From IMG/VR virus record IMGVR_UViG_3300030118_001729, positions 12,721 to 43,851 of that record: a stretch of 31,131 bases of DNA. One strand, written 5' to 3'. The position numbers were made by a program, and so were the translations under genes. This document shows, one piece after another, positions 1 to 31,131 of the stretch (the first letter of the stretch is position 1; every line of letters begins with the position of its first letter). The notes beneath the pieces were generated by a model that saw nothing but the letters and a program-made list of their open reading frames with translations, did no database searches and had not been told where the DNA came from. Source of the DNA: a virus.

Positions 1-122
1 ACATAAACATTCAAATCTGAATTAGCAAAAAATTCAAATGGTACAGTAAAAGAAGTTTGAGTTGCACCTTGAGCAACCGTATAAGAAATTCTTGGATCGT
101 TATCACTTAAGCTAATTGTCAT
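1..122 (-). CDS. Tail fibre protein, N-terminal part (cut by window edge)
   Basis: Forty codons are visible from an ATG preceded by AGGTGAAC. The product begins MTISLSDNDPRISYTVAQG and runs on to SFTVPFEFF and DLNVYV. This is the N-terminal signature of T7 gp17-type fibres, the part that attaches the fibre to the tail. The receptor-binding part lies beyond the left edge. The gene follows the internal virion genes, as in T7-like phages, and is preceded by a 17-bp repeated motif at 164-180. It may continue in phase into the fragment at the right edge (30969-31131) if the molecule is circular. The family call is fairly sure; the full length is unknown. Confidence 0.8.
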   Translation of the reverse strand, partial: MTISLSDNDPRISYTVAQGATQTSFTVPFEFFANSDLNVY

Positions 123-163
123 AGTTCACCTCTTTTGTGTGAAATAGCAGTGAACAAATAAAG

Positions 164-180
164 TGACAACGCACAAATTA
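164..180 (-). promoter_or_regulatory. Repeated late-strand motif, copy 1 (candidate promoter)
   Basis: On the minus strand this reads TAATTTGTGCGTTGTCA. It is identical over 17 bases to the copy at 17500-17516. Its first three bases are the stop codon of the upstream internal virion gene, and it ends 41 nt before the fibre ATG. TTGTCA could serve as a -35 box, with a poor -10 (TATTTC, 17-nt spacer). The repetition and the common orientation are seen; promoter function is inferred. Confidence 0.55.
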
Positions 181-3100
181 GTATCTACCAAATCCAACAA
201 AACCACCATCTTCATCTATTGCATCGTCTAAAGCTGAAGTCATGTTGTTTACTAAACCGTGAATAAACCAAAGCCGCATGTATGGTAATGCTCTAATAGT
301 TTCTTTAGCACCTTCTCCAAAATCTCCTGTGGTCATTTCAACAAAACCATCATAATAATCTTTTAGTATTGATGGACCTGCGCCTCCTACCCCTGTTAAA
401 GCATTACCAATGCCTTGCTCTTCTGGAAACTTTTCTTTTACCAAACCTTCTAAATAGTTTCCACCAGTAAGTGCCATTGATGTAGCAATGCTTTGATAAA
501 AGAAATCTGTGTAAATAGCAGCCGCACCAGAATAATCAAAAGCTCTTATAAATTGATCTGTGTAAGATAAACTATCCCAAGCTCTTTCGCTGCCTTTTGA
601 TGTTTGTGATTTTAGTTCTAAGCTTAGATACGCTAAACCAACCATCCACATAGTACCAAAGATTGGTGACTTCATTTGACCAGTTGTATAAGCTGCAATA
701 GTTTTATTTATATTTGCTAATGTATAGCTATAAAACTGAAACGGCATACTTAGTATTGCATTCTCAACTCTTGCATAACCTTTATACTTTGGGTCTTCCT
801 TCATACCAAACTGTCTTGCCACTCTTATAGGTATCAAAGCAACACCATCAGCAATACGAGGTCGATCAGCAGAAGTACCCATCATAATAGTATTTAAAAT
901 ACCAGATGACAAAGATTCCCTAAATGTTGCTTGTAGCTCTAAATCAGTCCACTCATCTGTGTTTGCATAAATAAGACCTGAGTCTCCACGTTCCCATTTA
1001 GTTCCCTCTTGAAACGCTAATTTTTTTGAGTCTTCACTAGAAATATTGTTTCTTCGTAAATATTCTAGTTCCCATTTTTTTATTTTAGGTAAGCCAAACT
1101 CCTTAGCTAGTTTAGGGTTATGTTCTTTGATAGCCATAGAAATAAGACTATCCTGTCTTATTGTGCCATCTAATCTTTTTAAAGCTTTGGTAATTGGTGT
1201 AAGTAAATTTAAAACATAAAAAGCATCTTTGCCTCTTTCCCATACGCTATGGTATAATGGGTTAGCAAACATTTCATCGCTAAATCGCATGCTTGTACTT
1301 TGTAATGCACCTTCTAATGCTTCACCAGCTTTAGCAGCTTCATCGGCTGCAAGCTTAATTTTTAAATCATTCCTAGATAAAATAGTTCTAAGAGTACGAC
1401 CAACACCATGTTCTGCCATTATTCGACCAAGCTCTGATATAGATGAAAATCCAACACGACCCATATAGTTAAGAGTTGCAAGATCTTTAATTACTCTTGC
1501 AGTTTTTGCTGACCATGAATGCGGTTCTCTTACTGGTGTATTCATAACTCTATCGTAAGATGTACGAATATCAGCCATTACTTTATTAGCTTTATCGTAG
1601 CTCATACCAGATGCAATCAAATCATCAAAACGATCCTCAGCTACATCATCAAAAGTTCTGCTTCCAAATTTAGCAGCAAAAGAATAACGAGGCGCAACCT
1701 TCATAGTGTACGCCATAAATGTTGTCATAGGATTTGTTTCGATAAAATCTTTTACAAGATAGTTAGGTATATCTAACTGTCTATGCATAAAGTGTTTTGA
1801 TTTGCCGTAACCAAAAAAAGCATTTTCAAAACTTGTTTCATCACTCATTCCAAGAATGGTATCTATTGTTTTGTTAACTCTTTCTTTTATATCTTCAGGT
1901 CTAGTGCTTGCTCTAATCCTTTCTACTGGATTGTCAGGCGACCATTTAATAACCTCTGGATTTTCTTTAAACCAATCATAAAGAATCCTATAAAAATCTT
2001 GTCTATTCTTTTTAATGTAATCTTTCTTCCAATACCTTGGATGAAAAATAGTTTCGTTAGGTGGTTTAATACCTGCTGTTTGTTGGGATAATTCAACATC
2101 ATCTATGGTAGCTAGTATGCCTTCATAGTGCGCTTTGTACATAGAAAGCCGTTCTTGGACTCTTTTTAAATATTTAGAATCACTTTTAGATAAACCTAGC
2201 TTTCGACCAGATTTAGCTTTGTCTTCTAAGCGTTTTATTATATTTTCGTTTCTTTTAATAACTCCTGCCCAAAAAGTTTTTTGTTTTTTAAAATGATCAA
2301 GTGTCCCAATAAGTCCTGTGTCTCTTAATCTGTTTTCCCATTTTTTAGCAAAAATATTTAAAGAATTAATTAGCTCTTCTTCTATAGCATTATCGCCCTT
2401 TAGCCCATCAATTCGTTTTTCATTAATTCTTGTTATAAACTCATCAAACTTTCTTTGTTTACCCAAAGGATAATCTAAAAATTTAATTACACCTTCAGAT
2501 TGAGCGCGACCAAAAGCACTTAACATTTTGCTATACAAAACAGCAAACTCTGCTTTGTACTTTGCTTGATCCATATGAACAGATCTTCCAAGTGTTTGAC
2601 CATTTACATGAGCATTATGTAACTGTCCTAAGTCTCCATCTAAATCATACTGAAACTGCTTAACCTCTGTTGGAACTTCATCATTAAGCATTGTTCTTTT
2701 AAATGGGCTTGTTGCAAATTTAAAAAACCAACTGTCAGTGTACCAATTTTTTACCAATGAAGGATCTGCTGGAGAGTCGCTCATTTTATTAATAAGCTCA
2801 TCTGTTTCTTTTGTTGTTGTTTTAACAACCTGTGGGGCAGAACGATTTTTAATTAATCCTGCTAAACTACCAAGAGTAAATCCTGCAATACCAGATGTAC
2901 CAATATTCAAAGCAGACATTGTAGGATCTCTTCGAACAGGATCTGATGCAGACTTAATAACCTCTTCAGCAGTAGATAAAGCAACATTAAACTTTGCTAC
3001 ATTCATACCTGTTTGCAAAGCTGTTTTACCTACACCAAGCGGCAATGATATTAAATTAATAGGATCAAAAAATGATGCAATAATTATATTGCCTATAGAA

Positions 3101-3420
3101 GAATTAGCTAAAACATCTTGTCTTGCTTTAGATCTATCTAATCTATCAACTAAATAATTAAAGTGATCTTCGCTTCGAGCAAACATAAGGTTAAAAGCAT
3201 ACTTAGAATATGATGCATCTAAGTTTCCAACAGCATCTACAACATCAAAATCAGGATCATAATCTAACATGTCATCACCCATCATTGTAAAGTTTTCAAC
3301 AAAAGGCGACCACTCACCAATTAAAGCACCTGTGGTTTCCCACAAAGTAGCTTTGTTATCTCTGGCTAAAGGTTCTTTGTCTGTTGCTAAGAATGGCGTA
3401 ACTGAATAAGCATCAATCAT
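178..3420 (-). CDS. Large internal virion protein (gp16-position)
   Basis: This 1080-residue protein is the last of three internal virion genes and sits just before the tail fibre, the position of T7 gp16. T7-type internal proteins are ejected into the host and help DNA cross the envelope. I see no lytic transglycosylase signature at the N-terminus, unlike T7 gp16. Two hydrophobic stretches lie near residues 108-132 (GNIIIASFFDPINLI) and 170-190. The rest is charged and largely helical in character. The start is supported by AGGTGA seven or so bases upstream, and only a short gap separates it from the gene at 3428. The assignment rests on size, order and composition rather than a recognised catalytic motif. 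Confidence 0.7.
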   Translation of the reverse strand: MIDAYSVTPFLATDKEPLARDNKATLWETTGALIGEWSPFVENFTMMGDDMLDYDPDFDVVDAVGNLDASYSKYAFNLMFARSEDHFNYLVDRLDRSKARQDVLANSSIGNIIIASFFDPINLISLPLGVGKTALQTGMNVAKFNVALSTAEEVIKSASDPVRRDPTMSALNIGTSGIAGFTLGSLAGLIKNRSAPQVVKTTTKETDELINKMSDSPADPSLVKNWYTDSWFFKFATSPFKRTMLNDEVPTEVKQFQYDLDGDLGQLHNAHVNGQTLGRSVHMDQAKYKAEFAVLYSKMLSAFGRAQSEGVIKFLDYPLGKQRKFDEFITRINEKRIDGLKGDNAIEEELINSLNIFAKKWENRLRDTGLIGTLDHFKKQKTFWAGVIKRNENIIKRLEDKAKSGRKLGLSKSDSKYLKRVQERLSMYKAHYEGILATIDDVELSQQTAGIKPPNETIFHPRYWKKDYIKKNRQDFYRILYDWFKENPEVIKWSPDNPVERIRASTRPEDIKERVNKTIDTILGMSDETSFENAFFGYGKSKHFMHRQLDIPNYLVKDFIETNPMTTFMAYTMKVAPRYSFAAKFGSRTFDDVAEDRFDDLIASGMSYDKANKVMADIRTSYDRVMNTPVREPHSWSAKTARVIKDLATLNYMGRVGFSSISELGRIMAEHGVGRTLRTILSRNDLKIKLAADEAAKAGEALEGALQSTSMRFSDEMFANPLYHSVWERGKDAFYVLNLLTPITKALKRLDGTIRQDSLISMAIKEHNPKLAKEFGLPKIKKWELEYLRRNNISSEDSKKLAFQEGTKWERGDSGLIYANTDEWTDLELQATFRESLSSGILNTIMMGTSADRPRIADGVALIPIRVARQFGMKEDPKYKGYARVENAILSMPFQFYSYTLANINKTIAAYTTGQMKSPIFGTMWMVGLAYLSLELKSQTSKGSERAWDSLSYTDQFIRAFDYSGAAAIYTDFFYQSIATSMALTGGNYLEGLVKEKFPEEQGIGNALTGVGGAGPSILKDYYDGFVEMTTGDFGEGAKETIRALPYMRLWFIHGLVNNMTSALDDAIDEDGGFVGFGRY

Positions 3421-3427
3421 AAATCAC

Positions 3428-6400
3428 CTAATAAACAGGAACAGGTTTAGATCTGTCACCACCCAAAAGCCATGTTGCGTCGTCAAACAATCTTTGTAAA
3501 CCTTCTAAACCTATAGCATCGGTTACAGAACCTGCTGAACCTAAGTAATCTTTGAACTCATCTTTTATTTGAAAAGCAGCCGTCAACTCTTTGTCTGTAC
3601 CCTCATTAATAATAATAGGCTGCAACTCATAATCACCTATCTCACTCACATAAACCAGCTTCATTGGCATAAATGTTTGATCTTCTGGTCTTACTAACTC
3701 TGGGAACATTGGAACTAAAACCGTAGGAATAAAACCTTTTTCAGAACTTGAAGGGTCAAATATTTTACCAATACCCTTTTCATTTACATGATCATACAAA
3801 GTGTAACCAAATTTATTAAGCTGTCTTTCAACACTTGTTACAAAAAATTCTTTTTCTGGTGGACGAAGATACGCGCTCAAAGCATGGCGTGTTTTATTTT
3901 TTGCGCCAACAGGTCTTGATGAATCCAATACATATTGAGCTTCTTTATATTTTGTTTCAAACTTTTGTTTAATCTCTGCTTTAATTTGATCATCAGATAA
4001 ATTTGAAGCAAGCAATATATCTGTATACATACCAAGCTCAACTGAAGCCATAGCATCATAATCATTGCCAAGAAGACCTCTTAAAAATTCTTTTTGAGTT
4101 TTTACTTGTCTTCCTTGATTTCTTGTTCCGTAAAGTATTTCTTTTCTAGCTTGGATATTTGAAGCACTAGGCTCGTCAAAAAGTTTATTTACTTCTGTCA
4201 TAGCTTGAGCAGCATTTGATGTTCTTCCCATACGTCTACTTGCTAAAGCGTATCTTAATTTTAATTCTGTTTCATCGTCTAAGAATCCATCTGTAACATT
4301 ATGTATTGTTCCATCAGGATATGTGTATTGATACAATCTTCCAAAGAACATAAGCAAATTATCAGGATTTTTAGCTGTATCCATTCTTGCAAAACTTTTT
4401 AACTGGTTAACAATGTCTTCTGGCATATACTTTGCAGCAATTTGCATGTTTTGTTGTGTCCAAGTTTTATCGTCACTAATATCAAATCCTGTTTTGTTTA
4501 ATATTAATTGAGATATTTCACTACCTTTGCTATTAGATAAACTTTGATTTTCAAAAGCTTTGACGTTGTTATATTTTTCAAGGTCTTTTTCTTTTTTTAA
4601 TTCTATTTGACTTCTATCAACTGCCATCTTTTCTACCAAAGATGTTAGTTCTTTCCGACTAGAAACTGGTAAGCCTTCTAAAATTGTATCAACTTTTTCT
4701 CGAGTTGATTGTTTTAAAAATCCTGCATCACCTGTTAACATGTAATACTGAACTTCTTTTATAAACGCAGCATCATGTGATGGAGAAGAATATAAAAAAG
4801 ATAACAAATCTTTTCGAGCGTTTTCTTTATCTACTGCTGTTGTAAGTTTAAATCTTTGAGTTAGTATTCCTTCAAAGCCTTTAGTTTGTTTATCAAACTT
4901 ATCAAAAAACTTATCAACATCTTTATTATCAAGCTGACCTCTTCTGACACCAACAAGAATATCTTGAAACTCATTTACTAAATCAAAAGTTATTTCTTCT
5001 TGTTTTAGTGATGCAACTGTAGCACTTGCTGCTTGATTAATAGTTGCAGAAAACTCTCCTGTTAGATTTTCATCAAAACCATATTTACTTAAAGCAAGAA
5101 TAACTTCTTGTTGTTGTGGAGTTGAGGCAGCAAAAGCTTCACTGTTTACATCCATTGTAGAAAGAGCAGCTATAAAATTATCTGGCTTTCCTCCTGAAGC
5201 TGATGCTCTTTTAATAAATGGCATAGCTGTTTGAATCATAGCATTGTTTTTTATTGCTTCTCCTTCAGCAGCCGTAAACTCTGGATTAAATCTTACTTCA
5301 TTATCTATTTGTTTAACTAAAGTTTCATATTCACTAAATGAAGCAGACACACTTTTATCAATATTACCATTGTCTAAAAAAGCTTCTTGAGCATTTTTAA
5401 TAGATCCAATAACTAAATCATCTACTGCTTCAGTTGCACCAGTTTTAAATTCATCTTCGCTTAATTGAAAATCTCTAGTTTGTTCAATTCTTTTACGCTC
5501 AGCTTCTTGCCTTTCAATTATTTCAACACTTGTTATGTCTTGGAAAACAGTGGCTATTTTTCTTTGAACTTCAACTTGATTATTAGCATTAATTAAATCT
5601 CTTAATAAAATAGTTTTAGTTTTATCACCTGCTTTGTATTCAATTGTTTTATTTAAAAGATTTTGTACTTTTTTATTGTTTGAAATTTGACCAGTAGATA
5701 TTGACTGTTCAAGCAAAGCTCTTTCTAAAGCAGTAAAATTTGAGGCTTCCGTTGTTATATATGATGCAGCCGCAATACCTGCTGCTTCATTAAAATATGA
5801 TTGACTTGCTCCTTTTCTAAATAGTTGAGCATCTTCTCCTTCTTTAGTTGCTGTTGCTCTTTCATAAGCAAAAGCTACAGCATCAGATAAACCTTTGTCA
5901 CCTTGAGCTGATAACATCGCAATTGAAATTTTTGCTTCACTATTTTGTGAAGAAATAAAATCAGCATTATCTTGCCGAGATCTTTCCCTTTGTTTTTCAA
6001 GAAGACCTATATAGGTTGCTTCTTGAACAGCACTTCCAACTGTTTCTATATATTGTTTAAATCGACCATCAGAACCTTTTGATAAACCACTAAGATAAGA
6101 TTCCATTTCATTTTGAAAGCCAAGAGGGTTTCTAGCATGTTTTACTCTAAGATTCTGAGCCTCAATTCGAATATCATTATCCATTGTTTCAATGAATCTT
6201 CTTTCAACTACTTCTTGAAACTTTAATCTTGCAATTCTTCCATAGCCTTCTGGAACTTGCAAAGCCACAGGATTACCATCTTCATCAAAAGATCTAAACT
6301 TAGAAGCGTCTAATGCAGCGGCTGCATCTGCTCCTGCTTTTTCAGCATCTTCTGCATCTATCTTATATGCAGCTTGTCGTAATGTTTCACCTGCATTTTG

Positions 6401-6496
6401 TAATGAACGACCTATTGCACCAGCATCAGTATCAAAACTAACAACACCTATTCGCTGATTAGTAGCTGTACCTTTTCTCCTAATTACTTGTGCCAT
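3428..6496 (-). CDS. Internal virion protein (gp15-position)
   Basis: This is a 1022-residue protein starting MAQVIRRKGTATNQRIG. It is predicted to be soluble, highly helical and rich in A, E, K and Q, with no membrane segment and no enzyme motif that I can recognise. Its place between a small gp14-like protein and the 1080-residue protein matches the middle member of the T7 gp14-gp15-gp16 ejection set. The N-terminal 70 residues (AGETLRQAAYKIDAEDAEKAG) resemble the start of other podovirus internal proteins. GAGG lies upstream of the ATG. The internal virion role is likely; direct homology to gp15 is not demonstrable by eye. Confidence 0.7.
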   Translation of the reverse strand: MAQVIRRKGTATNQRIGVVSFDTDAGAIGRSLQNAGETLRQAAYKIDAEDAEKAGADAAAALDASKFRSFDEDGNPVALQVPEGYGRIARLKFQEVVERRFIETMDNDIRIEAQNLRVKHARNPLGFQNEMESYLSGLSKGSDGRFKQYIETVGSAVQEATYIGLLEKQRERSRQDNADFISSQNSEAKISIAMLSAQGDKGLSDAVAFAYERATATKEGEDAQLFRKGASQSYFNEAAGIAAASYITTEASNFTALERALLEQSISTGQISNNKKVQNLLNKTIEYKAGDKTKTILLRDLINANNQVEVQRKIATVFQDITSVEIIERQEAERKRIEQTRDFQLSEDEFKTGATEAVDDLVIGSIKNAQEAFLDNGNIDKSVSASFSEYETLVKQIDNEVRFNPEFTAAEGEAIKNNAMIQTAMPFIKRASASGGKPDNFIAALSTMDVNSEAFAASTPQQQEVILALSKYGFDENLTGEFSATINQAASATVASLKQEEITFDLVNEFQDILVGVRRGQLDNKDVDKFFDKFDKQTKGFEGILTQRFKLTTAVDKENARKDLLSFLYSSPSHDAAFIKEVQYYMLTGDAGFLKQSTREKVDTILEGLPVSSRKELTSLVEKMAVDRSQIELKKEKDLEKYNNVKAFENQSLSNSKGSEISQLILNKTGFDISDDKTWTQQNMQIAAKYMPEDIVNQLKSFARMDTAKNPDNLLMFFGRLYQYTYPDGTIHNVTDGFLDDETELKLRYALASRRMGRTSNAAQAMTEVNKLFDEPSASNIQARKEILYGTRNQGRQVKTQKEFLRGLLGNDYDAMASVELGMYTDILLASNLSDDQIKAEIKQKFETKYKEAQYVLDSSRPVGAKNKTRHALSAYLRPPEKEFFVTSVERQLNKFGYTLYDHVNEKGIGKIFDPSSSEKGFIPTVLVPMFPELVRPEDQTFMPMKLVYVSEIGDYELQPIIINEGTDKELTAAFQIKDEFKDYLGSAGSVTDAIGLEGLQRLFDDATWLLGGDRSKPVPVY

Positions 6497-6503
6497 TTAA
6501 ACC

Positions 6504-6941
6504 TCATGCTGTCGATGTACCTTGCATACTATGAATTCCTGACATAAAATCAGAAGCTGCACTAATTCTAATAGCACTTGCTCTATTTTTGCCTCTTTCA
6601 ACTTCGAGTAAGCTTTGAAGAGTTGCTTTTGATTTTTCCATATTTGCTTGACTTGCCATTATACGAAGATCATCAAATGTTATATCTTTTTGAGAATCCA
6701 TAAACGCAGTAACGCTTTGATCAAAATCTCTATTCTTAAGTAAAGCACCTTCATTGTATGCTATATCATCAAACATCTGAGCATATCGTTGAGTTTGTGC
6801 TTGAGCAGCAGCAGCCTCACCTCTAATACGATCAGTAATCATATTCTCAGCAGTGTCTTTACTTGCTTGTTCTTCAGCACGAGCTTGTTGCATCGCACCC
6901 ATAAACTTCATGCCTATACCTATAACCTGAAATACTGACAT
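6504..6941 (-). CDS. Small internal virion protein (gp14-like)
   Basis: This 145-residue protein has an N-terminal hydrophobic/glycine stretch (VFQVIGIGMKFMGAM) followed by a long Ala/Gln/Glu-rich helix, the usual build of T7 gp14-like internal core proteins. Its ATG overlaps the stop codon of tail tubular protein B (TAATG), so translation is probably coupled. It is followed after seven bases by the first giant internal virion gene. The role is inferred from order, size and composition. Confidence 0.7.
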   Translation of the reverse strand: MSVFQVIGIGMKFMGAMQQARAEEQASKDTAENMITDRIRGEAAAAQAQTQRYAQMFDDIAYNEGALLKNRDFDQSVTAFMDSQKDITFDDLRIMASQANMEKSKATLQSLLEVERGKNRASAIRISAASDFMSGIHSMQGTSTA

Positions 6942-9187
6942 TAAAATATTAACTCCGCTACTAATCCATTTACTTGTAAATCTAATGGTGAATCCTGTGA
7001 TATAGTTACTTTTGGATCTCTATCATAACCTAACAATCTAAATTCTTTTTTACCAGTAAATGCTGTTAATTCTGTTGATAAGTCATCAGTAACATTTCTT
7101 ATTATCATAGATGTATTATTAACTTTACATGACAAAGTATTATTCAAATCAAGATATACACTTCCAATACCTCTTGGTGTTCCTGTTACTGGCCCAGTTG
7201 TAACAGAAGCATCTATAGGATTTGTAGTTAATTCAACATCAAAACTATATCCAATTTGAGCTGATATTAAATTAGAATCAACAGCAGAAACATCTACATT
7301 TCCACTAGCAACAGTAAACTCACCTATATAATTATTACCACTTACAACTTTAACTGTAGCACCATTAGCAAACACAGATGATACATCAAAAACACCAGAA
7401 GAGCCAGAAAAGTTTTTTGCATTATCTAAGTTAAATGTTGAGTTAAACTCACAAAGAGTAATTCTTTTTGTGCCAGCCCCATCATCATATTCCACATTAG
7501 CAAAAACTCTATCATCAATTGTAACAGTAGAATGAAAAACTCCATCAGTTACAAACTCAACCCAACCAGCACGTTTTTCAATTCTATTAGAATTAAATAC
7601 TGAAAGAGTTCCATCATTATTTAATATGAATACATAGCTTTCTGATCGAGACAATGCTCCATATAATGTATTCATTTCTATAGGTGTTTTAATTAAATGC
7701 GATGAAATAGTTGATATAGCTGTAGATATATAAGCAGCTTCAGTATCACTGAATAAATATTCTCTTACAATTTGACCACCTTTCTGAACAAACAAAGTTG
7801 CACCGTCAATAGGTTGGGGTCTTTCAAATCCAGAACCAAAAGGCGTTTGCAATTTTATTTGTGCATTTGTTGGTGTTAAAGGTTGATTTTGAAAAGCAGG
7901 TACAAAAAACTCAGCAGATGCAGAAAACACTTGAAGATCTCTATTAGAGACTAAATGACGTATTTGTTGCACTTCGCCAACAGCCGCAGTCAAATGTATA
8001 GCTTCATTATCTTTTGCATCAGCTACATCAAAATTATAATAACGAGCAATCTTACTTAGCCATATAGAATCTGGTTGTCCTAATGTTCCACCAAAAGCCA
8101 AACGATTTTCATGAAATGTAACAGCAGCAGGAAAACCTCGAAGAGCAGAATATGATTGCTCATCCCAGCTTGTCGTTGGTGCGTGTGTTGTTACTGTTGG
8201 TGTCCCACCCCCAAGTTCAGAAGCATTTGAAGTTCCACCAGCAGTAAAAGTAAACACATCACTACTTATAATACCTGTTACAGTTCTTGTTCCATTAATA
8301 TTAGAATTAGTTATTCCACCAACAGCATTAGCATCTGCAAAATCAATTGAATCATTTACAGACATACCATGATTAGCAAGTGTTACCTCTACAGTTGCTG
8401 ATCCATTGTTTGTTCTTAATGAGTCTGGGCTTAATCTTTTTTTCAAAGTATCTTGAACATTACCTGTTGCAACTGTGCTATTTGTTACACCAGTAATAAC
8501 AATTTCATTTCCATTATATCTAATAGTTGTACCTATATGTTTTGATGGTGAATCAGTATTCCAATAAGCAGAACTTGTTGTAAGAGTTATTCCATTACCA
8601 CTTGTTGCAGAAGGATCTAAAGTCATACCAGCAGTTTGAAATGGATAATATGGTTGAAAAACAACCTTATCATCTGATCTTGCATCAAAAACAAACGGCT
8701 CAACATGAAATGTTGTAAGCCCAGTTCTTACAATTGCTTGAGGCATAAATGTGTTATGAGCAATAAACATAACATCACCTGCTTGAGCATAAGTATATTC
8801 GTGTAAATAGTCGTGATCAAATAATAATGTAGCAGAATTAATATCTTGAGTTAAAGTTTGAATAGAAGATACAGCACCAGTAGAAGCATTAATCTGAAAT
8901 ATTCTTAAACTTTGATGCTGCAATGAAATAATATATTGCTCATCATCAGAAAATATAAATGGTAACAATCTACTTTGTTGTTTTTTACTTGTGTCTACAG
9001 TTATATCTGTAAATTTGTGAATAAACTCTAAGCCAGATCTTTTAATTACACCACCTTCAGATCTTAAAAAAAAATTTTTAACACGTTGTGCAGATTGATT
9101 ATAGATTGGCGAATCTGTTCTTGATGTTAAAGATGGGCTTACCTCTCCAAACGAAAAGTTAGTTATTGGTATTCTTACTTTTTGCAT
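6941..9187 (-). CDS. Tail tubular protein B (nozzle, gp12-like)
   Basis: This 748-residue protein starts MQKVRIPITNFSFGEVSPSL, and residues 11-25 plus the following GGVIKRSGLEFI are the standard N-terminus of T7 gp12-like tail nozzle proteins. It would form the distal tail tube below tail tubular A. A stretch rich in N, G, T and S, roughly residues 255-335, interrupts the protein just before the conserved SWDEQSYSALRGFPAAVTFH region and looks like an inserted beta-rich domain. The start overlaps the stop of tail tubular A (TAATG). The identification is secure. Confidence 0.9.
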   Translation of the reverse strand: MQKVRIPITNFSFGEVSPSLTSRTDSPIYNQSAQRVKNFFLRSEGGVIKRSGLEFIHKFTDITVDTSKKQQSRLLPFIFSDDEQYIISLQHQSLRIFQINASTGAVSSIQTLTQDINSATLLFDHDYLHEYTYAQAGDVMFIAHNTFMPQAIVRTGLTTFHVEPFVFDARSDDKVVFQPYYPFQTAGMTLDPSATSGNGITLTTSSAYWNTDSPSKHIGTTIRYNGNEIVITGVTNSTVATGNVQDTLKKRLSPDSLRTNNGSATVEVTLANHGMSVNDSIDFADANAVGGITNSNINGTRTVTGIISSDVFTFTAGGTSNASELGGGTPTVTTHAPTTSWDEQSYSALRGFPAAVTFHENRLAFGGTLGQPDSIWLSKIARYYNFDVADAKDNEAIHLTAAVGEVQQIRHLVSNRDLQVFSASAEFFVPAFQNQPLTPTNAQIKLQTPFGSGFERPQPIDGATLFVQKGGQIVREYLFSDTEAAYISTAISTISSHLIKTPIEMNTLYGALSRSESYVFILNNDGTLSVFNSNRIEKRAGWVEFVTDGVFHSTVTIDDRVFANVEYDDGAGTKRITLCEFNSTFNLDNAKNFSGSSGVFDVSSVFANGATVKVVSGNNYIGEFTVASGNVDVSAVDSNLISAQIGYSFDVELTTNPIDASVTTGPVTGTPRGIGSVYLDLNNTLSCKVNNTSMIIRNVTDDLSTELTAFTGKKEFRLLGYDRDPKVTISQDSPLDLQVNGLVAELIF

Positions 9188-9780
9188 TATGTTCGCCTAT
9201 TAACAATAAATCTACTTGTTGTAAGCTTCCTTGTTGTTTGTTGTTGTGAATCTAAATTTCTAGCTTTCATCATAGTAGTTGCTGCTTGTTGAGACATAAG
9301 AGTAGCAAGAGATTGATCTCGTGCTAAAGATAAAGCAAAAACAGAAGCAAGCTCATATTCCACAGCTAATGTAAAATATGAAGGCCAATCTTCTTCATTA
9401 GCACGATAAGTAAAATCAAGAACTAAACTTGCAGAAGCGTCCTCATTGCAAAAAAGTTTATCACCGTATGTTTGATACTCTACTGGAAAATCATTTACAG
9501 TAACAACATGAGTCATTAACCATCCGCTAGGCAGTTGATATGCTGCATCGAAGCGACCTGTTGGTGCGTCAGTTAATCTATTTAACACAACTTGATTTGT
9601 TGCAAATCTCCAACGTGTATTAACCAATGAAGCTCTAGCAACATCTTCATACATATTAGAAGAAACTAATGCTTCATTATTACCATCATCAAAAGAAGAA
9701 ATAGGATCTGCGCCTATTAGAATAAGAGCGCGGCTACATACATCTACTGGTGAACTTGCCGCCGTACTTGAAACCGCCAT
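9187..9780 (-). CDS. Tail tubular protein A (adaptor, gp11-like)
   Basis: This 197-residue protein is typical in length for T7 gp11-like adaptors, which join the portal to the nozzle. The family's conserved core is visible: VDVCSRALILIGADPISSF, then NMYEDVARASLVNTRWRFAT, and LPSGWLMTHVVTVND. GAGG lies nine bases upstream of the ATG. It is separated from the capsid-side genes by two hairpins (9803-9858), and its stop overlaps the start of tail tubular B. Confidence 0.9.
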   Translation of the reverse strand: MAVSSTAASSPVDVCSRALILIGADPISSFDDGNNEALVSSNMYEDVARASLVNTRWRFATNQVVLNRLTDAPTGRFDAAYQLPSGWLMTHVVTVNDFPVEYQTYGDKLFCNEDASASLVLDFTYRANEEDWPSYFTLAVEYELASVFALSLARDQSLATLMSQQAATTMMKARNLDSQQQTTRKLTTSRFIVNRRT

Positions 9781-9802
9781 ATAAAATCCTCAAAATTTAT
9801 AT

Positions 9803-9858
9803 CCCCCTATAACAGTGCGAGTCCTAAAATAGGGGGAAGATTGGGGCCGAAGCCCCAA
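9803..9858 (-). terminator. Two tandem hairpins after the capsid genes
   Basis: On the minus strand a perfect 7-bp hairpin TTGGGGC-TTCG-GCCCCAA (9841-9858) has a stable UUCG tetraloop. It is followed by a second stem formed by CCCCCTAT (9803-9810) and ATAGGGGG (9829-9836). The pair sits directly after the 89-residue gene and before tail tubular A. The U-tract is weak (TCTTCCCCC), so this may be a partial terminator or an mRNA-stabilising or processing site that keeps capsid expression above tail expression. Confidence 0.6.
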
Positions 9859-9862
9859 CCTA

Positions 9863-10132
9863 TTAGTCACTATCAGTAGCTGTAACAGTTAAGCCATCAG
9901 TTACGTCAATTGCGGTTGCCGAAACATCCTTTGCGTAAACAAGACTAACTGCTGGTGTACCACCTGTTGATGTAACAGCAATAATAACGTCTAAAGAACG
10001 AATCATGCCAATCGCATCATTAAAGTAATTAGCAGTATTAACATCACCAATTGCATCTGTTGTAGTGTAGTGCCAAAGATTGACACCAGAACCACCAGCC
10101 AAACGAGTTAGTCCACTTGCACTATAAGCCAT
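9863..10132 (-). CDS. Capsid-adjacent small protein (possible decoration protein)
   Basis: This 89-residue protein starts MAYSASGLTRLAGGSG and contains LWHYTTTDAIGDVNTANYF. Small proteins of this type regularly sit directly downstream of the major capsid gene in podoviruses and siphoviruses. It is acidic at the C-terminus (VTATDSD) and beta-rich in character, with no cysteine or membrane segment. AGGAGGG precedes the ATG, one of the strongest ribosome binding sites in the window, suggesting high output as for a virion component. A decoration or head-fibre role is inferred from context only. Confidence 0.65.
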   Translation of the reverse strand: MAYSASGLTRLAGGSGVNLWHYTTTDAIGDVNTANYFNDAIGMIRSLDVIIAVTSTGGTPAVSLVYAKDVSATAIDVTDGLTVTATDSD

Positions 10133-10144
10133 TTTCTAACCCTC

Positions 10145-10954
10145 CTAGTTATTATCTAGCAGTTCGTATATACCATTGTCATCAATGACAACAGAACCCA
10201 TTGACATCATTGATGTCGCTAGGTGCGATACTTTTTCTGCTACATAGTTTACTTCAGTCTGAACATCAGAGTTCACACCAATTCCAACTGCTCTCATGTG
10301 GTAAACAAAGTTTTTACCACCAGCTACAGCCGATGTTGAAAAGATCTTGAAGCCCAAGAACTCTTTCATTGTCATACCGCCAGCAAACGGTAGGTTTTGT
10401 GGTCCAACAAAATCACTGGAAGCAAATTCTGTAATATTAAACAGATCTGCAAAACCAGCAGGGGACATAGCAATATAGCGTTGCCCATCTTCTGGAATAC
10501 TTGCTGTTCCAAATGTTTCAAAAGCTGATAGTAAGTCTGCTTTTTCAACGGCAGATGATGTATCGTGTAACTGAGTTGAGTTAGCACCAGCATCCATAGC
10601 TGTTGTAATTAGCTCATCAGTTTTACGACCCAATGCAGCAGCAGCACTTTCAGCAATAGCTTGACGCTCGTTGATATTTGTTTTCAACTCGTCAAGTTTA
10701 TCAATGTACTCAGCAGCATAAAAGTCAGACATTGTTACTTCCACATTAGTATGTGCAAGTTCCATTGGTGTAACATTACCGTTGCGTGATTTAGTTGAAG
10801 CAGTTCCAGTTCCTATTTTCTGGAATCTTGCTGTATTGCCCGTCACATTCGTAGAACGAATGGTATTACGCAGCTTAGAACCCATGCGCTGGTATGCAAG
10901 ATGCACATCGGTTTCAAACTGTTTAATAAAGGCTTGGTCAATTGTATTAGCCAT
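10145..10954 (-). CDS. Major capsid protein
   Basis: This 269-residue protein follows the scaffold-like gene and precedes the tail genes. It starts MANTIDQAFIKQFETDVHLA and includes QRYIAMSPAGFADLF and a C-terminal VIDDNGIYELL, features of the short HK97-fold capsid proteins found in many marine phages. AGGAAC lies before the ATG. A copy of the repeated late-strand motif (11088-11104) lies 134 nt upstream, inside the preceding gene, and could drive separate capsid transcription. Two hairpins follow the capsid pair of genes. Confidence 0.87.
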   Translation of the reverse strand: MANTIDQAFIKQFETDVHLAYQRMGSKLRNTIRSTNVTGNTARFQKIGTGTASTKSRNGNVTPMELAHTNVEVTMSDFYAAEYIDKLDELKTNINERQAIAESAAAALGRKTDELITTAMDAGANSTQLHDTSSAVEKADLLSAFETFGTASIPEDGQRYIAMSPAGFADLFNITEFASSDFVGPQNLPFAGGMTMKEFLGFKIFSTSAVAGGKNFVYHMRAVGIGVNSDVQTEVNYVAEKVSHLATSMMSMGSVVIDDNGIYELLDNN

Positions 10955-11034
10955 TTTACAGTTCCTAAGTTAAGTTAAGTTTGCATCTTTGGTATCTGCT
11001 CTACATCCTCAATGAAGTTATCCTAATGGGCTTC

Positions 11035-11574
11035 TCAGTGTATTGCAGGCATTGATGTTTTATCTGAAACATAATTTTTTTTAGGATTGCAACGCACAAA
11101 ATGAACATATCGTATATTTTTTTCTTTAGTAAAACCTATTGGGTGAAAGCCAAGCCATACTGCCCAGTTTAACATTGATATGTATTCGTCCCTTATTTGC
11201 ATAGATAATTCATCATATGACTGATCTAAAAAAGATATTAGAAGCTTTGATCCTCGAGCAAGACCTTTAAAGTTTTTTGTTATATGTTTTGTAAATAAAG
11301 CAAAGAGTTGTGGCGGTTCTTCAGAATAAAAGATTCCGCTTACCATCATTATATCCCAGCTTTTATTTCTTACAGTATAGACTTCAGAATCTTTTTGAAG
11401 ATCAAGTAAAGCTTCCAAAGTAGAAGAATAGCCAAGGTTTATTAGTTCTTTTTCTGTTTCTTTATGAAGAATAGGTAACATTTCTAGTATATGATTTGAG
11501 TGAAAAGGGGTCATATAGTACGACCCACTTTGTAATATTTTCACTTCATCCATATAACTTTTTATAACCATCAT
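11035..11574 (-). CDS. T7 gp13-like / GNAT-like virion-associated protein
   Basis: This 179-residue protein resembles the small phage proteins related to T7 gp13 and to GNAT acyltransferases: an N-terminal helix with HILEMLPILHKETEKEL, a central sheet (WDIMMVSGIFY), then RGSKLLISFLDQSYDELSMQ and a C-terminal WLGFHPIGF. No clear acetyl-CoA loop (Q/RxxGxG/A) is seen, so catalysis is doubtful. The longer start at 11574 overlaps the scaffold gene by 29 nt. An ATG at 11553 (MDEVKILQSG) overlaps it by only 8 nt and looks more natural. Neither has a clear Shine-Dalgarno, which fits coupling to scaffold translation. The family call is moderate. Confidence 0.5.
   Translation of the reverse strand: MMVIKSYMDEVKILQSGSYYMTPFHSNHILEMLPILHKETEKELINLGYSSTLEALLDLQKDSEVYTVRNKSWDIMMVSGIFYSEEPPQLFALFTKHITKNFKGLARGSKLLISFLDQSYDELSMQIRDEYISMLNWAVWLGFHPIGFTKEKNIRYVHFVRCNPKKNYVSDKTSMPAIH
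11088..11104 (-). promoter_or_regulatory. Repeated late-strand motif, copy 2 (candidate capsid promoter)
   Basis: The minus strand reads CATTTTGTGCGTTGCAA, sharing the core TTGTGCGTTG with the other three copies. It lies within the 3' part of the gp13-like gene and 134 nt before the capsid ATG. Only the core is conserved here, so it is the weakest copy by sequence, but its position ahead of the capsid gene is suggestive. Confidence 0.4.
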
Positions 11575-12259
11575 TTACTTGGTTTACAAAGTTATTATCT
11601 CTTTTAGCTGGATTCCAATATCTTTCATCTTTTTGCATTTCCTGAAGTTCTATTTCATTAAAGTTGGAAGCAATATTAGTTTGATCAGATACAGATGAAT
11701 CTTTTAAAGCTTCCATTATTGCTTCCATTGCAACAACACCTTCAGCAGTTTCGAACATTCGTTCTATTGCTGGTATAGTTTCTTCTGGAAAAAATTTATT
11801 AGCAAACAAAGATGCAGCTTCTATTCTTGATTCTGAGTTATCACCAAGTCTTTCAGATTCAGCTTCAAGATCTGCATCATTAGGAAAAGCACTCATATAC
11901 ATATCAATGCCTTTTTTAAACTCTTCATGAGTATATCCATTTTCAAAGCAATGATCAGCCCAAGCTTTTAATGTATCGCTTTCAATAGCTTCTTCTTCAT
12001 TAAGATAATCAGGAAGTTCATAATCGCCAACACTTGCTGGTACACCTTCTGATGCTTGCTCAGAAAGTTCGTTCATTAAGCGTTCTCTTACTTCCTCTTC
12101 CTTTTCTCCAAGCTTTGTTGACAAAGATGTATATGACTTTGCCATATCTTCTGGAGTATTAAACTTTTCTGGAAGCCACTCAGGTCTTTCAGAGCTTTGT
12201 TCTTCCTGTTGTGAAGCCTCTTCAGTTGCAGCTTCTTCAGTTACAGCTTCTTCACTCAT
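11546..12259 (-). CDS. Scaffold (capsid assembly) protein
   Basis: This 237-residue, very acidic protein lies between portal and capsid. The first 30 residues are almost all E, A, S and Q (MSEEAVTEEAATEEASQQEE). After that comes RPEWLPEKFNTPEDMAKSYTSL, the hallmark of T7 gp9-like scaffolds, and a helical, charged middle. Scaffolds of this kind shape the procapsid and are then released. The ATG overlaps the end of the preceding gene by 8 nt and has GGGGGG just upstream. The identification is strong by motif and position. Confidence 0.87.
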   Translation of the reverse strand: MSEEAVTEEAATEEASQQEEQSSERPEWLPEKFNTPEDMAKSYTSLSTKLGEKEEEVRERLMNELSEQASEGVPASVGDYELPDYLNEEEAIESDTLKAWADHCFENGYTHEEFKKGIDMYMSAFPNDADLEAESERLGDNSESRIEAASLFANKFFPEETIPAIERMFETAEGVVAMEAIMEALKDSSVSDQTNIASNFNEIELQEMQKDERYWNPAKRDNNFVNQVNDGYKKLYG

Positions 12260-12527
12260 CTTTGCCCCCCTTAGATTTAATTAAAGATCCATGATTAGCT
12301 CTGGAAGATAATAATCCGACAACAAATCTTTGCCCTTCTAAATGTCTTAACTCGTCATTAGAAATGTTCGGACCATTAGCAATATCAATTGTAATAGACT
12401 TTAGATATTGCATTACAGACTGACCTGTTGGTGTTGCTAACATTGCAGCAACATCTAAACTAATTCTTTCATCAACATCTTGAGGTCGTTGAATACCATC
12501 AATGCCTACATACGGTTTTTTACTCAA
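12252..12527 (-). CDS. Hypothetical protein between portal and scaffold (TTG start)
   Basis: This 91-residue protein contains GIQRPQDVDERISLDVAAML, SVMQYLKSIT and ELRHLEGQRFVVGLLSSR. Similar short proteins sit between portal and scaffold in marine podoviruses, but I cannot name a function. The start codon must be TTG at 12527-12525. The portal's final codons ATGGAGTAA supply GGAG seven bases upstream, and no ATG occurs in frame until well inside the conserved part. The last bases overlap the scaffold start by 8 nt. It may take part in head assembly, judging only from position. Confidence 0.75.
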   Translation of the reverse strand: MSKKPYVGIDGIQRPQDVDERISLDVAAMLATPTGQSVMQYLKSITIDIANGPNISNDELRHLEGQRFVVGLLSSRANHGSLIKSKGGKDE

Positions 12528-12531
12528 GCCT

Positions 12532-14067
12532 TTACTCCATTGGTTGTGGTGCTTGAGGCTGACTCTGCTGCATTTGCTGCATTAATGCAATCATTTTTTC
12601 ACGTTGCGCTCTATCTCGAACTAAATTATCAGGAACGCCAAACTTTTTAGCAAGATATACAGCAGTTTCTTCACTGTTAATTAATATATTTACAGCCTCT
12701 GGACCAAATGCACCATTAGCTAATTCTAAGAAACGAGATACAGATCCAATATCTTGATTAGCTTGAGCTTGTGCTAATGGAGAAATAGATCTTACTTTTA
12801 CTTCTCTTCCATTAATTGTTGGTATTTCAATACGCCCTTGTTTCTTTAAAATATAAACTACACGTTGTAATACTGGTTGTACTAATTCTACCTGCAATCT
12901 ACCAAATGCAGATCCAATACGTCTTGATAGATCTGCCATACGTTCTGCAACTTCAGTAGCAGATGCTGGAGTTTTATTAGGATCTCCAAGCATATCATTG
13001 TATAATGCACGTTTAATATTATTCTGCGCTCGATCTAAATTAAGTTGTGCAACATCAAAACGACTTGCACTAGGTATCGGTTGTAAACCTGCTGATCCCA
13101 TAGCTTTAGGAATTATAGTCCCTGGCACAAGATTTATTGTATCTGGATTTATTATACCATCGTCTTCCATTTGATATATACCAGAGATAGCCATCTGTGC
13201 ATTTTCAAGAACTAACTCTACAGTTAAGTTTGCTGTTTTAATTGCGCTCAAAGCATTAAACAATGGACCTCGACCATATACCTCACCAGCACATTTTGAC
13301 CAACGATAACAAATAAATGGGTTTGAACCGACACCTTGCATTTTTCTTTTCATCAATAGTGACTTTGTTGTCATGCAAATTGCATAATGAAGAAATGCTT
13401 CTTGGTTTGGCTTAGAATAATCCTTACAAACAATTTCTAATATAGTTGTAGTTTGATCAGATTGATTTTGCATTAATGATTGTAACTGACTATTAAACTC
13501 ACCCTTTGGATAAAGTAAGCTTATTTGATCATATCTTATAAATTTTCGTTCTCTAAATACATGATCTATTTGATCATCTGGACCAGTGTCTAGTATGACA
13601 TGAGGCAATGGAATAGCTGAAAAACGTATTGGATTTATTGAATCACCTTCTTCACATACTAAGACACCAGTACCAACTGCCAAGTCCATAAAGGACTCAT
13701 GCACTTCTTGAGCAAAGTTAGAGTTTTGTAATATCTCAAACACATACTCAGTTACTTCTTCAAGATTGTTATTAACATTATCTCTATCTTGTTTAGGAGT
13801 TTCTGACCCTGCTACAAAATCTGCCCATCGAGCAAAGTTAGGAACAAGTCCAGACTGCAATCTTGACGCAAACTCTTGAACACCTACTACAGCAGTTTCG
13901 TCAAAGATCTTATCATCACGTCTTTGACCAGATACTTCATAGTAAAAAGATTCTCTTTGTGGCAATGCATATTCATAACATTCTTCGAATACGTCAACAA
14001 AGTTTGTGCGTTTAGCTTTTGCTTTGTCGTAGCGTTGCAAGTATTGCTTTGCAATCGGATCAATCAT
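12532..14067 (-). CDS. Portal (head-tail connector) protein
   Basis: This 511-residue protein matches T7 gp8-type portals in length and motifs: QRYDKAKAKRTNFVDVFEE, YALPQRE near residue 40, then FDETAVVGVQEFASRLQSGL, and a later NPFICYRW with YGRGPLFNALSAIK. The C-terminal helix RAQREKMIALMQQMQQSQPQ is the usual Gln-rich tail. Twelve copies would form the ring through which DNA is packaged. Its start overlaps the stop of the gene at 14067-14330 (TAATG), and its end supplies the ribosome binding site of the TTG-started gene downstream. Confidence 0.92.
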   Translation of the reverse strand: MIDPIAKQYLQRYDKAKAKRTNFVDVFEECYEYALPQRESFYYEVSGQRRDDKIFDETAVVGVQEFASRLQSGLVPNFARWADFVAGSETPKQDRDNVNNNLEEVTEYVFEILQNSNFAQEVHESFMDLAVGTGVLVCEEGDSINPIRFSAIPLPHVILDTGPDDQIDHVFRERKFIRYDQISLLYPKGEFNSQLQSLMQNQSDQTTTILEIVCKDYSKPNQEAFLHYAICMTTKSLLMKRKMQGVGSNPFICYRWSKCAGEVYGRGPLFNALSAIKTANLTVELVLENAQMAISGIYQMEDDGIINPDTINLVPGTIIPKAMGSAGLQPIPSASRFDVAQLNLDRAQNNIKRALYNDMLGDPNKTPASATEVAERMADLSRRIGSAFGRLQVELVQPVLQRVVYILKKQGRIEIPTINGREVKVRSISPLAQAQANQDIGSVSRFLELANGAFGPEAVNILINSEETAVYLAKKFGVPDNLVRDRAQREKMIALMQQMQQSQPQAPQPME

Positions 14068-14330
14068 TATGAAAACCTGCTATAAAACCCTGCACCGCCT
14101 TTAGTGGTTTGAAGCAAACTTCTTCCTCTTACTCCACCTCTTCTACCACCTTTGAGCAACAAAGCTAATCTATCATCTTCAGTCATAGCCTGTTCTTTTT
14201 CCATTGCTAAAAGCTTTTTGCGCTCTTCTTCTTTTGCTGTTAAAGCTTGAAGTCTAATAGCTTCTGCATCTGCCCTAGCTTTTGCTTGCTCCTCATCAAT
14301 ACGAGGATCTCTTTTTTTTCTGCCACACAT
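14067..14330 (-). CDS. Small charged protein next to portal (MC...RSLLQT type)
   Basis: This 87-residue protein starts MCGRKKRDPRIDEEQAKA, has a long E/K/A helix and ends in Gly/Arg-rich GGRRGGVRGRSLLQT and GGAGFYSRF. Short proteins with this build lie beside the portal gene in many marine podoviruses; their role is not known. The MC N-terminus and the RSLLQT motif recur in the gene at 16894-17088. AGGAGA precedes the ATG, and a repeated late-strand motif lies 47 nt upstream. It probably belongs to the head or packaging machinery. Confidence 0.75.
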   Translation of the reverse strand: MCGRKKRDPRIDEEQAKARADAEAIRLQALTAKEEERKKLLAMEKEQAMTEDDRLALLLKGGRRGGVRGRSLLQTTKGGAGFYSRFS

Positions 14331-14376
14331 AAAGAATCTCCTTTGTTATTTTTCTCCAGATCAGAGAAAATAATAA

Positions 14377-14393
14377 TTTGCAACGCACAATTA
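14377..14393 (-). promoter_or_regulatory. Repeated late-strand motif, copy 3 (candidate promoter)
   Basis: The minus strand reads TAATTGTGCGTTGCAAA, with the core TTGTGCGTTG shared by all copies. As in copy 1, the first bases are the TAA stop codon of the upstream gene, here terL. It precedes the portal-side genes by 46 nt. A sigma70-like -10 is not obvious downstream. Confidence 0.5.
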
Positions 14394-15914
14394 TAATCTA
14401 GCCCAAAGCCCTTGCCTTCTACCCTTTGTAGGTTTTTTGTTAAATACATTAAAGTCTCTTGAAGCTACCACAGGTTTAGATTGCTTCTGATTATTAAGTA
14501 AAGCTCTACCCTCACCTGCACCTAACATCATATATTGTAACGCATCGTGAATATGAGAATACATATTTTTATCAGGTTTATCTGCATAACGCTCACCAGA
14601 TACTTCCATACGTTTATATTGATAACCACCATCAAACCCTTTGATAAGTTGCTGGCATCTTCGATCAATTAGAAATGCTGGCTTCCCCTCAACCATCTTT
14701 GTAAGCTGGGAAGAGACAGCTTCCAATCGAAGATCTACAGAGTTCGAAGGGGCTGGGAATGCCCTCAAGCCAGCACCGCGCAAAATATGAAAGGGAGTTG
14801 ATTCATCTGTTTGCGCTCTAAAGTCCCCAGCAGGATCGCCATAGATATATACATCAGATGCTTGGGAAAATCGGGAGGAAATTTCCTCGCGCAACACTTC
14901 AGCAAATCTAACAATCCCCATATCAAAAGCCACTATCTCGGACTGGACAAGCCAGCGACCTCTGATTTTTTGTCCAAGAGTTGCGGCTGGCGTTAATCCA
15001 AAGTCTAAGCCAATGTATAGCGGTAGACCTGCGGCTACTGCTATTTCTTCTTTGGCTATGTGTACTTCTGCTGCGAACATTGGATATATCGGCTTACCAT
15101 CTTGGATAGATCCTAGCCTATTCATAACATAGACATCAATCCAGCTTTTTGTTTTACCCCTTACTAAATTTGTATAATAGTTGTTTAACATATGCTTTTT
15201 GTTTTCAGCATCTTTATTTGGCTTGTAGTTATCTACTTCACCGTCTTCATTCTTTACTTCGAGCATTGCACAAGGTTGAGTAAAGAACTGCCAGTTATCT
15301 GGCTTTACTAACATCTTAGCTTGTTCTCTTGGAATGTGATCAGGTATCGGAACTTCACCTGACATTATAGGCCACCAGTGATCTTCTTCTGGCGCATTAG
15401 TATCTGCAATCACACCTGTCCAAGAAGGACCACCATCACGCATTGAAGGATAACGACCAACACGCATAGTACAAGCATCAATAATAGACTTTGGTATTTC
15501 TCTTGCTTCATTAATCCATACCCCTGTTAGTTCCAAAGATAGAAGCTTCTTTACATCCTCTGGTCTATCTAATGCTAAGAAGATAACCTCTAACTCGATT
15601 TCACCTTTTTTGATGTTGTGGGTGTAGGGGACTGACCAAGTAAATTTTCCCCAGTCGTTTTCTGGAAACCAGTCAAGCCATGTTTTAATAGTTGTAGTTC
15701 GTAACTGTGGGTTTGTGTTTCGTATAATAGCCCATCGGGATTTTCGCTTTCCGTCTGGGGCTTTCTCTTGTTCCAAAGCTCGTCTAAATACTTCAACACA
15801 ACATCCTACTGATTTACCAGACCCTACTGGACCTCGAATGCCACGAAAGAAAGTATCATTCTTCATAAAGCTTTTGAGAACAGAACCGTCTGGTTTATAT
15901 TTAAAATTGACCAC
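14391..15914 (-). CDS. terL: Terminase large subunit
   Basis: This 507-residue packaging motor has an N-terminal ATPase with Walker A GPVGSGKS at 28-35 and a Walker B-like segment LTGVWINEARE at 129-139 (catalytic Glu136). The C-terminal nuclease has acidic residues in IGLDFGLTPA (Asp304), YGDPAGDFRA (Asp360) and HIHDALQYM (Asp457). All key residues are present. The start is a GTG overlapping the stop of the upstream gene (TAGTG), which suggests coupled translation. It is separated from terS by about eight small genes rather than adjacent to it. Confidence 0.95.
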   Translation of the reverse strand: MVNFKYKPDGSVLKSFMKNDTFFRGIRGPVGSGKSVGCCVEVFRRALEQEKAPDGKRKSRWAIIRNTNPQLRTTTIKTWLDWFPENDWGKFTWSVPYTHNIKKGEIELEVIFLALDRPEDVKKLLSLELTGVWINEAREIPKSIIDACTMRVGRYPSMRDGGPSWTGVIADTNAPEEDHWWPIMSGEVPIPDHIPREQAKMLVKPDNWQFFTQPCAMLEVKNEDGEVDNYKPNKDAENKKHMLNNYYTNLVRGKTKSWIDVYVMNRLGSIQDGKPIYPMFAAEVHIAKEEIAVAAGLPLYIGLDFGLTPAATLGQKIRGRWLVQSEIVAFDMGIVRFAEVLREEISSRFSQASDVYIYGDPAGDFRAQTDESTPFHILRGAGLRAFPAPSNSVDLRLEAVSSQLTKMVEGKPAFLIDRRCQQLIKGFDGGYQYKRMEVSGERYADKPDKNMYSHIHDALQYMMLGAGEGRALLNNQKQSKPVVASRDFNVFNKKPTKGRRQGLWARL

Positions 15915-16114
15915 TAGCGCAGCCCCTTGTCAACTCCAGACTTAATCATCTTCTCAACGACCTCTGGACCAATGTTTTCTATAACATTGTCTACCATCTT
16001 ATTAGTAACAAAAGACTTACCATGTTTGCGATCAAAGTGTTGAAAGTGTACCTTCTTCACAATCCTTCGAAGCATAGTAAGCTCTTCTGTCTTCAAAGTA
16101 TTTACAAAGCTCAC
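15914..16114 (-). CDS. Small hypothetical protein upstream of terL
   Basis: This 66-residue protein starts with GTG, which overlaps the previous stop (GTGA). It contains MLRRIVKKVHFQHFDRKHG and ends NIGPEVVEKMIKSGVDKGL. I know similar short proteins just ahead of terL in other marine phages but no assigned function. The pattern of one basic and one amphipathic helix is compatible with nucleic-acid or protein binding. It lies in the run of overlapping small genes between terS and terL. Confidence 0.65.
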   Translation of the reverse strand: MSFVNTLKTEELTMLRRIVKKVHFQHFDRKHGKSFVTNKMVDNVIENIGPEVVEKMIKSGVDKGLR

Positions 16115-16344
16115 TGTTCATAAGCCTCATTAATATCTGGTGTTGAAGGGTCATCTGCTTTTAATCTACCTTTGTTATCCCTAGCACGTTTCTTTTTAGC
16201 AGGTGCTTTAGGCTTAACAATAAGCTCAACCCATTCTAGCCTTTTAGATTCAGATGTTCTTGTTTTACCTGAGAAGGTAGTACCAGCAAGTTCATGTGTT
16301 TCCCCATCATAAACCTCACCAGTGTTTGCTATTATCCAGCCCAT
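16111..16344 (-). CDS. Small hypothetical protein, basic middle
   Basis: This is a 77-residue product, MGWIIANTGEVYDGETHELA, followed by a strongly basic segment KPKAPAKKKRARDNKGR and an acidic tail DDPSTPDINEAYEQ. The N-terminal part suggests a small beta domain. No family is recognised. The stop overlaps the next start (GTGA). The basic patch fits the theme of this cluster, whose products may bind DNA or help packaging; that is inference. Confidence 0.65.
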   Translation of the reverse strand: MGWIIANTGEVYDGETHELAGTTFSGKTRTSESKRLEWVELIVKPKAPAKKKRARDNKGRLKADDPSTPDINEAYEQ

Positions 16345-16346
16345 AA

Positions 16347-16583
16347 TTAACTCCTATATTGTTTTACTTTCCTAGCAATCGCTTTCGGTTGAGCCACAAA
16401 TTGCTTACCCTTAGCCTTACCCTTTCGTTTAGCTCTGGTTGTAGCTGCATATTCAGCATCACTAAGAGCAGCAATAGCCTTGCTAGGTAAGTACCGTTCA
16501 CCAGTTTCACTAGACTTCTTGCCAGATTTGGTGCGCCACTTTTGCTTGCCCCAGTTTAGTAATGATCTTTGTGGTTTCTTCAC
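16347..16583 (-). CDS. Small basic phage protein (KSGKKS...GERYLP type)
   Basis: This 78-residue lysine-rich protein has the recognisable segments NWGKQKWRTKSGKKS, GERYLPSKAIAALS and AATTRAKRKGKAKGKQF. Such sequences occur in many marine phages, sometimes joined to the SARKAQ domain carried by the neighbouring gene at 16580. The function is unknown. The start is GTG, overlapping the previous stop as GTGA. Its very high positive charge suggests nucleic-acid binding. Confidence 0.7.
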   Translation of the reverse strand: MKKPQRSLLNWGKQKWRTKSGKKSSETGERYLPSKAIAALSDAEYAATTRAKRKGKAKGKQFVAQPKAIARKVKQYRS

Positions 16584-16747
16584 TTGTATCCACCACCACG
16601 CTTTTTATATTCCTTGGCAAGAAGTTGCGCTTTTCGAGCAGACCATTGACCAGCAGCCGTACCATGTGTAGCTCTAGCTTTGATGCGTTGAAACAAAGAC
16701 TTTCTCATCTTAGGTTTGGTGTAGTTACCAGCTTCATTTACAGCCAT
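16580..16747 (-). CDS. Small SARKAQ-domain protein (DUF5872-like)
   Basis: This 55-residue protein begins MAVNEAGNYTKPKMRKSLFQ and carries THGTAAGQWSARKAQLLAKE with a terminal GGGYK. This is the short domain I know from many phages and giant viruses under the DUF5872 heading; the name is from memory. It is basic and without a known activity. Its TGA overlaps the GTG of the next gene, and its ATG lies two bases after the stop of the upstream gene, so it belongs to a tightly coupled run. Confidence 0.75.
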   Translation of the reverse strand: MAVNEAGNYTKPKMRKSLFQRIKARATHGTAAGQWSARKAQLLAKEYKKRGGGYK

Positions 16748-16749
16748 AA

Positions 16750-16884
16750 TTATTTGTCTTTCATTTTAGCCTTAAGGATCTTGCGCTTTAATGCTGCTGG
16801 TAAAGTTTTCTGTTTACCTTTTAGCATTGTTTTCTTTTTAGGTCTTCCAACCTGACTTCCATAAGTACCTTTACCGTAGGGCAT
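16750..16884 (-). CDS. Very small basic protein MPYGKGTYG
   Basis: This is a 44-residue protein starting MPYGKGTYGSQVGRPKKK, with a Lys/Arg-rich remainder. A strong AGGAGG lies six bases before the ATG, made from the end of the upstream gene. Short MPYGKGTYG proteins are familiar from marine podoviruses. The function is unknown; the composition (about 14 lysines or arginines) suggests DNA or RNA binding. Confidence 0.7.
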   Translation of the reverse strand: MPYGKGTYGSQVGRPKKKTMLKGKQKTLPAALKRKILKAKMKDK

Positions 16885-16893
16885 ATAAACCTC

Positions 16894-17088
16894 CTAATAG
16901 TTTGTTTGAAGCAGTGAACGAGTAGACATTCCAGACGTTCTCATCTGAGGCGTCGGAACATCTTTAAATGTCTGCATTGATTGAGTGCCACTAGAATCAA
17001 TAGATAAAGATGGCAAAGGGCCATAATCAGGTTTCATCTCTTCGTAGAACTCATCAGCAGTTTTAGTTTTTTTTCTAGCAAAACACAT
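16894..17088 (-). CDS. Small hypothetical protein, MC...RSLLQT type
   Basis: This 64-residue protein begins MCFARKKTKTADEFYEEMKP and ends STRSLLQTNY. The MC plus basic N-terminus and the C-terminal RSLLQT are shared with the portal-adjacent gene at 14067-14330, although the middles are unrelated. The stop codon overlaps the AGGAGG of the next gene. The function is unknown, possibly a head or packaging accessory. Confidence 0.65.
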   Translation of the reverse strand: MCFARKKTKTADEFYEEMKPDYGPLPSLSIDSSGTQSMQTFKDVPTPQMRTSGMSTRSLLQTNY

Positions 17089-17090
17089 CT

Positions 17091-17384
17091 CTATTTCTTC
17101 TTTCTATGTCTCTTTGCAAAATTTCTAGCAGACTCAACACTTCTAAATCCCCAAGCCCTTAATGCTAAAGCCTTGCGCGTTGGTCTACCCTTCTCATCTT
17201 TCATCGGGCCTTTCATTCCAGCAAATCGAGCAGCAAAAGAAACCTTACGAGCCATTCTCTTCGAACCAGCCTTAGGCTTGCTCTTTACTGGAGGTTTTAA
17301 ATTAGCACCTTCCTTGCGCTTAAAGTAAGCACGACCAGCAGCATTCAATCCACCCTTAGGATTCTGATACTTTTTTGCTGGCAT
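17091..17384 (-). CDS. Small basic protein, DUF6321-like
   Basis: This protein of about 97 residues starts MPAKKYQNPKGGLNAAGRAY, continues FKRKEGANLKPPVK, and has PMKDEKGRPTRKALALRAWG near the C-terminus. These are hallmarks of the phage family I remember as DUF6321, of unknown function. A GTG nine bases earlier is also in frame, but AAGGAG lies eight bases before the ATG at 17384, which decides the start. It overlaps the small gene at 17356 by 29 nt. It is very basic, like its neighbours. Confidence 0.8.
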   Translation of the reverse strand: MPAKKYQNPKGGLNAAGRAYFKRKEGANLKPPVKSKPKAGSKRMARKVSFAARFAGMKGPMKDEKGRPTRKALALRAWGFRSVESARNFAKRHRKKK

Positions 17385-17469
17385 AGCCCTCACTCCTTAA
17401 TGCAAGCTTCACCTTAGACATATCATCCTTCGGTGGGTACTTCTCTGGGTTCTTATCAAAACGTGCCAT
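17356..17469 (-). CDS. Possible 37-residue protein MARFDKNPEKY
   Basis: This is a short ORF, MARFDKNPEKYPPKDDMSKV and so on, ending ASKKVSES. It is the first ORF after the copy of the repeated motif at 17500-17516, and AGGG lies seven bases before its ATG. It overlaps the DUF6321-like gene by 29 nt in another frame. It is hydrophilic with no family recognised. The position directly behind a candidate promoter is the main support; it may instead be a leader ORF. Confidence 0.45.
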   Translation of the reverse strand: MARFDKNPEKYPPKDDMSKVKLALRSEGYASKKVSES

Positions 17470-17499
17470 GATCAAACCCTATAACAATAAAAATATTTA

Positions 17500-17516
17500 T
17501 GACAACGCACAAATTA
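17500..17516 (-). promoter_or_regulatory. Repeated late-strand motif, copy 4 (candidate promoter)
   Basis: The minus strand reads TAATTTGTGCGTTGTCA, identical to copy 1 at 164-180. It lies in the gap between terS and the small-gene run, 30 nt before the ATG at 17469. TTGTCA followed after 16 nt by TATAGG is the best -35/-10-like pair among the four copies. Confidence 0.55.
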
Positions 17517-17574
17517 CCTTTTTTAGAAATAATGTGAGTGAAAGAGTTTCTCTGTAACAGTAACAGCAACTTTT

Positions 17575-17599
17575 CCCCCACCCCCCTTGTAGCTACGAG
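17575..17599. repeat. C-tract plus palindrome GTAGCTAC after terS
   Basis: The plus strand has C5-A-C6 (17575-17586) followed by TT and GTAGCTACGAG (17589-17599). A similar arrangement, a C6 run followed by ACAGCTAC, occurs on the other side of terS at 18122. GTAGCTACGAG recurs exactly at 19057-19067. The function is unknown; a packaging or regulatory site is possible. Confidence 0.4.
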
Positions 17600-17613
17600 C
17601 GTAGAACAAAGAG

Positions 17614-17991
17614 TTATCCTAGGTCAATCGTAACACGAATATCTCCAGCTACTTGCACTTGGCTTCGATCGATAGGCTTGTAGCCAGCGCGGTCTAGCAG
17701 ATCCTTCGCTGCTTCAAGCTGGACATATTCGCTCTTGGCTCCTGTGGCTAGCCGCTTGACCGTACCAGCAGCAAGTGTAGCAGCTACTCCAAACTCTTCG
17801 TTCATACGCTGCATCAAGTAGCTTTGCACATGGGCAAGCTTTAACGTCTTGGTTGCTGTTACTCTTCCAGACTCACCAGAGGCATAACCAGCAGCTTCAG
17901 CAGCCTGCCCGATACTACAGCCTTTTGCTACGAGTGTGTCTACTAAGGCAGTCTGCTTTGCAGTCAGTTTCTTAGCTACGGCAATGTTCAT
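17614..17991 (-). CDS. terS: Terminase small subunit
   Basis: This 125-residue protein has an N-terminal helix-turn-helix, AKQTALVDTLVAKGCSIGQAA followed by EAAGYASGESGRVTATKTL, characteristic of phage terminase small subunits that recognise the packaging site. The helical middle (VQSYLMQRMNEEFG) and the C-terminal AAKDLLDRAGYKPIDRSQVQ are typical too. AAGGAATG precedes the ATG. Its base composition is clearly GC-richer than the other structural genes (33 of 60 bases G or C in 17641-17700). It is the first gene of the late strand and borders the divergent control region. Confidence 0.87.
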   Translation of the reverse strand: MNIAVAKKLTAKQTALVDTLVAKGCSIGQAAEAAGYASGESGRVTATKTLKLAHVQSYLMQRMNEEFGVAATLAAGTVKRLATGAKSEYVQLEAAKDLLDRAGYKPIDRSQVQVAGDIRVTIDLG

Positions 17992-18086
17992 TACTCATTC
18001 CTTTTTCTAAGTACGCAATTTACTTTTAGCTAACCACTGCAATGAGCGTCAAGATCATGATAAACAAAGTTTATTAGGAATGAGTA
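17992..18086. repeat. 11-bp inverted repeat flanking 73 bases
   Basis: TACTCATTCCT at 17992-18002 is matched perfectly by AGGAATGAGTA at 18076-18086. The left arm is also the ribosome binding region of terS when read on the minus strand (AGGAATGAGTA then ATG). The arms could fold the terS leader back on the transcript start region or bind a protein dimer. Confidence 0.5.
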
Positions 18087-18105
18087 GTATATCTACGGCT
18101 TAAAG

Positions 18106-18127
18106 CCCCCCTCTCCCCTCTCCCCCC
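18106..18127. repeat. Perfect homopyrimidine mirror repeat, G-quadruplex potential
   Basis: The plus strand is C6-TCT-C4-TCT-C6, a 22-base exact mirror repeat. The complementary strand carries three uninterrupted G runs of 6, 4 and 6, enough for G-quadruplex folding by splitting a G6 run. Homopurine mirror repeats of this type can also form triplex DNA. It stands out in AT-rich DNA and sits between the late and early transcription units. Confidence 0.7.
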
Positions 18128-18149
18128 ACAGCTACATACTGACTGCAAG

Positions 18150-18243
18150 TCCTGTCAATCTGTTACGTCGCGTCACTTGTGTCTACATACTACCCTGAAT
18201 ACTACATGTTGTGCTTTATGGAGCTACAGAGGTATTGACAGGA
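18150..18243. repeat. 10-bp inverted repeat with divergent TTGACA boxes
   Basis: TCCTGTCAAT (18150-18159) and ATTGACAGGA (18234-18243) are perfect inverted copies 74 bases apart. Each arm contains TTGACA pointing outward: leftward toward terS and rightward toward the early genes. Suitable -10 hexamers are not evident at 16-18 bases, so activator-dependent promoters or a regulator site are both possible. Confidence 0.45.
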
Positions 18244-18330
18244 TAGCCAGCGAGTTCATCGAGCGCACATCCATGTTTGCACAACTTAGCATTAGGCTCT
18301 CACTTATGTTTACTATCAGCTCGGATTGCA

Positions 18331-18459
18331 CCCTTCGACCACTGATCCAAATCATAGGAAGAAAAAGTTCGCAACCCGCTGATCGGGGTGTGCGAACTTC
18401 AAGCGGCAAGTGCCGTTTCTTCTCTATGATATTGGGTGGTACGAAGGGCTGATCCTTCG
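18331..18459 (+). ncRNA. Branched structured leader with alternative hairpin
   Basis: The element ends 27 bases before the first early ATG. A long interrupted stem pairs CCCTTCG (18331-18337) with CGAAGGG (18442-18448), CCAC (18339-18342) with GTGG (18436-18439), and ATCATAG (18351-18357) with CTATGAT (18424-18430), continuing into GAAGAAA/TTTCTTC. It encloses a hairpin AAGTTCGCA/TGCGAACTT (18365-18373, 18391-18399) and a smaller CGGC/GCCG hairpin (18404-18415). CGAAGG (18442-18447) can instead pair with CCTTCG (18454-18459). The two folds exclude each other, as in attenuators or riboswitches. No known RNA family is recognised. Confidence 0.6.
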
Positions 18460-18486
18460 CAGCTTAGTTAAACATAGGAGAACCAA

Positions 18487-18951
18487 ATGGCTAAAGTTGA
18501 AAACATAAATGTAACGCTAGATAAACTAGCTAACTATTCTGTAACTATACATAATGATACTACAGGACAAGTTGCTAACGACAGATTTATTACTGACGTA
18601 GCTCGAACAATAGTTAACGTTCCAATCTACGCAGCAAAGAACAAACGTTCTTACATCGAAAAGATGTATGCTGATATGATGGCTTACGTTAGTTATGATA
18701 ACAACGATAAAGTTGCTTCAGTACAGAGTGACAAATACTACCAAGCTAAAGAACGATATGAGTATCTTGCTCCTATCTTAGATGATGAAGCTATAGCTTT
18801 TGACCATATTGCTGAGACATACAAAGCTTGGTTCAAAGAATATACTGGTCAAGATTATCTCGAATCTACCAGAACTCAACCGAAGCAACTTAGCAAAGAG
18901 AAACAAGCTAAGCTTGCTGCTATCGAAGCGAGACGAGCAGCTGCTGCATAA
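18487..18951 (+). CDS. First early protein, unknown function
   Basis: This 154-residue protein begins MAKVENINVTLDKLANYSVT. It is hydrophilic, with a tyrosine-rich central part (IEKMYADMMAYVSYDNND, DKYYQAKERYEYLAP) and a basic/alanine C-terminal helix (KEKQAKLAAIEARRAAAA). I recognise no family and no catalytic motif. AGGAG lies six bases before the ATG, directly after the branched leader. It is alone in its unit: a good terminator follows at 19027. The first early position and the elaborate leader suggest a high-level or tightly regulated host-takeover or regulatory protein, which is inference. Confidence 0.8.
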   Translation: MAKVENINVTLDKLANYSVTIHNDTTGQVANDRFITDVARTIVNVPIYAAKNKRSYIEKMYADMMAYVSYDNNDKVASVQSDKYYQAKERYEYLAPILDDEAIAFDHIAETYKAWFKEYTGQDYLESTRTQPKQLSKEKQAKLAAIEARRAAAA

Positions 18952-18961
18952 CCATGGATGG

Positions 18962-19067
18962 GTAGCTACTTACACCTGAGCAAGTGTATAAACTGCTTAC
19001 TAACATATCAACTAAGGAGAACGCTGGGGGTGGCCTTGTGCCGCCCCTTTTGCGCGGTAGCTACGAG
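18962..19067. repeat. Two copies of palindrome GTAGCTAC
   Basis: GTAGCTAC occurs at 18962-18969 and 19057-19064. With the copy at 17589-17596 that makes three within 1.5 kb, and I found no others in the window by eye. The copy at 19057 shares GTAGCTACGAG with the one at 17589. The role is unknown. Confidence 0.4.
19027..19051 (+). terminator. Intrinsic terminator after the first early gene
   Basis: GGGGTGGC (19027-19034) pairs with GCCGCCCC (19040-19047), with one G-U pair and a five-base loop, followed at once by TTTT. This is a standard Rho-independent terminator 75 bases after the stop codon at 18951. A Shine-Dalgarno-like AAGGAG just before it (19014-19019) has no credible ORF. Confidence 0.75.
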
Positions 19068-19069
19068 GG

Positions 19070-19100
19070 TGGGCAGGGATATGTTATGCGACATTGCCCA
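19070..19100 (+). other. Bulged hairpin in the 18952-19182 gap
   Basis: TGGGCA (19070-19075) and ATGT (19081-19084) pair with ACAT (19091-19094) and TGCCCA (19095-19100), giving a 10-bp stem with a five-base bulge and a six-base loop. It lies between the terminator and the palindromic site at 19148. It could be a processing site or part of the next leader. Confidence 0.45.
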
Positions 19101-19147
19101 AGCTTTGTAAATTTAATGCTTGCAAAGTTTAGTAATTAAAATTAGTA

Positions 19148-19161
19148 TTGCATATACGCAA
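19148..19161. promoter_or_regulatory. Palindromic operator-like site A
   Basis: TTGCATATACGCAA is a near-perfect 14-bp palindrome 21 bases before the start codon at 19183. Thirteen bases of its reverse complement, TTGCGTATATGCA, recur at 21645, also in a gap upstream of an operon, and AGTAAACA follows both sites. Two HTH proteins encoded nearby are candidate ligands. Operator function is inferred. Confidence 0.5.
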
Positions 19162-19182
19162 TCAGTAAACATGGAGAACTAA

Positions 19183-19386
19183 ATGACTATTAATGCTGAA
19201 ATAAATCGATTCTTGATACCAGTTAAATTAACTATGGACTTGTATCAACTACAAGAACTAGCAAAGTTTCTTTCAAGTGAGAGTGTTCAAACTGTCTTTG
19301 AAAATAATGTTACTCTAAAAATTCTTTCTGAAGAACTGACTAGAGAATCTGATCGAGTAACTAGAATAGTGGAGAATGTATCATGA
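19183..19386 (+). CDS. Small hypothetical early protein
   Basis: This 67-residue protein, MTINAEINRFLIPVKLTMDL, continues with a helical QELAKFLSSESVQTVF segment and a charged C-terminus. No family is recognised. ATGGAGAAC precedes the ATG; this GGAGAAC leader recurs ahead of several early genes. Its stop overlaps the start of the DUF932 gene (ATGA), so the two are probably translated together. Confidence 0.7.
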   Translation: MTINAEINRFLIPVKLTMDLYQLQELAKFLSSESVQTVFENNVTLKILSEELTRESDRVTRIVENVS

Positions 19387-20237
19387 ATATGATGTCAACA
19401 ATAAATGACTGGGACTTTCCAGTTGAATTGATGCCAACACCTAACGCAGTTACTGGCAATCCAGAGCCTGATGCATTTCAGGTTGTTCGAACAGATACAA
19501 ATACTGTGCTTGGTCATCATGGCTCACGTTACAAACTTGTACCTCATGATGATGTAGTTAACTCAATCATGGATGCAGTAAAAGAATCAAAGATTACTAC
19601 TGACTACAAAGAACCAACTATCAGTGTCTTTGAGAATGGTCGCAAGATGCGTGGTGAAATATTGTTTCCTGATCTTACAATTGAACCACAGGTTGGCGAC
19701 ATTGTTCAGGCTAGAATAGTATTTACTAATAGCTACGACCAAAGCTGGAGTTTCTATCAATCTTTTGATGCATTGCGTTTGTGGTGTCTCAATGGTTGCA
19801 CAACACCTAATGCTGTAGCTCGTAGTAGATACAAGCACACAACATTTCTTAATGTTGATGGCTCTGCTGCCAAGATACAGAAAGGTGCTGAGCATTTCCA
19901 CACTCGCAAAGATGAATGGCAAAAGTGGATGGGTCGTAAGATATCAGATGATTATGCTGAAATATTTTTTAAGAAAACAGTAGCTAAAGGTTTTACCAGA
20001 CAGTCAGTTGATACTGTAAACAACAAGCAAATGGAAAACCTACTGCGTATCTGGGACAATGAAAAGAAACAACTTGGTGGTAATCAATGGGCATTGTACA
20101 ATTGCCTTACTTACTGGGCAACTCATACTCAAGATGCTCGAACACCTCACGTTCAGCGTCACAATCGTGAACAAGAGATTGCTAAAGCAATGAACTCTAA
20201 GATCTGGAAACAGTTAGATGTATTCCAACAAGGGTAG
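19383..20237 (+). CDS. DUF932 family protein
   Basis: This 284-residue protein shows the DUF932 pattern: GHHGSRYKLVPHDDVVNSI near residue 45, a central NSYDQSWSFYQSFDALRLWC with LNGC, and WALYNCLTYWATHT near the C-terminus. Family members occur in phages, plasmids and integrative elements, typically close to recombination or replication genes; their molecular role is unsettled. Here too it lies two to three genes ahead of resolvase, exonuclease and annealing protein. The start overlaps the previous stop (ATGA), with in-frame ATGs at codons 3 and 4 as alternatives. Confidence 0.85.
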   Translation: MNMMSTINDWDFPVELMPTPNAVTGNPEPDAFQVVRTDTNTVLGHHGSRYKLVPHDDVVNSIMDAVKESKITTDYKEPTISVFENGRKMRGEILFPDLTIEPQVGDIVQARIVFTNSYDQSWSFYQSFDALRLWCLNGCTTPNAVARSRYKHTTFLNVDGSAAKIQKGAEHFHTRKDEWQKWMGRKISDDYAEIFFKKTVAKGFTRQSVDTVNNKQMENLLRIWDNEKKQLGGNQWALYNCLTYWATHTQDARTPHVQRHNREQEIAKAMNSKIWKQLDVFQQG

Positions 20238-20255
20238 TCCTTCCCCTTAAAGGCA

Positions 20256-20360
20256 CGACCATGAGAGCGTGTGTTGGGAACTCTCACCGAGGAATTATTT
20301 GAACTGATCAATCAGATAATTTTGTCAGCCATCAAGGGGCGGATGGTCGGAAACAGCCCC
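20256..20360 (+). ncRNA. Branched hairpin region ahead of the zinc-ribbon gene
   Basis: CGACCAT (20256-20262) pairs with ATGGTCG (20343-20349) and encloses two hairpins: TGAGAG/CTCTCA (20262-20267, 20281-20286; the shared base needs fraying) and AATTATTTGA/TCAGATAATT (20293-20302, 20312-20321). A competing GC stem, GGGGC/GCCCC (20336-20340, 20356-20360), could form instead of the outer stem. No ORF is credible in 20238-20384. It may be an intergenic terminator/antiterminator or a leader RNA. Confidence 0.5.
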
Positions 20361-20384
20361 ACTAAAATAATAATGGAGAACTAA

Positions 20385-20537
20385 ATGAAATATGAAACGT
20401 GTAGCCATTGTGATGGCGAAGGATACTTTACAAGCACAGACTTTACATTCAAGAAAGTAAACGTTGCTTGTCCTCATTGCTGTGGTCTTGGTTGGAATAT
20501 GAAAGATCTTGACACCAAGGAGGATCTGGTTGCATAA
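20385..20537 (+). CDS. 50-residue DnaJ-type zinc-ribbon protein
   Basis: This short protein, MKYETCSHCDGEGYFTS, continues to VACPHCCGLGWNMKD. It has two CxxCxGxG-like half-sites (Cys6/Cys9 and Cys30/Cys33), the layout of a single DnaJ-type zinc-binding unit. Stand-alone units of this type are common in phages and probably mediate protein or nucleic-acid contacts. GGAGAACTAA lies just before the ATG, as with other early genes. It is the first gene after the branched leader at 20256-20360. Confidence 0.75.
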   Translation: MKYETCSHCDGEGYFTSTDFTFKKVNVACPHCCGLGWNMKDLDTKEDLVA

Positions 20538-20545
20538 GTGCAATC

Positions 20546-20830
20546 ATGAAGTCGTATCTACAATTGGTAAGTGACAAAGCTTACAAAGCAAATATAAAAC
20601 TAGAAGATGCCTTTGATAAAGCAGGGGCATCTCATACTACATACTGGAGAACAAAGAATAATAAGACTGAATTGAAATATGATACGGCATTGAGGATCTT
20701 CAATGCAATCGAAGAGTTATACCAGATACAACAAGGTAGTGAGTATTCCAAACGACTACGAGAAACTAATCAAAGAGTTAGTCGTAGCTCGATCAGAAGT
20801 AGGTTTAAGCCAAGAATTATTAGCCAATAA
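20546..20830 (+). CDS. HTH DNA-binding protein
   Basis: This 94-residue protein contains SYLQLVSDKAYKANIKLEDA, then FDKAGASHTTYWRTKNNKTE and LKYDTALRIFNAIEEL, a Cro/CI-like helix-turn-helix layout in which residues about 18-40 form the recognition unit. It probably regulates early or late transcription. Its last 30 codons overlap the next HTH gene in a different frame, and that tail is Arg/Ser-rich with no obvious fold. No strong ribosome binding site is near the ATG; an AAGGAGG lies about 21 bases upstream. Confidence 0.7.
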   Translation: MKSYLQLVSDKAYKANIKLEDAFDKAGASHTTYWRTKNNKTELKYDTALRIFNAIEELYQIQQGSEYSKRLRETNQRVSRSSIRSRFKPRIISQ

Positions 20831-20984
20831 AATTGGATGTACTTCTTCGCTTATTCACAAATGGGAATGCCACAAAAGAATACCCTCTGGGTTTATGTTG
20901 ATATGCTGGCTTGATGCATTGGGATACCAAATAGATGTCACGAAAAAAAAGCAAACGCATAACCTGTCTGTCGTGTCAGAATAA
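20703..20984 (+). CDS. XRE-type HTH protein overlapping the previous gene
   Basis: The core LIKELVVARSEVGLSQELLA followed by NKIGCTSSLIHKWE and a C-terminal LDALGYQIDVTKKK is a clear XRE-family helix-turn-helix. The start is uncertain. ATG at 20703 gives 93 residues with a 128-nt overlap. GTG at 20739 (MSIPNDYEKL) is more natural for the domain and gives a 92-nt overlap. Neither has a good Shine-Dalgarno, so coupling to the previous gene is likely. It may act with the neighbouring HTH protein on the palindromic sites at 19148 and 21645; that is a guess from proximity. Confidence 0.65.
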   Translation: MQSKSYTRYNKVVSIPNDYEKLIKELVVARSEVGLSQELLANKIGCTSSLIHKWECHKRIPSGFMLICWLDALGYQIDVTKKKQTHNLSVVSE

Positions 20985-21249
20985 GGTAGATTATTTTGTA
21001 GCTATACTTAAAGACATTCCTGAAGGTACAACTGAAAAATGCTGGTTCATTTGCATACACTGTTATGAGGGAGACAAATGGCAAACCGTAACAAAAACAA
21101 AGGAACTTATCACGAAAAGTGGTTCGTCAACTGGCTCAAAGAACAAGGCATCAAAGCAAAAAGGCAACCCCTCTCGGGCAGTTTGGGAGGCGAATATTCA
21201 GGAGACATCAAGCTCGAACTCAACGGACATGAACTGGTGGGAGAAGTAA
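20935..21249 (+). CDS. Four-cysteine zinc-binding protein
   Basis: This 104-residue protein begins MSRKKSKRITCLSCQNKV and has a second knuckle in CWFICIHCYEGDKWQTV. Cys11, Cys14, Cys40 and Cys43 form a CxxC-CxxC zinc site (Cys36 is extra). The remainder (TKSGSSTGSKNKASKQKG) is low complexity. It overlaps the HTH gene by 50 nt at its start and the resolvase gene by 172 nt at its end, each in a different frame. I know related small zinc proteins in other marine phages but no function. A nucleic-acid-binding role is likely. Confidence 0.7.
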   Translation: MSRKKSKRITCLSCQNKVDYFVAILKDIPEGTTEKCWFICIHCYEGDKWQTVTKTKELITKSGSSTGSKNKASKQKGNPSRAVWEANIQETSSSNSTDMNWWEK

Positions 21250-21419
21250 AGTATAGAGATAAGTCTAACTTCCCTAGTCCATTCGCAGTCCTCGAAGGGA
21301 GAGACATTGCCTTCTACAAAAGACGGAGAGGAACTCCGCAAACGCTAGTCATAATGAGTGGCGAAACATTTGAACAACTAATGGAGAGAACTAATGAAAA
21401 AGATACAGAAAGCAGTTGA
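21078..21419 (+). CDS. Hjc-like Holliday junction resolvase / PD-(D/E)XK nuclease
   Basis: This 113-residue nuclease has the archaeal Hjc-like arrangement: Glu13 in GTYHEKWFVNWL, RQPLSGSLGGEYSGDIKL with Asp43, and the E-x-K pair Glu56/Lys58 in GEVKYRDKS. All expected catalytic residues are present. It would cut branched recombination intermediates, fitting the YqaJ exonuclease and annealing protein downstream, and may also trim DNA before packaging. GGAG lies five bases before the ATG. The first half overlaps the C-terminal part of the zinc gene; the last 26 nt overlap the next gene. Confidence 0.82.
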   Translation: MANRNKNKGTYHEKWFVNWLKEQGIKAKRQPLSGSLGGEYSGDIKLELNGHELVGEVKYRDKSNFPSPFAVLEGRDIAFYKRRRGTPQTLVIMSGETFEQLMERTNEKDTESS

Positions 21420-21639
21420 CGCTGCTCTATGGGAAGCAAACGTTGGTCGCGTTGCACAATCACCAACATTACAGCGAGACATATTACGCAAAGGATACTT
21501 CATAGATAGTGAAGCTATTCATGCTACCAGAATTAAAAATGGAGAAGTCGTTGGTGAGAACTGGCTCAAAGGTAAGAACAAAAAAATACTTATCAGAGAT
21601 CATGGTCTTACAGAAAAAGACTTTGAAAAATATACTTGA
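21394..21639 (+). CDS. Small hypothetical early protein
   Basis: This 81-residue protein, MKKIQKAVDAALWEANVGR, contains LQRDILRKGYFIDSEAI and ends LIRDHGLTEKDFEKYT. It is helical and charged, and no family is recognised. The upstream sequence GGAGAGAACTA supplies the ribosome binding site inside the resolvase gene. It is the last gene of this early unit; a palindrome and a folded leader follow it. Confidence 0.7.
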   Translation: MKKIQKAVDAALWEANVGRVAQSPTLQRDILRKGYFIDSEAIHATRIKNGEVVGENWLKGKNKKILIRDHGLTEKDFEKYT

Positions 21640-21644
21640 ACATA

Positions 21645-21657
21645 TTGCGTATATGCA
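21645..21657. promoter_or_regulatory. Palindromic operator-like site B
   Basis: TTGCGTATATGCA is the reverse complement of bases 2-14 in site A (19148-19161) and is likewise followed within a few bases by AGTAAACA. It lies at the start of the gap ahead of the exonuclease operon. It may bind the same regulator; function is inferred. Confidence 0.45.
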
Positions 21658-21684
21658 GTAAACAAGTTGCTATAAACAAAAGAA

Positions 21685-21748
21685 TTCTTGGGGACCGCAT
21701 TGCGTTATCTCAACCTGATCGAGGGGCGGGTTTCTCCAAGAACCCCTC
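21685..21748 (+). ncRNA. Folded leader of the recombination operon (possible pseudoknot)
   Basis: GAGGGG (21721-21726) pairs with CCCCTC (21743-21748). The 16-base loop contains CCAAGAA (21736-21742), which can pair with TTCTTGG (21685-21691) upstream, an H-type pseudoknot arrangement. The fold ends five bases before AAGGAG of the YqaJ gene, so it could control its translation. An alternative is a plain hairpin GGGTT/AACCC. Confidence 0.45.
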
Positions 21749-21766
21749 ACAAAAAGGAGAACTAAA

Positions 21767-22558
21767 ATGGATCGAAGAGGATTTATTGGCGGCTCGGATT
21801 GTGTCAAGATTATGCAAGGCGAGTGGCAAGAACTATGGGAAATCAAAACTGGACGCAGAAAGCCAGATGATTTGTCAGACAATCTTGCAGTGCAGCTAGG
21901 CACATTTACTGAAGACTTCAACCTTCAATGGTTTGAGAAACAATACCAATGCACACTTGGAAAACATCAATGGGAGATCGAGCAGCAGATTGGCAGAGTA
22001 CCAGTCCGAGGAACTATTGATGCTGCTTTTGGTTTTATACCTGTTGAAGCTAAACACACCAACGCATTCAATTCAATGAATGATATTATAGAACGCTATA
22101 TGCCACAGATACAATTGTACGCAAAGCTTGCTGATACACACAGCGCATACTTGTCTGTGATATTTGGTAACAGCAAATGGGAATCGCGTAATATCAAATG
22201 CAGCAATGAATACTTCAATAAAATGTGGACTGTTGTGTCTGACTTCTGGTCATACGTTGAGGCTGACAAACCACCTGAAGATGTCAACGTACCAACAATC
22301 AACCAAAACAATATTGAAGTAGATCAGATGGTGATAAGAGATGCAACACAAGATAATCAATTCGTCGATGCGGCAGTTACATATATACAAGGTTATGAAC
22401 ATAACCGAGTATTTGAGAATGCAAAGAAAGATCTCAAAGGTATGGTCTTGCCCAGCGAACGTGAAGTTTATTGTGATCAATTGTCAGTCAGAAGAGACAA
22501 GCGAGGCGCACTAAGAATTGTAATTACTAATAACAAAAAGGAGAACGACAATGAGTAA
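21767..22558 (+). CDS. YqaJ-family viral recombinase / 5'-3' exonuclease
   Basis: This 263-residue protein is a lambda-exonuclease-fold nuclease. GGSD at 8-11, GTFTEDFN with Glu49, GTIDAAFG with Asp85, PVEAKHT with Glu94 and Lys96, and MPQIQLYAKL (112-121) follow the YqaJ order, and the catalytic D-E-K set is complete. Such enzymes resect duplex DNA for a partner annealing protein, which is encoded next with an 8-nt overlap. AAGGAG precedes the ATG after a folded leader. With no polymerase in the window, it is probably central to replication or genome concatemer formation. Confidence 0.88.
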   Translation: MDRRGFIGGSDCVKIMQGEWQELWEIKTGRRKPDDLSDNLAVQLGTFTEDFNLQWFEKQYQCTLGKHQWEIEQQIGRVPVRGTIDAAFGFIPVEAKHTNAFNSMNDIIERYMPQIQLYAKLADTHSAYLSVIFGNSKWESRNIKCSNEYFNKMWTVVSDFWSYVEADKPPEDVNVPTINQNNIEVDQMVIRDATQDNQFVDAAVTYIQGYEHNRVFENAKKDLKGMVLPSEREVYCDQLSVRRDKRGALRIVITNNKKENDNE

Positions 22559-22997
22559 CTTAGAAATATGGAATGAGTTAGCAGATACAGATCCTGAGTA
22601 TATCAAGCCTGTGTCATTTGGTGCTAGATCATTTACAGCTATTGACCCACAGTATCAGATCAGAAAAATGACTGAACAGTTTGGACCTATTGGTGCTGGA
22701 TGGGGCTGGGAAAGTACAACTGAAGTTGTGCAAATGTCTAACGGTGACTCAGCAGTACTGGCTCATGTTACTGTCTGGCATACAGAACGTCATTATTCTT
22801 TTGGTGGATTCACTGGCTGCCGAAAATTCTTTGACGCTTCGAAGGGACGCATTGCTGAAGATGCGCCCAAGATGGCAGTGACTGACGGATTGACTAAAGC
22901 ATTATCGCATATTGGCTGTGATGCTAATATCTTCTTAGGTAAGATGGATGGTAATAAGTATGCTCAAGATGATAAAAAACCTAAGAGTGATTGGTAA
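22551..22997 (+). CDS. Single-strand annealing protein, RAD52/ERF-like
   Basis: This 148-residue protein carries the elements of the RAD52/ERF superfamily of phage annealing proteins: FTAIDPQYQIRKMTEQFGPI followed by GAGWGWE, then a beta stretch AVLAHVTVWH, and near the end DAPKMAVTDGLTKALSHIG with ANIFLG. It would anneal single strands produced by the YqaJ exonuclease, whose gene overlaps its start. The subfamily cannot be settled by eye. The acidic/basic tail (DDKKPKSDW) may contact partners. Confidence 0.75.
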   Translation: MSNLEIWNELADTDPEYIKPVSFGARSFTAIDPQYQIRKMTEQFGPIGAGWGWESTTEVVQMSNGDSAVLAHVTVWHTERHYSFGGFTGCRKFFDASKGRIAEDAPKMAVTDGLTKALSHIGCDANIFLGKMDGNKYAQDDKKPKSDW

Positions 22998-23251
22998 TGC
23001 TTACTAAAAAAGTAACAAAGCTATGGAAGGGTGAATATCTTTCCATACGCACATATGAGCATCAGGCCGCGATCAAAGCGGACGGCCTGAGGCTCATTTA
23101 TGGAGACAAGAGTATGACTCTCTCTCGACAGCAATTAGAGAATCTCAAACCATCTTCTAAAATTTTCAAATCAAAGACAGGCGGTAAAGATTATCAACTA
23201 ATAGATATTAAATTTGCACCCAATGATCCGCGACAGGATCTACTATTATAA
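22997..23251 (+). CDS. Hypothetical protein in the recombination operon
   Basis: This 84-residue protein begins MLTKKVTKLWKGEYLSIRTY; the ATG overlaps the previous stop (TAATG), which is preferred to an in-frame TTG six bases upstream. It contains AIKADGLRLIYGDKSMTLSR and ends APNDPRQDLLL, suggesting a small beta domain. No family is recognised. A strong 12-bp hairpin is embedded in its coding sequence (23056-23096). Position suggests a recombination or replication accessory. Confidence 0.7.
   Translation: MLTKKVTKLWKGEYLSIRTYEHQAAIKADGLRLIYGDKSMTLSRQQLENLKPSSKIFKSKTGGKDYQLIDIKFAPNDPRQDLLL
23056..23096 (+). other. Strong hairpin inside a coding region
   Basis: TGAGC and CAGGCCG (23056-23060, 23063-23069) pair with CGGCCTG and GCTCA (23083-23089, 23092-23096), separated by a two-by-two mismatch and a 13-base loop. 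It is GC-rich relative to the surroundings. It could slow translation, protect the mRNA or mark a processing site. Confidence 0.45.
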
Positions 23252-23262
23252 GGAGGCCATCA

Positions 23263-23634
23263 ATGGCAGAAGAATACGACAATACAAATACTGGTGGAGC
23301 ATGGCCTCCATTTCCAGAACAAAAATTTATATTACAAGGTAATGTAGATATTAATTCTAAAGATCACAAAATTGTATGCGTACAAAATGTAACTAAAGAT
23401 GGACAGAAAACTATAACACTTTATCAAAAGATGGGCATACTATTTGAGAATGATAAAAAGGGTAATGAACAAGCACCAGATTATTCTGGGCCACTAGACG
23501 ACCACGACAAATTACGTATAGCTGGATGGAGAAGAAAGTCTCAAGATACTGATAAAATGTATATCAGGTTAGTAGTATCTGAAGGCAAAGTATCCGAAGA
23601 CAAAAGCTTTACAAATGATGTGATTCCATTCTAA
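23263..23634 (+). CDS. Probable single-stranded DNA-binding-like protein
   Basis: This 123-residue protein starts MAEEYDNTNTGGAWPPFPEQ. It has a compact beta-rich middle, including FILQGNVDIN, GQKTITLYQKMGILFEN and RIAGWRRKSQ, and ends DKSFTNDVIPF. The acidic tail with terminal IPF is reminiscent of the DDDIPF tip by which SSB proteins recruit partners. AAGGAGG lies nine bases before the ATG. It closes the exonuclease and annealing operon and is followed by a terminator, so an SSB role would fit. The fold is not proven. Confidence 0.55.
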   Translation: MAEEYDNTNTGGAWPPFPEQKFILQGNVDINSKDHKIVCVQNVTKDGQKTITLYQKMGILFENDKKGNEQAPDYSGPLDDHDKLRIAGWRRKSQDTDKMYIRLVVSEGKVSEDKSFTNDVIPF

Positions 23635-23650
23635 TGTGGGATCAGTTCTC

Positions 23651-23689
23651 CGAGGACACAGACATGCCTTTACTGCTTAACTGTCCTCG
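23651..23689 (+). other. Hairpin CGAGGACA/TGTCCTCG before the terminator
   Basis: An exact 8-bp inverted repeat (23651-23658 with 23682-23689) encloses 23 bases. It lies between the SSB-like gene and the terminator at 23699, so it may stabilise the 3' end of the operon mRNA or belong to a small stable RNA ending at that terminator. Confidence 0.45.
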
Positions 23690-23698
23690 TTCACCTTG

Positions 23699-23727
23699 GC
23701 GCATCTTTTTAGGTGCGTCTTTTTTTT
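23699..23727 (+). terminator. Intrinsic terminator after the recombination operon
   Basis: GCGCATC (23699-23705) pairs with GGTGCGT (23712-23718), including two wobble pairs, with a six-base loop, and is followed by C and eight T residues. It is a typical Rho-independent terminator. The next gene starts only 11 bases later. Confidence 0.85.
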
Positions 23728-23737
23728 GAGGTACAAA

Positions 23738-24004
23738 ATGACACCACTCGAACGAATGAAAGCAGATGCAAAAATCTGCAACTCAAAACTAAAAACTAAT
23801 AGTAAAACTATTAACACTCCAGAGCCAACAGAAGCTAGAGGACTATCAAGAACTCAAGGCAAAGGCTGGCGTAACAACAAACTAACTGACAAAGAAATAA
23901 GTGATATAAAATATTTCTTAGCAAAAGGTTGGGACATGAGATCAACAGCTATTGTTTGCGGTGTAAGTTATAGCAGCGTTCAAAGAATAAAAGCTAATAA
24001 CTAA
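23738..24004 (+). CDS. Small helix-turn-helix protein
   Basis: This protein of about 88 residues starts MTPLERMKADAKICNSK; the ATG with GAGG seven bases upstream is preferred over a longer reading that runs through the terminator. The C-terminal LTDKEISDIKYFLAKGWDMR followed by AIVCGVSYSSVQRIK is a resolvase/homeodomain-like helix-turn-helix, with recognition helix near SYSSVQRIK. The N-terminal half is polar and probably flexible. It could be a late-gene activator acting on the repeated motif of the late strand; this is a guess. Confidence 0.65.
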   Translation: MTPLERMKADAKICNSKLKTNSKTINTPEPTEARGLSRTQGKGWRNNKLTDKEISDIKYFLAKGWDMRSTAIVCGVSYSSVQRIKANN

Positions 24005-24213
24005 TGCAATACTTCTACACATTATTAGTTATTGGTTACGAAATAGCAGAAAATCCAACACATGTCATAGTTGTTTTTGATGACTATGATTCTTGTCAGC
24101 AATCACTAGTTATAGCAGATCCTCTGTACAATTACATAGATGCATACGAGATGTATTGCATAGAAAGTGACGTTACGTCACAAATTATTATGCCAAAGGA
24201 TAGACCACAATGA
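24004..24213 (+). CDS. Small hypothetical protein
   Basis: This 69-residue protein, MQYFYTLLVIGYEIAENPTH, contains VIVVFDDYDSCQQSL and an aromatic, acidic remainder. It starts on the previous stop (TAATG) and its own stop overlaps the next start (ATGA). No family is recognised; the short alternating hydrophobic stretches suggest a small alpha/beta protein. Confidence 0.6.
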   Translation: MQYFYTLLVIGYEIAENPTHVIVVFDDYDSCQQSLVIADPLYNYIDAYEMYCIESDVTSQIIMPKDRPQ

Positions 24214-24374
24214 AAACTGTAAAACTTACTAAACAAGAAATAAACATGTTATTACATGGCTATTATGCTTGGTTAAATAATGATGGCGACACTGAAGATA
24301 GTGGCTTTTCTAAACAAGAAAGAAAAGCCATGAAGTCAGCGTATGACGTTTTAGTTGATGTTTTAAACGCTTAA
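24210..24374 (+). CDS. 54-residue hypothetical protein at the end of the early block
   Basis: This short gene encodes MKTVKLTKQEINMLLHGYYA and then a helical GFSKQERKAMKSAYDVLVDV. The start overlaps the previous stop (ATGA). Its last 12 bases overlap the convergent endolysin gene on the other strand, so early and late transcripts meet here without an obvious terminator. No family is recognised. Confidence 0.6.
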   Translation: MKTVKLTKQEINMLLHGYYAWLNNDGDTEDSGFSKQERKAMKSAYDVLVDVLNA

Positions 24375-24824
24375 CTCAAAGTGAGGCGCATCAATAAACG
24401 GACGTCTACCTTGTGACCTTCGAAGATCGATGTACTCATTCATTGCATCTTCCATTGAGCCATCAAAGTCAGCTATTGAATTGATATGCCAAGCTGCTCC
24501 CCATCTTACAGAGATGCCAAGATCTTTGGCTGCTTGTTGAATAGCATCTGCAATATCATCATACAGATTAAGTTCCCAAGAAACTCTTGGACCAACATAA
24601 GCTACAGTATCAATTGCAATACCTTCAAGATGCTTTGATTTCATAGTTTGCGATGCGCCTTTATCTACAAGCTGACGCTGTTGTTCCATTGTTCGAAGGC
24701 CACCCAGATGCGGAATGCCAAAGTCAACTTTAGTAATTCCTATTGCATACTTTGCAAGAGATACCATGCGATCATCAACACCTTCGAGTCTATCTAAACT
24801 TCTTTGACTTAACTTGAATGTCAT
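24363..24824 (-). CDS. Endolysin, M15 family peptidase
   Basis: This 153-residue enzyme has M15-type zinc ligands His65 and Asp72 in SKHLEGIAID and His148 in DAPHFEL, with a catalytic acidic residue probably at Asp145. This matches L-alanyl-D-glutamate or related peptidases, such as the T5-type endolysin, which cleave peptidoglycan stem peptides. It lacks a signal peptide, so release needs the holin encoded immediately upstream (4-nt overlap). It is the last late gene on this strand and overlaps the final early gene by 12 nt. Confidence 0.87.
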   Translation of the reverse strand: MTFKLSQRSLDRLEGVDDRMVSLAKYAIGITKVDFGIPHLGGLRTMEQQRQLVDKGASQTMKSKHLEGIAIDTVAYVGPRVSWELNLYDDIADAIQQAAKDLGISVRWGAAWHINSIADFDGSMEDAMNEYIDLRRSQGRRPFIDAPHFELSV

Positions 24825-25162
24825 TTCTTTAGTCCTTTCATTGTACGAATACCAAAGCTTGCAGCTATTGAAGCATACATAGCCCAGCTAAACCACTGAG
24901 GCGCAGCCTGAAGATTCTCAAAACCTTGTTTCATATATGGCTGTAACCAAGGAACGAATGATCCTAAAACAATAGCTATAAAACATAAAGTCCAAGCCTC
25001 GTCTTTCCAGCTATCAGCACTAGCCTCAATTGCCGCTTGTTCCCAACTGATTTCACCTGTTGCAATTTTCATTTTGGTTTCAGCCTCAGCAGCTTTAACC
25101 TTTGCTTTACTATCAATGTAAGTAGTAGCTAAACCAGCAACACTTTGAAGTATTCCAATCAT
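24821..25162 (-). CDS. Holin, GTA 3-TM holin-like
   Basis: This 113-residue membrane protein has an Ala/Lys/Glu-rich N-terminal helix, the family-typical SWKDEAWTL at 51-59, and hydrophobic helices at about 57-76 and 88-106 (FSWAMYASIAASFGI). The first 20 residues may form a further membrane segment. The pattern resembles the holins of gene transfer agents and many alphaproteobacterial phages. It overlaps the endolysin gene by 4 nt and the upstream membrane protein by 4 nt (ATGA), as in a lysis cassette. Confidence 0.75.
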   Translation of the reverse strand: MIGILQSVAGLATTYIDSKAKVKAAEAETKMKIATGEISWEQAAIEASADSWKDEAWTLCFIAIVLGSFVPWLQPYMKQGFENLQAAPQWFSWAMYASIAASFGIRTMKGLKK

Positions 25163-25374
25163 GATGCACCTCTATCTGTCTTTGCTTCTTTATTCATCCA
25201 TATTCCAAAGCAGCCAGTAAGCGCACCCATACAAACAGATACAAGTCCAGCTTGACCATTGGTAGGATCTTCGAGTGACATATACCAATGAACAGATTGA
25301 TAAGTAAGAATAGTAACTACTAACATCATCAACCTAGGAAAAATTTTATAATCATCAATTATTGTCGAGGCCAT
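25159..25374 (-). CDS. Two-helix membrane protein (possible second holin or antiholin)
   Basis: This 71-residue protein has hydrophobic segments at about 14-32 (LMMLVVTILTYQSVHWYM) and 43-60 (GLVSVCMGALTGCFGIW), with charged ends. AAAGGA lies eight bases before the ATG. It is coupled to the holin gene (ATGA). Two-helix proteins beside a holin often modulate lysis timing; that function is inferred from context, and I do not recognise a named family with confidence. Confidence 0.7.
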   Translation of the reverse strand: MASTIIDDYKIFPRLMMLVVTILTYQSVHWYMSLEDPTNGQAGLVSVCMGALTGCFGIWMNKEAKTDRGAS

Positions 25375-25477
25375 TGGAATATTCCTTTGCTATTCTTCTG
25401 TCACTTGTTTGTATAACTAGCTTTCCGTCATCTGTATATACTACGAACCTGTTGTATTTAATCTCTACTAACTTCAC
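25355..25477 (-). CDS. Possible 40-residue protein (GTG start)
   Basis: The gap between two membrane-protein genes holds a GTG ORF, MKLVEIKYNRFVVYTDDGK, ending KEYSNGLDNN. It begins three bases after the previous stop and overlaps the next gene by 20 nt. The amino acid pattern (YTDDGKLVIQTSDRRIA) looks like a real small beta hairpin protein, and I recall similar short ORFs in marine phages. There is no Shine-Dalgarno, so the call is tentative. Confidence 0.5.
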   Translation of the reverse strand: MKLVEIKYNRFVVYTDDGKLVIQTSDRRIAKEYSNGLDNN

Positions 25478-25480
25478 AAA

Positions 25481-25936
25481 CTATCTAAAATAACTTCTTA
25501 TGTCTAACCACCCCATATAATGCAAATATAGCGTAGAGCCAATAGCAGAGGCCGTGATAAGGAAAACTATTCCAGCAATGGTCAACATCATCTCTTGACG
25601 TTCTATGGCCTCACGGCGCAGCCTAGCCTCCATCTCGCGCTTTTCCTGCAAAACTTCTTTGCGTATGCGTAGAAGCTGATCCCATTTACTTTTGCCTAAG
25701 TTGTTGCATACCCATTCACGCAATTCTTCTTCAGCCTGTGCAGCCTCTTGCTCTTTTGCCCAGCGATCCATAGCAATTGAGTTTACATCTGAACTACTAA
25801 TACCTTTTGATTGTAATTTTTTCTTAGCTTGATCTGTAGCATCAAAGAAGTTGCCAATCTCTTTGGATAAACTTGCTACAGTTTTACCAGCAGCAAGCCC
25901 TGTTTTTAAGCCAGCTAAAATAGTTAATGGGTCCAT
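25481..25936 (-). CDS. Coiled-coil membrane-anchored protein
   Basis: This 151-residue protein begins MDPLTILAGLKTGLAAGKTV, followed by EIGNFFDATDQAKKKLQSKG, a long charged coiled coil at about 57-115 and one membrane helix at 117-139. Such proteins are frequent in marine podoviruses near the fibre and lysis genes; their function is unknown. Possible roles are a spanin-like lysis factor or a tail-tip component. Base composition in the coiled-coil part is GC-richer than in the surrounding genes. Confidence 0.7.
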   Translation of the reverse strand: MDPLTILAGLKTGLAAGKTVASLSKEIGNFFDATDQAKKKLQSKGISSSDVNSIAMDRWAKEQEAAQAEEELREWVCNNLGKSKWDQLLRIRKEVLQEKREMEARLRREAIERQEMMLTIAGIVFLITASAIGSTLYLHYMGWLDIRSYFR

Positions 25937-25938
25937 AC

Positions 25939-26253
25939 CTACATTCCATCGCGTCTGGTAAACTCAACAGTTTTTTCTAGTATGGCAACACGAGCTTGCA
26001 GTTTTATTAACTCAGTCATAACATTAGCCAATCTATCAACATCATCCCAAAGATCATCAATGTTATTTTTGTTCTGATCAATATCTCTAATCATATTTAT
26101 CTTATCAGTAGTATTACTTTTGGCATCCAATACAGAAACAGTCTCTTCGAGGTTACTAATAATAGAAGCTTGCTCACTAGCATACCAAACAAAACCACCC
26201 AAAGATGAACAAATAACTCCTATCACTGCTATGTTTACTTTAGGTAGCTCCAT
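25939..26253 (-). CDS. Single-helix membrane protein with coiled coil
   Basis: This 104-residue protein has an N-terminal membrane helix at about 8-26 (IAVIGVICSSLGGFVWYAS) and a long heptad region to the C-terminus (SNLEETVSVLDAKSN and TELIKLQARVAILEK). The layout, one N-terminal anchor and a periplasmic-length coil, resembles inner-membrane spanins. Overlap with the upstream gene is by TAATG. The lysis role is inferred from the layout and from nearby holin and endolysin genes. Confidence 0.65.
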   Translation of the reverse strand: MELPKVNIAVIGVICSSLGGFVWYASEQASIISNLEETVSVLDAKSNTTDKINMIRDIDQNKNNIDDLWDDVDRLANVMTELIKLQARVAILEKTVEFTRRDGM

Positions 26254-26438
26254 TACTCAGCATCTGCTATTGTATTACCTTTAGCCACCCATTCTTGTAT
26301 GGCTTTGTAGTGTCGGTTATTAGCTTGAATAGGCACAAACATTTTTACATTATCAATAGTTGCTATAATTGCGTGTTGTGCTTCTACAACTGTATTTTCT
26401 ATTTTTAAACTTTGGTATTGTGCATTTGTTACATTCAT
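26253..26438 (-). CDS. Small tail-associated-type protein
   Basis: This 61-residue protein contains IATIDNVKMFVPIQANNRHY, then KAIQEWVAKGNTIADAE. The NRHY...GNTIADA ending is familiar from short proteins next to fibre genes in marine phages. The function is unknown. Its ATG directly follows the stop of the fibre-like gene, and its stop overlaps the next start. Confidence 0.65.
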   Translation of the reverse strand: MNVTNAQYQSLKIENTVVEAQHAIIATIDNVKMFVPIQANNRHYKAIQEWVAKGNTIADAE

Positions 26439-27473
26439 TTACAACTCCGCATCCGCAGTTCCTATAGCTTGCCAAGATTCATTACCACCAGCAGAGGCTG
26501 CTGTAATAAGACTAGTAAAGCTAGTTGTATTTATTTTAATAGATAGAAAATTAGACGAAGGGTATCTTGTAGAAGAAGTTCCTCCAGTTCTTGCTATCGT
26601 AGGGGTGCCTCTCATATGAACAGGAAAAGAAACTTGTGACGATTGATTATAACTTGTACCCGCTGAAACACCTGCCCATCCACTTTCCCATGTCGTAAAG
26701 TACCTCTGACACCTATGTAAATTTTGAGCGTGGCTTTCATAAGGATGCGTAACAGGTGCGCTATCACCTACAACAAAACTAACACCAGTAAGTTGCCAAG
26801 TGGCACTATTAGTTGCGGCAAGGTTTATCTGGTCTGACCCTGCCATATCAAAAGCACCAGCCCAGCTATTTAAAGTAGAAGTTTGATAAGTTGTTCCAGT
26901 ACCTAGTGACCAAGAAATATAAATACCAGCACCATTAGTAGTTAACCAAGTTCCAGAAGTATCGCCAGTAATTGTAATGGTTTTCTTTTCCCAAGTATCA
27001 GCAGTATTAATTGTATAGCCACTAACAAATGAACGATTAGCTGCACTATTAAATACAGAAATATAGTATGCACCAGTAACGCTAGACTTTACATAAAATG
27101 TAAGGGTGCATGTTCTTGCATTAGCAGAACCCCAGTTAAGATGACTGATATTCTGCCCTTCTATTGGTTGTATAGTTCTTGTAAATTCTGTTGCTGATAA
27201 AGATGTATCAGTGCCAGTTACGGTAACTTTCATAGAATATTCTAAATCATCTGGTGCGTCTTGAACTTGCTGAAGACTAAAACTACCTGAATGATTTTCT
27301 ATAAATCTGTAACGGTCTGGACAAAAAGTATCTGAGCCATGTGTAGCCGTAACAGAAGAACCGCTATTGCGCTGGTCTACAGACATATCACCATTAGTTA
27401 TCAAGTTGGGCTGTAGGTTAGCACCCTTGTTGATAACGTTACTAAGGTCAGCTAGGTCTCTAGCTCTAGACAT
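26439..27473 (-). CDS. Fibre-like receptor-binding protein with carbohydrate-binding-type domain
   Basis: This 344-residue protein starts MSRARDLADLSNVINKGAN, a common N-terminus of marine phage fibre proteins. Then come NLITNGDMSVDQRNSGS and a long beta-sandwich-like part (CTLTFYVKSSVTGAYYISVF, KKTITITGDTSGTWL) resembling carbohydrate-binding modules of tail proteins. A C-terminal RCQRYFTTWESGW motif follows. The stop of the upstream gene overlaps its GGAGAG ribosome binding site. Binding to a cell-surface glycan is a likely role, inferred from fold and position. Confidence 0.8.
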   Translation of the reverse strand: MSRARDLADLSNVINKGANLQPNLITNGDMSVDQRNSGSSVTATHGSDTFCPDRYRFIENHSGSFSLQQVQDAPDDLEYSMKVTVTGTDTSLSATEFTRTIQPIEGQNISHLNWGSANARTCTLTFYVKSSVTGAYYISVFNSAANRSFVSGYTINTADTWEKKTITITGDTSGTWLTTNGAGIYISWSLGTGTTYQTSTLNSWAGAFDMAGSDQINLAATNSATWQLTGVSFVVGDSAPVTHPYESHAQNLHRCQRYFTTWESGWAGVSAGTSYNQSSQVSFPVHMRGTPTIARTGGTSSTRYPSSNFLSIKINTTSFTSLITAASAGGNESWQAIGTADAEL

Positions 27474-27474
27474 A

Positions 27475-27825
27475 TTACTCTCCTAATAGAGTGGCTAAGT
27501 CCAATGCTTTGAGTGCGTCAGCATCTTTTGCGTTAGCTATCTTAGCGTCTGCTGTAATGTTACGCAGTGTCTCTTTTTTAGTAGCTATTGCATCTGCACC
27601 AGAGCCAGCCTCAAGAGCCTTCATATAGTCAACATCTAAAGCCTCAAGTCTTGGCGCACGTTCTGCTCTAAGATTATCCTTGTGAATATCTCTAGCCTTA
27701 GCCATATCTATTTCAACAGCATCTCCGTTGAATGTCCAAGCACCTCTAAACGTTCTGTCGCCAGGTACTGTTAAAGAAGATGCATCTCTGACATCTCCAT
27801 TTATATTGATGTAAGTTTTAGTCAT
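27475..27825 (-). CDS. Tail fibre assembly-like protein
   Basis: This protein of about 116 residues starts MTKTYININGDVRDASSLTV; the ATG overlaps the upstream stop (ATGA) and has GGAG nine bases before it, so a longer ATG start at 27840 is less likely. VPGDRTFRGAWTFNG is followed by an amphipathic, acidic C-terminal helix with RAERAPRLEALDVDYMKALE. This build is typical of fibre-assembly or chaperone-like phage proteins. The VPxDRxFRxAW motif also ends the upstream gene. Confidence 0.65.
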   Translation of the reverse strand: MTKTYININGDVRDASSLTVPGDRTFRGAWTFNGDAVEIDMAKARDIHKDNLRAERAPRLEALDVDYMKALEAGSGADAIATKKETLRNITADAKIANAKDADALKALDLATLLGE

Positions 27826-28235
27826 TGTGCAATTCTCCATGCATTTCTAAAGCTGCGGTCCGAAGGGACCAGTTCAACAGGAACAATTTTCATAATCGTT
27901 CTGTTTCCTTTGTAGTCTCGCCATACTGACGGATCTATATCCTTTTGAATTAAGTATTCTATTGCTTCTTCTTCTGTCATAGCACCGATAGGTTCAGCGT
28001 ATGGATGTTCTTTAGGCTCTCCATCAGGAACTAAACGGTCACGCTGATAAGTCTCTATAGGTGGCAGTATTCCACCCTCTAAAGCACACGCCATCCAGTT
28101 TGGGTCTGGGCATAGAACCTTGGCTGGCTCGTCTGGTGTGGCTGGGTCTTCAAACAATACTCTGTACTTAGACTGTACAGGTTTTAGTCTTGTCTTAGCT
28201 TCTGCTAGTCTATCCCATAAATGTCCGTGGGTCAT
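27822..28235 (-). CDS. Hypothetical fibre-region protein ending in DRSFRNAW motif
   Basis: This 137-residue protein starts MTHGHLWDRLAEAKTRLKPV, with a central proline-rich part (ILPPIETYQRDRLVPDGE) and AMTEEEAIEYLIQKDIDPSV. It ends VPSDRSFRNAWRIAQ, a motif normally found near the N-terminus of fibre-assembly-type proteins and present in the next gene. The start overlaps the last GDLA gene (ATGA) and uses the ribosome binding site inside the 15-bp linker. The function is unknown, probably fibre assembly. Confidence 0.6.
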   Translation of the reverse strand: MTHGHLWDRLAEAKTRLKPVQSKYRVLFEDPATPDEPAKVLCPDPNWMACALEGGILPPIETYQRDRLVPDGEPKEHPYAEPIGAMTEEEAIEYLIQKDIDPSVWRDYKGNRTIMKIVPVELVPSDRSFRNAWRIAQ

Positions 28236-28603
28236 GCTAAGTCTCCATGTACTGCTGCACTTACTATGCTTTTATCATTAGCTGCCCCAGTATCACCCCT
28301 ATGTATTTCAATATCAAAACTGGAAGTAGCATAGTCTCTAGAATGTGCAAAAGACCTACTAGAATTGCTATCATCGCAAGTTGCTACAACTGAAAAATTA
28401 CTGTTAGCAAGCGCATTTGAAAAATTTAAAGTATAGTCTCCTGTGCCATTATCTACTGCTGTTGAGATATTAAAATCATCACGCAAACCAAAACTTGCGC
28501 CACCATTAAAATTAACCCAAGCCTTTGCAGATCCATTAGTTACAAACGTAGTTGCTACAGTTGTTGTGCCATCGTTGAGGTTGGAGACATTAATTGTACT
28601 CAT
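28232..28603 (-). CDS. GDLA fibre protein 1
   Basis: This 123-residue protein starts MSTINVSNLNDGTTTVATTF, followed by GSAKAWVNFNGGASFGLRDD, FNISTAVDNGTGDYTLNFSN and a terminal VHGDLA. The KAW..FNG...RD.FN...DNGTG.Y core occurs in many uncultured marine phage proteins and looks like a beta-rich fibre domain. A longer reading begins upstream, but the ATG at 28603 lies in the 15-bp linker and overlaps the previous stop (ATGA). It is the last copy of the array in transcription order. Confidence 0.8.
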   Translation of the reverse strand: MSTINVSNLNDGTTTVATTFVTNGSAKAWVNFNGGASFGLRDDFNISTAVDNGTGDYTLNFSNALANSNFSVVATCDDSNSSRSFAHSRDYATSSFDIEIHRGDTGAANDKSIVSAAVHGDLA

Positions 28604-29001
28604 GCTAGGTCTCCTACTACAGCCATACCAGTTTGAGTAACGTCTTCGGCAGTGCTTGGAGCAAATGCGTAACGAACATCTGCTGCTGTTGTTGTCCAAG
28701 CAGCATCTGGCATAACTCCTCTGACTGTACCTGTAGTTGAATTTCTATTACCACATACACCAACTAAGCCAAGATAAGTGTTAGTTGAAAAAGCTGTTGT
28801 CCAAGTGTGTATTTTGTGTCCTGTGGAGCTATCAGTAATAGAACTTTGATTAAGAGATTGGCTAACCGTAACTCCAGTGTTGTCTTGTTCTGAGTAAGCT
28901 TTTATAGAACCATCAACAACATTAGCAAACGTAGAAGTCGTGCCACCACCATCAGTGAGATTAGTAGCTGTAAGATTGGTGACTGTTAGAGTACTGCTCA
29001 T
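28600..29001 (-). CDS. GDLA fibre protein 2
   Basis: This 133-residue protein, MSSTLTVTNLTATNLTDGGG, then has DGSIKAYSEQDNTGVTVSQS in place of the KAWVNFNG core, then SITDSSTGHKIHTWTTAFST, ending MAVVGDLA. It is the most diverged member: the tryptophan and RD.FN of the core are changed, but the ITDxSTG turn and GDLA end are kept. The 15-bp linkers at both ends overlap its neighbours by 4 nt. It is probably a small fibre or tip subunit. Confidence 0.78.
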   Translation of the reverse strand: MSSTLTVTNLTATNLTDGGGTTSTFANVVDGSIKAYSEQDNTGVTVSQSLNQSSITDSSTGHKIHTWTTAFSTNTYLGLVGVCGNRNSTTGTVRGVMPDAAWTTTAADVRYAFAPSTAEDVTQTGMAVVGDLA

Positions 29002-29360
29002 GCTAAGTCTCCGTTATAAGTAACACTAACATCTGCACAATCTGTATATGAACCTAATGTACTAATAAATAAAAGTTCAACATTTGCAGTTGTTTTATCA
29101 AAGTAAGACGCAAACCACCCATTACCAGCAGCATACAGACCATTATGCGTAATACAGTAATTAGCATTAGCAAAATTATTTGTCTGATTAGCTTCGTATC
29201 TTCCTGTTGAATTGTCAGTAATACTGCTTGTGTTGACGCTATCTTCAATAGTTACTGTACTAGTTCCAGTAAAATTTACCCAACAAGCAGGAATACTTTT
29301 AACAGGTCGACTAATTGTATCACCTGTCGCCTGAATGTTTGTGACCTTTAGAGTACTCAT
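28998..29360 (-). CDS. GDLA fibre protein 3
   Basis: This 120-residue protein, MSTLKVTNIQATGDTISRPV, continues IPACWVNFTGTSTVTIEDSV, NTSSITDNSTGRYEANQTNN and ends YNGDLA. The core W-V-N-F-x-G and SITDNSTG.Y are intact. Its start and stop are both inside 15-bp linkers (4-nt overlaps). Beta-rich, with no signal or membrane segment, consistent with a virion surface role. Confidence 0.8.
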   Translation of the reverse strand: MSTLKVTNIQATGDTISRPVKSIPACWVNFTGTSTVTIEDSVNTSSITDNSTGRYEANQTNNFANANYCITHNGLYAAGNGWFASYFDKTTANVELLFISTLGSYTDCADVSVTYNGDLA

Positions 29361-29731
29361 GCTAGGTCTCCATGAAAAACAAAGGAGTTAGTTGTTAAGT
29401 CGGCACTTGCGTGTGAACTATTATGAAATACTCTCATGCGTAAACCATCAGTGGCTTTAGCGTCTAAATCAGAACAAGTATTTGAATAAGAGCTATTATT
29501 ACCTATAGAACTTGCAACAACAGAATAAGCTGTAGAACTCATGTTTGTTGCCAAAACTGCATCAAATCTTCCTGTAGCAAAATCAGTAACAGAGCTTATA
29601 TTAAAGCTCCCTAATACTGTATTAGTTGATTGATTGTAATCACCCCAAGCTTTAGCTGCGTGTTGCTTAGTTAAAGCAATAGGGCCGCTACCTGTCTCAT
29701 CACTAATTGTTGTTGCTCGTATCTCAGACAA
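29357..29731 (-). CDS. GDLA fibre protein 4 (TTG start)
   Basis: This 124-residue protein, MSEIRATTISDETGSGPIAL, contains AAKAWGDYNQSTNTVLGSFN, ISSVTDFATGRFDAVLATNM and ends VFHGDLA. The start must be TTG at 29731, ten bases after AGGAGGG and overlapping the previous gene by 8 nt; there is no in-frame ATG before the conserved core. It is the only array member not started from a 15-bp linker, because the gene before it is of a different type. Confidence 0.75.
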   Translation of the reverse strand: MSEIRATTISDETGSGPIALTKQHAAKAWGDYNQSTNTVLGSFNISSVTDFATGRFDAVLATNMSSTAYSVVASSIGNNSSYSNTCSDLDAKATDGLRMRVFHNSSHASADLTTNSFVFHGDLA

Positions 29732-30182
29732 TGGACAAGTTCCCTCCTGTTGTGACAGTCAAGGTAACACCACTAGCTACAGTCAAAGGACCACTAGCTA
29801 AAGCATTCTCAGTAGCGTCTATGGTTACATTAGTGTTTAGCTCTTGCTCATGCACTCTGAATATATCAGCACCGCCAGAACCAAACGTGCCTCTGTCACC
29901 TTTGAACTTGCCTCCACCCATTGATGTAGCAGTGTCATCAGCAGTAAAAGCTACCACATGAAGAAGGTCTCCAACAGAAGCACCAGTAGTTAAAACAACT
30001 TCACTACCATTACTAGCTGTGTAGTCAGTGCCATCAATTAGTTTGACACCATTTAGAAACACATCAATAAAACCTACAGTATAACCAACAGTACCAAAGG
30101 TTGTCTGAGAAGCAGTTGCTGTAAACGTCTGCCTAATCTGAGTAGCCTGAGGTGCTGGTACTGTGCCTATGTATCCTGCCAT
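29724..30182 (-). CDS. Fibre protein of different type inside the GDLA array
   Basis: This 152-residue protein starts MAGYIGTVPAPQATQIRQTF; the ATG overlaps the TAA of the upstream linker (TAATG), making a longer reading unlikely. FTATASQTTFGTVGYTVGFI, then DVFLNGVKLIDGTDYTASNG, is a common N-terminal fibre module of marine and T4-like phages. The C-terminus VTIDATENALASGPLTVASG ending GNLSIV resembles the C-terminus of the fibre fragment at the right edge (ending GTLTIL). It lacks the KAW core and GDLA end. Confidence 0.8.
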   Translation of the reverse strand: MAGYIGTVPAPQATQIRQTFTATASQTTFGTVGYTVGFIDVFLNGVKLIDGTDYTASNGSEVVLTTGASVGDLLHVVAFTADDTATSMGGGKFKGDRGTFGSGGADIFRVHEQELNTNVTIDATENALASGPLTVASGVTLTVTTGGNLSIV

Positions 30183-30568
30183 TATGCTAGGTCTCCATTT
30201 ACTGAAACACATACAGGGTCTTTGTCTTCTTGGCTTGATCCACCATCTGAAGTAAAAATGGTAAAGCTACCTTGTGCTAAAGAAGCTATGGCTAAAGTAC
30301 TGTAAGTTGATGAACCAGCAGTAGTTGAGCCACTTGCAACATAAGAACTATTGCTCATATTGTTAGTAAAAGATACTGCATATTGACCAGTTCCCCCATC
30401 ACTAACAGAAGCTATATTAAAACTGTCACTTATAGCAATAGTTCCTGTGCCATCTAAATTAAGCCAAGCCTTTGCAGAACCACTAAGCATATCAGGAAGT
30501 TTATTAGCTGCTAAACTCGTAGACCCAGCTTTATTTTGTATCTCATCAACTTTTATTATGGAGGTCAT
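30182..30568 (-). CDS. GDLA fibre protein 5
   Basis: This 128-residue protein, MTSIIKVDEIQNKAGSTSLA, continues ANKLPDMLSGSAKAWLNLDG, SDSFNIASVSDGGTGQYAVS and ends VSVNGDLA. It shares TSLAANKLPDMLSGS with the next gene upstream, so these two are the closest pair in the array. It stops with TAA rather than TGA within its linker. The beta-rich fibre role is inferred as for the other members. Confidence 0.82.
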   Translation of the reverse strand: MTSIIKVDEIQNKAGSTSLAANKLPDMLSGSAKAWLNLDGTGTIAISDSFNIASVSDGGTGQYAVSFTNNMSNSSYVASGSTTAGSSTYSTLAIASLAQGSFTIFTSDGGSSQEDKDPVCVSVNGDLA

Positions 30569-30972
30569 GCTAGGTCTCCGTGTGATGTAAAATTACAATT
30601 TGGATAATCTTGTATTCCAGAAGCAGATGCGCCTACAAAAACTGTAATTAATCTAACATTACTTGCTGTTACAACAGAGTCTTCTCTTGGCTGAACATTA
30701 TAATTATAAGTAGTTATAGCACTAGAATGGGCAAAAACACCTCCAGTAGTATAATTAGCACTTGCAAAATTACTTGTATAAGCAAAACTAAAATCACCAG
30801 AACCATTATCTGTTAAAGTGCTAACTCCAAAACTGTCACGAATAGCAGCAGTGCTGCCATTCCAATTGCACCAAGCTTTAGAAGACCCACTAAGCATATC
30901 AGGCAACTTGTTAGCTGCTAGGCTTGTAGTGCCAGTCTGGTTTTTGATTGTATCTACAAATACGGTACTCAT
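30565..30972 (-). CDS. GDLA fibre protein 6 (first in transcription order)
   Basis: This 135-residue protein, MSTVFVDTIKNQTGTTSLAA, continues NKLPDMLSGSSKAWCNWNGS, IRDSFGVSTLTDNGSGDFSF and ends FTSHGDLA. This is closest to the form widespread in uncultured marine phages. Its ATG overlaps the stop of the fibre fragment upstream (ATGA) but not through a 15-bp linker. It therefore links the array translationally to the main fibre gene. Confidence 0.82.
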   Translation of the reverse strand: MSTVFVDTIKNQTGTTSLAANKLPDMLSGSSKAWCNWNGSTAAIRDSFGVSTLTDNGSGDFSFAYTSNFASANYTTGGVFAHSSAITTYNYNVQPREDSVVTASNVRLITVFVGASASGIQDYPNCNFTSHGDLA

Positions 30973-31131
30973 AGTATAGTCAACGTTCCTGTAACCGTTA
31001 CATCAGCATTTATTGTTACTGGCCCAACAACTGCTGCATTTCTACCTGACAAAATAGTTACATCCGCATCAATAGAGTCATCGTTCGATAAAAGCCCATC
31101 AAACGTAATGTCACCTGTTACTGTAATACTG
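30969..31131 (-). CDS. Fibre protein, C-terminal part (cut by window edge)
   Basis: The reading frame open at the right edge gives SITVTGDITFDGLLSNDDSI, then DADVTILSGRNAAVVGPVTI and ends VTGTLTIL with TGA. The short V/T/I repeats are typical of the beta-rich C-termini of marine phage fibres and resemble the end of the protein at 29724-30182. Its phase fits the fibre N-terminus at 1-122 if the ends are joined (122 + 163 = 285 bases, 95 codons). ATGA couples it to the first GDLA gene. Confidence 0.7.
   Translation of the reverse strand, partial: SITVTGDITFDGLLSNDDSIDADVTILSGRNAAVVGPVTINADVTVTGTLTIL

Follow-up and report, generated by a model that had tools for sequence, protein, structure and literature searches.

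Ribosome binding sites (RBS) that stay masked until RNase III cleaves the leader are established for lambda cIII and for E. coli adhE (PMC5371410). Large hairpins before early phage genes are also found in the lambda N leader and at the T7 early RNA processing sites (PMC5371410 and general knowledge), while put of phage HK022 is an RNA-only antiterminator of approximately 70 nt which consists of two adjacent stem-loops (PMC9378689). We compared these systems with a structured element in a stretch of viral DNA of 31,131 nucleotides, referred to here as the window (positions 12,721 to 43,851 of the IMG/VR record IMGVR_UViG_3300030118_001729). The structural genes of the window run leftward to terS, the terminase small subunit gene (17614-17991, - strand), a rightward early operon starts at 18487, and the element lies in between.

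A first-pass annotation, made from the letters of the window, had placed the element at 18331-18459, and all its coordinates match the sequence. We observed that this segment of 129 bases folds at -62.3 kcal/mol, compared with -34.0 +/- 3.8 for dinucleotide shuffles (z = -7.5, 0 of 200 shuffles as good). The minimum free energy and centroid structures were one branched fold, and its basal stem, annotated as 25-30 pairs with two terminal hairpins, was found to have approximately 29-30 pairs and to be capped by two terminal hairpins. The annotated fold was real, but its limits were too narrow. When the flanks were included, the stem grew outward and paired both the Shine-Dalgarno sequence (SD) and the ATG. 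According to the RNA fold and a strand-symmetric alignment of the arms, the whole dyad covers 200 bases (18290-18489, + strand), from CAT, the complement of the start codon, to the start codon itself, and it is kept in 18 close relatives.

All parts of the element are given here on the + strand. The dyad starts with an arm that pairs with the region of the SD and the start codon (anti-SD arm, 18290-18320); in the full window leader the partition function predicted a probability of only 0.03 that the SD is open. Segment A (CCCTTCG, 18331-18337) is followed by the 5' strand of stem P1 (ACCAC ... CCAAATCATAGGAAGAAA, 18338-18364; eight pairs changed on both sides in helices 4 and 5) and by hairpin P2 (18366-18398), with the stem (A)GTTCGCA.../...TGCGAAC(T). 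The TTCGCAA and TGCGAA strands of P2 were invariant in 22 divergent elements. A conserved CAAGC (18400-18404) joins P2 to hairpin P3 (GCGGC AAGT GCCGT, 18403-18416) in a three-way junction; in helix 8, which corresponds to P3, two pairs changed from G-C to C-G and none was broken. The 3' strand of P1 (18416-18440), supported by the covariation analysis, leads to segment B (CGAAGGG, 18442-18448), which is able to pair with A or with segment C (CCTTCG, 18454-18459), and then to the SD (AGGAGA, 18476-18481), which is kept in relatives.

In the main fold CGAAGG (18442-18447) pairs with segment A. The alternative noted in the first-pass annotation, a hairpin CGAAGG-GCTGAT-CCTTCG, exists as well, and its pairing covaries in relatives. 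A partner of six bases is not improbable in one sequence alone, and the B:C match is significant because it is conserved with covariation. According to the partition function, B was paired with A in the full window leader with a probability of 1.00 and B:C was outcompeted completely; in this model the two folds are not balanced at equilibrium. The motif CTGATC is indeed present three times (18342, 18379 and 18449), but the copy in the apical loop was not conserved in relatives. Therefore the triple occurrence carries no weight, and we rejected it as a functional motif.

Further, we searched for relatives of the element. With the first early protein as a query we found 18 close loci, and the element preceded the same gene in all of them. 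A gapped pattern for the central hairpin gave matches in 52 viral contigs. We extracted 47 rows with a downstream SD and ATG and dropped one (L158) as a false positive in coding sequence, which left 46 elements; 24 of these are distinct at the 93% level. These elements come from divergent phage contigs, and in all 46 the gene that follows is rightward and has an SD and ATG of its own. The terS gene was divergent from the element, at a distance of 232-715 nt, in all 42 elements in which this could be tested, while the remaining four contigs end too early. Among the relatives that bear the element, identity to the terS of the window goes down to 59%.

What the copies have in common is a three-way junction whose GTTCGCAA/TTGCGAAC hairpin is invariant. 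Their order from 5' to 3' was anti-SD arm, A, P1, P2, CAAGC, P3, P1', B, C, SD and ATG. The B:C hairpin was located mostly 5-8 nt 5' of the SD across the elements, and in the window it ends 16 nt 5' of the SD. The dyad covered the SD in all 19 elements of the main type and extended to the ATG in 12 of them. Five elements (L059, L078, L130, L157, L162), which we call type II, have the same junction and a dyad that ends 24-40 nt before the SD; because of this, we conclude that the core has one or more roles besides RBS masking. Two of them, L157 and L162, carry a C6/G6 hairpin directly 5' of the element, with an additional short T run in L162 which makes it terminator-like. Other large branched dyads, some with TGACGTAACGT-like hairpins, were seen in the same region, upstream of terS, in seven loci from other terS relatives (L056, L065, L070, L072, L092, L095, L099).

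We conclude that the element is real and conserved, and the libraries that we searched contain no description of it. Rfam 15 gave no family at the gathering score for the window and none at E values up to 5 for 18200-18520. A blastn search of the region against known phages gave no match, the same search with the element of one relative gave only chance matches in jumbo phages, and scanning prokaryote genomes for the pattern, with one genome for each species, gave 0 copies.

Compensatory base changes in homologues are expected of a cis-regulatory RNA, and we found them. Segments A, B and C change together between lineages. They read CCCTTCG/CGAAGGG/CCTTCG in the window, CCCTCTC/GAGAGGG/CCTCTC in L032, CATCCCCGC/GCGGGGATG/CCTCGC in L076 and TTCTTGGG/CCCAAGAA/TCTTGGG in L150. 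In the alignable subset A3 (14 rows, 75 pairs), 14 pairs and 42 cells were changed on both sides, compared with 2-9 pairs and 2-13 cells for slid structures, and 88.3% of the cells were paired, compared with 36-45%. For the B:C hairpin, three of six pairs were changed on both sides and 96.3% of the cells were paired. Thus the covariance check in related phages which the first-pass annotation had proposed was positive for the main fold and for the alternative hairpin.

We also compared duplex energies within and between elements in 13 lineages with 20,000 permutations. This was done lineage by lineage, without a covariance model, because the MAFFT alignment of the core yielded only the invariant P2 helix. 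The energies within and between elements were -17.0 and -11.6 for A:B, -14.4 and -8.8 for C:B, -10.7 and -7.8 for anti-SD:SD, and -38.3 and -24.1 for the arms of P1 (0 of 20,000 permutations in each case). The permutations take the lineages as exchangeable, without correction for phylogeny, and phylogenetic independence does not hold for these lineages. Of seven control region pairs, six gave a null result. The seventh was A:SD (p = 0.01), a region which overlaps the anti-SD arm.

The partition function predicted that B is paired with the 5' arm in the full leader of 17 of the 19 main-type elements. The mean probability of an open SD in these 19 elements rose from 0.25 in the full leader to 0.75 when the 5' arm and the core were removed, with a B:C probability of 0.96. 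Intermediate truncations of the window leader gave values from 0.18 to 0.74; only the direction of the opening is informative, because shortening an RNA generally leaves more of its sequence unpaired.

We propose that the rightward early transcript begins with the element as its 5' leader. During transcription A would capture B, and the long stem with the three-way junction would form. The outer helix would then close over the SD, and in most lineages over the ATG, so that the first early gene would presumably not be translated. After loss or displacement of the 5' arm, B and C are predicted to form a small hairpin just upstream of an accessible SD. The likeliest trigger may be host RNase III cutting the long double-stranded stem, or a protein that binds the conserved junction, and the B:C hairpin could in addition protect the mRNA at its 5' end after processing. 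We give about an even chance to the reading in which the leader keeps the start site masked and cleavage or displacement of its 5' arm ends the masking. As modelled, the conserved 200-base fold resembles a switch that turns the start of infection on or off.

The proposed mechanism would work like the RNase III-activated leaders of lambda cIII and adhE, a group to which the element may belong. As in these leaders, a long helix hides the RBS, which is predicted to be paired in the full-length leader here, and removal of the upstream part is predicted to expose it. The conserved three-way junction and the covarying, mutually exclusive B:C hairpin set the present element apart from these leaders, and its cleavage is only proposed. 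It resembles the lambda N leader and the T7 processing sites in being a large hairpin before an early phage gene, and differs from them in sequence and architecture; no homologue of N was recognised here. In an attenuator, a U run would come after the alternative hairpin. What comes after the B:C hairpin is CAGCTTAG and then the SD, with no U run, and this hairpin is absent among the terminator-like sites; therefore, we rejected an intrinsic terminator or attenuator. A promoter scan upstream of the element gave nothing convincing.

The reading of the element as regulatory RNA, already made in the first-pass annotation, gained from the covariation of both folds and from the outer helix that masks the SD and often the ATG; it lost from the behaviour of the two strands. 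In the strand-symmetric alignment of the arms we counted 1,111 Watson-Crick pairs, 42 G-U and 61 A-C on the + strand, and within clades there were 14 G-U, 23 A-C and 35 double changes. An excess of G-U over A-C on the transcribed strand, as expected of a cis-regulatory RNA, was not observed. The - strand folded better in 23 of 24 elements, and its shuffle z was lower in 20 of 24 (mean -6.8, compared with -5.4). This pattern is opposite to that expected from ordinary selection on a + strand RNA. It could come from a DNA dyad, from a mutational strand bias, from a need for a perfect Watson-Crick helix or from upkeep by template switching. The B:C helix alone had G-U in four lineages (L038, L076/L094, L139, L149) and A-C in none, which is the direction that a + strand RNA would give, although these numbers are small. 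The main rival to a regulatory leader is a DNA-level site, that is a hairpin or cruciform formed by the DNA, double- or single-stranded, which acts as a replication origin, a packaging site or a protein-binding dyad adjacent to terS, with coverage of the SD as a by-product of position. We consider such a site rather unlikely, though it keeps an appreciable share of probability. Strand-neutral mismatches and the better fold of the - strand agree with it, as do the fixed position next to terS, the type II elements without RBS masking, and the persistence of the element in several lineages while unrelated genes replace the downstream gene. A DNA site, however, would not need the coverage of the SD, found in all main-type elements and in the cultured phage Hodr described below, nor the covariation of anti-SD with SD. 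The B:C hairpin, exclusive with A:B and mostly 5-8 nt before the SD, and the G-U pairs of its helix also argue against a DNA site, and no iterons or known origin motif were recognised.

An RNA encoded by the - strand, acting as the leader of a terS operon read leftward or as antisense to the beginning of the early gene, would fit the better fold of that strand and its more frequent G-U mismatches. It would need a leftward promoter within or beyond the early gene, where our scan found nothing convincing, and there was no conserved leftward ORF from the mirrored ATG; we regard this explanation as very improbable. A leftward gene from the CAT end was itself rejected, since the ORFs had 2-45 codons and showed no conservation. 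The element could also be a mutational product, in which template switching during DNA replication perfects quasi-palindromes and gives covariation with little or no functional selection. Template switching has been proposed to create and maintain hairpins (PMC8794818), and the 35 double changes against few single intermediates, with no preference for G-U, are in line with it. It would not, however, keep the invariant hairpin and junction, the place before the SD and the arrangement of A, B and C in 13 lineages. We give this origin very little probability, and template switching may help the upkeep of the element rather than being its reason. In the remaining alternative the nascent three-way junction would bind RNA polymerase and cause read-through of early terminators, as put does, and the masked SD would be secondary. 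The element does share with putL and putR a structured RNA of several hairpins in the leader of an early phage operon. Its long conserved core has an invariant hairpin and a junction and does not depend on which gene lies downstream; this would suit such a role, for which RNA-only antiterminators provide a precedent (PMC9378689). The two adjacent stem-loops of put within approximately 70 nt are nevertheless unlike the 200-nt dyad found here, with its three-way junction, RBS masking and alternative fold, and the covariation of anti-SD with SD would be left unexplained. Antitermination of this kind seems improbable to us.

The first early gene (18487-18951, + strand) encodes a protein of 154 aa with no match in Pfam or PHROG. 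A model based on 29 homologues was all-helical (mean pLDDT 86.9) and had no PDB match at E 0.001. Other first genes appear to be present downstream of the element in L059, L063, L078, L157 and L162, therefore the element does not belong with any single protein. These unrelated genes, and the lack of any family or structural match for the product of the first gene, weakened autoregulation by this product as a candidate. Tentatively, and with less confidence than in masking as such, we suggest an undescribed class of phage cis-elements, widespread in marine phages. In such a class the junction with the invariant GTTCGCAA hairpin would respond to a specific signal, either cleavage or a factor from the host or the phage, and would open the first early gene by means of the conserved three-segment exchange; it would be detachable from RBS masking and reusable with unrelated first genes.

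The closest cultured phage by the terminase large subunit was Pelagibacter phage EXVC031P Hodr (OQ414635, L001), which is 66% identical and was the one cultured relative that we found. On its reverse strand, at 17590-17930, we observed a very long dyad which precedes the first early gene, runs from CAT to ATG and has the whole SD in paired form. This leader occupies the corresponding position, with a terS homologue (45% identical) in divergent orientation, and its dyad likewise passes through the SD and ATG; in contrast, its sequence is unrelated and without the GTTCGCAA hairpin. We may be dealing with an analogue and not a homologue, and this one case gives a weak hint that these phages have arrived repeatedly at masking their first early gene. 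The takeover of a host depends in part on the gene that a phage expresses first, and in marine phages the control of this step is little known. A conserved leader with two predicted states offers a concrete handle on early-gene control and could be tested in a plasmid reporter, and for Hodr the analogous leader and a host in culture make an infection experiment possible. If the element is a DNA site instead, it marks a hitherto unknown origin or packaging element in a group of phages that recurs in marine metagenomes.

Several other features were seen in the intergenic region of the window. A near-mirror polypyrimidine tract, CCCCCCTCTCCCCTCTCCCCCC, lies at 18106-18128 and was kept in the same intergenic region of most relatives inspected; it could form H-DNA, or G-quadruplexes on the - strand. 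At 18150-18243 there is an inverted repeat TCCTGTCAAT/ATTGACAGGA around GTTACGTCGCGTCAC, and TGACGTAACGTCA-like motifs, operator-like in look, recur at this place in relatives. A perfect 11-bp inverted repeat, TACTCATTCCT/AGGAATGAGTA, extends from the region of the terS start codon (17992-18086), and similar long hairpins were present at the terS starts of some relatives.

The scaffold from which the window was taken (G000, 43,851 bp) has a gap of 10 N at 12711-12720, and the window is one contig which starts right after it. The part to the left of the gap (G000:C1:1-13000, L164) contains tail genes and a second, diverged early region with DUF932-like, YqaJ-like, ERF-like and SSB-like genes that resemble genes of the window. 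The scaffold is probably a join of two phages.
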